DNA of 64,000 bases from assembly GCA_013824165.1 (NCBI GenBank), contig PNNH01000031.1, forward strand, positions 1 through 64,000. The letters are read 5' to 3'. Made by a program: the position numbers and the translations under genes. This DNA comes from Methylibium sp. (GTDB lineage: Bacteria > Pseudomonadota > Gammaproteobacteria > Burkholderiales > Burkholderiaceae_C). This document shows positions 1-64,000 of the stretch, in pieces (position 1 is the first letter of the stretch; every line of letters starts with the position of its first letter). Below the pieces are notes generated by a model that saw only the letters and a list, made by a program, of their open reading frames with translations, was not told the DNA's origin and did not search any database.

Positions 1-1
1 T

Positions 2-25
2 TGCGGGTCGAGCTTCTCGGTCTGA
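2..25 (+). CDS. erpA: C-terminal tail of iron-sulfur insertion protein ErpA (partial, cut by window start)
   Basis: The second reading frame of the window reads C-G-S-S-F-S-V followed by TGA. This matches the conserved end of A-type Fe-S carriers, where the last of three cluster-binding cysteines lies in a C-G-x-S-F context. ErpA passes Fe-S clusters to apoproteins. The neighbourhood fits, because erpA is commonly next to anmK in Burkholderiales, here convergent with it. Only seven residues are visible, so the assignment to ErpA rather than IscA rests on context. Confidence 0.7.
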   Translation, partial: CGSSFSV

Positions 26-56
26 ACTCCTGGCGCCGCTGCGTCGTGTGATGAAG

Positions 57-80
57 AAGCCGCCCGAGGGCGGCTTTTTT
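57..80 (+). terminator. Intrinsic terminator after erpA
   Basis: A six-pair GC stem (GCCGCC/GGCGGC at 59-64 and 69-74) with a four-base loop is followed by six T. The upstream AA pairs with the first T residues. It lies 31 bases after the erpA stop. The remaining bases up to the anmK stop (81-107) show nothing else. Confidence 0.85.
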
Positions 81-107
81 GCGCCATTCGATTCAGGCGC
101 GAGGTCT

Positions 108-1232
108 TCAGGCGGGATGGTAGGCGCCCAGAATCCTTAGTCCTGCGGCGCCAGTGACCGCCGGCAGATTACCGCTCAGATGCAAGCAGTGACGCGCGGC
201 CAGCCAGGCAAAGGCTGCGGCCTCCACTTGCATGGCCGGCAAGCCCTGTGAATCTGTGCGTGCCACCGAGAAGCTTGGAAGAAGCGCCTTCAGCCGGTGC
301 ATCAGCTGCAGGTTCAAGGCCCCGCCGCCGCAGACGAGCAAGTCGCCCTGAGCTGGTCCGTAGACTTGAATGCTGTCACTGATGCAGCGTGCGGTCAGCT
401 CAAGCAGCGTGGCCTGGATATCGCAAGGAGCGGCAGCTGGCGCATGCGCGCGGCACTTGCCGCTCAGCCACTCGGGGTTGAACAAATCCCGACCGGTACT
501 GCGCGGTGGCGTTTGGCGGAAGTACGGTTCATCCAGCATGGCCGCCAGCAAATCAGGCAAGACCTGGCCGCTGGCTGCCCAGTCGCCGTTGGCATCGTAG
601 GCAAGACCATGATGCTGATGAATCCACGCGTCCATCAGGCAATTTCCTGGGCCGCAATCAAATCCTTTGATCTGTCCCTCGGGCCCGAGCAAGCTGATGT
701 TGCTGATGCCGCCGACATTCAGTACCGCGACATCTTGCTTGGCGCGAGCGAATAGCGCAGCGTGAAAGGCGGGCACCAGGGGAGCGCCCTGACCGCCTGC
801 TGCGACATCGCGGCTGCGCAGATCGCACACAACGGCCACCCCCGCAAGCTCTGCCAGCAAGGCGCCATTGAGCAATTGCAGGGTATAGCCGACGCCATCG
901 AACTCGCTCGGCCGGTGGCGAATGGTCTGGCCATGGGCGCCAAGTGCACGGATCTGGGTTGGGGCATGTCCGCTGCTGGCGAGCAGACCTGCGACGGTTT
1001 CCGCGTAGCTACGTGCCACTGCGTTGGCCGCCAGCGCGCAGCGGTGGGCTTCATCGTGACCGGGGCTATTCAATGCCAGCAGTTCGGCGCGCAGCGGCGC
1101 GGGAAAGGGCTGGAAGTGATGGGCCAGCACCTCCATGGCCTGACCATTCGGCCCAGGGAAACTGGCCAGCACGGCGTCGATGCCGTCCAGCGACGTGCCT
1201 GACATCAGGCCGATGTAGAGCTCAGCGCTCAT
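108..1232 (-). CDS. anmK: Anhydro-N-acetylmuramic acid kinase
   Basis: Cytoplasmic kinase that opens the 1,6-anhydro ring of anhydro-MurNAc and phosphorylates it to MurNAc-6-phosphate, the committed step of murein sugar recycling. The N-terminal nucleotide-binding motif GLMSGTSLDGID is clear (about residues 8-19). STGRDLFN in the middle and CGGGALN near the C-terminus are also family motifs. The length of 374 residues is normal. I chose the ATG at 1232 because it puts MSAELYIGLMSG at the family N-terminus. An in-frame TTG at 1250 would add six residues and overlap the M23 stop. The gene lies 14 bases after the M23 peptidase and is probably co-transcribed, which makes sense as both act on murein turnover. 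Confidence 0.96.
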   Translation of the reverse strand: MSAELYIGLMSGTSLDGIDAVLASFPGPNGQAMEVLAHHFQPFPAPLRAELLALNSPGHDEAHRCALAANAVARSYAETVAGLLASSGHAPTQIRALGAHGQTIRHRPSEFDGVGYTLQLLNGALLAELAGVAVVCDLRSRDVAAGGQGAPLVPAFHAALFARAKQDVAVLNVGGISNISLLGPEGQIKGFDCGPGNCLMDAWIHQHHGLAYDANGDWAASGQVLPDLLAAMLDEPYFRQTPPRSTGRDLFNPEWLSGKCRAHAPAAAPCDIQATLLELTARCISDSIQVYGPAQGDLLVCGGGALNLQLMHRLKALLPSFSVARTDSQGLPAMQVEAAAFAWLAARHCLHLSGNLPAVTGAAGLRILGAYHPA

Positions 1233-1246
1233 GCGAGCAGCATCGG

Positions 1247-2698
1247 TCAATCAGCGCCGCTGACACCCACGCCGATCGACTCAGCCACCGCCAGCTGGCT
1301 CTTGATGCTGGCCACGGTCTGCTTGAACTGTGCTTTGGCCGAGGCCGGCAGCACCACGGCCTCAGAGGCTCGGGCAATCACGCGCGGGTCTTGGTGCTGA
1401 CCCTTGACGCGGAACTCGAAGTGCAGATGGGGGCCGGTGGCCCAGCCCGTCGCGCCGACGGCGCCGACTCGCTGCCCTTGATCAATGCGCTGGCCCTTCT
1501 TGACGTCGATGCGGCTGAGGTGGGCGTACACCGTCTGGCGCTCGCCCGCATGGCGGATGTAGACGACGTTGCCGAACCCGTTCTGCCAGCCGGCAAACTC
1601 CACCAGGCCGTCGCCGACGCTGCGCACTGGCGTGCCGGTAGGCGCGCCGTAATCCACGCCCAGGTGGGCGCGCCACTTCTGCAGGACGGGATGGAACCGC
1701 ATCGCGAAGCCCGAGGTCACGCGTGAAAACTCCATCGGGCTGGCGAGGAAGGCGCGGCGCTTGCTCTGGCCGTCGAAGCCGTAGTAGCCGCCCTTGGTGC
1801 TGGCGTCCTTGTACCAAACGGCCGCATGGCTTCGGCCGTTGTTGACGAACTCTGCCGCGACGACGCGACCCGCGGCCTGGCCCCAGTTGATGGGTTCACC
1901 GTCAGCCGTCATGGACTCGAAGACGACCGAGAAGCGGTCACCCTTGCGCAACTCGCGGTGGAAGTCGATGTCGCCCGAGAACATGTCGGCCATCTGAGAC
2001 GCAATGGCGTCGGGGATGCCGGCTTCGTCGGTGGCGGCGAACAGCGAAGTCTTGATCTGCCCGCTGCCCAACAGGACCTGCGGCGTCAGCGGCGCGGCTT
2101 CAAGCTTGGCGCTGAAGCTGTTGCCGTTGCGGGCGATGCTGAGGCGGCTGAAATGCGTGGCCTGCTGCTCGCTCAGTTCGGCAGGGAAGCGCACCACCAA
2201 GCCCTGCACCTTGCCTGAGGGATCGGCGCTGAGCTGCACCAGCTTGCCGGCGCGCCCTTGCAGCACGCGGCGGGCGATCGGATCGTTGCGCAGGAACAGT
2301 GCAGCAGCCGGATCGAAGGCGCCCATGCGCTGCAGCAGGGTGTCTGCCGTGTCGCTGCTGCGGGTCTGATCATTGCGAACCAGAGAGAGCGTGTGGACGG
2401 CCAGGTCGCTGAGCTGTTCGTCCAAGCCTGGCAGCGCGAGGGGCTCGCTGATCGTGTAGCGCGGCAGATCCTCTGCATTCGGCGCCAATGGGGCGATACC
2501 GAAAGCAGTGACGGCAAAACCGCTGAGCAGGCCGACGACCGTGCCAGTCAGTGCGCGTGGGTGTCGTGCAGCGAAGGCCTCAGCCTTGGCAAAACCCTGC
2601 TTCAGTTCGAATTTCCAGTCAGTCACGCTCAAGAATGCCCGGGGCCGTTGGTTCTTGCCGCTGGGCACCGGGCCTGGCAGCTGGATCACGAACGCCAT
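1247..2698 (-). CDS. M23-family murein endopeptidase, membrane-anchored
   Basis: Predicted zinc endopeptidase that cuts peptide cross-links in peptidoglycan. Residues about 45-65 form one hydrophobic segment, which should anchor the protein in the inner membrane with the rest periplasmic. The C-terminal LytM/peptidase M23 domain has both zinc motifs: HLGVD (H345, D349) and HLHFEF (H424, H426). The middle part resembles the OapA/LysM-like region of MepM-type enzymes. The ATG at 2698 gives 483 residues. A longer reading to a TTG at 2797 would begin inside the -35 element of the likely promoter, so I rejected it. The gene is followed at 14 bases by anmK. Confidence 0.93.
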   Translation of the reverse strand: MAFVIQLPGPVPSGKNQRPRAFLSVTDWKFELKQGFAKAEAFAARHPRALTGTVVGLLSGFAVTAFGIAPLAPNAEDLPRYTISEPLALPGLDEQLSDLAVHTLSLVRNDQTRSSDTADTLLQRMGAFDPAAALFLRNDPIARRVLQGRAGKLVQLSADPSGKVQGLVVRFPAELSEQQATHFSRLSIARNGNSFSAKLEAAPLTPQVLLGSGQIKTSLFAATDEAGIPDAIASQMADMFSGDIDFHRELRKGDRFSVVFESMTADGEPINWGQAAGRVVAAEFVNNGRSHAAVWYKDASTKGGYYGFDGQSKRRAFLASPMEFSRVTSGFAMRFHPVLQKWRAHLGVDYGAPTGTPVRSVGDGLVEFAGWQNGFGNVVYIRHAGERQTVYAHLSRIDVKKGQRIDQGQRVGAVGATGWATGPHLHFEFRVKGQHQDPRVIARASEAVVLPASAKAQFKQTVASIKSQLAVAESIGVGVSGAD

Positions 2699-2770
2699 GG
2701 GGCGTCCACTAGAATCAAGTGCTTGCGTCGTCCGACCCGGAAGGGCATGTTCGGCTGCAAAGCAGCGGCG

Positions 2771-2797
2771 AGTATACCGAGGCAAACGCCCAGTCAA
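2771..2797 (-). promoter_or_regulatory. Candidate sigma-70 promoter for the M23 peptidase-anmK operon
   Basis: On the minus strand TTGACT (2797-2792) and TATACT (2776-2771) each match consensus at five of six positions. The 15-base spacer is shorter than ideal. The expected start of transcription is near 2764, leaving a leader of about 65 bases before the ATG at 2698. Inferred from sequence only. Confidence 0.45.
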
Positions 2798-2859
2798 CGC
2801 CTAGAAAACCCGACAAATCAAGGCTTTACGCAAGGCGTCAGGCCGCTTTCGACACATCC

Positions 2860-4116
2860 ATGTCCGAATCGCGAACTCCCCCCGTTTCTGCAGCCCCTGC
2901 GCCGACGCACCCGATCACGGACCGGGTGCGCGAAGCCATGGCCACCTCGTTGCGCGGCTGCGAAGAGTTGCTGCCCGAGGCTGACTGGCTAGCCAAGCTG
3001 GCCCGCTCCGAGGCCACCGGCCAGCCGCTGCGCATCAAGCTGGGCCTGGACCCGACGGCCCCGGACATCCACCTGGGCCACACGGTGGTGCTCAACAAGA
3101 TGCGCCAGCTGCAGGAACTCGGCCATCAGGTGATCTTCCTGATCGGTGACTTCACCTCGATGATCGGCGACCCCTCGGGCCGCAACGCCACTCGCCCGCC
3201 GCTGACGCACGAGCAGATTAAGGCCAATGCGGAGACCTACTACCGCCAAGCCAGCCTGGTGCTGGACCCGGCCAAGACCGAGATTCGCTACAACAGCGAA
3301 TGGAGCGATCCGCTGGGCGCTCGCGGCATGATTCAGTTGGCCGCCAAGTACACGGTGGCGCGCATGCTGGAGCGTGACGACTTCACCAAGCGCTTCCAGA
3401 GCCACACACCGATCTCGGTGCACGAGTTCCTCTACCCGCTGATGCAGGGCTACGACTCGGTGGCCTTGAAGAGCGATCTGGAACTGGGCGGCACCGACCA
3501 GAAGTTCAACCTGCTGATGGGGCGCCATCTGCAGCAGGAGTTTGGCCAGGAGCCGCAGTGCATCCTGACCATGCCGTTGCTGGAAGGTCTGGATGGCGTG
3601 GACAAGATGTCCAAGTCCAAGAACAACTACGTCGGCGTTACCGAGCCGGCCAACAGCATGTTCGCCAAGATCCTGTCGATCAGCGATGTGCAGATGTGGA
3701 AGTGGTTCGAGTTGCTGAGCTTCCGTCCCATGACCGAGATCGCGGCCTTGAAGGCCGAGGTCGATGGCGGCCGCAACCCCAAGGACGCCAAGGTGATGCT
3801 GGCCAAGGAGATCACCGCGCGCTTCCATGGCGCGGCAGCGGCCGACAGCGCCGAGGGCGACTTCAACAACCGCGCCAAGGGCGGCATTCCGGACGACATC
3901 CCCGAGGTCTCGCTCGCCGGTGCGCCGCTGGGCATTGCGGCCTTGCTGAAGTCGGCCGGCCTGGTGCCCTCCAGCAGCGAGGCCATGCGCATGATCGAGC
4001 AGGGCGGCGTGAAGATCGATGGTGCCGTCATCAGCGACAAGGGCCTGAAGGTCGAGGCCGGTCAGTTTGTGCTGCAGGTGGGCAAGCGCAAGTTTGCACG
4101 CGTGAGCTTGAGCTGA
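2860..4116 (+). CDS. tyrS: Tyrosyl-tRNA synthetase (TyrZ-like type)
   Basis: Charges tRNA-Tyr with tyrosine in the cytoplasm. The class I signatures are HLGH (residues 71-74) and KMSKS (249-253). The KMSKS form, in the context [14 protein letters not shown], is typical of the TyrZ branch rather than the KFGKT of the E. coli enzyme. The last 65 residues form an S4 RNA-binding domain. The ATG at 2860 gives 418 residues with a short N-terminal extension. An upstream TTG at 2719 would add 47 residues unlike the family. The gene is divergent from the M23 peptidase, with 161 bases between the two starts. Confidence 0.97.
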
Positions 4117-4132
4117 CGCGACGCAGGCACGG

Positions 4133-4172
4133 AAAGACAAACGGGAGGCCTTGGGACCTCCCGTCTTTCCTT
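4133..4172. terminator. Intrinsic terminator between convergent tyrS and the S41 protease
   Basis: ACGGGAGG (4141-4148) pairs perfectly with CCTCCCGT (4157-4164) around an eight-base loop. AAAGAC before and CTTTCCTT after extend the symmetry, so it could stop transcription from either side. Confidence 0.75.
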
Positions 4173-4194
4173 GCGGCCCAGGATCTGGGCAGTT

Positions 4195-7100
4195 TCAGGG
4201 CTTGACCGGCCGCGGATAGGCGCTGGGCTGCGGCGTCTGTAGCGGACGCTCGGCCATGGCGCGGCGCAGATGGGCGATCGCGGCATCCAGCTGCGCGTCG
4301 GCACCCATGAAGCTGGCACGCGGCGGGTTGTCCACCTCGATGTCTGGCTTGACGCCCACGCCTTCGATCAGAAAGCGGCCCTGGTGATCGATCTGTCCGG
4401 ACTCGGCGGCTCGCATGATGCCGTTGTCCATCAACCGGTTGCGGTCTGACAGCCAGACGCCGGCACCCGAAGTCTGGCGACCGATGGTCGGACCCAGGCC
4501 CAGGCGCTTGAAGCCCTCGGCAAACGTCTCGCCGTCGGAGTAGGTGTTCTCGTTGATCAGCACCGCCAGATGACCGCGGAAGACCTGCTGCATATTGGCA
4601 TAGGGCGGCGCAGCTTCGGGTGAGCGGCGCTGCCAGAAGGCCCAGGCGCGGCGCAGCAGCTTTTCCAGCACCCAGCTGTCGATATTGCCGCCGCCGTTGA
4701 AGCGCACATCGATGATCAGGCCCTCGCGGTCGATCTGCGCATAGAACTCGCGTGCGAAGTCGGCGATATCGTCCGGGCCCATCGCACGCAGATGCAGATA
4801 GCCGATGCGCCCTCCGCTGGCTTCCTGCACGGCGCGGGCTCGCGATTGGCGCCAGTCGTTGTAGCGCAGCTGCGCGTCGCGCCGCTGGGGCACGGGCGTG
4901 ACGATGCGCTGCAGCGTCTTGCCCTCGGCACTGCGCAGCTCCAGCAGTACCTGCTTGCCGGCCTGGCCGCGCAGCAGTTCGGCCAGGTGCGGCACGTCGG
5001 CGGCGCGGCGGCCGTTGACGGCAGTGATCACGTCACCCGCCTTCAGCTCCAGGCCGGCCGCCGCCAGCGGCGAGGCTTCAGACGGAAGTTCCGGATCGCT
5101 GGCATAGATTTGCTCGATGCGCCAACCCTCGGCCACGCGGCTGAAGCGCGCACCCAGGCCTGCGAGGCCGGGCTCCTCGGGGCCGGTGCGCACATCGCCT
5201 GCGCCGATCTGGCTGTGCAGCGCGCCGAGTTCGCTGACCATCTGCGCCATCAGCTCGGCCAAGTCGCCACGGCTGCTGACGCGCTCCACCAGTGGCTCGT
5301 ACTTGGCTCGCACCGCCTGCCAGTCCACGCCATGCATGGCCTTGTCGTAGAAATGATCGCGCTGCATGCGCCAGGCATCGATGAACATCTGGCGCCACTC
5401 GGCGCGCGGCTGGGTGGCGATCTGCCAGTCGCTCCAGCGTACCTGGAACTTCGGCAGCTCGGCCGGCAGCTTGGGCGCTGCATCGACGATCAGGATCTCT
5501 GGTGCCGCGCCGGCATTGCCGCCGCGCACCAGCATCAGCTTCTTTCCGTCGGCGCTGAGCTCGTAGCTGCGTACATCGCTGGACACGGTCTCGGCGTTGC
5601 CGCCCTGGTTGTCGATGGCCAGGGTCTTGAGGCTGGTCTTGCGGTCCTGGTCAAGCTCCAGCCACCACAGGCGTTTGCCATCGGTGCGCAGTGCGCTGTA
5701 GTTGCCGGCGGCAAGCGGCACCTGATACAGGCGTCCGGCCAGGCCGGCCTGAACGAGGGCGGGCTTGGTGTCGCCCTTGGGCTCGGGTTTCGCCGTGGCT
5801 TTCGCCGCATCAGGCTTGGCTTCCACCTTGGGCTCTGCCTTGGCTTCGGGCTTGTTGTCCGGTTTGGCATCGGGCACGTCCAGCTCGCTCTTGGCAGCGA
5901 AGGGGAAACGCTGACCAGGCTGCAGCGCCAAAGCAAACAGCTGGCCGCGGCGGTCGAAGTAGGGCCCCATATTGCGGTCACCCCAGGGGCCGCTGCGGCC
6001 TGAAACGACGAAGTTCCGGTTCGAGATGAAATAGAGCCAGCGGCCGTCGGGGCTGAAGGCAGGCGAGTCGCTGTCGTAGCGGTCGCTGGTCAGCGCTGGC
6101 AGCACCCTGTCCTCGGCCAGGCTGTAGAGCACGATCTGGCTGCGGTTGCTGTTGCGCATCGGCTGCGTCCAGGCCAGATGCCGGCTGTCTGGGGCCCAGC
6201 TCAGGCTGCCGATGTCAGCCGCCAGCTTGTCCTGTGCAATCTGGCGCGTGCTGGGCTTGGGGCTGGCGCGCAGGTCGGTCAGGAACAGCCGGCCCTCCTT
6301 GTCGCCGTGGGCCAGCCAGCGGCCGTCCGGCGAGGGCAGCAGCGAAAGACGCTGGGACTGGCTGCCCTGGGTGATCTGTTCTGGCTGGCTCAGGCCGTTG
6401 GCTGCGAAGCGCCAGATCTCCTGTTCACCGCTGAAATCGCAGATGGCAAACACCTGCTTGCTGTCCGCGCTGAAGTCGGCCTGCTTGCAGCGGCCATCGG
6501 CTGGCTGCGGCAGCTCGGCGCGGCGCAGGTTGCCCACGCCCTGTGTCGCCAGGCGGCCACGGCTGCCCAGCAGCACACGCTCGCCATTTGGCGCGAAGGC
6601 GGTGTCAGTGAGGAAGTCCTGCGGCTTCTTGATCCAGCGCTCACGCTGCTGGTCGAAATCGCCCCCCAGGCGTATGTTGAGCTTGCGGGGGCTGTCGCCG
6701 GCAGTGGCGAGATCCAGCGTGTAGAGATCGGCGCCCAGCGCGTAGATCACATGCTGTCCATCCAGCGCTGCGTGGCGGATGTCCCAGCCTTTGTGCCGGC
6801 TGTGCTGGCGCAAGTCCTGACCCCGGCTGTCGACCGACCAGACGTTGACGCTGCCGTCGCGGTCCGACAAAAAGGCGACGCGCTCACCGCCAGCGCTGCG
6901 GTAGGGCATGGCCCGGCGGTCGTTATTGCCTTCGGCCAGCAGCGGGCGGGCCTCGGCCTGGCTGCTCAGGTCCAGCGCCCAGAGGCGCGAGATGGCGCCG
7001 CCGCGGTACTGCCGCGCGTTGTCGCTGCTAAGTCCGTTGCGGGTGAAGTACAGCGTTTTGCCGTCAGCGCTGAGCGCACCGTCGCTGGCCTGGCCTACCG

Positions 7101-7548
7101 GCAGGGCGCGTCGATTCAGGGTCTTGGGATCGATGGCGAACAGCTGGCCGCCGGGCAGCGCCTCCAGGCTGCTGTAGATCACCTCGCCGGCACTGCTGAA
7201 GCCCCAGACGCGCATGCCGCCACCTTCCCAGCTCAGGCGCTTGGGCACGCCGCCGGCCATGGGCATCAGGTAGAGCTCGGTACCGCCGTCGTACTGCGCG
7301 GTGAAGGCCAGCCACTGGCCATCGGCCGAGATCGCCGGCCAGGCTTCGGCGCCGGGATGGGTGGTCAGGCGCGTGGCCTCGCCGCCGGACAGGCTGACGC
7401 GCCAGAGGTCGCCCTCGGCCACAAACACGGCGTGCTGGCCGTTGATCGCGGGCTGGCGGTAGAAGCCGGCCTGACTTGCCGCCGCGAGTGCGGGCAGCGC
7501 ACAAAGTGCAAGCGCCCACACGGCCTGGGCGAACGGGGGGTTGATCAT
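4195..7548 (-). CDS. Tricorn-like S41 peptidase with beta-propeller and PDZ domains, exported
   Basis: Predicted large periplasmic serine protease or peptidase. A signal peptide (about residues 1-24) is followed by many TolB/WD40-like blades with repeats such as SADGQWLAF and SPDGRWLYF, then a tricorn C1-type helical region, a PDZ domain (motif LAAAGLELKAGDVI, then AVNGR) and the C-terminal S41 core. The nucleophile is expected at S1004 in YSDGE. Residues about 559-597 are a lysine/proline/glutamate-rich linker between propeller parts. The ATG at 7548, 1117 residues, has GGAGA eight bases upstream; the TTG one codon earlier was rejected. It stands alone between tyrS and the nucleotidase. The natural substrate cannot be read from the sequence. 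Confidence 0.92.
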   Translation of the reverse strand: MINPPFAQAVWALALCALPALAAASQAGFYRQPAINGQHAVFVAEGDLWRVSLSGGEATRLTTHPGAEAWPAISADGQWLAFTAQYDGGTELYLMPMAGGVPKRLSWEGGGMRVWGFSSAGEVIYSSLEALPGGQLFAIDPKTLNRRALPVGQASDGALSADGKTLYFTRNGLSSDNARQYRGGAISRLWALDLSSQAEARPLLAEGNNDRRAMPYRSAGGERVAFLSDRDGSVNVWSVDSRGQDLRQHSRHKGWDIRHAALDGQHVIYALGADLYTLDLATAGDSPRKLNIRLGGDFDQQRERWIKKPQDFLTDTAFAPNGERVLLGSRGRLATQGVGNLRRAELPQPADGRCKQADFSADSKQVFAICDFSGEQEIWRFAANGLSQPEQITQGSQSQRLSLLPSPDGRWLAHGDKEGRLFLTDLRASPKPSTRQIAQDKLAADIGSLSWAPDSRHLAWTQPMRNSNRSQIVLYSLAEDRVLPALTSDRYDSDSPAFSPDGRWLYFISNRNFVVSGRSGPWGDRNMGPYFDRRGQLFALALQPGQRFPFAAKSELDVPDAKPDNKPEAKAEPKVEAKPDAAKATAKPEPKGDTKPALVQAGLAGRLYQVPLAAGNYSALRTDGKRLWWLELDQDRKTSLKTLAIDNQGGNAETVSSDVRSYELSADGKKLMLVRGGNAGAAPEILIVDAAPKLPAELPKFQVRWSDWQIATQPRAEWRQMFIDAWRMQRDHFYDKAMHGVDWQAVRAKYEPLVERVSSRGDLAELMAQMVSELGALHSQIGAGDVRTGPEEPGLAGLGARFSRVAEGWRIEQIYASDPELPSEASPLAAAGLELKAGDVITAVNGRRAADVPHLAELLRGQAGKQVLLELRSAEGKTLQRIVTPVPQRRDAQLRYNDWRQSRARAVQEASGGRIGYLHLRAMGPDDIADFAREFYAQIDREGLIIDVRFNGGGNIDSWVLEKLLRRAWAFWQRRSPEAAPPYANMQQVFRGHLAVLINENTYSDGETFAEGFKRLGLGPTIGRQTSGAGVWLSDRNRLMDNGIMRAAESGQIDHQGRFLIEGVGVKPDIEVDNPPRASFMGADAQLDAAIAHLRRAMAERPLQTPQPSAYPRPVKP

Positions 7549-7624
7549 CAAAGCGTCTCCGGTCGAGTCGCACGGCGAAAGGTTGCCGCGCGGCGGGCTC
7601 GTGGCCCGGGGCGCATTCTGCCCG

Positions 7625-8533
7625 CTAGCGGGACACAGGCTCGTTCGTCACGCCGGTGCTGACATGGCCCGAGGGCACATGGGCCGCCGCGCTGTGGATA
7701 TGGCCGACCTGGTCGTCGAAGAAGAAGTCCGGCTCGAACTCGCGCAGGAACTCGCCCTTGGCCAGGCCGCCGAGGAACATCGCTTCGTCGACCTCGATCT
7801 GCCAGTCCATCAGCGTGCGGATGGCGCGCTCATGCGCGGGTGCGCTGCGGGCGGTGACGAGGGCGGTTCGCACCCGCATCGCCTCGCTGGGCTCGCGCTG
7901 CAGCCCATGCAGGGCTTCGAGCACCGGCTTGAACGGTCCGGGCGGCAGCGGCGTGTTGGCGCGTGCCGTCTCGTGGGCCTGAAAGGCGTCCAGCCCTTCG
8001 CGCTGGTAGACCTGCTCGGCCTCGTCGGAGAACAGCACCGCATCGCCGTCGAAGGCAATGCGCAGCTCGAAGGGATGGGCGCTGGAGGCCCGCGCCGACA
8101 GCGGAAACACCCGTGCTGCCGCCACGCCGGCCGCCAGCGCCGAGCGCACATCGTCCTCGTTGACCGACAAGAAAAGCTGCGCCTTCAGCGGCCGTAGATA
8201 GCGCCAGGGGCTCTGGCCGCGCGTGAACACGCCGCGCTGGATGTCCAGGCCGTAATGCTGGGCCGAGCGGAACACCCGCATGCCCGAGATCGGGTCATTG
8301 CGCGACAGCACCACCACCTCGACGCGTTGCCTGTCAGCGCTGTTGAAGCCGAGCAGCTTGTTGACCAGCGAGAACGCCACACCCGGCTTGGCCGGCACGT
8401 CCAGGCGCTGCTGCTGCAGCGCCATATAGGCATGGTCGTCGCCAGCCTCGAAGAGCGTGTTCTCCTCCTCGAAGTCGAACAGCGCACGCGAGGAAATCGC
8501 GACGACCAACTGACCTTCAAGACTCGCAGGCAT
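7625..8533 (-). CDS. 5'-nucleotidase (NT5C1-like family)
   Basis: Predicted cytoplasmic phosphatase of 5'-nucleoside monophosphates, from the family related to animal cytosolic 5'-nucleotidase I. Supporting stretches are LVVAISSRALFDFEEEN at the N-terminus, VEVVVLSRNDPISGMRVF, LDIQRGVFTRG and LFLSVNEDDV, followed by the FDGDAVLFSDEAE block that supplies acidic metal ligands. The 302 residues match the bacterial family and there is no signal peptide. It lies downstream of gspF on the same strand, with 131 bases between them containing inverted repeats, so it probably does not belong to the secretion operon. Confidence 0.9.
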   Translation of the reverse strand: MPASLEGQLVVAISSRALFDFEEENTLFEAGDDHAYMALQQQRLDVPAKPGVAFSLVNKLLGFNSADRQRVEVVVLSRNDPISGMRVFRSAQHYGLDIQRGVFTRGQSPWRYLRPLKAQLFLSVNEDDVRSALAAGVAAARVFPLSARASSAHPFELRIAFDGDAVLFSDEAEQVYQREGLDAFQAHETARANTPLPPGPFKPVLEALHGLQREPSEAMRVRTALVTARSAPAHERAIRTLMDWQIEVDEAMFLGGLAKGEFLREFEPDFFFDDQVGHIHSAAAHVPSGHVSTGVTNEPVSR

Positions 8534-8552
8534 GCGCTGTCCTCTTTGCAGT

Positions 8553-8587
8553 CAAGACGTTCGCCGAGCCGCCCCAAGAACGTCTTG
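8553..8587. repeat. Ten-base perfect inverted repeat between gspF and the 5'-nucleotidase
   Basis: CAAGACGTTC (8553-8562) is matched exactly by GAACGTCTTG (8578-8587) across 15 bases. A second imperfectly spaced pair, GCGATGGC and GCCATCGC, follows at about 8590-8626. No T-tract follows on either strand, so this could be a Rho-assisted end of the gsp operon or an operator for the nucleotidase gene. Confidence 0.6.
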
Positions 8588-8664
8588 AGCGATGGCAGCC
8601 GGGCCATGCACGGCGGCCATCGCGCGCCCTCGGGGGCGGTCCAGGTAACTATGGACCCGGGGCA

Positions 8665-9879
8665 TTACTTCACCCAGGTATTGAGCTGGATGATAGGCAT
8701 CAGCACTGCCAGCACGATCAGCATCACCACGGCGCCCATCGCGACGATCAACAGCGGCTCCAGCAGCGTGGCCACCGCCATCGAGCGGCGCTGCACCTCG
8801 GTGCCGAGCTGGCGCGCGGCACGCGCCAGCATCTCGGGCAGGGCGCCGGTCTGCTCACCCAGGCGGGCGAACATGGCCAGGATGCCCGGGAAGCGCTTTT
8901 TGCCCGCCAGCGCCGAGCCCAGCGGCGCACCTTCGCGCACCTGCACCAGCGCATCCAGCGCGTCGGCGCGCATCGCGCGGTTGGACAAGGTTTCTGCCGC
9001 GGCCTGCAAGGCCTTCAGGATGGGCACGCCGGCGCCGGCCAGCATGGCCAGTGTGGCGGCAAAGCGGGCCGCGTTGTAGCCGCGCGCCAGCCGGCCCAGG
9101 AGCGGCAGTGTCAGAAAGGCCGCATCGAAGCGCAGGCGGAAGGCCTCGCGCCGCATCGCCCAGCCGAAGCTGAAGCCGCCGGCCACCAGGCCACCCAGCA
9201 GCACCCAGCCCCAGCTACGCACGAAATCGCTGAGGGCCAGCATCGCCACGGTAAGGAAGGGCAGGGCCCGCTTGCTGCCGGTGAAGACGGTGGCGATCTG
9301 CGGCACCACATAGGTGACCAGGAAGATCACGATCACGACGGCGATCAGCGAGACGATGCCCGGGTAGGCCATCGCACCGATCAGCTTGGCTCTCAGCTCC
9401 TGGCGCTCTTCCAGATCGTCGGCCAGCTTCTCAAGCACCACGCCCAAAGCGCCGCTTTGCTCGCCGGCGGCGACCACGGCGCGGTAGACCTCGTCGAACT
9501 CGCGCGGTGCGGTGGCCAGAGCTCGCGCGAAGGGCGAGCCGGCGTTGACCTCGGCCTTGAGCTGGGCCAGCAGCTCGGCCACGCGCTGGTCCTCGCTCTC
9601 GTCGGCCAGCGCGCTCAGGGCACGTTCGATCGGCAGGCCGGAGCCTACCAGGCCGGCCAGTTGGCGCGTCCATACAGAAAGTGTGGTGCTGCTGAAGACG
9701 CGCCGAGACCAGCGGCCGGCGGCGTTGTCCTGGGCTTGCTGGGCCACCGGCGTGACCTGCAGCGGCACCAGGCTGGCGGCGCGCAGCTGGGCACGCGCAG
9801 CACGCGCGTTATCCGCTTCCAGCAGTCCGCTGGTGTTGCGGCCATCGGCGCTCAGGGCCTGGTATTTGAAGGCGGGCAT
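8665..9879 (-). CDS. gspF: Type II secretion inner-membrane platform protein GspF
   Basis: Polytopic inner-membrane protein of the T2SS assembly platform that contacts the GspE ATPase and GspL. The protein opens with MPAFKYQALSADGR, typical of the family, and contains two copies of the T2SSF domain (roughly residues 70-195 and 275-395). Hydrophobic helices lie near 170-190, 215-240 and 375-400. The length of 404 residues is standard. It is the last gene of the gspG-F run, 16 bases after gspE. Confidence 0.97.
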   Translation of the reverse strand: MPAFKYQALSADGRNTSGLLEADNARAARAQLRAASLVPLQVTPVAQQAQDNAAGRWSRRVFSSTTLSVWTRQLAGLVGSGLPIERALSALADESEDQRVAELLAQLKAEVNAGSPFARALATAPREFDEVYRAVVAAGEQSGALGVVLEKLADDLEERQELRAKLIGAMAYPGIVSLIAVVIVIFLVTYVVPQIATVFTGSKRALPFLTVAMLALSDFVRSWGWVLLGGLVAGGFSFGWAMRREAFRLRFDAAFLTLPLLGRLARGYNAARFAATLAMLAGAGVPILKALQAAAETLSNRAMRADALDALVQVREGAPLGSALAGKKRFPGILAMFARLGEQTGALPEMLARAARQLGTEVQRRSMAVATLLEPLLIVAMGAVVMLIVLAVLMPIIQLNTWVK

Positions 9880-9895
9880 GGCGTCGTGTGGCGGT

Positions 9896-11317
9896 TCAGT
9901 CGCGTGTCACGCGCAGCACTTCTTCGGCCGAGGTGATGCCCTCGCGCACCAGGCGCTCGCCATCCTCCCGCATCGAGCGCAGGCCGGCGGCGGTGGCCGC
10001 GGCATGCAGCTCGGCTTCCGAGGCGCGGTTGTGCACCAACGCGCGCACCGCATCGTCGGCCACCATCAGCTCATAGACGCCGGTGCGGCCCTTGTAGCCG
10101 GTGTGGCCGCACTCGGCGCAGCCGACCGCATGCCACAGGCCCTGTGCATCCTGGCGTTTGCAGCTCGGGCAGAGCTTGCGCACCAGGCGCTGGGCCAGCA
10201 CGCCCAGCAGGCTGGAGCTCAGCAGGAAGGGCTCGACACCCATATCGGTCAGGCGCGTCACCGCGCTGGGCGCGTCATTGGTGTGCAGCGTGGCCAGCAC
10301 CAGGTGGCCGGTCAGCGAGGCCTGGATCGCGATCTGCGCGGTCTCGTAGTCGCGGATCTCGCCGATCATGATCACGTCCGGGTCCTGGCGCAGGATGGCG
10401 CGTAGCGCCTTCGCGAAGGTCAGGTCGATCTTGGTGTTGACCTGGGTCTGGCCGATGCCGGGCAGCTCGTACTCGATCGGGTCTTCCACCGTCAGCACAT
10501 TGGTGGTGCTGGTGTCCACCGTCTGCAGAGAGGCGTACAGCGAGGTGGTCTTGCCCGAGCCGGTCGGGCCGGTCACCAGCACGATGCCATGCGGTTGCTG
10601 CACAAGGCGCTTGAAGGCCGACAGTACCTGGCCGTCCATGCCCAGGCCTTCCAGCGTGAACTTGGATTCGCTCTTGTCCAGCAGACGCAGCACCGCACGC
10701 TCGCCATGCGCCGAGGGCAAGGTGGAGACGCGCACGTCGATCGCGCGGCCGCCGATGCGCAGCGAGATGCGGCCGTCTTGCGGCAGGCGCTTCTCGGCGA
10801 TGTCCAGCTCGGCCATGATCTTCAGGCGCGAGATCAGCGCGGCATGCAGGCCACGGTTGGGCTGCACCACCTCGCGCAGCGTGCCGTCGACGCGAAAGCG
10901 CACCGAGCTGGCGCGCTCATATGGTTCGATGTGGATGTCGCTGGCGCCGTCCTTGGCGGCCTGCGTCAGCAGCGCATTGAGCATGCGGATGATGGGCGCA
11001 TCGTTGGCGGCTTCCAGCAGGTCCTCAACCGCTGGCAGGTCCTGCATCATGCGCGACAAATCCACGGCGCTCTCGACCTCGCCCACCACCACGGCCGCAC
11101 TCGATTCGCTGCCGGCATAGGCGCGGCTTATGCGCTCTACCAGCGTGGCGCGCGCCTCGTGCTCCATGCGGTCGACGGCGTAGAGCCGCTGCACCTCGGA
11201 CAGTGCCGATGGCGCGACATCGGCCGGCGCCCACAGCACCAGCGCACTGCCGTCGTCTTCCAGCAGCAGGGTTTGGGCCCGCGCGTAGGCGTAGGGCAGG
11301 GGATGGCGGATGGCCAT
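9896..11317 (-). CDS. gspE: Type II secretion ATPase GspE
   Basis: Cytoplasmic hexameric ATPase that powers pseudopilus growth. The Walker A motif GPTGSGKT is at about residues 249-256, followed by the Asp box, the Walker B region (DPDVIMIGEIRD) and a His box. The four-cysteine zinc module is present as CPSC and CAEC (about 384-404), typical of GspE. The N-terminal domain that docks on GspL is short, giving 473 residues in total. It begins four bases after the gspD stop. Confidence 0.98.
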   Translation of the reverse strand: MAIRHPLPYAYARAQTLLLEDDGSALVLWAPADVAPSALSEVQRLYAVDRMEHEARATLVERISRAYAGSESSAAVVVGEVESAVDLSRMMQDLPAVEDLLEAANDAPIIRMLNALLTQAAKDGASDIHIEPYERASSVRFRVDGTLREVVQPNRGLHAALISRLKIMAELDIAEKRLPQDGRISLRIGGRAIDVRVSTLPSAHGERAVLRLLDKSESKFTLEGLGMDGQVLSAFKRLVQQPHGIVLVTGPTGSGKTTSLYASLQTVDTSTTNVLTVEDPIEYELPGIGQTQVNTKIDLTFAKALRAILRQDPDVIMIGEIRDYETAQIAIQASLTGHLVLATLHTNDAPSAVTRLTDMGVEPFLLSSSLLGVLAQRLVRKLCPSCKRQDAQGLWHAVGCAECGHTGYKGRTGVYELMVADDAVRALVHNRASEAELHAAATAAGLRSMREDGERLVREGITSAEEVLRVTRD

Positions 11318-11321
11318 GGCG

Positions 11322-13517
11322 TCAGTTCGCCTTCGCGGGCTGATTGCTGGGCTGAGTGGCCGGCTGGCTGGCGGCCGGAGCCGCTGGCGTGACCGGCAGC
11401 AGGGGCGCGCCGGTGTCGGGCAGCATCAGGCTCTTGGCCGGCTGAGCGCCTTGCTGTGCAGCGCGGATCGACTCGTAGCGATCCAGCGTCACCTGGTCGG
11501 CACTGGGCTGGTCGCGAAGCACCACAGGGCGCAGGAACACCATCAAGTTGGTCTTCACGCGCTTGCGGTTTTCGGCCTTGAACAGATTGCCCAGCAGCGG
11601 GATGTTCGAGAGGCCGGGCACGCGGTCGTCGCCGTCGGTGTACTCGTCCTTCAGCAGGCCGCCCAACACGATGATCTGGCCGTTGTCCGCCACCACGGTG
11701 GTCTCAATCGAGCTCTTGTCGGTGGTCGGGCCGGCGCTGTTGGTCGCACCCGGCACTACGGAGGAGTTCTCCTGGTAGATCACCATGCGCACTGTGCCGC
11801 CTTCGCCGATCTGGCTCTTGATGCGCAGCGTCAGGCCCACGTCCTTGCGCTCGATGGTCTGGAAGGGATTCACCGTGCTGCCGCCGGTGCTGCCGGTGTT
11901 GGTGAAGCTGCCGGTGATGAAGGGCACGTTCTGGCCGATCACGATCTTGGCCTCTTCGTTGTCCAAGGCCACCAGATTGGGTGTCGAGAGGATGTTGGCG
12001 CCGGTCTGCGACTCCAGGAAATTGGCGATGGCGCCCAGCGTGTAGAAATCACCGACCTTCTTCAGCAGGCCGATATTGAGGCCCTGGCTGACGCCGGCAC
12101 TCACCGCGCTGGTGATGCCTTCCAGCCCGTTGGCGGTGGCGCCAGAGAGGTTGACGATGTTGGCGGTGCCGGAGCCGAAGTTGGTGCCCAGGCCGGAGAT
12201 GGTCTTGTCGCCCTTGTTGCCGAACACGTTCTGCCACTGCACGCCGAACTGCGCGGCCTTGCTGGCATCGACCTTGACGATCATCGATTCGACATAGACC
12301 TGCGCGCGGCGCCCGTCGAGCTGGTCGATCACACCGCGAATCTGACGGTAGAGCGGCTCGGCGGCCGTGATGATCAGCGAGTTGGTCGACGGGTCGGCTT
12401 GCACGAAGCCGCCGGTCGACGGGCTCGCCGATGCCGCCACCGGCGTGGTCGATGCGGATGAGGCTGTGCTGCCTGCAGCACCGCTGTTGCCCGCGCTGCC
12501 CATTCCCGTTGTGGCGCTGGAACTGCTGCCCAGGCTGCTGCTGCTGCTGCCGCTTGTACTGCCGCCCGAACCACCGCCGCTGCCGAAGGCTGCCCGCAAG
12601 ACGGTGGCGAGCTTGGTGGCATCGGCATTCTTCAGGTGCACCACACGGATATTGCTGGCACTGGCGCTGCTGCCCAGCGGCTGGTCGAGCTTCTCGATCA
12701 TGGCCCGCATCGAGGCCAGCCGGGCCGGGTTGGCGGCGCGCAGGATCAACGCATTGCTGCGCGGATCAGCCAGCACGCTCAGGCTTCCGCCGGTCTGGCC
12801 CGGAACGGCCGCGGCGGCCGAGCCGCCATCACCCAGGCGCTGCACCAGCGCCGCAATGTCCGAGGCCAGAGCATGCTTGAGCGGCACCACCTCGATGTCG
12901 GTGCTGGCCGGTGTGTCCATGGCCGCGACAATGCGCGAGATGCGCTGCAGGTTGTCCGCGTAGTCGGTGATCACCAGGCTGTTGTTGCCCGGGTTGGCAT
13001 TGATGGTGTTGTTGGGGCTGATCAGCGGGCGCAGGATCGCCACCAGGTTGTTGGCGTTCTCGTGGTTGAGCTTGTAGATCTGCGTCAGGATCTGGTCGCC
13101 GCGCTGCTTGCCGCCGGCACCCACCTCGACCGTGCTGCTCTGCAGCTTGGCATCGGATTCCGGCACCACCTTCAGCAGGCCGGCGCTGTCGACGACGGTG
13201 AAGCTCAGGCCGCGCAGCGCTGCCAGATAGCTGAGATAGGCCTCGTTCACAGGCAGCGCCTGTTCGCTGTAAAGCGTGATCACGCCCTTGACGCGTGGGT
13301 CGACCAGGATCTGCCGCCCCAGCATCGCGCCGATGGCGCGGCTGACCGCCTCGATGTCGGCGTTGACGAAGTTCAGCGTCACGGGGGTCTGGGCCTTGAG
13401 CGCCGGCTTGCGTGCACTTGGCTGGCCTTGGGCCGGCAGCGCGGAGAGCGCGAGCGCGCAGGGGATGGTGCAGGCCAGGGCCGTCCAGAGTCGGGTGGTG
13501 CTGTAGCGCATGCTCAT
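11322..13517 (-). CDS. gspD: Type II secretion outer-membrane secretin GspD
   Basis: Forms the outer-membrane channel for folded exoproteins. A signal peptide (about 1-30) is followed by an N0 domain (TLNFVNADIEAVSRAI), N1-N3 domains and the C-terminal secretin domain with the VPFITGSFTNTG and VPGLSNIPLLGNLF signatures. A serine/glycine-rich stretch at about residues 309-360 interrupts the N-domain region. The C-terminus is rich in Ala, Pro and Gln. The ATG at 13517 (MSMRYSTT) overlaps the gspN stop by four bases, giving 731 residues. A longer upstream reading would run through gspN and was rejected. No dedicated pilotin gene is visible nearby. Confidence 0.97.
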   Translation of the reverse strand: MSMRYSTTRLWTALACTIPCALALSALPAQGQPSARKPALKAQTPVTLNFVNADIEAVSRAIGAMLGRQILVDPRVKGVITLYSEQALPVNEAYLSYLAALRGLSFTVVDSAGLLKVVPESDAKLQSSTVEVGAGGKQRGDQILTQIYKLNHENANNLVAILRPLISPNNTINANPGNNSLVITDYADNLQRISRIVAAMDTPASTDIEVVPLKHALASDIAALVQRLGDGGSAAAAVPGQTGGSLSVLADPRSNALILRAANPARLASMRAMIEKLDQPLGSSASASNIRVVHLKNADATKLATVLRAAFGSGGGSGGSTSGSSSSSLGSSSSATTGMGSAGNSGAAGSTASSASTTPVAASASPSTGGFVQADPSTNSLIITAAEPLYRQIRGVIDQLDGRRAQVYVESMIVKVDASKAAQFGVQWQNVFGNKGDKTISGLGTNFGSGTANIVNLSGATANGLEGITSAVSAGVSQGLNIGLLKKVGDFYTLGAIANFLESQTGANILSTPNLVALDNEEAKIVIGQNVPFITGSFTNTGSTGGSTVNPFQTIERKDVGLTLRIKSQIGEGGTVRMVIYQENSSVVPGATNSAGPTTDKSSIETTVVADNGQIIVLGGLLKDEYTDGDDRVPGLSNIPLLGNLFKAENRKRVKTNLMVFLRPVVLRDQPSADQVTLDRYESIRAAQQGAQPAKSLMLPDTGAPLLPVTPAAPAASQPATQPSNQPAKAN

Positions 13518-14353
13518 CCAATCGAGATAAGAGAGCGGCCGCCTTCGCGACGGCCAATGATGTTCAGAAGATTGTCCAGCCCGGCTTCGCGGCCGGGTGC
13601 GGCCTGCGCGCTGCCTTGGAAGCGGGCCTTGCCGCCACTCAATGTGCCCTGGCCGCTGAGCTGAAGCGCACCGTCCAGCGTCTGCATCTGCAGCGTTGAC
13701 ACGCCTGCAGTGGCGGGATCGGCGGCCAGCGTCAGGCGATAGCTGCCCAGCGGTGCCACCGGGCTGACGCGCGAGGCCAGGTTGACGAAGTCGAGCTCCA
13801 GGCGACCGGTCTGGATCCAGCGCCCCTGGGCCCATTCAAGCTGCAGGCCCTGGCTGCTCATGCGTACGCCGCCGCCCAGCTGCAGCGTGTTCCAGGGCGT
13901 GCCGAGGCCACTCATCCAGGCGGCCGGCCAGCGCGCGGTCCAGCCGCCGGCGTTGTCGAGCAGGGCCAGGCGCCAGCGACCCAGGCCGGGTTCGATCCGC
14001 AGATTCAGGCTGCCGTTGATGCAGCAGGCCTGACGGGCCTGGACCTGCAGCGCCAGCCCTTGCAGGCCCAGCGTCCATTCGAGCCGGCCCGGCAGGCGGC
14101 TGGCGTCGCGGCTGTCGGTGCCGCCGGTGAGCACCAGCACGCCACTGCCGCTCCAGACGCTGCCGCGCGTCTCGGCCAGCAGCAGGCGGCCCTGGCTGGC
14201 GTCGGCCAGCGCCCTGGCCATCCAGCTGGCTGGTGCAAAGGCGAGCAGGGCCGTGAGGCCGCCGATCAGCCCGCCACTGACGGCCCAGCGCCGGGCGCGC
14301 GGGGCGATGGGCGGCGCTGCGGCCAGCACGGATGAGGCGCGCCTGAGCTTCAT
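13514..14353 (-). CDS. gspN: Type II secretion protein GspN
   Basis: Accessory T2SS inner-membrane protein present in only some systems, including those of many Burkholderiales; its exact role is not settled. One membrane segment near residues 25-45 is followed by a periplasmic domain with the LLLAETRGSVWSGSG stretch that typifies the family. The ATG at 14353 overlaps the gspM stop by four bases, and the stop overlaps gspD in the same way, so translation is probably coupled along the run. Length 279 residues. Confidence 0.9.
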   Translation of the reverse strand: MKLRRASSVLAAAPPIAPRARRWAVSGGLIGGLTALLAFAPASWMARALADASQGRLLLAETRGSVWSGSGVLVLTGGTDSRDASRLPGRLEWTLGLQGLALQVQARQACCINGSLNLRIEPGLGRWRLALLDNAGGWTARWPAAWMSGLGTPWNTLQLGGGVRMSSQGLQLEWAQGRWIQTGRLELDFVNLASRVSPVAPLGSYRLTLAADPATAGVSTLQMQTLDGALQLSGQGTLSGGKARFQGSAQAAPGREAGLDNLLNIIGRREGGRSLISIG

Positions 14354-14868
14354 GCGCCTGCCGCTCCGACCGCCAGCACGATGCTGCCGGTGAAACCATT
14401 CGGGCCACGCTGCAGCTTGGCCTCCACCGGCCGGGCGCGGGCGGCGCCGCGCACTTCCAGCAGCCAGGCTTGCAGCGCTTCGGGCGCGACGCCATTGAGC
14501 GTCAACACCGCGCGGTCGCCTGTCACCACCAGGCGGGCCGCGCTGCCCAACTGGGTGCTGGCGGCCTGCAGTGCCTGCTGGGCCTGGGCGGCCGGCACCA
14601 CCGGCAGGGCCCGCAACTCGCTGGCTTCCCGCGCCAGGGCCTGCATCTGCTGCAGCTGTGTATCCAGCTGAGCCAGTTGCTGCGGTGCGCGCTGCAGTGT
14701 GCGCAGGGCCGGCTGCACGGCCAGCATCCACAGCAGCAGCAGGGCCAGTGCCGAGCCGCCGATCAGCACGGCCAGGCGCTCTCGTTCACCCAGGCTCTGC
14801 CAGTGGCTGCGGGCCTGGCCAGCCAGGCTGTTCAGGCGCGCGGCGCTCGTTGTCTCGGGGCTGCTCAT
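14350..14868 (-). CDS. gspM: Type II secretion protein GspM
   Basis: Bitopic inner-membrane protein that binds GspL and helps organise the assembly platform. A short cytoplasmic N-terminus precedes one transmembrane helix (about residues 33-52, LAVLIGGSALALLLLWMLAV). A periplasmic coiled-coil rich in Gln and Leu follows, then a small ferredoxin-like domain. Its 172 residues are typical. It lies 16 bases after gspL. Confidence 0.93.
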   Translation of the reverse strand: MSSPETTSAARLNSLAGQARSHWQSLGERERLAVLIGGSALALLLLWMLAVQPALRTLQRAPQQLAQLDTQLQQMQALAREASELRALPVVPAAQAQQALQAASTQLGSAARLVVTGDRAVLTLNGVAPEALQAWLLEVRGAARARPVEAKLQRGPNGFTGSIVLAVGAAGA

Positions 14869-14884
14869 CGGGAAGGCCTTGTGC

Positions 14885-16129
14885 TCAGGGTTGACGGGCG
14901 CGGCTCAGGGCCAGTCGGCCGTCAGCGACTTCAAGCTGCCAGCCTTCGCTGCTCAGTTGCTGGCGGAACTGCTCGATCTGCGGTTCACTCCAGCCGGCGG
15001 CCGGGAACATCAGGCGCCCGGTTTCGAAGCTCAGCGCATCCGCCGGGCCGCGATCAGCCGGCCAGGCGGTGGCGGCGGCAGCCAGCAGCACTTCAAGGTC
15101 CTGCTCACCGGCGCGGCCGGCATTGGCGCGCAGCAGATCGGCCTCGCGGCGCATCTGCAGCGGCGCATCCAGGATGGCGCGCACCTGTGGGAAGGTGTCG
15201 CGCAGGGTCTGGGTGATGGCAGCGCGGCGGGTGTCCAGCGAGCGCTGCTGTTGCCAGGCCAGCAGATTCAGGCCCAGCAGTTGCACCAGCAATAGGCCCG
15301 CCAGCCCCCAGCGCACCGGCCGCCAGGCCGGACCCATCACCGAGCGCCAGCTCTGGCGCAGCGCGCGCAGGCCGCGGGCCTTGGGCGCGAGATCGAACTG
15401 GCGCAGCTCCCAGGGGCTGGCCAGCGCGGCCACTGCGCGCTCGGTCCTGCCCAGCGGCGCCACCGCGCTGCCGAGCCATTGTTCGGCCGCCGCCACCACG
15501 CCGGGCTCGGCGGTCCATTGCACCGGGCCCAGTTCGGTCCGGCCCAGCAGTTCGCGCGTCAGGCTGCCGTCCAGGCTCAGCGTCGTCAGTCCCTGGGCAT
15601 GGCCCAGGCACAGGCCGAGGCGCTGCGCCTCATCGGCCTGGGCGAAGAAGTGGCCCTGCGCCTGCGCTTGCGGCCAGGCCTGCGGCAGCACCCGGTCAAC
15701 GAAGATCTGCGCCTGATCCAGCACGCCCAGATGCTGCTGCAGCCAGGCCTTGTTCATCACCGCCACCCAGGCGTCGTTGCCGCCAGCGGCGCCGGCTTCG
15801 AGCGCGAAGGCCAGGTGCTCCGGATCATCCAGCAGCTGTTCTTCCATCTGGCCGGCCAGCGCCTCACGCATCTGGCGCCCGGCGCGCGGCAGGCTGATCC
15901 GATGCCAGGCGATGTCGGCATCGGCGGGCAGCACGACGACGGTCTGCGCCTTGGGCAGCAGGGCCACCGGACTGCGGCCCTGGGCGCCGATCTGGCGGCC
16001 GTCGGGGCTCAGCAGGTAGTCATATTCGGGGCCGGTGTCGCTGCGCGCGGCGCCGTCCGGGACGGTGCTTTCGCGGCCCTGCGCATGCAGGTGCTGGCGC
16101 TGGGGCAGGAGCAGGATCAGGGTGGTCAT
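14885..16129 (-). CDS. gspL: Type II secretion protein GspL
   Basis: Links the cytoplasmic ATPase GspE to the inner-membrane platform. The N-terminal cytoplasmic actin-like domain occupies about residues 1-270. A single transmembrane helix is near 288-310 (WGLAGLLLVQLLGLNLLAW), followed by a periplasmic domain with a predicted coiled coil. The length of 414 residues matches family members. The start ATG at 16129 lies 59 bases after the gspK stop, the widest gap in this operon. Confidence 0.95.
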   Translation of the reverse strand: MTTLILLLPQRQHLHAQGRESTVPDGAARSDTGPEYDYLLSPDGRQIGAQGRSPVALLPKAQTVVVLPADADIAWHRISLPRAGRQMREALAGQMEEQLLDDPEHLAFALEAGAAGGNDAWVAVMNKAWLQQHLGVLDQAQIFVDRVLPQAWPQAQAQGHFFAQADEAQRLGLCLGHAQGLTTLSLDGSLTRELLGRTELGPVQWTAEPGVVAAAEQWLGSAVAPLGRTERAVAALASPWELRQFDLAPKARGLRALRQSWRSVMGPAWRPVRWGLAGLLLVQLLGLNLLAWQQQRSLDTRRAAITQTLRDTFPQVRAILDAPLQMRREADLLRANAGRAGEQDLEVLLAAAATAWPADRGPADALSFETGRLMFPAAGWSEPQIEQFRQQLSSEGWQLEVADGRLALSRARQP

Positions 16130-16188
16130 GTCGGCGGCATTCTAGGAGCAGCGGATGACGGTTCGCGGCGGGGCATGTAAAGGCACGC

Positions 16189-17130
16189 TCAGCGCGTCGC
16201 GAGGCTGAGGTTGACGCGCTCGCGCTGCAGCACCAGCACTTCCAGTTCGCGCCGCTGCACCAGCCAGCGCTCCTCGACGACGCGCTCGTCCAGGCGCAGC
16301 CGGCCGCCGACGATGAAGAAGCTGGAGTTGACCGCCGCGCGCTGCTCGCCCAATGTGACGCCTTCGGGCATCAGGGCCAGGGCCGAGGCCAGGTTTTTTA
16401 GCGGCTGGCTCTGGCGCTGCTGCACGATGCGTTCGGCACTGGCCAGGTCCAGGCCGTCGGCCAGCGCGGCGATCACCTCGCGCGGCGCGGTGTTCAGATT
16501 GACGGGGCTGGGCAGCGGCAGCAGCGTGACGAAGGGGCGCAGACGCTCGATGGTCTCGCGGCTCAGGCCCAGCCACACCAGTTGCTCGATGTTCTGCGGC
16601 CGCAGTGTGGCCGTCTCGGTAGGCGCCGCGTGGGCCGCACGCAGCGCCGTGGCCAGTTGCGTGGCGGTGCTGGTGGGCAGACCGGCGCTTTCGCAAAGGC
16701 GCTGCAAGGTGCGCAGCTCCAGCGCCGGCATCTCGGTGCCGGCCAGCAGATTGCTCAGGTTGTAGCGTGCCTGGGCATCGGCAATGCTGCCGGACAGAAA
16801 GGCCTCGGGGCCGTCGTCGGCATTGGACTTGTCGGCGGCCAGAAAGGTCGACAGCCGGGCTTCGGCCAGCGGTGTGGCCCAGGCTTCGCTGAGCGAATCG
16901 ACCGGCTCGCCACGGTTGGCGCGTGCGTCCTCGCGCAGGATCAGCCGCGCCCAGTCCAGCGCACCCAGCAGGATCCAGCCGGACTGCGCGCGGGCGCGCT
17001 CGGCAGCCTCGATCTGGACCGCGCGGTACTGGCGCCAGACCATCGCTGCCGCCAGCGTGGCCACCAGGCTGACGATCAGCATTGCCGTCAGCAAGGCGGC
17101 GCCGCTCTGGCCTTGGCGCTGGCGCTTCAT
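16189..17130 (-). CDS. gspK: Type II secretion minor pseudopilin GspK
   Basis: Large minor pseudopilin that sits at the tip of the pseudopilus with GspI and GspJ. The cleavage region is QSG followed by AALLTAMLIVSLVATLAAAMVW. As is normal for GspK, the glutamate found at position 5 of other pseudopilins is missing. The remaining 280 residues contain two SAM-like helical regions (for example AEMPALELRTLQ-type and PVNLNTAPREVI segments). The ATG overlaps the gspJ stop by four bases. Length 313 residues. Confidence 0.95.
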   Translation of the reverse strand: MKRQRQGQSGAALLTAMLIVSLVATLAAAMVWRQYRAVQIEAAERARAQSGWILLGALDWARLILREDARANRGEPVDSLSEAWATPLAEARLSTFLAADKSNADDGPEAFLSGSIADAQARYNLSNLLAGTEMPALELRTLQRLCESAGLPTSTATQLATALRAAHAAPTETATLRPQNIEQLVWLGLSRETIERLRPFVTLLPLPSPVNLNTAPREVIAALADGLDLASAERIVQQRQSQPLKNLASALALMPEGVTLGEQRAAVNSSFFIVGGRLRLDERVVEERWLVQRRELEVLVLQRERVNLSLATR

Positions 17131-17801
17131 GACTGCGGCCCCAGCAGCACCTGGCGCGTCAGCGTGCCTTCATGGCCGCTGCCCGGTGCGAACTCAAGCA
17201 GCATGCGCACGCCGCTGGGCAGTTGCCGGCGCACGCCGGGCGGCGGTGTGCCGGTCGCGCCGCTCGGCGCAGTGCTTGGCGGTGGCGGGGCGGCTTGATC
17301 GTTGCTGAGATCGTCACTCGACTGGGCATTGCTCCAGCTGTTGCCGCGGTAGAAGAACATCTGCCAGCGGCTCACGCCTTCCAGCGCCAGCAGTTGCTCG
17401 GGGCCGCTGATGTCCTGCTGGCTGCGGGCATAGGCTTCGGCCAGCGCGGCTTGCGTCGTCAGCACCGGCGAGGCCCAGCGGTAGAGGCGGCCTTCGCGCA
17501 GGTTCCAGCTGATCAGCTGCATGCCGTCAGGCTGGCGCCGTGTCAGCAGCAGTTGGATGCCGTCGAAGGCGATCGGATTCAGCACGCCGCTGTCCTGCAG
17601 CGCCTGCAGATCCAGCTCCCATTGGGCGACCACGCTCTGCAGTCGCTCGGTCCGGACCAGGCTGCCCTGGCTGATGTCGCGGCTGCGCAGCATGCCGTCG
17701 ATGCCGCGCCAGGCCATGGTCGCCATGGCGGCCATCAGGGCCAACGCCACTAGGACCTCGACCAGCGTGAAGCCGCGCGGGCGAGCGTGTGCGGCGCGCA
17801 T
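17127..17801 (-). CDS. gspJ: Type II secretion minor pseudopilin GspJ
   Basis: Minor pseudopilin of the tip complex. A short leader ends in PRG followed by FTLVEVLVALALMAAMA, so it carries a normal prepilin peptidase site with Glu5. The body has the GspJ hallmarks RGIDGMLRSRD and LLALEGVSRWQMFFYR. A Pro/Ala/Thr-rich loop lies near residues 175-195. It overlaps gspI by one base (TGATG) and gspK by four. Length 224 residues. Confidence 0.95.
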   Translation of the reverse strand: MRAAHARPRGFTLVEVLVALALMAAMATMAWRGIDGMLRSRDISQGSLVRTERLQSVVAQWELDLQALQDSGVLNPIAFDGIQLLLTRRQPDGMQLISWNLREGRLYRWASPVLTTQAALAEAYARSQQDISGPEQLLALEGVSRWQMFFYRGNSWSNAQSSDDLSNDQAAPPPPSTAPSGATGTPPPGVRRQLPSGVRMLLEFAPGSGHEGTLTRQVLLGPQS

Positions 17802-18172
17802 CAGTAGCGACTCACGATGGTGGACAGGCTCAGCAGCGGTACGCCCTCAGCTGAGGCCACCTGCGCGTCGACGGCGCGGAAGTTCGGATTGGGCGTCGGG
17901 CGCACACTCAGGCGGCCTAGATAGTCGCGCCCCATCTGATTGCAGCTGAACTCGATCTCGCCGGCGCCCGGGAACTGCTTGGACAGGCGTAGCTCGGTGA
18001 GCTGGTTCTCGGCACACCACTGGGCCGCGCTGGTCTGCAGCAGGCGCTCGGCATTGCTGGTCAGCGCGCCGGCGGCCTTCAGCCCGGCCGCCAGCGTGAT
18101 GGCCACGATTGCCAGCGCGACCAGCACCTCGATCAAGGTGAAGCCCTTGGTTCGGCGCGTCAGGGCCTTCAT
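17801..18172 (-). CDS. gspI: Type II secretion minor pseudopilin GspI
   Basis: Minor pseudopilin that starts the tip complex by pairing with GspJ. The leader MKALTRRTKG is followed by FTLIEVLVALAIVAITLAAG, a textbook type III signal with Glu5. The body contains NQLTELRLSKQFPGAGE, matching the GspI family (W-C-A-E-N just before it). Length 123 residues. It overlaps gspH by four bases. Confidence 0.96.
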   Translation of the reverse strand: MKALTRRTKGFTLIEVLVALAIVAITLAAGLKAAGALTSNAERLLQTSAAQWCAENQLTELRLSKQFPGAGEIEFSCNQMGRDYLGRLSVRPTPNPNFRAVDAQVASAEGVPLLSLSTIVSRY

Positions 18173-18666
18173 GGCGAAGCGGTCTCTTGGGTCACGACGG
18201 CGAAGGGGCCAAGCCCATCGGTGGCCAGGGTCAGGTCTTGATCGCCCAGGCGTAGGCGCAGGCTTTGCCGGCCGATGACGGGTTCAGGCCCCAGCCGGAT
18301 GGCGCCCGCATTGCCGAGGATCTCGACCGCTGGCGCCTGCGAATCCAGCCAGCGGCTCGGCATCTGCAGCTTGGCCGGCAGGCCGATGAAGCGGAACTGG
18401 TCGCCTGAGTTGTTGTCTTGGACCGGTGACCAAGTGACCGTCACACCAGCGGTGCGGGCCTCGGCGCGCGCCGACTCAAACAAGGCAGCCAGGCGTTCGG
18501 CCTCGCGCTCCAGCTGCGCCGCCGCCGGGTCGCGCAGCGCCAGGCTGATGGCGGCGCTGGCGATGGCCAGCAAGGCCACCACGACCAGCAGTTCGATCAG
18601 CGTGAAGCCGCGGGTGCGGGCGGCCAGCAAGGGCGGCTTACTGCCAGGACCCGATGTCGGCGTCAT
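18169..18666 (-). CDS. gspH: Type II secretion minor pseudopilin GspH
   Basis: Minor pseudopilin of the T2SS. The cleavage site is RG followed by FTLIELLVVVALLAIASAA. The body matches the FimT/GspH fold, with RLAALFESARAEARTAG after the helix. The start is uncertain. The ATG at 18666 gives 165 residues and a 20-residue leader. In-frame ATGs at 18690 and 18711 would give longer leaders and a larger overlap with gspG; the 18711 ATG has a GAAGG-like sequence upstream. With any of the three starts the gene overlaps the 3' end of gspG. Confidence 0.92.
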   Translation of the reverse strand: MTPTSGPGSKPPLLAARTRGFTLIELLVVVALLAIASAAISLALRDPAAAQLEREAERLAALFESARAEARTAGVTVTWSPVQDNNSGDQFRFIGLPAKLQMPSRWLDSQAPAVEILGNAGAIRLGPEPVIGRQSLRLRLGDQDLTLATDGLGPFAVVTQETASP

Positions 18667-19081
18667 TGCCTTCGCCACCGGCTTGGCCATCGGCGCCGAG
18701 GCTGTAGACATCGATCTCGCCCTTCACGCCAGGCACTTCGTAAAGATAGGGCCGCCCCCAGGGATCGTTGGGCAGCTTTTCGATATAGGGCTTCCAGTTC
18801 ATCGGCGTCGGGCCGCTGCTGGGCTTGCGCACCAGGGCTTCAAGGCCCTGCTCGCGGCTGGGGTAGCGCTGGTTGTCGAGCTTGTAGAGCTTGAGCGCCT
18901 GCATCAGGTTGTTGACGTCGGTGCGGGCGGCGGTCACGCGTGCATCGTCGGCCCGGTTCAGCACATTGGGCACGACCAGCGCGGCCAGCACGCCGATGAT
19001 GACCAGCACGACCAGCAGTTCGATCAGGGTGAAGCCTTGGTTTCGGCCAGCGCCGTGGTGACGGTGCATGAGGGTTCGCAT
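18638..19081 (-). CDS. gspG: Type II secretion major pseudopilin GspG
   Basis: Main building block of the pseudopilus. The leader ends in NQG, followed by FTLIELLVVLVIIGVLAALV. Further family marks are YKLDNQRYPSREQGLEAL and the calcium-binding C-terminus, DPWGRPY with the later DIGSW. Its 147 residues are normal; an alternative ATG at 19068 would shorten the leader. It is the first gene of the minus-strand gsp operon, 52 bases from the divergent gspC start, so the two units probably share a control region. Confidence 0.97.
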   Translation of the reverse strand: MRTLMHRHHGAGRNQGFTLIELLVVLVIIGVLAALVVPNVLNRADDARVTAARTDVNNLMQALKLYKLDNQRYPSREQGLEALVRKPSSGPTPMNWKPYIEKLPNDPWGRPYLYEVPGVKGEIDVYSLGADGQAGGEGNDADIGSWQ

Positions 19082-19133
19082 CGAGAGTTCCAGAGGAGAC
19101 GGTGGTCGTGGTGGCGTGGATCATAATCGGCTC

Positions 19134-19706
19134 ATGCCTGTCCGACTGCTCTCCTTCTTCGTCTGGGCCTTGCTGGCTTGCAGTGCCGTTTTCTGGGCCA
19201 TGCAGTTGCTGGCGCGGCCCTTGCCGGTTCCCGCCCATGCACTTGCCGCTGGCGACGGCGCCGCCCCGCGCGGCGATCTGGCGCGCCTGCTGGGCAGCAC
19301 GCCGGCGAATGCAGCGCCTGAGCCAGTGCTTGCCGCGCCGGACGCGCGCTTTCGCCTGCTCGGTGTTGTGTCGCCCAAGGCGGGCGCTGCGGCCCATCGG
19401 GGCGAGGGCGTGGCCTTGATCTCGGTGGATGGCGCCCCGGCACGCGCGGTGCGCCTGGGTGCCGCCGTTGACGGGGATCTGCAGCTGCTCGCACTGGATG
19501 CGCGCTCCGCCTCGCTGGGTCAGGGGGGAGTGACGCGCATGACGCTGCGCCTGGAAGAGCCTGCGGCAGCTGCAACCGGAACGCCTTCAACAGCGGTTCT
19601 GGTGCCGGCGGCAGCGCCCATCATGATGCCGCCAGCTGTGCCAGCGCCTGCGGAAGCCACACCGCCGCCGCCGCGTGCGGACCGCGACGGCGCGCCGGTT
19701 CGCTGA
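19134..19706 (+). CDS. gspC: Type II secretion protein GspC (short form, no PDZ domain)
   Basis: Inner-membrane protein whose periplasmic homology region contacts the secretin GspD. A single membrane helix lies at residues 6-25. The homology region follows with FRLLGVVSPKAG, then ALISVDGAPARAVRLG. The protein ends in a Pro/Ala-rich tail at 190 residues and lacks the C-terminal PDZ or coiled-coil domain of longer GspC proteins. The ATG at 19134 fits the short N-terminus of the family. It is transcribed away from gspG. Its stop is 16 bases before the stop of the convergent cobT-like gene. Confidence 0.88.
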   Translation: MPVRLLSFFVWALLACSAVFWAMQLLARPLPVPAHALAAGDGAAPRGDLARLLGSTPANAAPEPVLAAPDARFRLLGVVSPKAGAAAHRGEGVALISVDGAPARAVRLGAAVDGDLQLLALDARSASLGQGGVTRMTLRLEEPAAAATGTPSTAVLVPAAAPIMMPPAVPAPAEATPPPPRADRDGAPVR

Positions 19707-19722
19707 GCGATCGGGCGCTCGC

Positions 19723-20811
19723 TCAGGGCCTGGAGTCCGGGCCGCCGATGGTTTGAGTCAGCACCGGCAGGTCGCCGTGGCCTGAGGGGCTGAGCCTGTC
19801 GGCCACGTCGTGAAGATCGCTGAGCAAGGCCGCAGCGCTGCGGATCAGCGGCCAGGCCAGCGCCGCACCGGTCCCGTCGCTGCTTTGCATGCCCAGCTCC
19901 AGCAGCGCCGAAGCGCGGAACAAGGCCATGGCTTCGTCCAGTCCTTGCTGTGCGTGGCTGCGGCAGAACACGGCGTAGTCGGTGACCGGCGGCGCGATCA
20001 GCGCGGCGAGACGCAGGGCGGCACAGGCGGTGACGCCATCCACGATGATGAGGCTGCGCTTGCTGGCGGCCACCAGCATGGCGCCCACCATTACCGCCAG
20101 TTCAAAGCCGCCGAGCGCAGCCAGCACATCCATTGGCTCGTGGACCTCGCGATGGCGGTTCAAGGCGTTCTGCAGTCTGGCGAGCAGATGCTCAGACGCT
20201 TCCTTGGGTTTGTCGGCATGCGACACGATGAAACTGGCCAGCGGCCGGTCGCTGAGGCGCGCCAGCACCAGGGCGGCGCTTTCTTCCGAACCTTGGCCCA
20301 GGCCGGCGCAGGCCAGCACATTGCCTTCGAAGGCGGCGGCAATCTCCATGCCGACGCGCACGCCGGCATGTGCCTGCTCCATGCTCATCGCCACACCCAG
20401 TCGCGAGTTGCGCGTGCCGTGCGCGATCTTGCGGGCCAGCAGCAGGGGATGCGGTGTCATCTGCTCGGCAATGCCGCAGTCGACCACGCTGAGATGCAGT
20501 CCTTGGAGCCGTGCAAAGACGGAGACGGGCAGCTTGTTCTGCAGCGCCAGCAACGCCAGTTCACGCGTGCTGTTGCCGTGCAGCAGGCCGATGCCTTCGA
20601 CGGCAATGCCATGGTCGGCCGCGAAGAGCGCCAGCGTGGGTTCGCGGAAGCGCGGCGTCAGCGATTCCTGCACCAGCCCCAGGCGCACCGCGAGCGGTTC
20701 GAGCTCGCCCAGGCCGCCACTGATGGCCGCGCGCCGCTCGATCCGCTCGCGCAAGGCGCGTTCGAGCTGCGGGTTGGCGGTCGGTGAAATCAGCGACTGG
20801 TGAATGGGCAT
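19723..20811 (-). CDS. CobT-like phosphoribosyltransferase with altered active-site motifs
   Basis: Homologue of nicotinate-nucleotide:dimethylbenzimidazole phosphoribosyltransferase, which makes alpha-ribazole phosphate for the lower loop of cobamides. The fold marks are present: ALFAADHGIAVEG (61-73), VVDCGIA (109-115), GGFELAVMVGAML and DGTGAALAWPL. Two catalytic motifs differ from well-studied enzymes. The GEMGIGNTT loop reads AGLGQGSEESAA (169-180). The general-base glutamate of LGEGTGAAL is replaced by D312 in SSDGTGAAL. The ATG at 20811 gives 362 residues. No other cobamide gene or recognisable B12 riboswitch is adjacent. It may use a different base, be a weak enzyme, or have another role, so I withhold the gene symbol. 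Confidence 0.8.
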   Translation of the reverse strand: MPIHQSLISPTANPQLERALRERIERRAAISGGLGELEPLAVRLGLVQESLTPRFREPTLALFAADHGIAVEGIGLLHGNSTRELALLALQNKLPVSVFARLQGLHLSVVDCGIAEQMTPHPLLLARKIAHGTRNSRLGVAMSMEQAHAGVRVGMEIAAAFEGNVLACAGLGQGSEESAALVLARLSDRPLASFIVSHADKPKEASEHLLARLQNALNRHREVHEPMDVLAALGGFELAVMVGAMLVAASKRSLIIVDGVTACAALRLAALIAPPVTDYAVFCRSHAQQGLDEAMALFRASALLELGMQSSDGTGAALAWPLIRSAAALLSDLHDVADRLSPSGHGDLPVLTQTIGGPDSRP

Positions 20812-20901
20812 GGGCTGGAGGTCAGCAGGGCAGGGCAAGGCGTCGGCGGATTTTGCGGGGAGCCCCAGCGGCTGCGCAAGTGCAGGGGCGCAGCGGGCCG
20901 A

Positions 20902-22485
20902 TCAGCGCAGGAACAGCCGGTAGACCGGGTTGTTGGTTTCGTCCTCGAAGGGGTAGTTCAGTGTGTCCAGGAACTGGCGCAGGGCCGCCCGGTCGCCGCG
21001 GGGCACCTGGATGCCGACGAGAATACGGCCATAGTCAGCGCCCTGGTTGCGGTAGTGGAACAGGCTGATGTTCCAGTCCGGATGCATGCTGGACAGGAAG
21101 CGCATCAGCGCGCCTGGTCGCTCCGGGAAGATGAAGCGATACAGGCGCTCGTCCTTGGCCAGCTCGCTGCGGCCGCCCACCATATGGCGGATGTGCTGCT
21201 TGGCAAGCTCGTCGTCCGACAGGTCCAGGGTCTCGAAGCCGTGCTTGACCAGCTGTCGCGCCAGCTTGACGGCTTCCTCGCGCTTGGCGATCGACACGCC
21301 GACGAAGACATGCGCGACCTTGGCATCCGAGATGCGGTAGTTGAACTCGGTGACGCTGCGCGGCCCCAGCAACTCACAAAAGCGCTTGAAGCTGCCGCGC
21401 TCCTCGGGGATGGTGACGGCAAACAGTGCTTCACGTTGCTCGCCGACCTCGGCGCGCTCGGCGACGAAGCGCAGGCGGTCGAAGTTCATATTGGCGCCGC
21501 AGGTGATGGCCACCAGGGTCTGACCCTTGGCGCCCGTCTTTGCCACGTATTGCTTGATGGCCGCCACGCCCAGCGCACCGGCCGGCTCCATGATGGAGCG
21601 GGTGTCTTCGAAGATGTCCTTGATGGCGGCGCAGACGGCATCCGTGTCCACGAGGATGTAGTCATCCACCAGTTCGCGGGTGATGCGGAAGGTCTCTTCC
21701 CCTACCAGCTTGACGGCCGTGCCATCCGAGAACAGGCCGACATCGTTCAGCTGCACACGCTTGCCGGCCTTGACCGAGCGCACCATCGCGTCGGAGTCGC
21801 GGGTCTGCACGCCGATGATCTTGATCTCGGGACGCAGGGCCTTGATGTAGGCCGCGACGCCGGCAATCAGGCCGCCGCCGCCGATGGCGACGAAGACCGC
21901 GTCGATGGGGCCGGGGTGCTGGCGCAGCAGCTCCATACCGATGGTGCCCTGGCCAGCGATCACGTCCGGGTCGTCGAAGGGGTGAACGAAGGTCAGCCCC
22001 TGCTCACGTTCAAGCTCCAGCGCACGGCCGTAGGCGTCGGTGAAGCTGTCGCCGTGCAGCACAACCTCGCCGCCCAGGGCCTGGACAGCGTCGATCTTGA
22101 CCTTGGGTGTGGTCACCGGCATCACGATGACCGCACGGCAGCCGAGCTTCTTCGCTGACAGCGCGACGCCTTGGGCGTGGTTGCCAGCCGATGCGCAGAT
22201 CACGCCTTGGGCGCGTGCGGCCGGAGTCAGGTGCGCCATCTTGTTGTAGGCGCCGCGCAGCTTGAAGCTGAAGACGGGTTGCTGGTCTTCACGCTTGAGC
22301 AAGACCTTGTTGCCGAGCCGCTTTGACAGATTGCGCGCGATGTCCAGCGTCGTCTCGACGGCGACCTCGTAGACCTTGGCGTTCAGGATGCGCTGCAGAT
22401 AACTGTTCCCGCTTGGAATCAGGGCCGGCAGACTCGTTTCGGTGCTGCGGCGGCGTTTCGGATTCTTCGAGGCGGGGCCGGCCAT
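20902..22485 (-). CDS. ilvA: Threonine ammonia-lyase, biosynthetic
   Basis: PLP enzyme that deaminates threonine to 2-oxobutanoate, the first step of isoleucine synthesis. The PLP lysine is K75 in FSFKLRGAYNKM. SAGNHAQGVA and the GGGGLIAG phosphate-binding loop follow. The C-terminal 190 residues hold two ACT-like regulatory domains (starting at ALFAVTIPEERGSF and LYRFIFPERPGALM), marking the allosteric, isoleucine-inhibited form. The ATG at 22485 has GGAGAG seven bases upstream and gives 527 residues, slightly longer than E. coli IlvA because of a basic N-terminal extension. It appears to be transcribed alone. Confidence 0.97.
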   Translation of the reverse strand: MAGPASKNPKRRRSTETSLPALIPSGNSYLQRILNAKVYEVAVETTLDIARNLSKRLGNKVLLKREDQQPVFSFKLRGAYNKMAHLTPAARAQGVICASAGNHAQGVALSAKKLGCRAVIVMPVTTPKVKIDAVQALGGEVVLHGDSFTDAYGRALELEREQGLTFVHPFDDPDVIAGQGTIGMELLRQHPGPIDAVFVAIGGGGLIAGVAAYIKALRPEIKIIGVQTRDSDAMVRSVKAGKRVQLNDVGLFSDGTAVKLVGEETFRITRELVDDYILVDTDAVCAAIKDIFEDTRSIMEPAGALGVAAIKQYVAKTGAKGQTLVAITCGANMNFDRLRFVAERAEVGEQREALFAVTIPEERGSFKRFCELLGPRSVTEFNYRISDAKVAHVFVGVSIAKREEAVKLARQLVKHGFETLDLSDDELAKQHIRHMVGGRSELAKDERLYRFIFPERPGALMRFLSSMHPDWNISLFHYRNQGADYGRILVGIQVPRGDRAALRQFLDTLNYPFEDETNNPVYRLFLR

Positions 22486-22521
22486 TGAGAGCTCTCCAGT
22501 GCGGGATGTTTGCGGCGCTGC

Positions 22522-22527
22522 ATCATA
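22522..22527 (-). promoter_or_regulatory. Candidate -10 element for ilvA
   Basis: The minus strand reads TATGAT, five of six matches to consensus, about 37 bases before the ilvA ATG. The expected -35 position is G-rich and poor. It lies downstream of the small-RNA terminator, so ilvA need not depend on read-through from that unit. Confidence 0.35.
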
Positions 22528-22567
22528 AGCGAGCGCTCCTCTGCCCCCCGCTGCTTGGCCAGACAGG

Positions 22568-22601
22568 CAAAAAAGAGCCCGAGACCTTGCGGGCTCGGGC
22601 T
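22568..22601 (-). terminator. Intrinsic terminator of the candidate small RNA
   Basis: On the minus strand AGCCCGAG and CTCGGGCT (plus-strand coordinates 22594-22601 and 22576-22583) form a perfect eight-pair stem with a ten-base loop, followed by C and six T. It points toward ilvA but lies about 85 bases before its start codon. Confidence 0.85.
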
Positions 22602-22697
22602 TAATCCACCATGGAGGCGGTGGAGGAGACAAACGGTGCGTTGAAAACCAACTGATGGAGCCGAAAGGCCAGCTCGCCGAAGGCCTTCAACAGCCTG
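22568..22697 (-). ncRNA. Candidate small regulatory RNA between ilvA and the OsmC gene
   Basis: A stretch of about 130 bases has its own promoter-like sequence and a strong intrinsic terminator, and no convincing reading frame. In RNA order it has a branched 5' part: GTTGA pairs with TCAAC, enclosing the perfect stem AAGGCC/GGCCTT. Next is a pyrimidine-rich segment containing CUCCUCC, complementary to Shine-Dalgarno sequences. Then comes a small TCCACC/GGTGGA hairpin, and finally the terminator stem with six U. These are the parts expected of a trans-acting sRNA. An open frame without a normal start runs through it and ends just before the terminator; I do not think it is translated. No Rfam family is recognised. 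Confidence 0.55.
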
Positions 22698-22703
22698 ACT
22701 AGA

Positions 22704-22733
22704 ATTCTATCGCCTGCAAATGCTGCGCTGCAA
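22704..22733 (-). promoter_or_regulatory. Candidate promoter of the small RNA
   Basis: On the minus strand TTGCAG (22733-22728) is followed after 18 bases by TAGAAT (22709-22704), which matches the -10 consensus at five of six positions. It lies in an AT-rich island (about 22700-22800) that also has to hold the divergent promoter of the OsmC gene. Transcription would start near 22697. Confidence 0.5.
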
Positions 22734-22858
22734 TATTTTTGCTGGCAAATTGGCATAAATAGGTATCTGCCTCGAATTCGCGATGCATGCCTGGGAATGT
22801 CATCGATTCTTCATATTCGCGAACTGGGGCAGGCGAGTGCCTGCAAATGAAAGAAGCT

Positions 22859-23281
22859 ATGGAATGCACGATTGATTGGATGGGCACTCAGGGCATGTCG
22901 TTCGTGGCCCAGACCGGCAGCGGGCACATGCTGGCCATGGACGGAGCGCCAGAGGGAGGCGGGCACAACCTGGCTCCGCGCCCGATGGAGACGGTGCTGG
23001 CCGGAACGGGCGGATGCACCGCCTACGACGTGGTTCTGATCCTGAAGCGGGGCCGTCACGATGTGCGCGGCTGCCAGCTGAAGTTGAGCGCCGAGCGGGC
23101 CGACGCTGATCCCAAGGTGTTCACCAAGATCCACATGCACTTTGTCGTAAGCGGCAAGGGGCTGAGCCAGGCCGCGGTCGAGCGCGCAGTGGCCCTGTCG
23201 CATGAAAAGTACTGCTCTGCCAGCATCATGCTGGCCAAGACGGCAGAGATCACGACTTCGGTCGAGTTGGTCGAGGTCTGA
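22859..23281 (+). CDS. OsmC/Ohr-family protein
   Basis: Small cytoplasmic protein of the OsmC superfamily, whose characterised members reduce organic or inorganic peroxides using two cysteines. Here TGGCTAYDVVLILKRGR carries the first cysteine after GG, and HEKYCSASIMLAKTAEI carries the second (the YC-S motif). These match the YhfA-like branch of OsmC proteins. I chose the ATG at 22859 (MECTIDWM), the usual start of relatives, giving 140 residues. The ATG at 22847 would add four residues. It stands alone and converges with coq7, only four bases between the stops. Confidence 0.9.
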   Translation: MECTIDWMGTQGMSFVAQTGSGHMLAMDGAPEGGGHNLAPRPMETVLAGTGGCTAYDVVLILKRGRHDVRGCQLKLSAERADADPKVFTKIHMHFVVSGKGLSQAAVERAVALSHEKYCSASIMLAKTAEITTSVELVEV

Positions 23282-23285
23282 TCGT

Positions 23286-23942
23286 TCAGATGTGGTGGGC
23301 GGTGCGTGTCATCACGCTGGCAGCCAGTCGCATCAGGCCTTTGATGGGCGCCGGCAGATCAGCGGCTCCGGCCGCCTTGGCGTCCTGCGCATGTCGCAAC
23401 TCGTCCAGCTTCATCTGGTCGACGATGGCCCGGGAGGCCAGGTCGGCGTCAGGCAGGCGCTCAAGATGGCTGGCCAGATGCTGTTCCACCTGGGTTTCGG
23501 TTTCCACGACAAAACCCAGGCTGAGCCGATTGCCAGCCAGTCCGGCCAAAGAACCAATGGCGAACGCTCCGCCGTACCAGACCGGATTGAGCCAACTGGC
23601 ATGAGTGTTGAGCTGTTCAAGCCGCTGCTGGGTCCAGGCCAAATGATCGGCCTCTTCCTGCGCGGCATGTTCGAAGTGCGTGCGCAGGCCTTCATCGCGG
23701 CAGACCAGGGCCTGACTCTGGTAAAGCGCTTGGGCGCAGACCTCGCCCACATGGTTGACGCGCATTAGCGCGCCTGAAAGCTGCCGTTCCTGTTCCGAGA
23801 GCGGCTGAGTCTCAGCGGCGAGCCCTGCCGGGTTGGGCCGGCCGGCGCTATGACTTCCCGACAAGGTGCGCAGGGCATGGTCGAAGCTGGACAGCAAACG
23901 GTCTGCGCTTGAGAGTTGGCGGAGCTTGCTGGAGGGTTCCAT
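23286..23942 (-). CDS. coq7: 3-demethoxyubiquinol 3-hydroxylase (Coq7)
   Basis: Di-iron monooxygenase for the penultimate hydroxylation of ubiquinone synthesis, peripherally bound to the membrane. The ferritin-like four-helix ligands are visible: NHVGEVCAQALY, HAAQEEADHLAW, and DQMKLDELRHAQ near the C-terminus, supplying Glu and His residues in the order expected for the family. The ATG at 23942 gives 218 residues. Longer in-frame readings upstream would add residues unlike Coq7. Betaproteobacteria often use this oxygen-dependent enzyme instead of UbiF. Confidence 0.95.
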   Translation of the reverse strand: MEPSSKLRQLSSADRLLSSFDHALRTLSGSHSAGRPNPAGLAAETQPLSEQERQLSGALMRVNHVGEVCAQALYQSQALVCRDEGLRTHFEHAAQEEADHLAWTQQRLEQLNTHASWLNPVWYGGAFAIGSLAGLAGNRLSLGFVVETETQVEQHLASHLERLPDADLASRAIVDQMKLDELRHAQDAKAAGAADLPAPIKGLMRLAASVMTRTAHHI

Positions 23943-24262
23943 GTGCGCAATGAAAACAGATCCTGGATGAAAGGCGATTTTAAGGTGGGTTTGACGGATG
24001 ACGCAGGCATCTTTGCTGCTTAGTCCAGGGCGGGGCCGTGTCTGGGCTGCTCTGCGATGGACCTGTTTTTTTGTGACCGTTTTTTGATGGAGACCGTACG
24101 TTGTGCTGGGGCAACGAAGCTTGGGCATTTCTGACAAGGCTTCTGGTCAGCCCGACTTTGCTCTGGTGCAATACGGCAACTTCCGCTGCGGAGGTTGGCC
24201 TGATCGGCTCTGGCAACAGGGCTTCCCGGATCAGGGCCTCTTGATCAACTTAGGAGAATCCA
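23943..24262. other. Divergent control region of coq7 and the first porin; no gene seen
   Basis: These 320 bases hold no supported gene. On the minus strand TAAAAT (23982-23977) is a possible -10 for coq7, with a weak -35. In the porin leader, GGCCTGATC (24197-24205) pairs with GATCAGGGCC (24229-24238) with one bulged base, just before the ribosome binding site AGGAG. No confident porin promoter could be picked out. Confidence 0.5.
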
Positions 24263-25246
24263 ATGAAGAAATCCCTGATTGCCCTGGCTGTACTCGGTTC
24301 CATGGTGGGTGCCGCTTCGGCCCAGTCGTCCGTGACCCTGTTCGGTATCCTTGACGCCAACCTGAGCTACGGCAAGAGCGGCGGCCAAACCCTGAAGTCC
24401 ATGGGCACTGACGGCATCGCCAGCAGCCGTCTGGGTTTCCGCGGTACGGAAGACCTGGGTGGTGGCCTGAAGGCTGGTTTCTGGCTGGAGTCGGCCGTGA
24501 ACCCGGACAGCGGCACCAGCAACGCCAGCCGCTTCTGGCATCGTCGTTCGTCGCTGAGCCTGATGGGCAACTTCGGTGAAGTGCGTCTGGGTCGCTATCT
24601 GACCAACAACTTCACCGCGTTTGCTGACTTCGATCCGTTCGGCACCAACGGCAAGGGCGATGTGAACAAGCTGCACAGCGTGCTGGGCAGCGGTGCTTCC
24701 ACCAACGTCCGCGCTGACAACATCGTCGGCTACTTCCTGCCGGCCATGGGCGGTCTGTACGGCTCGGTCGAAATGTCGGCTGGCGAAGGCACTGACGGCA
24801 ACAAGTCCACTGGCGTGCGCCTGGGCTACGCTGCTGGCCCGCTGAACGTGACGGGTGCTGTTGCCTCCACCAAGGCTCCGGTGTCGAACTTCAAGCGCAA
24901 CACCGTTGCCGGTTCCTACGATCTGGGCGTGGTCAAGCTGTCGGCTGCCTACACCCAGAACAAGTACCGTGCACTGAAGCAAACCGTGATGAACCTCGGC
25001 GCCACCATGCCCATGGGCTCGGGTTCGCTGCGCGCTTCGTACACCAACATCGACCAGACCGGCGCCGATGCCAATCAGTTCGCTGTTGGCTATGTGCACG
25101 ACCTGTCGAAGCGTACGGCTCTGTACGGCACTTACTCGCGCATCTCCAATGACGGCGCTGCTCGTTTCGCCGTTGCTGGCAGCCCGACTGTTGCCGCTGG
25201 CAAGGACAGCTCCGGCTTCGAAGTCGGCGTTCGCCACAGCTTCTGA
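24263..25246 (+). CDS. General trimeric porin, Burkholderiales type
   Basis: Outer-membrane beta-barrel that lets small hydrophilic solutes diffuse into the periplasm. A signal peptide (MKKSLIALAVLGSMVGAASA) is followed by QSSVTLFGILDANLSYG, the start of the first strand in this family. RLGFRGTEDLGGGLKAGFWLE and FGEVRLGRYL are further marks. The protein ends in the aromatic C-terminal signature VGVRHSF for BAM insertion. Length 327 residues. AGGAG lies seven bases before the ATG. Codon use is strongly biased towards a few codons, which suggests high expression. It has its own terminator. Confidence 0.95.
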   Translation: MKKSLIALAVLGSMVGAASAQSSVTLFGILDANLSYGKSGGQTLKSMGTDGIASSRLGFRGTEDLGGGLKAGFWLESAVNPDSGTSNASRFWHRRSSLSLMGNFGEVRLGRYLTNNFTAFADFDPFGTNGKGDVNKLHSVLGSGASTNVRADNIVGYFLPAMGGLYGSVEMSAGEGTDGNKSTGVRLGYAAGPLNVTGAVASTKAPVSNFKRNTVAGSYDLGVVKLSAAYTQNKYRALKQTVMNLGATMPMGSGSLRASYTNIDQTGADANQFAVGYVHDLSKRTALYGTYSRISNDGAARFAVAGSPTVAAGKDSSGFEVGVRHSF

Positions 25247-25290
25247 TGACTCTCAAGGCTCGGCTTGCGCCGAGTCTTGGAGCTCAGAGA

Positions 25291-25317
25291 CAAGCCGCCT
25301 TCGGGCGGCTTTTTTTC
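25291..25317 (+). terminator. Intrinsic terminator after the first porin
   Basis: AGCCGCC (25293-25299) pairs with GGCGGCT (25304-25310) around TTCG-type loop bases and is followed by at least six T. It lies 45 bases after the porin stop. Confidence 0.9.
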
Positions 25318-25458
25318 TTTCTTGAGCCCTTGGGCAAGTGGCAATGTCTCGGCGGTGACAGGGTTAGCGCTTGTTGGGCATGAGCAACAGGCATGCAGTC
25401 TGCGGCAGCTTGGGATGGAGAATAGTCGCAGCTACCAACCAACAAGTAGGAGACATCG

Positions 25459-26559
25459 ATGAAAAAAGCAGTTCTGGTTTTGAGCGTTCTGGCGGCAAGC
25501 ACGACGGCTGCATGGGCGCAGTCCAGCGTCAGCCTGTACGGCATCGTGGATGTGGGCGTGCGCCGCACGACCAATGAGCACGCTGCTGGGGCTCCGAGTG
25601 ATTCCATCGTCCGTGTCGTGGGTGGTGGCATGTCGCAAAGCCGGCTGGGCATCAATGTCACTGAAGACATGGGTGGTGGCCTGAAGGCGATGGCCAATAT
25701 GGAACACCGCCTGACCTCGGACAACGGCACAGTGGCTGCTGGTGACTTCTGGCGTCAGTCCTGGGTCGCTCTGCAAGGTGGCTTCGGTCGCGTGACGGTC
25801 GGCCGTCAGTACAACGTGCTGTTCGACCTGGTCACGAGCACCTACGCTTCGTTCCCTTACTCGCCTTACGCTGAAGAGTACAAGCCGGAAATCGGCTTCT
25901 CGCTGGGCGCTCGCGCCAGTAATATGGTCAAGTACATGGCCGAAATGGGCCCGATCCGCGGCGGCGTGCAAGTGTCCGCTGGCGAGGGCAGTGCCACTGG
26001 CGGCAAGACGATGGGCGGCTATCTGCGCTACACGGATGGTGGCTTGGCCATCGGCGCCGGCATGCAGAACTACGAGTTCGGCTCCGGCAAGAAGGTCAAG
26101 GCCACGACCTTTGGCGGCTCCTACCGCACCGGTCCTTGGTACATGAACGCCGGCTATGCAGTGAACAAGGCCGACAACGGCCTGAGCGCGACTGATATGG
26201 CCGTGCTGGGCAGCATGTGGACCGGCAGCTCCAACGGTGGCTTTGGCGGCGCAGCCTTCCTGGCGGCTAACAAGCGCACGATGTGGACCATCGGCGCAGG
26301 CTACCAGTTGACCCCTCAGCTGAACCTGGGTGCGCATTACTGGAAGGCCGAGCAGACTGGCCTTGCCGCCGCTGCGAAGGCTGATGCCAAGTTCCTGTCG
26401 GTGATGGCTGACTACGCCTTCTCGAAGCGCACCGACGCCTATGTCGGTCTGGACAACACCAGCCTGTCGGGCAATGTGAGCCTGAATGGCGCCAACGGTG
26501 CTGCCAACGGTGCGAAGAAGCGCAACGGCATGATGGTGGGCCTGCGTCACCGCTTCTGA
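25459..26559 (+). CDS. General trimeric porin, second tandem copy
   Basis: Outer-membrane porin of the same family as the gene before it. The signal peptide MKKAVLVLSVLAASTTAAWA is followed by QSSVSLYGIVDVGVRR. RLGINVTEDMGGGLKAMANMEH corresponds to the matching block in the first porin, and the end is VGLRHRF. At 366 residues it is about 40 longer, mainly in loop regions, and the two are clearly diverged rather than a recent duplication. GTAGGAGACATCG gives a good ribosome binding site. Separate terminators suggest separate control of the two porins. Confidence 0.95.
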   Translation: MKKAVLVLSVLAASTTAAWAQSSVSLYGIVDVGVRRTTNEHAAGAPSDSIVRVVGGGMSQSRLGINVTEDMGGGLKAMANMEHRLTSDNGTVAAGDFWRQSWVALQGGFGRVTVGRQYNVLFDLVTSTYASFPYSPYAEEYKPEIGFSLGARASNMVKYMAEMGPIRGGVQVSAGEGSATGGKTMGGYLRYTDGGLAIGAGMQNYEFGSGKKVKATTFGGSYRTGPWYMNAGYAVNKADNGLSATDMAVLGSMWTGSSNGGFGGAAFLAANKRTMWTIGAGYQLTPQLNLGAHYWKAEQTGLAAAAKADAKFLSVMADYAFSKRTDAYVGLDNTSLSGNVSLNGANGAANGAKKRNGMMVGLRHRF

Positions 26560-26613
26560 TCGGAACTGATCAGTTGTGAGGCGGGCTGCGCGTGCTGCGC
26601 AGTTCTGCACACC

Positions 26614-26639
26614 AAGGGGTCGCGCTGCGACCCCTTTTC
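26614..26639 (+). terminator. Intrinsic terminator after the second porin
   Basis: AAGGGGTCGC (26614-26623) pairs perfectly with GCGACCCCTT (26627-26636) around a three-base loop, with TTC following. Stem strength compensates for the short T-tract. Confidence 0.8.
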
Positions 26640-26706
26640 AATTCGTGGCTGCGCTTGCGTGAAGAGTTACCGCACAGGCCCCGATTCCCTTTCCTAGCCT
26701 GTTGTC

Positions 26707-27468
26707 ATGCACCTTGACCGACTGCCCCGATGCAAGCTGATCAGCGCTTCCTTGCTGCTTGCCATGCTTGCGTGGCTGGCTGGTTGCGCGCATCAGGTGA
26801 CGCCCTTGACGCCCACTGCCGAGCAGTTGCCGGAGTGGTCAGCGCGCGAGCTGCCTGGCAAGCGGGCCACGCGCTACAGCTTCGCCAAACAGGATGGTCA
26901 GCCCTGTTTGATGGCGCAGGCTGATCGTTCGGTCAGTCTCTGGCGGCGGCGTCTGCAGCTGGCGCCGGAATCTTTGGGAGGGGTTGAGTTCGACTGGTGG
27001 GTGGCGGCGCCAGAGCCGCTTGGAACGGTGACGGCCCCCGAAACCGATGACGCACCGGCGCGGCTCGTGCTCGCTTTTGATGGCGACCCCCAGCGGCTGT
27101 CGATGCGCGAGCGCATGAAGTCCGAGTTGGTTCAGACCTTGACGGGCGAAGCGCCGCCTTATGCCACGCTGATGTATGTGTGGGACGCGCAGGCTGCGCC
27201 GGAAACAGTCGTCGTCAGTGCGCATAGCGATCGCGTTCGCAAGATCGTGGTCGGCTCTGGTGCGGCAGGCGCCAGGCGTTGGCAGCGCTTTCAGCGCGAT
27301 GTTCAGGCGGACTTCAAGCGTGCCTTCGATGAGATGCCGGGCGAGTTGGTTGGCGCGGCGTTCATGACAGATGCCGACAATACGCGGGGGAAGAACCAAG
27401 CCTGCTATGGGCGGCTGGTGTTCTTGGACACGCAGCGACGCAGCTTGCCTGGAAGCCTGGACTTCTAA
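26707..27468 (+). CDS. DUF3047-domain lipoprotein
   Basis: Predicted lipoprotein of unknown function. A basic N-terminus and hydrophobic core end in the lipobox LAGC at about residues 24-27. The DUF3047 marks are DDAPARLVLAFDGD, LMYVWDAQ, a glycine-rich IVVGSGAAG segment, and FMTDADNTRGKNQACYG near the end. Such proteins occur widely in proteobacteria without a proven role. The gene sits between a porin terminator and the peptide importer, with 275 bases before dppB, so a link to the importer is not established. Length 253 residues. Confidence 0.85.
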   Translation: MHLDRLPRCKLISASLLLAMLAWLAGCAHQVTPLTPTAEQLPEWSARELPGKRATRYSFAKQDGQPCLMAQADRSVSLWRRRLQLAPESLGGVEFDWWVAAPEPLGTVTAPETDDAPARLVLAFDGDPQRLSMRERMKSELVQTLTGEAPPYATLMYVWDAQAAPETVVVSAHSDRVRKIVVGSGAAGARRWQRFQRDVQADFKRAFDEMPGELVGAAFMTDADNTRGKNQACYGRLVFLDTQRRSLPGSLDF

Positions 27469-27743
27469 GCTCACCCGTCGCGCGCTGCCCCTAGGTGCTT
27501 TCCCGTTTGCCCCGGGCTGCAGAGTTCGCCATCATCACGCGCTCGTGACGATTGCCCCAAAAGGGTGACCGCCACCCGTCAGATGCGCGGTGAAGCTCCG
27601 CCCCTTGCAGTCTGGGCATTCCAGTGCTGCGTTCCAGAGATTTGGAAGGGCGCGTGGCCTGATTCCTGCATGCGATGGGCATGGCGACCGACCTGGCCCT
27701 TCCGGGGCCAGACAGGAATAGCACCCCCAAGCTCCCCCAGGAC
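27469..27743. other. Intergenic region before the peptide importer operon; no gene seen
   Basis: No supported gene lies here. The only clear structure is a hairpin CTGGCCC/GGGGCCAG near 27697-27716, without a T-tract, about 30 bases before the permease start. No strong promoter match was found, although the operon promoter probably lies in this stretch. Confidence 0.4.
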
Positions 27744-28727
27744 ATGCTAGTTTTCATTCTCAGACGTCTGGCCCAGGCCATCATCGTGATGCTGACGGTG
27801 GCCTTTATTGCGTTCATGCTGTTCCAGTATGTCGGCGACCCCGTCACCAATCTTCTCGGCCAAGATGCAACGCCTGAACAGCGTGAGCAATTGCGGCACG
27901 ATCTGGGGCTGGACGATCCCTTCCCGGTGCAGTTCGCCACCTTTGTGGGCAACGCAGTGCAGGGCGAGTTCGGCCTGAGCCTGCGCCAAGGCCGCAAAGT
28001 CTCCACGCTGATCATCGAGCGCTTCCCCGCCACCTTGGAACTGGCCTTGGTTGCCGGACTGATTGCCTTGTTCGTAGGCATCCCGCTGGGTGTTTACGCA
28101 GCGCTGCGGCGCGGCAAGTTCTCGTCGCAGCTGCTGATGACCTTGTCGCTGCTGGGCGTGTCGCTGCCGACCTTCCTGATCGGCATCCTGCTGATCCTGG
28201 TGTTTGCGGTGATGCTCAAGTGGCTGCCGAGCTTCGGCCGCGGCGATGTGGTCGCAATGGGGGCCTGGACCACTGGCTTGCTGACAGCCGATGGCTTGAA
28301 GCATCTGCTGCTGCCAGCCATCACCTTGTCGGTCTTTCAGCTGACCTTGATCATGCGCCTGGTGCGCGCCGAGATGCTGGAGGTGCTGCGCACCGACTAC
28401 ATCAAGTTCGCCCGAGCCCGCGGCCTCTCGAATCGCGCAGTCTATTTCGGCCATGCGCTGAAGAACACCCTGGTGCCTGTGATCACCATCACCGGCCTGC
28501 AACTCGGCTCGCTGATCGCGTTCGCCATCATCACCGAGACGGTGTTCCAGTGGCCGGGCATGGGCCTGCTGTTCATTCAGGCGGTGCAGTTTGCCGACAT
28601 CCCGGTGATGGCGGCCTATCTCTGCTTGATCTCCTTCATCTTCGTGACCATCAATCTGCTGGTCGACATGCTTTACTTCGCGGTCGATCCGCGGCTGCGT
28701 ATCGAAGGCAAGGTCGGAGGCCACTGA
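27744..28727 (+). CDS. Peptide/nickel-type ABC transporter permease (DppB/OppB family)
   Basis: First inner-membrane permease of a binding-protein-dependent importer. It begins with MLVFILRRLAQAIIVMLTVAF, the standard first helix of DppB-type permeases. The coupling EAA loop is seen as DYIKFARARGLSNRAVYFGHALKNTLVPV. Five or six more helices follow. The ATG at 27744 gives 327 residues. The stop overlaps the start of the amidohydrolase by one base (TGATG), showing translational coupling. Confidence 0.94.
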   Translation: MLVFILRRLAQAIIVMLTVAFIAFMLFQYVGDPVTNLLGQDATPEQREQLRHDLGLDDPFPVQFATFVGNAVQGEFGLSLRQGRKVSTLIIERFPATLELALVAGLIALFVGIPLGVYAALRRGKFSSQLLMTLSLLGVSLPTFLIGILLILVFAVMLKWLPSFGRGDVVAMGAWTTGLLTADGLKHLLLPAITLSVFQLTLIMRLVRAEMLEVLRTDYIKFARARGLSNRAVYFGHALKNTLVPVITITGLQLGSLIAFAIITETVFQWPGMGLLFIQAVQFADIPVMAAYLCLISFIFVTINLLVDMLYFAVDPRLRIEGKVGGH

Positions 28728-29956
28728 TGGGCGCGCCCATGATCGCGCCATCGTCGCGTGCGTTCGGCGCCTACCAGCGACTGGGGGCGGTGCAAGGTGA
28801 GCTCCAGGCCCTGCGGCGCGAGCTCCATACCATGCCGGAGCTGGGCTTTGAGGAGCGGCGCACGTCGGCGCGGGTGTGCGAAGCGCTCAAGCTCTGCGGT
28901 GTTGATGAGATCCACACCGGCATTGCCCAGACCGGCATCGTGGCGCTGATCCATGGCCGGAATGGCCCGGGCCGGCAGATCGGCTTGCGCGCCGACATGG
29001 ACGCCTTGCCGCTGCAGGAAGAGAACGACTTGCCTTGGCGTTCGGCCAGCCCTGGCTTGATGCACGCCTGCGGGCATGATGGCCATACCACCATGCTGAT
29101 CGGGGCAGCGCGCTATCTCGCGCAGACCCGTCAATTCGATGGCACGGCCGTGTTGATCTTTCAGCCTGGCGAAGAGGGCTATGCCGGTGCCCGAGCGATG
29201 ATCCAGGAAGGGCTGTTCGAGCGCTTCCCGGTGGAGTCGGTCTATGCCATGCACAACTGGCCGCAGCTGCCGGCCGGGCGGATCGGCCTGAACTCGGGCG
29301 CGATGATGGCCGCCTCGGACAAGGTCGAGATCACCTTGCACGGCCGCGGTGGTCATGGTGCGCATCCGCATCTGTCGGTGGATCCGGTGTTGATGGCCGG
29401 GCATGTGATTACGGCGGTTCAGAGTCTGGTGGCGCGCAATGTGGCGCCACTGGACCAGGCGGTGGTCAGCCTGTGCGCGCTGCGTGCCGGCGAACTCGGC
29501 GCCTTCAGCGTGATCCCGAGCACGGCCAAGCTGGTCGGCACTGTGCGCAGCTTCAAGCCCGCTGTGCAGCAACTCATCGAGGAGCGGCTGACCGCGCTGG
29601 TGGAATCCATTGCACTGGGCTTGGGCGGCAGCGCCACGGTGCAGTACACCCGCAGCTACCCGGCCACCATCAACACGCCGCGTGAGGCTGAATTTGCGGC
29701 CATGGTGGCGCGCGACTTGGTCGGGGCAGAACATGTGGACAGCGAACTGCCGCCCAGCATGGGTTCCGAAGACTTCTCTTTCATGCTGCAGGCCAAGCCA
29801 GGCGCCTACCTGCGCATCGGCCAGGCCAGCGACGCGGGCTCCGGCTGCGGACTGCACAACCCACGTTATGACTTCAACGACGAGATCCTGCCACTCGGCG
29901 CGGCCCTGTTTGCCTCGCTGATCGAGCATGGCCTGCCCATGGCGCCAGGCGCCTGA
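28727..29956 (+). CDS. M20-family amidohydrolase (hippurate hydrolase/aminoacylase type)
   Basis: Predicted metal-dependent hydrolase that removes acyl or aminoacyl groups from amino acid conjugates. The M20D signatures are RRELHTMPELGFEE at the N-terminus, GLRADMDALPLQE, HACGHDGH (113-120) and FQPGEEGYAGARAM; PSMGSEDFSFML near the end supplies further ligands. There is no signal peptide, so it acts in the cytoplasm. Its place between two permease genes, starting one base inside the first stop, suggests that it processes what the transporter brings in. Length 409 residues. Confidence 0.93.
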   Translation: MGAPMIAPSSRAFGAYQRLGAVQGELQALRRELHTMPELGFEERRTSARVCEALKLCGVDEIHTGIAQTGIVALIHGRNGPGRQIGLRADMDALPLQEENDLPWRSASPGLMHACGHDGHTTMLIGAARYLAQTRQFDGTAVLIFQPGEEGYAGARAMIQEGLFERFPVESVYAMHNWPQLPAGRIGLNSGAMMAASDKVEITLHGRGGHGAHPHLSVDPVLMAGHVITAVQSLVARNVAPLDQAVVSLCALRAGELGAFSVIPSTAKLVGTVRSFKPAVQQLIEERLTALVESIALGLGGSATVQYTRSYPATINTPREAEFAAMVARDLVGAEHVDSELPPSMGSEDFSFMLQAKPGAYLRIGQASDAGSGCGLHNPRYDFNDEILPLGAALFASLIEHGLPMAPGA

Positions 29957-29986
29957 GCCCCATCCAGAGTTTTTCCCGGAGCACCG

Positions 29987-30952
29987 ATGAGTTCCCCCAA
30001 TCCTGTACCCCAAGCCCCGACGGGCATGGCGCCGGCCCCTGCGCCTGGTGCCCTCAAGCGCTTCTTTGCCGGCGATGTCTGGCACTCGTTCAAGCGCTCG
30101 CCCACGGCCATCGTGGCGGCGGTGATCGCCTTCATCTGTGTGTTCTGCGCGCTGTTTGCCGACGTGGTGGCGCCGCACAACCCCTTCGATCTGGCGTCGC
30201 TGGAATTGATGGATTCGCGCCTGCCGCCAGCCTGGCTGGAGGGCGGTTCGACCAAGTTCCTGCTGGGCACTGATGACCAGGGGCGGGACATTCTCTCGGC
30301 CCTGATGTACGGCGCGCGCATCTCGCTGTTCGTTGGCCTCGCCTCGGTGATGCTGTCGATGCTGATCGGCGTCGGTCTGGGTCTGCTGGCTGGTTTCGTG
30401 GGCGGCAAGGTGGATGCTTTCATCATGCGCGTGTGCGATGTGATGCTGTCCTTCCCATCTATCCTGATCGCCTTGCTGATTGATGGCGTGGGGCGCGCGA
30501 TGTTTCCCAACGCGCACGATTCGCTGGCCTTCATGGTGCTGATCCTGGCCATTGCGATGTCGGGTTGGGTGCAGTACGCCCGCACGGTGCGCGGTTCGAC
30601 CATGGTGGAGCGCAACAAGGAATATGTGCAGGCCGCGCGGGTGATCGGCGTCAGCTCCTTCCGCATCATGCGCAAGCATGTGCTGCCCAATGTGCTGGGT
30701 CCGGTGCTGGTGCTGGCCACCATCCAGGTGGCTGCGGCCATCATCACCGAAGCCACCCTGTCCTTCCTGGGCGTCGGCGTGCCGCCCACCAGCCCGTCGC
30801 TGGGCACGCTGATCCGTGTCGGCAACGATTTCCTGTTCTCTGGCGAATGGTGGATCACGCTGTGGCCCGGCGTGATGCTGGTGCTGATTGCGCTGTCCGT
30901 GAACCTGCTCGGCGACTGGCTGCGCGATGCCCTGAACCCGCGGCTGCGCTGA
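29987..30952 (+). CDS. Peptide/nickel-type ABC transporter permease (DppC/OppC family)
   Basis: Second inner-membrane permease of the importer. After a Pro/Ala-rich cytoplasmic N-terminus comes FKRSPTAIVAAVIAFICVF, the first helix, then LLGTDDQGRDILSALMYGARISL, a hallmark of DppC proteins. The EAA loop is EYVQAARVIGVSSFRIMRKHVLPN. The start has CGGAG five bases upstream. Length 321 residues. It lies 30 bases after the amidohydrolase and 30 before the next gene. Confidence 0.94.
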   Translation: MSSPNPVPQAPTGMAPAPAPGALKRFFAGDVWHSFKRSPTAIVAAVIAFICVFCALFADVVAPHNPFDLASLELMDSRLPPAWLEGGSTKFLLGTDDQGRDILSALMYGARISLFVGLASVMLSMLIGVGLGLLAGFVGGKVDAFIMRVCDVMLSFPSILIALLIDGVGRAMFPNAHDSLAFMVLILAIAMSGWVQYARTVRGSTMVERNKEYVQAARVIGVSSFRIMRKHVLPNVLGPVLVLATIQVAAAIITEATLSFLGVGVPPTSPSLGTLIRVGNDFLFSGEWWITLWPGVMLVLIALSVNLLGDWLRDALNPRLR

Positions 30953-30982
30953 GGCGGCTGCTGAAGATCGAGATTGAGCCTC

Positions 30983-31978
30983 ATGACCTCACCCCTGCTT
31001 GAAGTCCGCCACCTGCGCGTCGAGTTTCCGACCCGCCAAGGCACGCTGCTGGCCCTGGATGACATCAACTTCGAGATCGCGCCAGGCGAGATTCTCGGCG
31101 TGGTGGGCGAGTCCGGTGCCGGCAAGTCCCTCACCGGCGCCTCCATCATCGGCCTGCTCGACCCGCCGGGACGCATCGCCAGCGGCGAGATCCTGCTGGA
31201 GGGCCGGCGTATCGACAACCTGCCTTACGACGAGATGCGCAAGATCCGCGGTCGCAAGATCGGCGCGATCTTCCAGGACCCGCTGACCTCGCTGAACCCG
31301 CTGTACACCATCGGGCGTCAGCTGACCGAGACCATCACCACCCACCTGGACCTGAGCGAAAGCCAGGCCCGCAAGCGCGCGATCGAGTTGTTGGAGCAGA
31401 CCGGCATTCCGGCGGCCGAGCAACGTATCGACCAGTATCCACATCAGTTCTCCGGCGGCATGCGCCAGCGTGTGGTGATCGCCCTGGCCTTGGCGGCCAG
31501 TCCCAAGCTGATCGTGGCGGACGAGCCCACGACGGCGCTGGATGTGTCCATCCAGGCGCAGATCATTTCCTTGCTGAAGAAGATCTGCAAGGAGCAGGGC
31601 GCAGCCGTCATGCTGGTGACGCACGATATGGGCGTGATCGCCGAGACCTGCGACCGCGTGGCGGTGATGTATGCCGGCCGCGTGGCCGAGATCGGCCCGG
31701 TTCATGACGTGATCCACAAGCCCAGCCACCCGTACACCGCGGGTCTGATGGGATCGATCCCAGCCATGGACGAGGACCGCGAACGCCTGCTGCAGATTGA
31801 CGGCTCCATGCCGCGTCTGAACGCCATTCCGCAAGGCTGCGCCTTCAATCCGCGTTGCCCCAAGGTGCATGAGCGCTGCCGTCAGGAGCGCCCTGAATTG
31901 ATCGAAGCGGGCTCGACCCGCGCCGCTTGCTGGCTGCTGGCCGGCCAGGCGCAAGCCCAGAAGGAACAAGCGCTATGA
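30983..31978 (+). CDS. Peptide ABC transporter ATP-binding protein (DppD/OppD family)
   Basis: Cytoplasmic ATPase of the importer. It shows Walker A (GESGAGKS), the Q-loop (IFQDPLTSLNP), the signature FSGGMRQRV, Walker B (KLIVADEPTTALD) and the H-loop (VTHDMGV). The C-terminal oligopeptide-transporter extension has GCAFNPRCP and ERC, the cysteine motif that binds an iron-sulfur cluster in some DppD/OppD proteins. The ATG at 30983 gives 331 residues; a TTG at 30974 was rejected. It overlaps the next gene by four bases. Confidence 0.95.
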   Translation: MTSPLLEVRHLRVEFPTRQGTLLALDDINFEIAPGEILGVVGESGAGKSLTGASIIGLLDPPGRIASGEILLEGRRIDNLPYDEMRKIRGRKIGAIFQDPLTSLNPLYTIGRQLTETITTHLDLSESQARKRAIELLEQTGIPAAEQRIDQYPHQFSGGMRQRVVIALALAASPKLIVADEPTTALDVSIQAQIISLLKKICKEQGAAVMLVTHDMGVIAETCDRVAVMYAGRVAEIGPVHDVIHKPSHPYTAGLMGSIPAMDEDRERLLQIDGSMPRLNAIPQGCAFNPRCPKVHERCRQERPELIEAGSTRAACWLLAGQAQAQKEQAL

Positions 31979-32970
31979 GCCGCCCCCTGGTTGAAGTCAA
32001 GGACCTTGCGAAGGTCTTCGATGTCTCGCCGCCCTGGTTGAACCGCGTGGTGGAGGGCAAGGGCAAGATGTATGTGCACGCCGTCGACGGCGTCAGTTTC
32101 AGCATCGAGAAAGGCAAGACCCTGGCCTTGGTGGGCGAGTCCGGCTGCGGCAAGAGCACCGTGGCACGCTTGCTGGTGGGTCTGTACAAGCCCACGCGTG
32201 GCAACGTCAGCGTCGATGGCGTTGATACCGCGACCACCCTGGCGGGAGCAGGTGCCAAGGCCTTGCGCCGGCGCATGCAGATGATCTTCCAAGACCCCTA
32301 CGCCTCGCTGAATCCGCGCTGGAAGGTGCAGGACATCATCGGTGAGCCGCTGCGCGAGCATGGCTTGATCAAGGATGACGAGGAATTGAAGACGCGTGTC
32401 GGCGAGCTGCTGCAGTCGGTGGGCCTGTCGCCCGCGGACCGCGAGAAGTTCCCGCACCAGTTCTCAGGCGGCCAGCGTCAGCGCATCTCGATCGCACGTG
32501 CGCTGGCGACCGAGCCCGAGTTCCTGGTCTGCGACGAGCCGACTTCGGCGCTGGACGTCTCGGTGCAGGCTCAGGTGCTCAACATCATGAAGGACCTGCA
32601 GCGCAAGCAGGGCCTGACCTATCTGTTCATCTCGCACAACCTCGCAGTGGTGCGGCATGTGGCGGACCAGGTCGGCGTGATGTATCTAGGTCGCCTGGTC
32701 GAATTGGGCAACAAGGCCGAGTTGTTCAGCCATCCGCGCCACCCTTACACGCGCATGCTGCTGGATGCGATTCCCGACATCCACATGACCGGTCGCGCGC
32801 GCACGCCGGTGCAGGGCGAGGTGCCCAATCCGCTCAACCCGCCCAGCGGCTGCAGCTTTCACCCGCGCTGCCCGCATGCCAACGACCGTTGCAAGTCGGA
32901 GCGGCCGCCGCTGCAGCAGTTTCAGGGCATCCAGGTGGCCTGCCACGCCGTGGCCGAAGGGCGTATCTGA
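31975..32970 (+). CDS. Peptide ABC transporter ATP-binding protein (DppF/OppF family)
   Basis: Second cytoplasmic ATPase of the importer, expected to pair with the preceding one. Walker A is GESGCGKS, the Q-loop IFQDPYASLNP, the signature FSGGQRQRI, Walker B FLVCDEPTSALD and the H-loop SHNLAVV. The C-terminal GCSFHPRCPHANDRC motif matches the family. The ATG at 31975 overlaps the previous stop (ATGA). Length 331 residues. No substrate-binding protein gene follows; lptM converges 10 bases later. Confidence 0.95.
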   Translation: MSRPLVEVKDLAKVFDVSPPWLNRVVEGKGKMYVHAVDGVSFSIEKGKTLALVGESGCGKSTVARLLVGLYKPTRGNVSVDGVDTATTLAGAGAKALRRRMQMIFQDPYASLNPRWKVQDIIGEPLREHGLIKDDEELKTRVGELLQSVGLSPADREKFPHQFSGGQRQRISIARALATEPEFLVCDEPTSALDVSVQAQVLNIMKDLQRKQGLTYLFISHNLAVVRHVADQVGVMYLGRLVELGNKAELFSHPRHPYTRMLLDAIPDIHMTGRARTPVQGEVPNPLNPPSGCSFHPRCPHANDRCKSERPPLQQFQGIQVACHAVAEGRI

Positions 32971-32980
32971 GCCTGTGGGC

Positions 32981-33208
32981 TCAGGGTCGCTGAGCGGCCG
33001 GGCTGCTGGCGCTGCCCGCTGGCTTGGCAGCAGCGTCCTTGGGCAGTGTCAGCGGGCCTTTCTGGCCACAGCCGCTCAGCATTGCCGTCAGCATCAGCGC
33101 CAGGGCGATGCTGCGGCTCGGGCTTGTCCTTGTTCCCAGGGCGGCCTTGGTGGGGCCGCATACACTTCTGGCTTGTGTGTTTTTCATCTCCGGAAGTTTA
33201 TCGGCCAT
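32981..33208 (-). CDS. lptM: LptM-like small lipoprotein (YifL family)
   Basis: Small lipoprotein that in E. coli helps the LPS translocon LptDE mature. The hydrophobic run IALALMLTAMLSGC ends in a lipobox, and CGQKGPLTLP directly after the cysteine is the diagnostic LptM motif. The ATG at 33208 has AGGAG six bases upstream and gives 75 residues with an unusually long basic region before the hydrophobic core. The ATG at 33187 has GGAG directly against it, which is too close. Adjacency to cyaY is conserved in many proteobacteria, but the usual lysA neighbour is absent. Confidence 0.82.
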   Translation of the reverse strand: MADKLPEMKNTQARSVCGPTKAALGTRTSPSRSIALALMLTAMLSGCGQKGPLTLPKDAAAKPAGSASSPAAQRP

Positions 33209-33560
33209 GACCGCTCCTGCCGCAACGCCACTCAGTGATGCCGACTATCTGGCGCGCGCCCACGCGGTGCTGTCCCATGTTGAGGCGCAGGTGGATGCCT
33301 GGCTGGATGCGGATGTGATCGACATCGACACGCACCGAACCGGCGGCCTGCTGGAGCTGGCGCTGCCTAACGGCAGCAAGATCGTGCTCAACGCGCAGCC
33401 GCCCCTGCAGGAGCTCTGGATGGCTGCCCGCGCGGGTGGCTTCCATTTCCGCTTTGTCGACGGCTTCTGGCTGGAGCGGGAAGGGCGCGAGTTCTTCGCC
33501 CTGCTGTCCAAGCTGGCCAGCGAGCAGGCCGGCAAGCCCTTGGCGTTTTCTGCGGCCTGA
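33207..33560 (+). CDS. cyaY: Frataxin-like iron-sulfur assembly regulator CyaY
   Basis: Small acidic cytoplasmic protein that binds iron and modulates the cysteine desulfurase complex. The acidic first helix has DADYLARAHAVLSHVEAQVDAWLDADVIDIDT, shown here in parts: many Asp and Glu residues along about residues 11-42. LELALPNGSKIVLNAQPPLQELWMA is the conserved beta-sheet core, followed by FHFRFVDGFWLEREGREFF. Length 117 residues. The start codon overlaps the divergent lptM start at CATG. Confidence 0.95.
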   Translation: MTAPAATPLSDADYLARAHAVLSHVEAQVDAWLDADVIDIDTHRTGGLLELALPNGSKIVLNAQPPLQELWMAARAGGFHFRFVDGFWLEREGREFFALLSKLASEQAGKPLAFSAA

Positions 33561-33582
33561 GTGGCCGGACTGCGGCTGAGGA

Positions 33583-33606
33583 CGAGCGGCGCCCGGGCGC
33601 CGCTCG
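33583..33606. terminator. Perfect 24-base palindrome between convergent cyaY and mrcA
   Basis: The sequence from 33583 to 33606 reads the same on both strands, centred on CCCGGG, and can form a strong GC hairpin. There is no T-tract. Its place between two convergent stops suggests a transcription-ending or RNA-stabilising hairpin, but this is inference. Confidence 0.5.
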
Positions 33607-33609
33607 CGC

Positions 33610-36021
33610 TCAGCGCTTAAACAGGTCGAGGATGCTCTTCTTTTCGTCCTCGCTGGCGTTCTGGGGCACCTGCGCAGCGTCGTCGTTCAGCTTGCGCACG
33701 CCGTCATTGCCCGAGTACTCTTCGTAGTACCAGTCATTGCCTCGGCGCACGATGCCCTCGGGCGGCTCGTACTCGCTGACCGCGACATCGCGCAGTGCGT
33801 GGCGCATGAACTCGATCCAGACGGGCAGGGACAGTCCGCCGCCTGTTTCGCGGCTGCCCAGCTTGCGCGGCTGGTCGTAGCCGATCCAGACCACCGCCAC
33901 CATCTCGCGCTGGTAGCCGGCGAACCAGGCGTCCATCGAATCGTTGGTGGTGCCGGTCTTACCATAGAGGTCAGGGCGCTTGAGCTGGGCCTGGGCCTTG
34001 GCGGCGGTGCCGCTGCGCGTCACTTCCTGCAGCAGGCTGTTCATCAGGAAGGCGTTGCGAGCCTCGATGACGCGCTGGCTGTCGTCGATCTTTACCGGCG
34101 CGGCCTGGTAGAGCAGGCGCCCCTGGTTGTCGGTCACGCGCGAGATCAGGCGCGGCGCGATCTGATAGCCGCCGTTGGCGAATACCGAGTAGGCCTGTGC
34201 CATCTGCATCGGCGTCACCGAACCGGCGCCCAGCGCCATCGTCAGGTAGGGCGGGTGCTTCTCCGCCTCGAAACCAAAACGTGAGATCCATTCCTGCGCG
34301 AAATCGGTGCCGACCGATTGCAGCACTCGGATCGAGACCATGTTCTTCGACTTGGCCAAGGCGGTGCGCAGCGGCATCGCGCCTTCGAAGGTGCCGTCGT
34401 AGTTCTTGGGCTCCCAGGGCTGGCTGCCGGTGGTCGCGGCGCTGAAGAACAGCGGTGCATCGTTGACCACGGTCGTGGGCGTAAAGCCGCGCTCCAGTGC
34501 GGCCGAGTAGATGAAGGGCTTGAAGCTGGAGCCCGGCTGACGCCAGGCCTGGGTGACGTGGTTGAACTTGTTCTTCGCGAAATCGAAGCCGCCGACCAGG
34601 GCCCGCAGGTCGCCGTTGCGGGGGTCGATCGCGACGAAGGCGCCCTCGACCTCGGGCAGCTGGGTCAGGGTCCAGACCTCCCTGCTGACGTCCTTGCCGC
34701 CTTCGCGCACGGTGCGTGTGGTCTTGAGCACCCGCACGACAGCACCGCGGCGGATCTGGATCTTGGGATTGCCGCGCTCGGCCAGACCTGAGGCGACCGG
34801 TTTCAGGCCTTCGCCAACGACGGTCGCTGTCTCGCCGCTCTGCAGGGCGACCACCACTTTCTTGGCATCGGCTTCCAGCACCACGGCCGCCAGCAACTCG
34901 TCATTGGCTGGGTGGTCGGCCAAGGCTTCGGCAATGCGTGCGTCCAGGGCCTTGGGGTCCTTGGGCAGGTCGACATAGGCTTCCGGGCCGCGATAGAACT
35001 GGCGCTGCTCGTAGTCCAGCAGTCCGCGGCGCAGTGCGCGGTAGGCCACGTTCTGTTCGTCTGCGTGCACGGTCAGGTAGACGTTCAGGCCGCGTGTGTA
35101 GGCCTCGTCGCCGTACTGCGTGAAGATCAGCTGCCGCGCCGCTTCGGCCAGGAACTCGGCATGGGCCGAGTTTTCATTGACGCGCCGGTAGCGCAGCACC
35201 TCGGCCTTGGCCGCCTCGTGCTGCTCTTCGGTGATGTAGCCGTTGTCCAGCATGCGGTCGATGATGTACTGCTGGCGCAGATTGGCCCGGCGCGGGTTGT
35301 TGATCGGGTTGTAGGCCGAGGGCGCCTTGGGCAGGCCGGCCAACATGGCGGCCTCAGCGATGGAGATGTCCTTGAGCGGTTTGCCGAAATAGATTTCGCT
35401 GGCCGCGGCGAAGCCATAGGCACGGTGACCCAGGAAAATCTGGTTCATGTAGATCTCGAGAATCTTGCGCTTGGACAGCGCGTTCTCGATCTTCAGGGCC
35501 AGCAGGATCTCGTAGATCTTGCGCGTCAGGGTCTTCTCGGTGGAGAGATAGAAGTTGCGCGCCACCTGCATAGTGATGGTCGATGCGCCCTGGCTGCGCG
35601 ACTCCGCCACATTGGCCAGACCGGCCCGGATCACGCCGAGGTAGTCGACGCCGCCGTGCTGATAGAAACGGGAGTCTTCGATGGCGAGTACCGCATCCTG
35701 CATGACCTGCGGGATCTGCCCGATGGTCAGGTAGTTGCGGCGCTCCTCGCCAAACTCGCCCAGCAGGACGCCCTCGCTGGAGAGGATGCGCATCGGCAGC
35801 TTGGGCCGGTAGTCGGTCAGGCCGCTGATGTCCGGCAGATTCGGGTAGGCCATGGCCAGCGCCAGCCCGAGCAGCAGCGCCACACTCAGCACGGCGGCCG
35901 CACACAGCCCCAGCAGCCAGGCGAGCACGCGCTGCAGATGACTGGCGACGGACTGTCCGGCAGCGGGCTTGGCGTCGGGTCGTTCAGATCCCTGCGGGGA
36001 CTTCTTCTTGGCGTCGCTCAT
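33610..36021 (-). CDS. mrcA: Penicillin-binding protein 1A, bifunctional peptidoglycan synthase
   Basis: Class A PBP that polymerises glycan strands and cross-links peptides at the inner membrane. After a cytoplasmic tail rich in Lys, one membrane helix (about 35-58) precedes the GT51 glycosyltransferase domain with catalytic E115 in IEDSRFYQHGG, then GASTITMQVARNFYL. An OB-like insert characteristic of PBP1A follows. The transpeptidase has SSFK (S498), SKN and KTG (K688). The 803 residues are normal. CGGAGG lies just before the ATG. It is divergent from pilM, as in many proteobacteria. Confidence 0.97.
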   Translation of the reverse strand: MSDAKKKSPQGSERPDAKPAAGQSVASHLQRVLAWLLGLCAAAVLSVALLLGLALAMAYPNLPDISGLTDYRPKLPMRILSSEGVLLGEFGEERRNYLTIGQIPQVMQDAVLAIEDSRFYQHGGVDYLGVIRAGLANVAESRSQGASTITMQVARNFYLSTEKTLTRKIYEILLALKIENALSKRKILEIYMNQIFLGHRAYGFAAASEIYFGKPLKDISIAEAAMLAGLPKAPSAYNPINNPRRANLRQQYIIDRMLDNGYITEEQHEAAKAEVLRYRRVNENSAHAEFLAEAARQLIFTQYGDEAYTRGLNVYLTVHADEQNVAYRALRRGLLDYEQRQFYRGPEAYVDLPKDPKALDARIAEALADHPANDELLAAVVLEADAKKVVVALQSGETATVVGEGLKPVASGLAERGNPKIQIRRGAVVRVLKTTRTVREGGKDVSREVWTLTQLPEVEGAFVAIDPRNGDLRALVGGFDFAKNKFNHVTQAWRQPGSSFKPFIYSAALERGFTPTTVVNDAPLFFSAATTGSQPWEPKNYDGTFEGAMPLRTALAKSKNMVSIRVLQSVGTDFAQEWISRFGFEAEKHPPYLTMALGAGSVTPMQMAQAYSVFANGGYQIAPRLISRVTDNQGRLLYQAAPVKIDDSQRVIEARNAFLMNSLLQEVTRSGTAAKAQAQLKRPDLYGKTGTTNDSMDAWFAGYQREMVAVVWIGYDQPRKLGSRETGGGLSLPVWIEFMRHALRDVAVSEYEPPEGIVRRGNDWYYEEYSGNDGVRKLNDDAAQVPQNASEDEKKSILDLFKR

Positions 36022-36044
36022 GGGCCTCCGATTGCGGTGGGCGG

Positions 36045-36050
36045 ATTATA
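36045..36050 (-). promoter_or_regulatory. Candidate -10 element for mrcA
   Basis: The minus strand has a perfect TATAAT 24 bases before the mrcA ATG. No good -35 is present at the usual distance, so an activator or a weak promoter is possible. Confidence 0.45.
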
Positions 36051-36192
36051 GGAAGCTGCCACGCTGTCACCTGAGTTGGGCTCAAGTCTGGAATGGCCCT
36101 GTTTTTCCGCCCTTTGGCGCGTCAGCTTGCGTGTATGTTTCGCAACGTGGTGTTACCTGCTGTGACCGGTTTTCCTTTGGCTGTCAAAGGCT

Positions 36193-36221
36193 TTGCTGCT
36201 AGCATTCAAGTAACTTATTAA
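36193..36221 (+). promoter_or_regulatory. Candidate promoter for the pilMNOPQ operon
   Basis: TTGCTG (36193-36198) is followed after 17 bases by TATTAA (36216-36221), in the most AT-rich part of the mrcA-pilM gap. The expected start is near 36228, 34 bases before the pilM ATG. The match is moderate. Confidence 0.4.
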
Positions 36222-36261
36222 TAGTCCGGCGCCTTGAAACGCGCGTTGGGGGATTCGCGTC

Positions 36262-37341
36262 ATGGGAATACTTGACGTACTGCTGGGTCGCAAGCATCCG
36301 CCCATGATTGGCCTGGATATCAGTTCATCCAGTGTCAAGCTGGTGGAGCTGAGTCAATCCAAGAATGGCGAGATGGTGCTCGAGCGCTTCGCGATGGAGT
36401 CGTTCGAGAAGGGCTGGATCACCGACGGGCAGATCGAGAAGTTCGACGAGGTTGCAGACGCCGTGCGGCGTTGTGTGGCCCGAAGCGGCGCGCGTACCCG
36501 CGATGCGGTGCTGGCGATGCCGCAATCCGCGGTGATCACCAAGCGCATCATGCTGCCCGCCGGGCTGCGCGATGAAGAGCTTGAGATCCAGGTCGAAGCC
36601 GAGGCCAATCAATACATCCCCTTCTCGCTCGACGAGGTGAGTCTGGACTTCTGCGTGATCGGGCCCAGTCCCACCTCGGTGGGCGATGTCGAAGTCTTGA
36701 TCGCTGCATCCCGCAAGGATCGCGTGCAGGACCGTCAGGGCCTGGCGGAAGCGGCCGGCCTGCACCCCGTGGTGCTGGACATCGAGTCGCATGCCTCACG
36801 CCTGGCGATGGGGCGTCTGATCGGCAACCTGCCCAACGAGGGCAAGGACGCGCTGGTGGCCTTGTTTGAGATCGGCGCCGACACGACCAGCCTGAAGGTG
36901 CTGCGTGACGACGAGATGCTCTATGACCGCGACCAGGCTTTCGGCGGCTCGCAGCTGACCCAGCTGATTTCGCGTCAGTACGGCTTCAGCTTCGAAGAAG
37001 CAGAGCAAAAGAAGCTTGCCAACGACTTGCCTGAGGACTACGAGACGGCGGTGCTGAACCCCTTCGTCGACAGCCTTTCACAGGAGATCGGCCGCGCGTT
37101 GCAGTACTTCTTCACCAGCACGCCGCACCACAAGGTTCATTACGTGATGCTGGCTGGCGGCACGGCAACCCTGCCGGGGCTCAAGGAGCGGGTCACGGAA
37201 CTCACGGGTTTTGCCTGCATGGTGGTCAACCCCTTCGAGAACATGACACTGGGCTCCGCGGTTCGAGAGCCCAAGCTCAGGCGTGAGGCTCCGGCCTATC
37301 TGACCGCCTGCGGTCTGGCCATGCGGAGGTTCTTCCAGTGA
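36262..37341 (+). CDS. pilM: Type IV pilus inner-membrane platform protein PilM
   Basis: Cytoplasmic actin-like protein that binds the N-terminus of PilN and anchors the alignment complex of the type IV pilus. It has the expected GLDISSSSVKLVEL nucleotide-binding start, a central SHC-type region (FEIGADTTSLKVL) and YVMLAGGTATLPGL, the second phosphate loop. Length 359 residues. It is the first gene of pilMNOPQ and overlaps pilN by four bases. Confidence 0.97.
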   Translation: MGILDVLLGRKHPPMIGLDISSSSVKLVELSQSKNGEMVLERFAMESFEKGWITDGQIEKFDEVADAVRRCVARSGARTRDAVLAMPQSAVITKRIMLPAGLRDEELEIQVEAEANQYIPFSLDEVSLDFCVIGPSPTSVGDVEVLIAASRKDRVQDRQGLAEAAGLHPVVLDIESHASRLAMGRLIGNLPNEGKDALVALFEIGADTTSLKVLRDDEMLYDRDQAFGGSQLTQLISRQYGFSFEEAEQKKLANDLPEDYETAVLNPFVDSLSQEIGRALQYFFTSTPHHKVHYVMLAGGTATLPGLKERVTELTGFACMVVNPFENMTLGSAVREPKLRREAPAYLTACGLAMRRFFQ

Positions 37342-37940
37342 TTCTGATCAACCTCCTGCCCCACCGGGAAGAGAAGCGCAAGCGTCGCAAGCAGGCGTTC
37401 TTTGTAGGCGTCGCGTTTTCGGCGCTGGTGGGCGCTGGCTTGGTGGGTGCTGCCTACATGACCTTGGGCCATCTCACCACCGAGCAGCGCTCGCGCAATG
37501 ACTACCTGGGCGTCGAGATCGGTCGCCTGGAGGCACAGATCAAAGACATCGCCAACCTGCGTGCAGAAATCGAAGCCCTGAAGTCACGGCAGCGTGCTGT
37601 CGAGGATCTGCAGACGGATCGCAACACGCCGGTGCAGCTTCTGAATGAGCTCGCGCGCCACACGCCCGAAGGCGTTTACCTGACCAGCATCCGGCAAGCC
37701 GACAAGGTGGTGACCGTCACAGGCATCGCGCAGACTCAGGAGCGCGTCTCCGAGTTCCTGCGCAATGCCTCGCGCAACTCTGAATGGCTGGATCGTCCCG
37801 ATCTGGTCGAAATCAAGCTTGCCAACCTGACGACCAGCGGCCGCGACCAGAAGCGGCTGTTCGAGTTTTCGGCCAAGGTGTCGATCAAGACACCGCAGCG
37901 CGAAGCGCCAGCCAGTGCGCCGGCCGGCAGAAAGGTCTGA
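37338..37940 (+). CDS. pilN: Type IV pilus assembly protein PilN
   Basis: Bitopic inner-membrane protein linking PilM to PilO. It starts with the family signature ILINLLPHRE, which is the PilM-binding peptide. A single helix lies at about 21-45, then a coiled coil (LEAQIKDIANLRAEIEALKSRQ, here seen over residues about 60-90) and a ferredoxin-like periplasmic domain. Translation begins at a GTG that overlaps the pilM stop (GTGA). Length 200 residues. Confidence 0.95.
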   Translation: MILINLLPHREEKRKRRKQAFFVGVAFSALVGAGLVGAAYMTLGHLTTEQRSRNDYLGVEIGRLEAQIKDIANLRAEIEALKSRQRAVEDLQTDRNTPVQLLNELARHTPEGVYLTSIRQADKVVTVTGIAQTQERVSEFLRNASRNSEWLDRPDLVEIKLANLTTSGRDQKRLFEFSAKVSIKTPQREAPASAPAGRKV

Positions 37941-37947
37941 AGCAGCC

Positions 37948-38652
37948 ATGGCTAGCAAGTCACTATCGATCAAATTCGATCTGAACGCTTGGTTCGAGGG
38001 CGTTGCTGATCAGTTCCGTGGACTGAACCCGAATGAGCCGGGTCAATGGCCCTTGCTGCCCAAGCTGGCCGCCTTCACCGCAGTCGCGGTGCTGGTGCTG
38101 GTGCTGGGCTGGCTGATGCTGCTTTCTGATGTGCAAAGCGGGCTGGATGCTGAGCGCGAGAAAGAGCCGAGGCTCAAGGAAGATTACCGACTGAAGCTGG
38201 CGCAGGCCGTCAACCTGCCTGAGTTGCGCAAGCAAAAGAGCCAGGTCGAGGAATACGTCACCCAGCTTGAGAAGCAGTTGCCTGGCAAGGCTGAGATGGA
38301 CGCCTTGCTGTCCGATATCAACCAGGCCGGCCTGGGCCGAGGACTTCAGTTTGAACTGTTCCGGCCGGGGCAGGTGGTGGTGAAGGACTTCTACGCCGAG
38401 CTGCCGATCGCGCTGCGCGTGTCGGGCCGCTACCACGATGTCGGTTCCTTTGCCGCAGACGTGTCAAACCTGTCGCGTATCGTGACCTTGCACAACATCG
38501 TTGTGGTTGCCCCCACGGGCAAGGATGCCGCCACCGGTGCACTGAGTATGGAAGCCACAGCAAGGACCTACCGCTATCTGGACGCCAACGAAGTCGCTGA
38601 GCAGAAGGCGGCCGCAGCCAAGGCCGCCAACAAGACCGGAGCGAAGAAGTGA
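37948..38652 (+). CDS. pilO: Type IV pilus assembly protein PilO
   Basis: Bitopic inner-membrane partner of PilN; the pair forms the core of the alignment complex. One helix lies at about residues 39-58 (AVAVLVLVLGWLMLL). A coiled coil with many Lys and Glu residues follows, then the ferredoxin-like domain with FYAELPIALRVSGRYHDVGSF, typical of PilO. The C-terminal tail is Ala/Lys rich. The ATG at 37948 gives 234 residues, seven bases after pilN. A longer frame that enters pilN was rejected. Confidence 0.95.
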   Translation: MASKSLSIKFDLNAWFEGVADQFRGLNPNEPGQWPLLPKLAAFTAVAVLVLVLGWLMLLSDVQSGLDAEREKEPRLKEDYRLKLAQAVNLPELRKQKSQVEEYVTQLEKQLPGKAEMDALLSDINQAGLGRGLQFELFRPGQVVVKDFYAELPIALRVSGRYHDVGSFAADVSNLSRIVTLHNIVVVAPTGKDAATGALSMEATARTYRYLDANEVAEQKAAAAKAANKTGAKK

Positions 38653-39203
38653 TGCGCGCGCCGATTTTGCTCAAACGTAAGGCTTCGCCCTTGCTGCTGG
38701 TGGTGCTGACGCTCGGTTTGAGCGGCTGCGCTGCCGATCTTGACGAGCTCCAGCAATGGATGGAGCAGGAGCGCAAGCAGGCCCGCCCAACGGCCCAGCC
38801 GCTGGTGCCGCCCAAGAAGTTTCTGCCGCAGGCCTACGAGGCGGGCGCGGGCGTTGAGCCCTTCAGCGCGCAAAAGCTGAGCGTCGCGATCAAGCAAGAG
38901 GCCACTCAGCCCAACTCCCTGCTCACCGCCGAGATGAGCCGGCGGCGCGAGCCTCTGGAAGCCTTCCCGCTGGACAGCATGTCGATGGTCGGAAGCCTGA
39001 CCCGGCAAGGCAAGCGCTTTGCGCTGCTGAAAGTGGACAACCTGCTGCATCAAGTCAAGGCGGGTGACTACCTCGGACAGAACTTCGGCCGGGTGACCCA
39101 GATCAGCGAGACCGAGATCAATTTGCGAGAAGTCGTCCAGGACGCTGCGGGCGAATGGATAGAACGCACCAGTACCCTCCAGCTGCAGGAGAAGGGACGA
39201 TGA
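38652..39203 (+). CDS. pilP: Type IV pilus lipoprotein PilP
   Basis: Lipoprotein that connects the PilNO complex to the secretin PilQ. The lipobox LSGC is at about residues 23-26. A flexible Pro-rich stretch follows, then the C-terminal beta domain with MVGSLTRQGKRFALLKVDN and VKAGDYLGQNFGRVTQI, which match PilP. The ATG at 38652 follows a possible GTG one codon earlier; both overlap the pilO stop. Length 183 residues. Confidence 0.95.
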   Translation: MRAPILLKRKASPLLLVVLTLGLSGCAADLDELQQWMEQERKQARPTAQPLVPPKKFLPQAYEAGAGVEPFSAQKLSVAIKQEATQPNSLLTAEMSRRREPLEAFPLDSMSMVGSLTRQGKRFALLKVDNLLHQVKAGDYLGQNFGRVTQISETEINLREVVQDAAGEWIERTSTLQLQEKGR

Positions 39204-41374
39204 AACATACCCAGGAGATTTCGCGGATGAGCCACTGGCGCGCCTTGGCATGGGCCTTTGGCCTCGGGATTGTTTGCTCCGCCTCCGCGCTGGCGCAGAA
39301 CAACAGCATCCGCTCCATCAGCAGCGTCCAGCAGGCGGGTGCTGAAGTCGTGCGCATCGAGCTCAGCGAGTCGCTGACCGAATTGCCGCGTGGTTTCACG
39401 GTGCAGACGCCGCCGCGCATTGCGATTGACCTGCCCGGTGTCAGTAACGCCATGGGGCGCAGCCTGGTCGAGATCAACCAGGGCAATCTGCGCTCGGCCA
39501 ATGTGGCGCAGGCGGGTGAACGGACGCGCCTGGTGCTGAACCTTCGCACGGCGTCTGGCTACCGTGCCGAGTTACAGGACAAGGCGCTGGTCTTGGTGCT
39601 GGAGACTGCGCCGGCACCCGCGGCAGCGGCGGCCAGTGAGCCGGTCCACTTTGCGCAGAGCCTGAACCGCACGCCGCAAGCGTTGCAAGACATTGACTTC
39701 CGTCGCGGCCAGGACGGGACCGGTCGGGTGATCGTCAATCTGCCCAGCAATCAGGTCGGGGTGGACATCCAGCAGCAGGGCCAGGCCCTGGTGGTCGAGT
39801 TCCTGCGCTCCAGCGTGCCGGAGCAGCTGCGCCGCCGACTGGATGTGACGGATTTCGGCACCCCGGTGCAGACCATCTCCACCTCGCAGAACGGCGACCG
39901 CGTGCGCATGGTGGTCGAGCCCAAGGGCGCCTGGGAGCACAGCGCTTACCAGAGCGACAACCAGTTCGTGCTGGAAGTGCGCCCGCAGAAGGTCGACCCG
40001 AACAAGCTGACGCAAGGCCCGGGATTTGCCGGCGACAAGCTGTCGCTGAATTTCCAGAACATCGAAGTGCGCGCCCTGCTGCAGGTCATCGCCGACTTCA
40101 CCAACTTCAACGTCGTCACCAGTGACACCGTCACCGGCAGTGTCACGCTGCGATTGAAGGATGTGCCTTGGGATCAGGCGCTGGACATCATCATGCAAGC
40201 CAAGGGTCTGGGCCTGCGCAAGAATGGCAATGTGCTGTGGATTGCGCCCAAGGACGAGTTGGCTGCCAAGGAGAAGATGGATCTGGAGGCCAAGGCCCAG
40301 ATTGCCCAGCTGGAGCCGGTGCGCACGCAGTCCTTCCAGCTGAACTACACCAAGGCCGAGGAAGTGGCCAAGGGTCTGACGGGGCAATCCAGTGGCCAGA
40401 GCGGCGGCGGTGCAGGGCAGGGCAGCGCACGTATCCTGTCGACCCGTGGCAGCGTCATCTATGAGACCCGGACCAACCAGCTCTTCGTGACCGACATTCC
40501 GTCCAAGCTCGAAGAGATCCAGGCCATGATCGCCAAGATCGACATCCCGGTCCGCCAGGTGCTGATCGAGGCCCGCATCGTCGAGGCCGATGACAAGTTC
40601 GGCCGTGCGCTGGGTGTCAAGCTGGGATCGCAGGACCTGCGCGGTCTGCAAGGCGGCATCCCGGGCTACAACGTTGGCGGCAACAGCTATGTGACGATTG
40701 GCGGCAACCAGACGGCGGTCGGTGCTCAGACCAATCAGGGCCCGGCGCAGAGCTTCTCCAACAGCAACTTCGTCAACCTGCCGGCCAATGTGTCGTCGGA
40801 CAGCTTTGGTGGCGCCAATGCGGCCTCGTTCGCACTGTCACTCTTCAGCGCCGGTGCCAACCGATTCCTGAACCTGGAGCTGTCCGCACTGGAGGCCGAT
40901 GGCAAGGGCAAGATCGTGTCCAGCCCGCGCGTGATCACCGCCGATCAGGTCAAGGCCTTGATCGAGCAGGGTGAGGAACTGCCCTACCAGGTTGCTACCT
41001 CCAGTGGTGCCACCTCCATCCAGTTCAAGAAGGCAGTGCTGAAGCTTGAAGTCACGCCGCAGATCACGCCGGAAGGCAATGTGATTCTGGACGTGGATGT
41101 CAACAAGGACAGCCGCGGCACGCTGACGCCGCAGGGCTACGCCATCAACAACAAGCATGTCAAGACGCAGGTGCTGGTCGAGAACGGCGGCACGGTCGTG
41201 ATCGGTGGCATCTATACGCAGGACGAGCGCGAAGACATCTCCAAGGTGCCCTTGCTGGGTGATGTGCCGATCATGGGCAATCTCTTCAAGAACAAGGCGC
41301 GGATCTCGACCAAGACCGAGCTATTGATTTTTCTTACCCCCAAGGTGGTCAGCGATCGCGTGACGGTCCGCTGA
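39200..41374 (+). CDS. pilQ: Type IV pilus secretin PilQ
   Basis: Outer-membrane channel through which the pilus leaves the cell. A signal peptide of about 30 residues is followed by two AMIN domains, which bind peptidoglycan (starting near SIRSISSVQQAGAEV and FAQSLNRTPQALQDI). Next come an N0 domain (LSLNFQNIEVRALLQVIADF), an N1 domain and the secretin domain ending in VPLLGDVPIMGNLFKNK. A Gly/Gln/Ser stretch lies near residues 395-410. The ATG overlaps the pilP stop by four bases. Length 724 residues. Confidence 0.97.
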   Translation: MKHTQEISRMSHWRALAWAFGLGIVCSASALAQNNSIRSISSVQQAGAEVVRIELSESLTELPRGFTVQTPPRIAIDLPGVSNAMGRSLVEINQGNLRSANVAQAGERTRLVLNLRTASGYRAELQDKALVLVLETAPAPAAAAASEPVHFAQSLNRTPQALQDIDFRRGQDGTGRVIVNLPSNQVGVDIQQQGQALVVEFLRSSVPEQLRRRLDVTDFGTPVQTISTSQNGDRVRMVVEPKGAWEHSAYQSDNQFVLEVRPQKVDPNKLTQGPGFAGDKLSLNFQNIEVRALLQVIADFTNFNVVTSDTVTGSVTLRLKDVPWDQALDIIMQAKGLGLRKNGNVLWIAPKDELAAKEKMDLEAKAQIAQLEPVRTQSFQLNYTKAEEVAKGLTGQSSGQSGGGAGQGSARILSTRGSVIYETRTNQLFVTDIPSKLEEIQAMIAKIDIPVRQVLIEARIVEADDKFGRALGVKLGSQDLRGLQGGIPGYNVGGNSYVTIGGNQTAVGAQTNQGPAQSFSNSNFVNLPANVSSDSFGGANAASFALSLFSAGANRFLNLELSALEADGKGKIVSSPRVITADQVKALIEQGEELPYQVATSSGATSIQFKKAVLKLEVTPQITPEGNVILDVDVNKDSRGTLTPQGYAINNKHVKTQVLVENGGTVVIGGIYTQDEREDISKVPLLGDVPIMGNLFKNKARISTKTELLIFLTPKVVSDRVTVR

Positions 41375-41429
41375 TCAAGGGAGGTGCATGCACCGGAATA
41401 CCGGGTGTGCAAAGCAGGAGTCAGATGAA

Positions 41430-43583
41430 ATGAACAAGATGTTTGCGATGAAGTCCGCTTCGCTGCGCACTGTGGCGGGATTCGTCCTGGTGGCGCTGTT
41501 GAGCGCCTGCGGCGGCGGTGGTGGTTCTGCGGGTGATCCGCTGGTTGGCGGCGGCGGCTCCACGGGGGGCGGGACTGGTGGCGGTTCGACCGTGACCGAC
41601 GCGGCCACGGTGAGTCTGGCGCTGAGTTCAACTACCGTGACAGCCGGTGCGCCGGCAACCGTCACCGCAACCGTCAAGAACAAGGCCGGCTCTGCCATTC
41701 CAGGCCTGGTCGTGAAGTTCAGTACCGATGGTGGACTCGGCGCCTTCAGCGCCCCATCCGCACTGACTGATGCCAATGGCGTGGCTTCCGTGGTGCTGTC
41801 GCCCGCGCAGTCGACCACAGCCGGCGCTGACTCAGTCAAGGCGACGATCAGCTACCTGGAGAAGGAGTACTCGGCCAAGACCGGTTTCCAGCTGACGGCG
41901 ACGAATGTGACGATTTCGTCCTTCACCTCGGATGTCGCAAACCTATCCGCCTACGGACAGGCCAATCTGACAGTGGCTTTGGCTGGCACCAGCGCGAACA
42001 GCGCTGTCAGCATCGCCATCACGTCTTCATGCACGACCGCTGGCAAGGGCACGATCACGCCTGCCAACCAGACGACCACCACAGGCCGCGCCACCTTCAC
42101 CTTCCGCGATGGCGGCTGCGGAGCGGTGGCGAGTTCCGAGAACCTGCAGATTTCGGTGGCTGGCACGACTTTGACGCAGTCGCTGACGCTGCCGGTTAGC
42201 TCGCCCCTGGCGTCGAGCATCGGCTTCGTATCGGCCAGCCCGTCGAACATCTACCTGCGCGGCTCTGGCCTGGTAGAGAACTCCAATGTCATCTTCCAGG
42301 TCAAGGATGCCAACAACAATGGCTTGCCAGGGCAAACCGTGGTGCTGGAACCGACCGTGCTGGTCGGTGGTCTGACGCTGGATGGCGGCAGCACTTCGGT
42401 GAGCAAGATCACCGACAGCGAGGGCAAGGTGATCGTCCGCGTCAATTCGGGCACGGTGCCGACGCCGGTCCGTATCAAGGCGACGCTGCAGGGCAGCAGT
42501 ATCTCCACGGTCTCCAGCGTGCTGGCGGTTGCCGTGGGCCTGCCTTCGCAGCTCAACTTCTCGATGGCACAGGGCACGATCAATATCGAGGGCTACAACC
42601 TCCAGGGCACGCCCAACACCTACACAGTGATCGCCTCGGATCGTCTGGGCAACCCGGTGCCGGATGGCACGGCCATCAACTTCGTCACTGAGGGTGGTCA
42701 GATTCAGGCCATCAAGCAGACGGCTACCTCCGACAAAGGCATTGCTTCGACCACGGCCAACTTCGTGACCGCTGATCCGGTGCCGACCGATGGTCGCGTG
42801 ACGGTGGTGGCCTATGCCCTGGGTGAGAAGTCCTTCCTGGACCTCAATGGCAATAACACCTATGACGATGGCGAGTTGTTCCAGGACCTGGGTGACATCT
42901 TCCTGGACCGCAAGTACGACAACTTCTACTTCAGTGCCGAGGATCAGTTCATCTCGGGCACCACTGGGGACGGCACCAAGGAATGCCTGGCTTCGCCGTC
43001 GGCCCTGCTGGCGACCGACGTCAGCATTCCGTCGCGCCCCGGCACCTGCAGCCAGACCTGGGCCCGCAGTGCGAAGCCGATCTACGTGCGTCGTGCGGTG
43101 CAGACCATCTTCTCCACTTCATCGGCGCGTCCGCTGTGGGGCACGGCATGGCACCCCAATGCCCAAGGCACAGGCGGCAGCTGCACAGCTGCACTGAGTC
43201 TGACGACGCACTACGTCAACGACATCGCTCAGAAGACCGACTACCGTCTCTTTGGCGTTGCGGGTCTGTACGGCGTGAGCGCAGCAGATGTGATTGCCTT
43301 CACCGTGGCTGACGCGAACCCGGTGGCCTACAACCCGGTCGCTGCTGGCACTGTAATCACCGCAGCCGCCACCTCCGGTTTGGCAGTGACCATGTTGGGT
43401 GGCACACCGGTGCCGAGTACTTCGACTCCGACCGGCGCGGCCGTGAGCTACAAGTTCGATGATGTGACCAGCTCGGGCACCATCTCGATCAGCTTCAAGT
43501 CGCCCAGCGGTCTGGTCTCCACCTACTCGCAATTCCTGAGCCGTAACGCAGCTCCGGCGGGCTATTCAGCCTGCAGCAACTGA
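41430..43583 (+). CDS. Large lipoprotein with bacterial Ig-like (Big_1-type) domains
   Basis: Predicted cell-surface or periplasmic lipoprotein. The lipobox LLSAC is followed by a glycine-rich spacer. A first Ig-like domain with TVTAGAPATVTATVKNKAG has the repeat pattern of invasin/intimin Big_1 modules. At least two further Ig-like units follow (QVKDANNNGLPGQTV and VIASDRLGNPVPDGT). A calcium-loop-like DLNGNNTYDDGE lies near residues 471-482. The ATG at 41430 has AGGAG nine bases upstream, giving 717 residues. It sits 55 bases after pilQ and its stop overlaps the aroK start (TGATG). An adhesin or pilus-related role is possible but unproved. Confidence 0.8.
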   Translation: MNKMFAMKSASLRTVAGFVLVALLSACGGGGGSAGDPLVGGGGSTGGGTGGGSTVTDAATVSLALSSTTVTAGAPATVTATVKNKAGSAIPGLVVKFSTDGGLGAFSAPSALTDANGVASVVLSPAQSTTAGADSVKATISYLEKEYSAKTGFQLTATNVTISSFTSDVANLSAYGQANLTVALAGTSANSAVSIAITSSCTTAGKGTITPANQTTTTGRATFTFRDGGCGAVASSENLQISVAGTTLTQSLTLPVSSPLASSIGFVSASPSNIYLRGSGLVENSNVIFQVKDANNNGLPGQTVVLEPTVLVGGLTLDGGSTSVSKITDSEGKVIVRVNSGTVPTPVRIKATLQGSSISTVSSVLAVAVGLPSQLNFSMAQGTINIEGYNLQGTPNTYTVIASDRLGNPVPDGTAINFVTEGGQIQAIKQTATSDKGIASTTANFVTADPVPTDGRVTVVAYALGEKSFLDLNGNNTYDDGELFQDLGDIFLDRKYDNFYFSAEDQFISGTTGDGTKECLASPSALLATDVSIPSRPGTCSQTWARSAKPIYVRRAVQTIFSTSSARPLWGTAWHPNAQGTGGSCTAALSLTTHYVNDIAQKTDYRLFGVAGLYGVSAADVIAFTVADANPVAYNPVAAGTVITAAATSGLAVTMLGGTPVPSTSTPTGAAVSYKFDDVTSSGTISISFKSPSGLVSTYSQFLSRNAAPAGYSACSN

Positions 43584-44146
43584 TGAAAATTGCCCTTGTC
43601 GGCATGCCCGGCAGTGGCAAATCAACAGTGGGCGCGCAACTGGCGCGCCAGCTCGGAGTCCGTTGCCTGGACTCCGACGCCGAGATCGAGAAGCAGCTGG
43701 ACGAGAGCATCCGCAGCTTCTTTGATCGGGAGGGCGAAGCGGCGTTCCGCGCCGTCGAGGCTTCAGTAATCCGGGGGCTCGTCAGCGGTGACGATGAAAT
43801 CGTGCTGGCCACTGGCGGCGGGGCGGTTCTTCGTGAGGAGAATCGGCGTGCCTTGCATGATGGCGCCACGGTGATCTATCTGCGCTCATCACCCGATGAG
43901 TTGTTTCGTCGCCTGCGCTACGACACCAAGCGCCCCTTGCTGCAGGTGCGTGATCCGCAAAAGAAGCTGCGCGAGCTCTATGCCCAGCGCGACCCGCTGT
44001 ATCGCGAGACCGCCCATTACGTGATGGAAACCGGGCGCCCCTCAGTGCATGCCTTGGTCAATATGGTGCTGATGCAGCTTGAGCTGGCCGGCCTGGTCAG
44101 TCCGGAACGCGTGGCCGCGACGGTCGGCGCCGAGAAGACGGGCTGA
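43583..44146 (+). CDS. aroK: Shikimate kinase
   Basis: Phosphorylates shikimate at the 3-hydroxyl, the fifth step of aromatic amino acid synthesis. The P-loop GMPGSGKST is at residues 8-16. [11 protein letters not shown] supplies the shikimate-binding aspartate, and [14 protein letters not shown] and YLRSSPDEL follow. The R-x-x-K-R-P-L-L lid motif reads [10 protein letters not shown]. Length 187 residues. The start overlaps the Ig-like lipoprotein stop by one base, and aroB follows. Confidence 0.97.
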
Positions 44147-44187
44147 GCTCGCCGAGTGCGCACCTGGTGCGCCCGTACACTTGGCGC

Positions 44188-45273
44188 ATGAATCGCATCA
44201 CGGTCCCCATTGCGCTGGATGAGCGCAGCTACGACATCCATATCGGTTCCGGTTTGCTGGCCGACCCGCACAGCTGGCAAGGCCTGCCGCGCGCCGCAGC
44301 GGCCGTGATCGTCAGCAACGACGCGGTGGCCCCGCTCTATCTGGAAGCCTTGCGCAGCCAACTGCTGCCCCACTACGGACGCGTCGATGCCGTGGTCCTG
44401 AGCGACGGCGAGCAACACAAGGATTGGGCGTCGCTGAACCAGATCTGCGACCACCTGTTGGCTCAGGCTTGCGACCGCAAGACGGTGCTGTTTGCACTCG
44501 GCGGCGGTGTGATCGGCGATATGACCGGATTCGCCGCCGCGATCTATATGCGCGGCGTGCCCTTCGTGCAGGTCCCGACCACGCTCTTGTCGCAGGTGGA
44601 TTCCTCGGTGGGCGGCAAGACCGCCATCAACCACCCGCTGGGCAAGAACATGATAGGCGCCTTCTACCAGCCGGTGCGCGTGATTGCCGATCTCGACACG
44701 CTGGATACGCTGCCGCAGCGCGAGCTGTCGGCCGGCCTGGCCGAGGTGATCAAGTACGGCCCCATCGCTGACGCCGAATTCCTGACCTGGATCGAGCTCA
44801 ATATCGACGCACTGATGGCGCGCGACAAGGCGGTGCTGGCCCATGCCGTGCAGCGCAGCTGCGAAATCAAGGCCTGGGTGGTAGGGCAGGACGAACGCGA
44901 GCAGGGCTTGCGCGCCATCCTGAACTTCGGCCATACCTTCGGCCATGCAATCGAGACCGGCCTGGGCTATGGCGAGTGGCTGCATGGCGAAGCGGTGGGC
45001 TGCGGCATGGTGCTGGCCGCCGATCTGTCGGCGCGCGCTGGGCTGATGCCGGCCGATTTCGTCGACCGCATGCAACGCATCGTTGAGCGCGCTGGCCTGC
45101 CGACCGTCGCACCGAAGCTGGGGCTGGAGCGCTATCTGCAGCTGATGCGCGTGGACAAGAAGTCCGAGGGCGGGGCGATACGCTTCGTGCTGATCGAGGC
45201 CCTCGGCCGCGCCGGCATGCACAGCGTGGACGATGCGCTGGTGGCCCAGGTGCTTGAAGCGCACTGCGGCTGA
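44188..45273 (+). CDS. aroB: 3-dehydroquinate synthase
   Basis: Converts DAHP to 3-dehydroquinate, the second step of the shikimate pathway, with NAD and a divalent metal. [14 protein letters not shown]-type sequence (here [17 protein letters not shown]) binds [22 protein letters not shown] and [11 protein letters not shown] are substrate-binding blocks. Metal ligands lie in LAEVIKYG and [11 protein letters not shown]. The ATG at 44188 gives 361 residues. It follows aroK after 41 bases, a common pairing. Confidence 0.97.
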
Positions 45274-45280
45274 GGGCGAC

Positions 45281-46411
45281 ATGACCCGTGCCGCCTGCGC
45301 TGCCGATCCCGCCAAGAGCCGCGGCCGCCGCCATCCTGAGCCGGCCGCACCGACGCGCAGCGAGTATCAGCGCGACCGCGATCGCATCGTGCACAGCAGC
45401 GCCTTCCGGCGCCTGGTCTATAAGACGCAGGTGTTTCTGAATCACGAAGGAGACCTCTTCCGTACGCGGCTGACGCATTCGCTGGAGGTGGCACAGCTGG
45501 GCCGCTCGATCGGCCGCAGCCTGGGCCTGGACGAGGACCTGATCGAGACTATTGCGCTGGCGCACGACCTGGGCCACACGCCCTTCGGCCATGCGGGGCA
45601 GGACGTGCTGGACGAATGCATGAACGCCCATGGCGGCTTCGAGCACAACCTGCAGTCGCTGCGCGTGGTCGATAAGCTGGAGCTGCGCTACCCAGACTTC
45701 GACGGGCTCAACCTGACGTTCGAGAGCCGCGAGGGAATCCTCAAGCACTGCAGCCGCCGCAACGCCGAGTTTCTGGAGGCGCAGGAGCCCGCTGGCGTGG
45801 CCTGGCGTTTTCTCAACGGCCAGCAGCCCAGCCTGGAGGCGCAGCTGTGCAATCTAGCCGACGAGGTTGCGTACAACGCGCATGACATCGACGACGGCGT
45901 GCGCTCAGGCCTGGTGACTCTGGAACAACTGGAGGCCGTGCCCTTGGTGCAGCGCTATCTGCGCAGCACGCTGTCGGATCACCCGCAGCTCACTGGCAAG
46001 CGCCTGCTGTTCGAGACGATTCGTCGCATGCTCTCCGACCAAGTCTACGACATCATCGACACTACCCGCGCCGCCTTGAACGAGGTGCAGCCGCCCGATA
46101 TCGACGCGGTGCGCCGCGCGCCGCCGCTGCTGCGCTTCAGTGCGCCGATGCGCGCCCAGAGCAGCGAGCTCAAGCGCTTCCTGTTCGCCAGCCTCTACCG
46201 CCATCCGCAGGTGCAGGGCAAGCGCGCCTGCGCCGAGCAGATCCTGCGCGAGCTGTTCGAGATCTACATGAACGACCCGCAGCGCCTGCCGCCGGACTTT
46301 GCTGACAGCGCCCACCACGCGCGGGCCTGCGCCGACTACATCGCCGGGATGACCGACCGCTTCGCGATGCGCGAGCACGAGCGGCTGACAGGGCAGCGGC
46401 TGCTGGGCTGA
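45281..46411 (+). CDS. dgt: Deoxyguanosinetriphosphate triphosphohydrolase-like protein
   Basis: HD-domain phosphohydrolase that removes tripolyphosphate from dNTPs. RTRLTHSLEVAQLGR provides the first histidine, HDLGHTPFGHAGQ carries the HD pair (H95, D96), and NLADEVAYNAHDIDDGV holds the last aspartate. The DRDRIVHSSAFRRL motif is typical of the dgt type 2 group, so E. coli-like dGTP specificity should not be assumed. It starts seven bases after aroB, as in many betaproteobacteria. Length 376 residues. Confidence 0.93.
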   Translation: MTRAACAADPAKSRGRRHPEPAAPTRSEYQRDRDRIVHSSAFRRLVYKTQVFLNHEGDLFRTRLTHSLEVAQLGRSIGRSLGLDEDLIETIALAHDLGHTPFGHAGQDVLDECMNAHGGFEHNLQSLRVVDKLELRYPDFDGLNLTFESREGILKHCSRRNAEFLEAQEPAGVAWRFLNGQQPSLEAQLCNLADEVAYNAHDIDDGVRSGLVTLEQLEAVPLVQRYLRSTLSDHPQLTGKRLLFETIRRMLSDQVYDIIDTTRAALNEVQPPDIDAVRRAPPLLRFSAPMRAQSSELKRFLFASLYRHPQVQGKRACAEQILRELFEIYMNDPQRLPPDFADSAHHARACADYIAGMTDRFAMREHERLTGQRLLG

Positions 46412-46424
46412 GCGCGCCCAGCAG
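46400..46424. repeat. Perfect nine-pair hairpin at the dgt stop, abutting the transposase element
   Basis: CTGCTGGGC (46400-46408) pairs exactly with GCCCAGCAG (46416-46424) with a seven-base loop that contains part of the dgt stop codon. No T-tract follows. It ends two bases before the left inverted repeat of the transposase element, so it may be the dgt transcript end or a REP-like hairpin. Confidence 0.55.
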
Positions 46425-46425
46425 A

Positions 46426-47227
46426 TAATGGGGACAGACTCGCTGAAGGCTGTACCCCATGGCAAGACTTCCCCGCCTGGCCCAGGCCGGGCTGACCCAG
46501 CACCTGATCCACCGCGGCAACAACCGCCAGCCCATCGTGCTGGACGACGAGGATCGCCGCACGCTGCTGGCCGCGCTGCAGGAATGTGCCGCCACGCACA
46601 AGGTGGCGATCCACGCCTATGTGCTGATGGACAACCACCTGCATCTGCTGCTGACGCCCAGCACCGACGCGGGCCTGGGCCGCATGATGCAGTCGCTGGG
46701 CCGCCGCTATGTGGCCGCCTTCAACCGGCGCCACGGCCGCAGTGGCACCTTGTGGGAAGGGCGCTACCGCGCGGCACCACTCGAGCCGTCCGTCCATCTA
46801 CTGCCAGCCATGCGCTGCATCGAACTCAACCCAGTGCGCGCTGGCCTGGTGCTGGGGCCGTCGGACTATCCCTGGTCCAGCTGCCAGCACCATGTGGGCC
46901 AGCGGCGCGATCCGCTGGTGAGCGACCCGGCCGCTTACTGGGCCTTGGGAAACACGCCTTTCGATCGCGAAATGCACTATCGCCGCTGGCTGGACGAAGG
47001 CAGCAGCGAAGCCGAGCAGCAGGCTCTGATCGACTCGGCGCTGAAGGGTTGGCCGCTGGGCTCGCCGAAATTCCTGGCCGAGTTGGCAAAGACTGCGCTG
47101 CGCCCCGTGAGCCCGCGCCCGCGCGGACGGCCGCCGGGCGCGACAAAGCCAAGCAGCAACGACTCTGTCCCCAATTAACGCTTGGCAATTTGCTGGCTTT
47201 TGACATCAAGGTGTCTGACCCCATTTA
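46426..47227 (+). mobile_element. RAYT-type element with imperfect terminal inverted repeats
   Basis: TAATGGGGACAGACTCG (46426-46442) at the left is mirrored by CGACTCTGTCCCCAATTA (47160-47177) at the right, with one inserted base and one mismatch. A further related motif, GGTGTCTGACCCCATTTA, lies at 47210-47227. A single Y1-transposase gene lies between them. The outer boundary on the right is uncertain, and no target-site duplication is expected for this class. Confidence 0.7.
46459..47178 (+). CDS. REP-associated tyrosine transposase (Y1/IS200-like HUH family)
   Basis: Single-strand DNA endonuclease of the IS200/REP-associated type. The core has YVLMDNHLHLLLTP, where HLH is the HUH metal motif, and RRYVAAFNRRHGRSGTLWEGRY, the block with the catalytic tyrosine. 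ELNPVRAGLV and DYPWSS are typical further marks. The C-terminal 60 residues are charged and Pro/Arg rich. Length 239 residues with no frameshift, so it may be functional. GAAGG lies nine bases before the ATG. The stop codon falls inside the right inverted repeat. Confidence 0.92.
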   Translation: MARLPRLAQAGLTQHLIHRGNNRQPIVLDDEDRRTLLAALQECAATHKVAIHAYVLMDNHLHLLLTPSTDAGLGRMMQSLGRRYVAAFNRRHGRSGTLWEGRYRAAPLEPSVHLLPAMRCIELNPVRAGLVLGPSDYPWSSCQHHVGQRRDPLVSDPAAYWALGNTPFDREMHYRRWLDEGSSEAEQQALIDSALKGWPLGSPKFLAELAKTALRPVSPRPRGRPPGATKPSSNDSVPN

Positions 47228-47229
47228 AT
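47200..47229 (+). promoter_or_regulatory. Promoter-like sequence at the right end of the transposase element
   Basis: TTGACA (47200-47205), a perfect -35, is followed after 18 bases by TTTAAT (47224-47229), which overlaps the last motif of the element. It points at gltB, whose start codon is 67 bases downstream. Confidence 0.5.
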
Positions 47230-47234
47230 CCAAC

Positions 47235-47263
47235 TTGTTCGATTTGCTGCGCCGCAGTAAATT
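47235..47263 (+). promoter_or_regulatory. Second candidate promoter for gltBD
   Basis: TTGTTC (47235-47240) and TAAATT (47258-47263) are separated by an ideal 17 bases. Transcription would start near 47270, 26 bases before the gltB ATG. This may be the native promoter. Confidence 0.45.
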
Positions 47264-47295
47264 AGCTCCCATTGATGTTTGATGCGGAGATAGCA

Positions 47296-52071
<4,776 letters not shown>

Positions 52072-52094
52072 GAGAAAGAGTAGGAGTCGAAAAA

Positions 52095-53561
<1,467 letters not shown>

Positions 53562-53580
53562 GCGACCGCCCCGTCTGAGC

Positions 53581-53611
53581 AAAGAAGCCGCCTTCGGGCG
53601 GCTTTCTTTTT
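53581..53611 (+). terminator. Intrinsic terminator after gltD
   Basis: AAGCCGCC and GGCGGCTT form the stem around a TTCG loop, with A-rich sequence before and TCTTTTT after. It lies 20 bases after the gltD stop and closes the gltBD unit. Confidence 0.9.
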
Positions 53612-53769
53612 GCCTTCATCGCAGTGCGCCTTGGTGCAGCATGCCTGTAGCAGTTGCTTACCCCTGGCAGCCACTCGTCGCGACTTCGGCTCCGCCCATC
53701 TCGCAGCGCCGACGGATCGTGCAATTTCGCACATCATGAAGTGGCGGGGCTGCCGAAAATGCCGTCAAT

Positions 53770-53796
53770 CCCCCTGGTTCCGGGGGCCCCCAGGGG
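53770..53796 (+). promoter_or_regulatory. GC-rich competing hairpins in the leader of the minor-pilin operon
   Basis: CCCCC (53770-53774) can pair with GGGGG (53782-53786), or CCCCTGG (53771-53777) can pair with CCAGGGG (53790-53796). The two folds exclude each other. They lie about 30 bases before the first pilin start. A control role is a guess. Confidence 0.3.
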
Positions 53797-53824
53797 CGCC
53801 GGGCCGGACTACCGAGAGCTCACC

Positions 53825-54289
53825 ATGCGCGTTTTGTCCATCTTTGCTTCCTTGCGCCGACCTGCCAGCAGCTCGCGTGGTTTCACGCTGGTGGAGTTGA
53901 TGGTCGTGGTTGCGATCATCGGCATCCTGGCCGCTGTCGCGCTGCCGGCCTATCAGGACTATGTGCGACGCAGTGCGTTGCCCGAGGGTACCTCGGCGCT
54001 GGCCAGCGCACGCATCAAGCTGGAGCAGTTCTACCAGGACAACCGCAGCTACGGCGCGGCCAGCTGCGGCAACGGCACTGTCATCTTCGGCGCTGCAGGC
54101 AAGTTCACCACCAGCTGCGCGCTCAGCAATGGCGGGCAGGGCTATACCGTCACGGCCACGGGCAATAGCAGCACGGTTGCGGCTGGCCACACTTTCACGC
54201 TGGACCAGAGCAATGGCCAGGGCACAACGGCCTTCAAGGGCAGTGCGGTCAACAAAGCCTGCTGGCTGATGAAGGGCGACGAATGCTGA
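53825..54289 (+). CDS. pilE: Type IV pilin-like protein (PilE family)
   Basis: Predicted pilin or minor pilin. A long leader of about 24 residues ends in SRG, followed by [28 protein letters not shown], with Glu5 and the classical N-terminal helix. The body has [16 protein letters not shown], typical of PilE-type minor pilins. Four cysteines remain in the mature part, including [10 protein letters not shown] at the end, which could form a D-loop disulfide. The ATG at 53825 gives 154 residues. It overlaps fimT by seven bases. Its place at the head of the operon, rather than after pilY1, is less common. Confidence 0.9.
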
Positions 54290-54897
54290 AGTCGGCCTTC
54301 CAGCGTGGCGTCAGTCTGATCGAGGTCGCCGTCGTCCTCGTGATCTTCTCTGCCTTGCTGGCCACGGTGATGCCTGAGATTCGTGACTGGATGCAGAGCC
54401 TGAAAGTGCGCAATGCCGCCGAGTCGATCAAGAACGGCCTGGATGTGGCCCGCATGGAAGCGCTCAAGCGGAATTCAACTGTTGGCTTCTGGCTGGTTGC
54501 CGATGCTGGCTCCAAGGTGCCGGGCAATACCTGCGCACTGGCCTCGGATTCCCCCGCCTGGGTGGTCAGCGTCTCCAATCCCGGCGGCGAATGTGGTGCT
54601 GCGGCCTCGCTGACGGCCGCGCCTCAATTGGTACAGCGCTCCACGGCGCTGGAGAACGCGGCGGGCCTGTCCGTCAGTGCCACCGACAGTGCAGGCGGCG
54701 CCGCTGACCGGGTGATGTTCAACGGACTGGGGCAGGTGCTGACACAAGCCGGCATTGCCAGCATCCAGTTCATCGACTTGCAGGCCAGCAGCGGCAGCAC
54801 ACGCCGGCTGCGCGTCGTGGTGGAGCCCGGTGGCGCCATCCGTATGTGCGACCGCGACGTATCGGCAGGTGATCCGCGTGTCTGCCCGGTGCTTTGA
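54283..54897 (+). CDS. fimT: Minor pilin FimT/FimU (GspH-like fold)
   Basis: Predicted minor pilin of the priming complex that starts pilus assembly. The leader MLKSAFQRG is followed by [22 protein letters not shown], a prepilin signal with Val at mature position 1. [25 protein letters not shown] is the conserved FimT/GspH helix block. The 204 residues fit FimT. Cysteines in the second half may pair. It starts inside the stop region of the preceding pilin gene. Confidence 0.9.
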
Positions 54898-54907
54898 GGG
54901 GAATCGA

Positions 54908-55348
54908 ATGAATTACTGCCCAGCCCCACGCGCCCGACGCTTTGCCTCCTCTAAGTTGCGCAGGCAGAGCGGTGTCGCGCTGATCGAAGCCCTGATCGCG
55001 ATGCTGATTTTTGCCTTTGGCGTGCTCGGCCTTGTGGGCCTGCAGGCCACGATGACCCAGGCGCAGACCTCCGGCAAGATCCGGGCCGATGCTGCCAATC
55101 TGGCCTCCGAGCTGTATGCACTGGTGCAGACTGATCACCTGAGCAATCTCTCTCAGTACAGCGACGCCAGTTGCGCGTCCTACAACCGCTGCGCGGACTG
55201 GAAGACCAAGGTCGAGGCCACGCTGCCTGCGGCCGAAGTGACGCTGACCACCAATGCCGGAGCGGGCACGGTGCAGATCACGCTGAGCTGGCGGCAGGGG
55301 CAGGAGAGTCGCAACAACTATTCGTCGTCGATGACGTGGCAGCAATGA
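54908..55348 (+). CDS. pilV: Minor pilin PilV
   Basis: Predicted minor pilin of the tip complex. A leader of about 22 residues ends in QSG, followed by VALIEALIAMLIFAFGVLGLVGLQA, which is typical of PilV, including the FGVLG turn. The body has RADAANLASELYALVQTD and closes with VQITLSWRQGQE, the usual C-terminal strand. The ATG at 54908 gives 146 residues and has GAGGGGA upstream. It overlaps pilW by four bases. Confidence 0.92.
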   Translation: MNYCPAPRARRFASSKLRRQSGVALIEALIAMLIFAFGVLGLVGLQATMTQAQTSGKIRADAANLASELYALVQTDHLSNLSQYSDASCASYNRCADWKTKVEATLPAAEVTLTTNAGAGTVQITLSWRQGQESRNNYSSSMTWQQ

Positions 55349-56568
55349 GGATGAGGCCGCAAATGCACGCCATTCCTGCACAACCAGTGCGCCGCGAGGC
55401 GGGCTTCACGCTGATCGAGTTGATGGTCGGGGTCGTTGTGGGCTTGCTCGCGACCTTGGTGATCAGCAATGTGTTGTCAGTCGCAGAAGGGCAGCGCCGC
55501 AGCACCACATCGGGCTCGGATGCCCAGGTCACTGGCGGTCTGGCCATCTATGCCTTGCAGCGCCAGCTGAAGATGGCGGGCTATGGCCTGTCTACCGAAG
55601 GCTCTGCCCTGGGTTGCGTGCTGACTGGTCTTTTCAATGGCGCGGCCCCCCCGGATCTGCCACCGACGCTCGCGCCAGTCATCATCACGGCAGGCGCTGG
55701 CGGTGCGCCCGATACGGTGCGCATTCTTTCCAGCTCGAAGGCGAGCTTCTCGCTGCCAACTCGGGTGGATCCGCCCTATTACGATCCGATTGCACTCGAC
55801 AGCAAGCGGCGCGAATTCGTCGTCGTCTCCACCCAGGGGTTCGAACAAGGCGATCTGCTGGCCATGGTGTATCCCGCGCCGTTCCCCGGGCCGGGCGAGC
55901 GGGCATGCCAGCTTTTCCAGATCTCTGCTCCGCCGGCCGGCAACATCATCAGCCGCCTTGACGCAGGTTCGTGGAACGCTGCAGGCTTCCCCAACCAGGC
56001 CGCAGTAGCCTCCGTCTGGAACCTTCCGCAAGGCAACGCGGCAACGTCCGCTGCGGTCCGACAGGCTGCGCCGCCCTTCCTGGTGAACCTTGGTGCCTTC
56101 ACGGACATCACCTTCTCGTTGACGCCCGACTTCAAGCTGCGCCAGGTGCAGCGCAACATCCGAGACCAGAACGCCACCACGCGTGATCTGCAGCCCAATA
56201 TCGTTGCGATGCGTGCCTTTTACGGCAAGGACACCAACGGCGATGACGTGGTCGACAGCTTTGACGCCGTCACGCCAGCAAGCAATGCGGGCTGGGGGCA
56301 GGTCCGTGCGGTGCGCATCGCAGTGCTCGCCCGAAGTGGCCAGTACGAGAAGGACGAAGTGACCACCACGATGCCAAGCTGGGATGTGGGCACCTTCGCA
56401 CCGGTGGCCGGCAGCGTGAGTTGCGGCAGCAGCAAGTGTGTCGAGCTCAAGGCCGATGTCAGCAGCGACTGGAAGCACTATCGCTACAAGGTGTTCGAGA
56501 CCCTGGTGCCTTTGCGCAATCAGGTGTGGCAGAGCGACTTCCGTGCTGCACCGGCGTCCCAGCCCTAG
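55345..56568 (+). CDS. pilW: Minor pilin PilW
   Basis: Large minor pilin of the priming complex. The leader ends in EAG, followed by FTLIELMVGVVVGLLATLVISNVL, the PilW signature with VGVVVGLL. GGLAIYALQRQLKMAGYGL then matches the conserved helix end. The C-terminal region contains VRAVRIAVLARSGQYEK, also a family mark. I chose the ATG at 55345, which overlaps the pilV stop (ATGA); later ATGs at 55351 and 55363 are possible. Length 407 residues. Confidence 0.92.
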   Translation: MRMRPQMHAIPAQPVRREAGFTLIELMVGVVVGLLATLVISNVLSVAEGQRRSTTSGSDAQVTGGLAIYALQRQLKMAGYGLSTEGSALGCVLTGLFNGAAPPDLPPTLAPVIITAGAGGAPDTVRILSSSKASFSLPTRVDPPYYDPIALDSKRREFVVVSTQGFEQGDLLAMVYPAPFPGPGERACQLFQISAPPAGNIISRLDAGSWNAAGFPNQAAVASVWNLPQGNAATSAAVRQAAPPFLVNLGAFTDITFSLTPDFKLRQVQRNIRDQNATTRDLQPNIVAMRAFYGKDTNGDDVVDSFDAVTPASNAGWGQVRAVRIAVLARSGQYEKDEVTTTMPSWDVGTFAPVAGSVSCGSSKCVELKADVSSDWKHYRYKVFETLVPLRNQVWQSDFRAAPASQP

Positions 56569-56579
56569 AGCGAGAAGCG

Positions 56580-57278
56580 ATGATGAAGAAACTCTCACTC
56601 CTCAAGCGCGGCCGGCACATGGTCAGGCGAGTGCAGCGCGGTGTCTCCTTGCTGTTCTCGCTGATGGGACTGGTCGTGCTCACACTCGGCGCCGTGGCCT
56701 TGCTGCGCTCGGTGGACAGCAGCCTGCTGGTACTGGGCAATCTGGGTTTCAAGCAGGATACCCTGGCCGCCAGTTCGGCCGGCACGGAGGCTGCCATTGC
56801 CTGGCTGGCGGCAACACCGGTGACCACGCTGGAGATGGATCAGCAGGCGCGATCCTATTCCTCCGTGGCGATTCCGGCGCTGGAGGCGGCCGGCCCGCGG
56901 CCCGATGCCTTGCCTGGCACGCCGGCCGTGCTGATTGACTGGGCTGGCAATGGCTGCAATGTGCCGGGGCTCAACGGCCGTGCCATCGCGAACTGCCTGC
57001 TCGCACCGGTTGAGCTGCAGGTGGGTGCAGGCAATCGCGTCAAGTACTTCATCACACGCTTGTGTTCCGCCACAGGCCCGGCCAACGCGGCTGGCAACAA
57101 CTGCATTGTGCCGGTGGTGGGTGCATCAACTGGCACCTCCACGCAGCGGGGCGAAGTCAAGCAAGGCCAGCATGTGCGGCCAACAGCCATCGCTGCTGGC
57201 ACCTATTACCGCATCATCACACGCACAGAAGGGGCGAGGGGCACGGTGAGCTTCACCGAGACCTTGGTCCACTTCTGA
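56580..57278 (+). CDS. pilX: Minor pilin PilX
   Basis: Minor pilin expected to join PilY1 to the priming complex. The leader, rich in Lys and Arg, ends in QRG, followed by VSLLFSLMGLVVLTLGAVALLRSVD. As in other PilX proteins the usual Glu5 is absent. NLGFKQDTLAASSAGTEAAI is the conserved segment after the helix. The C-terminal part has YYRIITRTEGARGTVSFTET, matching PilX. The ATG at 56580 gives 232 residues. Confidence 0.9.
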   Translation: MMKKLSLLKRGRHMVRRVQRGVSLLFSLMGLVVLTLGAVALLRSVDSSLLVLGNLGFKQDTLAASSAGTEAAIAWLAATPVTTLEMDQQARSYSSVAIPALEAAGPRPDALPGTPAVLIDWAGNGCNVPGLNGRAIANCLLAPVELQVGAGNRVKYFITRLCSATGPANAAGNNCIVPVVGASTGTSTQRGEVKQGQHVRPTAIAAGTYYRIITRTEGARGTVSFTETLVHF

Positions 57279-57315
57279 TGCGTCTGCCATCCATGCAAGC
57301 GCAGTGAGGCTACTC

Positions 57316-60300
57316 ATGAACGGTTCCATGTTCTTCCGAAACTTCGCCCGCATTGCCGGCTTGTCCTCGCTGGCCCTGGCATCAATGAGCCTGACAGCGC
57401 AGACCGACATCGCCACAGCGCCGCTGTTCACGACGTCGACCACCAACGTCAAGCCCAATGTGCTGTTCATCCTCGACGACTCGGGCAGTATGGCCTGGGA
57501 CTACATGCCCGACGATGGCAGGTTCGGCACCAGCGGCTACAACCACAAGTACGGCCGCCGGGCTTCGCAATGCAATGGCCTGGCATTCAACCCGGATGAT
57601 TCCAAGGCACCCTACAAGCTTCCGGTTGATGCGGCAGGCGCCGACCTGGCTGCCGGGAACACAGACTTCCTGAACGGCACCTACACGACCGGAATCAACG
57701 GCCTCGCAAGCGGTGACCCGGCGGTGACTCGCAATCAGCGCAACGTGACTTCACCGGCATCACTCAGCGTGGCGAACAGTGGCACGCTGACCTTGACAGT
57801 CAGCGGCGCGGCGTCTACTTCGTATTTCGTGGGCATGGTGGTCACTGTGTTCGGCGACATGGCAGGCCGGTACATGATCGGCAAGGTGGCCAGCTGGAGC
57901 TCGGCCACCGGCGCCATGACGGTCAATGTCGCCATGGGCGTGGGCAGCGGCAGCTTTTCGACGCTGCGGATCGGTGACGGCTCGGCGATCGACAACGTTT
58001 ACTACACCTACAGCGGCACACAGACACCGCTGGATTTCAGGTATCCATCAAACAGCCTGGACACCAGCTCGACCTTCTACAAGGAGTGCAACAGCTCCCT
58101 CAACGCGGACCCCGGCAAGTCGGTATTCACCGCCAACATCGTGACGCCGGGATCGGCGATGGCGCAGCGCTATGCGAACTGGTATCGCTACTACAGCACG
58201 CGCATGGAGATGATGAAGACCAGCATGAGCCATGCCTTCAAGGACATGGACGACAAGTTCCGCATCGGGTTCAACACCATCAACGAGAACACCGGTGGCA
58301 TCCTGAACGTGGCGGACTTCAACGCTACGCAGAAATCGAGCTTCTATTCGCGCTTCAATGGCGCCGATCCCAACAACAGCACGCCGCTACGCGCAGCCCT
58401 ATCCAAGGCGGGCCGCTACTACGCGAAGAAGGTGTCTGGTCAGACCTACGACCCAGTGCAGTACTCCTGCCAGAAGAACTTCACCATTCTGTCGACGGAC
58501 GGCTACTGGAACGGATCGGCGGGCTACAAGCTGGACGGTACCGCGGTTGGCCAGCAGGATGGCGGCGGCACGGCGCGGCCGATGTATGACGGCGGCAACG
58601 AGGTCACCAAGACCATCGAGACCTGGAATGTCACGGGTACCTCGACCAAGACCACGGTCACGCCTTACACGCGCACTGACACGGTCACTACGACGACTTA
58701 CACGCCGTCGGCCGGGCAGTCGTACAAGACCTATGCCGTGGGCCCGCTAAGCGTTTCGAGGAACAACTCGGACGTTGACATTGACAACTGCAACTTGTCG
58801 GCAGGCAAGTACACCTGCCGCGTAACGGTGAAGACTTCATCGAATCATGGCTTCTCGGGTGGAGAAACGGTGTCGGTATCAGGCGCGACGCCTTCGATCT
58901 ACAACGGCAGCTACACGATCACCCGCAAGGACAACGACGAGTATTACTACACCCTGAGTGGGATGAGCGCGATTCCGAGTGAGCCAACCTCGGGCAATCG
59001 CGGTACCTCCTTATACGCGCCGAGCGGCTGTCCCGCTGGACAGGGGCAGGTTTCGGAGCAACTGATGACGCGTGATCAACGTGACATCACAAAAAGCGGC
59101 ACCAGCACGCTCAACAGTTGGTCAACGACCCTGGTGCAGAGCGTCACTACGGTCACGCCCTACACGCGCACCATCACCTATGTCGACGGTGTTCTGAGCT
59201 CCGACGTGACGGCTGCCGGAACGCCCAACGTGACGACTTCAGCGGGCAGCACGTCGACCAGCGCCACCACCACCACTACCACCCCATTCAGCACACCGTC
59301 CGGCTCGGACTTCACCCCCTGGGTGGCTTCGGGTGCACCGGTTGTGCAAGGTTGTGCGGCTACGAAGCCGGCTGATACGGCTATCGTCGCTGCTGCTGCC
59401 ACAACTTCGACGGTGAGCGTCGGCCCGGTTTCGGCATCTGGCACGAACACGGCGGGCACCGCCAGCATCAGCAACAGCACGCCCTCGGAGACGGTGGGCA
59501 CAAAGACGGTGTCGACCACCACCACGGTGGGCGGCTCGCTCGACAGCCTGTCTGACGTGGCGATGTACTACTACCAGACCGACCTGCGCAACAGTTCGCT
59601 CAGCAATTGCACCGGTGCCCTCGGCAAGTCGGTGTGCGAGAACGATGTGAAGGCGCTGGGCAAGGACACCGCCAACTGGCAGCACATGACCACCTTCACG
59701 CTCAGCCTGGGCATGAACGGGACGTTCAAGTATGACCCTGCGTATGAGACTCAGGCGACGGGCGACTTCGCCGACCTGGTCAATGGCAACAAGAACTGGC
59801 CTGTGCCGAGCAGCGATGGCGGGGCTGTAAACATCGATGACCTGTGGCACGCGGCGGTCAACGGGCGCGGACGCTATTTCAGTGCGAGTGACCCGACTAC
59901 GCTCGCGTCCAGTTTGGCCGCTGCGCTGAATTCCATCAAAGCGGTGGTCGGCACTTCATCAGCTGCTGCGACCAGCACGCTGCAACCTGTTGAAGGCGAT
60001 AACGGCGTCTACATCGCCCAGTTCAAGTCGTCTGAATGGACCGGCGACCTGAAGGCCTACAAGATCAACACCACGACGGGCGAGGTGGAGACGTCGAAGC
60101 TGGATGGTTCTGGCAATCGGGTTGACACGGCGGACTGGTCGGCAGGCGAGAAGTTGACGACCTCGACAGTTCGTACGATCTATCACTTCCGTCCGTCTGG
60201 TGGTGGCAATGGCGGGAGCCTCGAGCCCTTTGTCTATGCCACGATGAATGCGACAGAGAAGGCCATGTTCGACAATGCCTGCTCGAAGTCGCCGACGCTG

Positions 60301-61791
60301 ACCCAGTGCGCGGGGTTGACAGGCACCGCACTCGCGGATGTCAACTCCGGCGCCAATATGGTGAGCTTCCTGCGCGGCCAGCCCCAGCCGCAGTACCGGA
60401 CGCGCGCTCGGGTGTTGGGTGACATCGTGAACTCGTCGCCGGTCTATGTCGGCAAGCCGAGCTTCCAATATGTAGAGAACGGCTATGCCAGTTTCAAGGC
60501 AGCACGCGCAAGCCGGGCTCCGACGCTCTATGTAGGTGCCAACGACGGCATGCTGCATGCGTTCAACGCGTCTGATGGTACTGAGCGCTGGGCCTACGTA
60601 CCCCGTGCTGTGATGGGCAAGCTCTATCGCTTGGCCGATAGCTTCTACGAGTCCAAGCACTTCTACACGGTGGACGCCACGCCAGTGGTTGGCGACATCT
60701 ACATGGGCGGCAGTTGGCGCACCATCCTTGTCGGGGGGTTGAATGCCGGTGGCAATGCCTATTTCGCCCTCGACATTACAGACCCCAACAATCCGCAAGC
60801 CCTGTGGGAGTTCTCGAACGCCAATCTTGGACTGAGTTATGGCAATCCGATCATCACGAAGCGCAAGGATGGCACTTGGGTCGTTGTCTTAAGCTCCGGC
60901 CACAACAATGCAGATGGGCAAGGCCACCTGTTCGTCGTGAATGCCTTGACTGGTGCATTGTTGAAGGACATCAGCACGGGGGTGGGCTCTGCTGGCAGTC
61001 CAAGCGGTATGTCGAAACTCAATGCCTGGGTGGACTCCGATGCGGACAACCTGGCGACTCGCTTCTATGCGGGCGACCTGGAAGGGAATATCTGGCGCTT
61101 CGACATCGACGGCAATCTCGAGCCCAAAGAGCAAGCCTTCAAGCTGGCGCAGCTCTTGGTGGCGGGTGTCCCTCAACCGATCACGACGCAGTTGCAGCTG
61201 GCCGAAATCGAGGCCAATGGAAGCCGACATGCGGTCGTCTACGCAGGCACCGGACGATACCTGGGTACCAGCGACGTGACCAGTACGGCGGTGCAGAGCA
61301 TTTATGCCATCAAGGACTCACTGAGCGCGACAGGGCTGGGCGATGTGCGGGCCGGCGGCACGCTGGTGAAGCAGACCTTGGCAACGGTGGGTGGTGTCCG
61401 CAAGATCGATCCGCCTGCGCCGGTGGATTGGTCGGTCAACAATGGCTGGTACGTCGATCTCGTCTCGGAGCGCGAGCGGATCAACGTGGACATGCAGATC
61501 TCCTTCAATACGCTGACGGCTGCTGGCAATGTGCCCGGCAACTCCGCAACGGATTGCGAAGCGGGCAGCAGCGGGACGGCGTGGCTCTATCAGTTGGACA
61601 TCGTGACCGGCAAGGCTGCGTCCAAGGCCATCGATTCGATGGTGGCCGGCTTGAGTACGGTCCAGCTGGGCAAGGGGCCGGTGACTATCGTGACCAAGGT
61701 TGACGCGGGCAACGAGTCGGTGCCTCAGAGTGCTGCTTTGGCACAGCCCGGCACGGCCCGTCGCAGCTCCTGGCGCGAGCTGATCGACTGA
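57316..61791 (+). CDS. pilY1: Type IV pilus tip adhesin/assembly factor PilY1
   Basis: Large exported protein at the pilus tip that supports assembly, adhesion and surface sensing. After a signal peptide (about 1-30) comes a von Willebrand A-like region with the MIDAS motif DDSGSM (54-59). Threonine-rich repetitive stretches with two copies of VTPYTRT lie in the middle. The C-terminal PilC-type beta-propeller starts near residue 1010 with GDIVNSSPVYVGKP and LYVGANDGMLHAFN. The calcium loop is D1240, D1242 and D1244 before FYAGDLEGNIWRFD. The ATG at 57316 gives 1491 residues; a GTG at 57304 was set aside. Confidence 0.95.
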   Translation: MNGSMFFRNFARIAGLSSLALASMSLTAQTDIATAPLFTTSTTNVKPNVLFILDDSGSMAWDYMPDDGRFGTSGYNHKYGRRASQCNGLAFNPDDSKAPYKLPVDAAGADLAAGNTDFLNGTYTTGINGLASGDPAVTRNQRNVTSPASLSVANSGTLTLTVSGAASTSYFVGMVVTVFGDMAGRYMIGKVASWSSATGAMTVNVAMGVGSGSFSTLRIGDGSAIDNVYYTYSGTQTPLDFRYPSNSLDTSSTFYKECNSSLNADPGKSVFTANIVTPGSAMAQRYANWYRYYSTRMEMMKTSMSHAFKDMDDKFRIGFNTINENTGGILNVADFNATQKSSFYSRFNGADPNNSTPLRAALSKAGRYYAKKVSGQTYDPVQYSCQKNFTILSTDGYWNGSAGYKLDGTAVGQQDGGGTARPMYDGGNEVTKTIETWNVTGTSTKTTVTPYTRTDTVTTTTYTPSAGQSYKTYAVGPLSVSRNNSDVDIDNCNLSAGKYTCRVTVKTSSNHGFSGGETVSVSGATPSIYNGSYTITRKDNDEYYYTLSGMSAIPSEPTSGNRGTSLYAPSGCPAGQGQVSEQLMTRDQRDITKSGTSTLNSWSTTLVQSVTTVTPYTRTITYVDGVLSSDVTAAGTPNVTTSAGSTSTSATTTTTTPFSTPSGSDFTPWVASGAPVVQGCAATKPADTAIVAAAATTSTVSVGPVSASGTNTAGTASISNSTPSETVGTKTVSTTTTVGGSLDSLSDVAMYYYQTDLRNSSLSNCTGALGKSVCENDVKALGKDTANWQHMTTFTLSLGMNGTFKYDPAYETQATGDFADLVNGNKNWPVPSSDGGAVNIDDLWHAAVNGRGRYFSASDPTTLASSLAAALNSIKAVVGTSSAAATSTLQPVEGDNGVYIAQFKSSEWTGDLKAYKINTTTGEVETSKLDGSGNRVDTADWSAGEKLTTSTVRTIYHFRPSGGGNGGSLEPFVYATMNATEKAMFDNACSKSPTLTQCAGLTGTALADVNSGANMVSFLRGQPQPQYRTRARVLGDIVNSSPVYVGKPSFQYVENGYASFKAARASRAPTLYVGANDGMLHAFNASDGTERWAYVPRAVMGKLYRLADSFYESKHFYTVDATPVVGDIYMGGSWRTILVGGLNAGGNAYFALDITDPNNPQALWEFSNANLGLSYGNPIITKRKDGTWVVVLSSGHNNADGQGHLFVVNALTGALLKDISTGVGSAGSPSGMSKLNAWVDSDADNLATRFYAGDLEGNIWRFDIDGNLEPKEQAFKLAQLLVAGVPQPITTQLQLAEIEANGSRHAVVYAGTGRYLGTSDVTSTAVQSIYAIKDSLSATGLGDVRAGGTLVKQTLATVGGVRKIDPPAPVDWSVNNGWYVDLVSERERINVDMQISFNTLTAAGNVPGNSATDCEAGSSGTAWLYQLDIVTGKAASKAIDSMVAGLSTVQLGKGPVTIVTKVDAGNESVPQSAALAQPGTARRSSWRELID

Positions 61792-61795
61792 CGGA

Positions 61796-62485
61796 GTGGC
61801 GAGAGTCTTGCGGCGCGGCCTGCAGGCGTGCATCGGGGCGTCGGTGCTGATGCACGCCGCCCTGGCGGCGTGGTGGGCTCAGCCTGGGGCAGGTTCGGGG
61901 CCTGCGCCGCATCGGCCGGCTCCGGCAGCATCGGTGATCGAGCTGCGTGTTGCGTCACTGGAGTCGGCGCCACCAGGCCGCGTATCGGCGGCTGCGGTTG
62001 CGGCTTCCGCACCGGCGGTGTCCGCAAGGCTGTTCGCATCGGCCATCTCCACTGAGGTCGAGGCAATGCCTGATGCTGTGCCGGCTCTAGTGCGTCCGGC
62101 GCTGGAGCCGCTTGCCTCCTTGGCACCAGCGCTGAACGTGGATGCCGGGTTTGAAGAGCAGAGCTACTTGCCGCGGCCACGGCTGACCGTGCCACCTGCT
62201 TTGCAAGGCTCGGTTTTGTTGAGTTGGCCGCTGCACGATGCCCCGCCAGCCGGCCGCTATGCGGGGGTGCTGAGCCTCTTCATCGACGAATTTGGCGTTG
62301 TACAGCGCGTCCGTCTGGAAGACGGCGAACTGCCCGCCTCCCTGCAGGAGCAGGCGCGCGCCGTCTTTCTCGGGGCTCAATTCTCACCCGGGCAATTGCA
62401 GGGGCAGGTGGTGAAGTCGCGCATCCGCGTCGAGGTCAGCTTCGAGGCTGATCCGCGTGTACAGCGCAAGGGCGTCGGGCCTTGA
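61796..62485 (+). CDS. TonB-like C-terminal-domain protein at the end of the pilus operon
   Basis: Predicted inner-membrane protein with one N-terminal helix (about 8-28) and a Pro/Ala-rich periplasmic spacer. A C-terminal domain resembles energy-transducer TonB in YAGVLSLFIDEFGVVQRVRLEDGELPASL, noted here as a region at about residues 155-185. The PF-type TonB box partner and ExbBD genes are absent. Translation probably starts at the GTG at 61796, four bases after pilY1; a TTG at 61808 is possible. Length 229 residues. The function is unknown. Its closeness to pilY1 suggests co-expression. Confidence 0.65.
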   Translation: MARVLRRGLQACIGASVLMHAALAAWWAQPGAGSGPAPHRPAPAASVIELRVASLESAPPGRVSAAAVAASAPAVSARLFASAISTEVEAMPDAVPALVRPALEPLASLAPALNVDAGFEEQSYLPRPRLTVPPALQGSVLLSWPLHDAPPAGRYAGVLSLFIDEFGVVQRVRLEDGELPASLQEQARAVFLGAQFSPGQLQGQVVKSRIRVEVSFEADPRVQRKGVGP

Positions 62486-62569
62486 AGTGTGCCTCCAGCC
62501 GTTTCTCGGTGTTTCCCCTATGATGTCGCCTTTCCGATCTCGGGCGCCACGCCCTGCGCAACAAGGCTC

Positions 62570-63406
62570 ATGGCCCCCTATTCGCCCCAGTCATCTTCAA
62601 CGGACAGCCCCCTGATCGAGTTGCGCGACGTCAGCTGCGGCTACGGCGATCGCGTCATCCTTGAGCATGTGAATCTGCAGGTGCCGCGCGGCAAGGTGCT
62701 GGCTCTGATCGGCACCTCCGGCGGCGGCAAGACCACGGTGCTGCGCCTGCTGGGGCGTCAGATCCGGCCTATTTCCGGCCAAGTGTTGTTCGACGGCCAG
62801 GACCTGAGCTCGCTCAACAGCGATCAGCTGTATGCCGTGCGGCGTCGCATGGGCATGCTGTTCCAGTTCGGTGCGCTGTTCACCGACCTGTCAGTGTTCG
62901 AGAACGTGGCCTTCCCCTTGCGCGAGCACACCAAGTTGCCCGAGGTCATGATCCGTGACCTGGTGCTGATGAAACTCAATGCGGTGGGGCTGCGCGGCGC
63001 GCGCGACCTGATGCCCTCAGAGATTTCCGGCGGTATGGCGCGGCGTGTGGCCTTGGCACGCGCGATTGCGCTGGATCCCGACCTGGTGCTTTACGACGAG
63101 CCCTTCGCCGGGCTGGATCCGATATCGCTCGGCGTTGCTGCACGCCTGATCCGAGACCTCAACGATGCACTCGGCCTGACCAGCATCATCGTGTCCCACG
63201 ATTTGCACGAGACCTTCGCGATTGCCGATCAGGTGGCAATGATTGCCAATGGCCGCGTGGTGGCGCAGGGCACGCCCGAGGAATTGCGGCACAGCGACGA
63301 TCCGCTGGTGCAGCAGTTTGTCGGCGCACAGGCCGACGGCCCGGTGCATTTCCACCAGCCGGCCCTGCCGGTGGGGCGTGATTTCGGCATGGAGCAGGGC
63401 GCATGA
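62570..63406 (+). CDS. mlaF: Phospholipid-trafficking ABC ATPase MlaF
   Basis: Cytoplasmic ATPase of the Mla system, which keeps outer-membrane lipid asymmetry by moving phospholipids between membranes. Walker A is GTSGGGKTT, the Q-loop region is MGMLFQFGALFTDLSVFENV, which is diagnostic for MlaF, the signature is ISGGMARRVALARAI and Walker B is LVLYDEPFAGLDP. The ATG at 62570 gives 278 residues; a longer frame upstream was rejected. It overlaps mlaE by four bases. Confidence 0.96.
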   Translation: MAPYSPQSSSTDSPLIELRDVSCGYGDRVILEHVNLQVPRGKVLALIGTSGGGKTTVLRLLGRQIRPISGQVLFDGQDLSSLNSDQLYAVRRRMGMLFQFGALFTDLSVFENVAFPLREHTKLPEVMIRDLVLMKLNAVGLRGARDLMPSEISGGMARRVALARAIALDPDLVLYDEPFAGLDPISLGVAARLIRDLNDALGLTSIIVSHDLHETFAIADQVAMIANGRVVAQGTPEELRHSDDPLVQQFVGAQADGPVHFHQPALPVGRDFGMEQGA

Positions 63407-64000
63407 AGCTGATTCCGGCACGCATCGGGCGTGGTCTGCGCATGCGCCTGGCTGACATCGGCTGGGCTGCACGCTTATTCCTGCAACTGCTCAAGCGCAG
63501 CCCGCAGGCGCTGATGCGTTTCGGGCTGGTGCGCGAGCAGATCTTTTTTCTGGGCAACCACTCGCTGTCCATCATCAGCGTGTCGGGCTTATTCGTCGGC
63601 TTTGTGCTGGCGCTGCAGGGCTATTACACGCTGCAACGCTATGGCTCGTCGGAGGCCGTGGGCCTGCTGGTGGCCTTGAGCTTGGTGCGGGAGCTGGGGC
63701 CGGTGGTTGCCGCGCTCTTGTTTGCCGGGCGGGCGGGGACTTCGCTGACCGCCGAGATCGGCCTGATGAAGGCAGGCGAGCAGCTGACCGCGATGGAGAT
63801 GATGGCGGTCGACCCGGTGACCCGGGTGCTGGCGCCGCGTTTCTGGGGGGGTGTGATTGCGATGCCGCTGCTGGCAGCGGTGTTCTCGGCTGTGGGCGTG
63901 ATCGGCGGCTGGCTGGTGGCCGTGCAACTGATCGGCATCGACGAGGGTGCCTTCTGGTCGCAGATGCAAGGTGGGGTGGACGTGTTCGCCGATGTCGGCA
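63403..64000 (+). CDS. mlaE: Phospholipid-trafficking ABC permease MlaE (partial, cut by window end)
   Basis: Inner-membrane permease of the Mla system and partner of MlaF. The frame is open from the ATG at 63403 to the window edge, so about 199 residues are seen. LVREQIFFLGNHSLSIISVSG begins the family core, followed by SLVRELGPVVAALLFAGRAGTSLTAEIG and EQLTAMEMMAVDP, both strongly conserved in MlaE. At least three hydrophobic helices are visible. The ATG overlaps the mlaF stop (ATGA). Confidence 0.95.
   Translation, partial: MKLIPARIGRGLRMRLADIGWAARLFLQLLKRSPQALMRFGLVREQIFFLGNHSLSIISVSGLFVGFVLALQGYYTLQRYGSSEAVGLLVALSLVRELGPVVAALLFAGRAGTSLTAEIGLMKAGEQLTAMEMMAVDPVTRVLAPRFWGGVIAMPLLAAVFSAVGVIGGWLVAVQLIGIDEGAFWSQMQGGVDVFADVG

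Follow-up and report, generated by a model that had tools for sequence, protein, structure and literature searches.

The minus strand of the 64,000-nucleotide stretch of Methylibium sp. DNA analyzed here (the window) holds, ahead of an open reading frame that we take, following the initial annotation, to be ilvA (threonine dehydratase; 20902–22485, minus strand), a promoter-like sequence, a pyrimidine-rich segment and a terminator. This arrangement raises the question of whether the region specifies an RNA of its own and, if so, to which signal that RNA responds. Here, we present sequence evidence that supports an independently transcribed sRNA of the already known family RF02278. The RNA itself is of a known kind; the new part is its wiring to a PhaR-like operator in the promoter. 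The initial annotation foresaw neither the family, nor the probable mature RNA of ~63 nt, nor the operator.

Family membership and architecture of the RNA

In an Rfam scan, the sole match in the window at or over a gathering score is to RF02278 (Betaproteobacteria toxic sRNA), at 22631–22569 on the minus strand, with 60 bits (gathering score, 50), an E-value of 1.5e-9 (search space, the whole window) and coverage of positions 1–64 of the 64 in the model. The layout of the family is present in the window RNA, i.e., a C/U-rich 5' end and two hairpins, the second of which is the terminator. Within this core (22569–22631, minus strand), the first anti-Shine-Dalgarno segment, CUCCUCC, lies at 22622–22628; the first hairpin (22605–22624, arms TCCACC/GGTGGA) has a second such segment, CCUCC (22617–22613), in its loop; and the intrinsic terminator (22569–22596) consists of a stem at 22596–22575 and a U tract of six T. 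CUCCUCC, a small hairpin and a strong terminator with six T had all been described initially, and direct reading and a terminator scan bear them out. With NmsRb of Neisseria (RF02877), the window RNA scores 26.8 bits against a gathering score of 52, and its similarity to Rhodobacter SorY is likewise below threshold; both similarities probably reflect the common C/U-rich layout.

The initial annotation proposed a covariance-model search across Burkholderiales as a check. Such a search places a match at E 0.001 or better in 159 of 250 genomes of the order and a match over the family cut-off in 100 of them, which contradicts the idea that conservation does not extend beyond close relatives. The genome to which the window belongs (the own genome) has two matches over the cut-off, one of 44.7 bits and eight weaker ones of at most 26.2 bits; the three best are the window copy, a copy on contig 17 (L002) and a copy adjacent to a phasin gene (L003). 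Tandem copies a few hundred bases apart occur in G042, G213, G237, G320 and G345, and G042 (family f8) has nine RF02278 matches.

Comparison of cores supports the fold unevenly. A script picked 69 cores from 171 distinct ones, with at most 14 from the window's own family (f1) and at most three from any other family, and one short core dropped. The consensus of these 69 has 13 pairs, nine of them with at least one double change. Covariation is strong in the terminator stem, in which, for example, one pair is G-C in 35 sequences and C-G in 32, while the first hairpin mostly keeps its sequence and shows few double changes; the covariation that the initial annotation had suggested looking for is thus clear for one stem and slight for the other. 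Similarly, CUCCUCC, for which invariance had been the suggested check, is widespread without being strictly invariant: CTCCTCC stands at the core start in 170 of 181 loci, and a UGUCUCCUCC start is almost invariant, although both figures are partly circular because the loci were anchored on that or a similar string. A near-invariant UGUCUCCUCC start is what would be expected if the RNA functions by pairing with ribosome sites. These loci comprise nearly all listed matches of at least about 48 bits plus L003, in total 182, from which L020 was dropped because it has 37 nt of upstream sequence.

A PhaR-like operator and its distribution

Direct reading places the −35 element TTGCAG at 22728–22733 and the −10 element TAGAAT at 22704–22709 on the minus strand, separated by 18 nt, exactly as first annotated. 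Generic scans gave zero promoters vs. 0.3 expected (the window promoter is absent from their list) and one terminator vs. 0.8 expected. Because promoter and terminator signals alone are therefore not beyond chance, the scan was set aside as sole proof in favor of a comparison across genomes.

The promoter overlaps a dyad, TATTGCAGCGCAGCA (22721–22735, minus strand), that extends over the −35 element and into the spacer and has a matrix score of 16.7. Its inner 12 bases, TGCAGCGCAGCA, fit the PhaR consensus TGCRNYGCASMA at 12 of 12 positions. This consensus was obtained in Bradyrhizobium from footprinted sites together with six other promoters (PMC6201568), and the Sinorhizobium meliloti PhaR sites tested by EMSA resemble a TGCRNYGCASMA-type dyad (PMC12542648). 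The scoring matrix was built from 20 published S. meliloti sites and is independent of the loci scored; it describes an alphaproteobacterial PhaR and may differ from footprints of the C. necator-type protein.

Several lines of evidence connect this box to the sRNA. First, among the best 80 of 594 stretches from named genomes, ranked by ilvA protein similarity, the sRNA core precedes ilvA in at least 40 (strict pattern; several have little upstream sequence), and 39 of these 40 sRNAs, the exception being L107, have a box scoring at least 13.9 within 250 nt, compared to 11 of 1778 control windows on those contigs and 23 of 2000 shuffles that preserve dinucleotides; the cut-off of 13.9 is the lowest of the 39 scores and was thus chosen post hoc. 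Median scores are 18.5 for real loci, 1.6 for controls and 2.9 for shuffles, and an exact TGCRNYGCA lies within 200 nt of 39 of the 40 sRNAs vs. 61 of 2239 windows. Second, in 39 of 39 loci the box ends 8–11 nt from the best −10-like hexamer (picked from a 14-position range), which is the place expected for a repressor site over the −35 element and spacer. Third, in copies with short leaders the box lies either 9–10 nt (12 loci) or 19–22 nt (17 loci) before the core, so that it moves together with the RNA start. From its sequence, we infer that the conserved box is a PhaR operator. The ilvA relatives closest among the matches listed, L072, L073 and L074, belong to Roseateles/Paucibacter (86–87% identity), so that the window probably stems from this part of the Burkholderiales.

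The box also follows the presence of PhaR. The own genome encodes PhaR (PF07879, 106.5 bits), as do 173 of 250 genomes of the order and 53 of 60 in a second set that includes the own genome. At score 11, a box is present at 118 of 153 loci in PhaR-positive genomes vs. none of 28 in PhaR-negative genomes. Counted by genome, the figures are 96 of 104 vs. 0 of 22 (Fisher 2.9e-18, phylogeny ignored), with the reservation that PhaR-positive genomes often had more sRNA copies read than PhaR-negative ones. Of 200-nt background windows, 41 of 1337 and 1 of 214, respectively, reach this score. At cut-offs of 10, 11, 12 and 13, boxes are found in 96, 96, 93 and only 81 of the 104 PhaR-positive genomes and in 0 of 22 PhaR-negative genomes throughout; for an exact TGCRNYGCA, the counts are 87 of 104 and 1 of 22. 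Despite PhaR, 35 of 153 loci and eight of 104 genomes lack the box. The contig 17 copy, which is over the family cut-off and has a different promoter, is among these loci, with no clear PhaR-like box (best score 8.9). The 22 PhaR-negative genomes are spread over 10 families, and an OsmC-like neighbor gene is missing at 27 of the 28 loci read in them, so that phylogeny and neighborhood are confounded in this contrast.

Within families, the picture is mixed. In family f44 the contrast fails, as one of two PhaR-positive genomes has no box. In family f4, for which sampling was denser, all 93 PhaR-positive genomes have the sRNA, and seven of eight PhaR-negative genomes, five of them under 1 Mb, have no match. 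The sole PhaR-negative f4 genome with the sRNA, G280, has no box (score −1.8), and its four genus mates have recognizable ones (7.7 to 12.3). The pattern [TC]CTTGCRNYG[CT]A occurs at 69 of 74 f4 loci; 61 of 73 PhaR-positive f4 genomes reach score 11, although several of the best sites lie at least 150 nt upstream and are doubtful.

A second link to PHB comes from phasin genes, which are known PhaR targets in C. necator (PMC12542648, PMC9049629). Among 60 genomes, including the own genome, 29 of the 30 best phasin matches have a box within 250 nt upstream; at the one miss, L178, the wrong open reading frame was taken and the contig start is close to the gene. Two boxes, 56–60 nt apart, precede 27 of the 30, and the own-genome phasin promoter has two as well. 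In addition, by comparison of coordinates, eight of the 60 genomes (G000, G001, G011, G019, G022, G035, G055 and G057) have an RF02278 match of about 30–45 bits, i.e., under the family cut-off, on the same strand within about 350 nt downstream of the phasin domain. In the own genome, this sibling (L003, contig 4, 1501–1575, 44.7 bits) lies behind a phasin gene with two PhaR-like boxes in its promoter and starts ~20 nt past the stop codon. Each release of the phasin gene by PhaR would produce such siblings as well. Across the own genome, the pattern TKTTGCRNYGCAVMA with at most one mismatch has 95 matches vs. 20 for the reversed control (palindromic sites score on both strands), which makes further PhaR-regulon genes likely; beside four perfect boxes elsewhere in the genome, no clear additional PHB gene was found.

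These data bear on the possibility that growth phase or nutrients control an otherwise ordinary RF02278 sRNA and that the dyad is the site of another regulator, co-inherited with PHB metabolism. The PhaR-negative genomes, from 10 families, may have other traits in common, and no report of direct binding of PhaR to a betaproteobacterial sRNA promoter was found in the literature searched. However, the dyad fits footprinted and EMSA-tested PhaR sites, and the same box precedes nearly all phasin genes examined, and we therefore regard another regulator as unlikely.

Improbable, in our view, is that the box serves the divergent gene at 22787–23281 (plus strand), which we take from its sequence to be OsmC-like, with the sRNA a mere neighbor. 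Of the 181 loci, 83 have an OsmC-like gene upstream of the core, and in the window this gene and the sRNA have one intergenic region in common; among PhaR-positive loci the box is commoner with this neighbor (76 of 82) than without it (42 of 71). Nevertheless, those 42 loci keep the box with no OsmC-like gene beside it, and both its constant distance from the sRNA −10 element and its shift with the RNA start tie it to the sRNA. A second role at the OsmC-like gene, beside the predicted one as a PhaR operator of the sRNA, may nonetheless fall to the box.

Transcript, leader and gene neighborhood

The predicted transcript starts near 22697 and includes a lineage-variable leader with a hairpin (22632–22697, minus strand) ahead of the core. 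The nested stems reported initially for these ~130 nt are real as a fold, the 134-nt RNA reaching −55.1 kcal/mol (z −3.86) with none of 200 shuffles as good, but they fall in the variable leader rather than in a conserved domain. In 39 named relatives, inferred leaders are 14–148 nt long (median 34) and often form one hairpin, and the first core bases are mostly unpaired (median seven of the first eight). Although 27 of the 39 leaders fold with z below −1 vs. simple mononucleotide shuffles, the 5' stems were dropped as a candidate conserved functional domain. By analogy with S17 of Bordetella pertussis, in which a 190-nt long form is cut to a stable 67-nt form according to 5' RACE, Northern blots and RNase E mutants in E. 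coli (PMC11722255), the leader is probably removed by processing, the ~130-nt transcript would be a precursor, and the mature RNA is probably its last ~63 nt. The RNase E cut in S17 is given as 5'GU↓GU3' (PMC11722255); the equivalent position in the window has the letters CCGUUUGUCUCC.

The region could also be read as a 5' leader or attenuator of ilvA with no separate RNA, since ilvA, the next gene downstream and outside the sRNA, is on the same strand 83 nt past the U tract and the same order recurs in at least 40 of the 80 named ilvA loci. We consider this reading highly improbable. Across all loci, ilvA follows the core in only 31 of 181, all in family f1, which argues that the RNA is not an ilvA leader; the own-genome copy L002 sits elsewhere, and the terminator is conserved. 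The first annotation's proposal of a stand-alone trans-acting sRNA thus agrees with both this distribution and the family assignment. A possible −10 element for ilvA itself, TATGAT, lies at 22527–22522. In family f4, no ilvA was found near the sRNA at any of 74 loci (one per genome), and in 64 of them coq7 is upstream on the same strand. In the window, a gene at 23286–24137 (minus strand; start uncertain), which we recognize as presumably coq7-like and which was included in a tblastn test of neighbors, also lies upstream, but the OsmC-like gene separates it from the sRNA. Two tandem genes, judged porin-like from their translations, are at 24263–25246 and 25459–26559 (plus strand).

There is very little probability that the transcript serves chiefly to encode a small protein: an open frame (22756–22601) crosses into the core and S17L, the long form, has a putative 32-residue ORF (PMC11722255), but the inferred leaders, of 14–148 nt, have no evident sequence in common, and those of 14 nt, in five of 39 relatives, are too short for the N-terminal part. 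Likewise, a conserved small protein in the leader was set aside as a candidate, as the inferred leaders differ in length and sequence.

Proposed mechanism and comparison with known sRNAs

PhaR acts as a repressor as long as PHB is missing and moves to granules once PHB forms (PMC12542648). On this background, we think it likely from the sequence comparisons that PhaR represses the sRNA until PHB draws PhaR away and that the sRNA, once made, blocks mRNAs for uptake and metabolism at their ribosome sites. The sigma-70-type promoter of the sRNA would hold one PhaR operator over the −35 element and spacer. Without PHB, PhaR would occupy this operator and block transcription. As PHB forms, PhaR would go to the granules and the sRNA would be made together with phasin; given that PHB draws PhaR to granules, the sRNA would rise with PHB. 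The primary ~130-nt transcript would then be cut near UGUCUCC to yield the stable ~63-nt RNA, and its two C/U-rich stretches would pair with transporter and metabolic mRNAs at their ribosome binding sites. In this way, stored carbon may throttle further uptake and catabolism. In the source organism, we infer PhaR binding, the PHB response, processing and the targets from the comparisons above. More broadly, on balance we favor a model in which RF02278 sRNAs in Burkholderiales and relatives belong to the PhaR regulon and form a translational arm of PHB storage, made from their own promoters and from phasin 3' UTRs, with PhaR as the repressor postulated for S17.

A PhaR-controlled sRNA suggests that carbon storage in these bacteria would be coupled to a broad brake on protein synthesis. 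It leads to the prediction that cells filling with bioplastic turn on a brake on uptake and catabolic mRNAs, and the wiring bears on PHB production strains. In the accessible parts of the literature searched, no regulator of RF02278 sRNAs is named, and PhaR was not found as one, although subscription papers (Sass 2019, NcS27) or supplements may describe it; a PhaR operator would supply one signal, stored PHB. PhaR is absent from the main texts of PMC5688073, PMC4603805 and PMC11722255, as are phasin and hydroxybutyrate from that of PMC5688073 and phasin from that of PMC11722255.

Published accounts describe RF02278 sRNAs as toxic or as slowing growth, and as rising in glucose medium, biofilm and starvation. 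Introduction of RNAs of this family into E. coli is reported to inhibit growth (PMC4603805); for S17S, exponential growth of E. coli is reported to be unimpaired (PMC11722255). The closest described relatives are the double-hairpin RNAs ncS03, ncS05, ncS27 and ncS62 of Burkholderia cenocepacia, themselves RF02278 members (PMC5688073, PMC4603805). They have in common with the window RNA two hairpins, anti-Shine-Dalgarno stretches, a terminator and independent transcription, and ncS27 is processed to a shorter form (PMC5688073, PMC4603805). They differ from the window copy, which is located in front of ilvA and whose leader is longer. In glucose medium, ncS03, ncS05 and ncS27 are up 8.0-, 6.9- and 4.3-fold, and 55–80% of predicted interactions of the double-hairpin RNAs lie around start sites (PMC5688073). 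In the same paper, three homologues are said to have a "common upstream motif (Fig. S3)", which may be the same box as the PhaR-like operator.

S17 resembles the window RNA in having a terminator and in targeting ribosome sites (PMC11722255), the latter being predicted for the window RNA. It adjoins coq7, as do most f4 loci, and its downstream gene encodes a glycosyltransferase (PMC11722255), whereas the window has ilvA in this place and the OsmC-like gene before the coq7-like gene. The S17 promoter is of the sigma-A type with −35 TTGCAT, a 17-nt spacer and TACTAT (PMC11722255), compared to −35 TTGCAG in the window. S17 is raised in Bvg+ mode and depends on Hfq, and the authors postulate a repressor of its promoter; in its absence, 92 genes rise (91 in the introduction of that paper), 70 of them with complementary sites at or near ribosome sites (PMC11722255). 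The published S17 hexamers with their 17-nt spacer recur at five of 74 f4 loci, at four of them inside a TCTTGCATCGCACAA box, which makes PhaR a testable candidate for the postulated repressor.

The NmsR siblings of Neisseria (RF02877; PMC5362039) have two anti-Shine-Dalgarno regions and metabolic targets and show weak sequence similarity to the window RNA, which, being under the RF02877 cut-off, is not a member. MmgR of S. meliloti resembles the window RNA in the regulation predicted for the latter: MmgR is repressed by AniA/PhaR via a TGC dyad in its promoter and acts on PHB accumulation, probably via phasin mRNAs (PMC12542648, PMC8401924). PhaR binds the mmgR promoter, and depletion of PhaR raises MmgR (PMC12542648), which provides a precedent for the control of an sRNA by PhaR.
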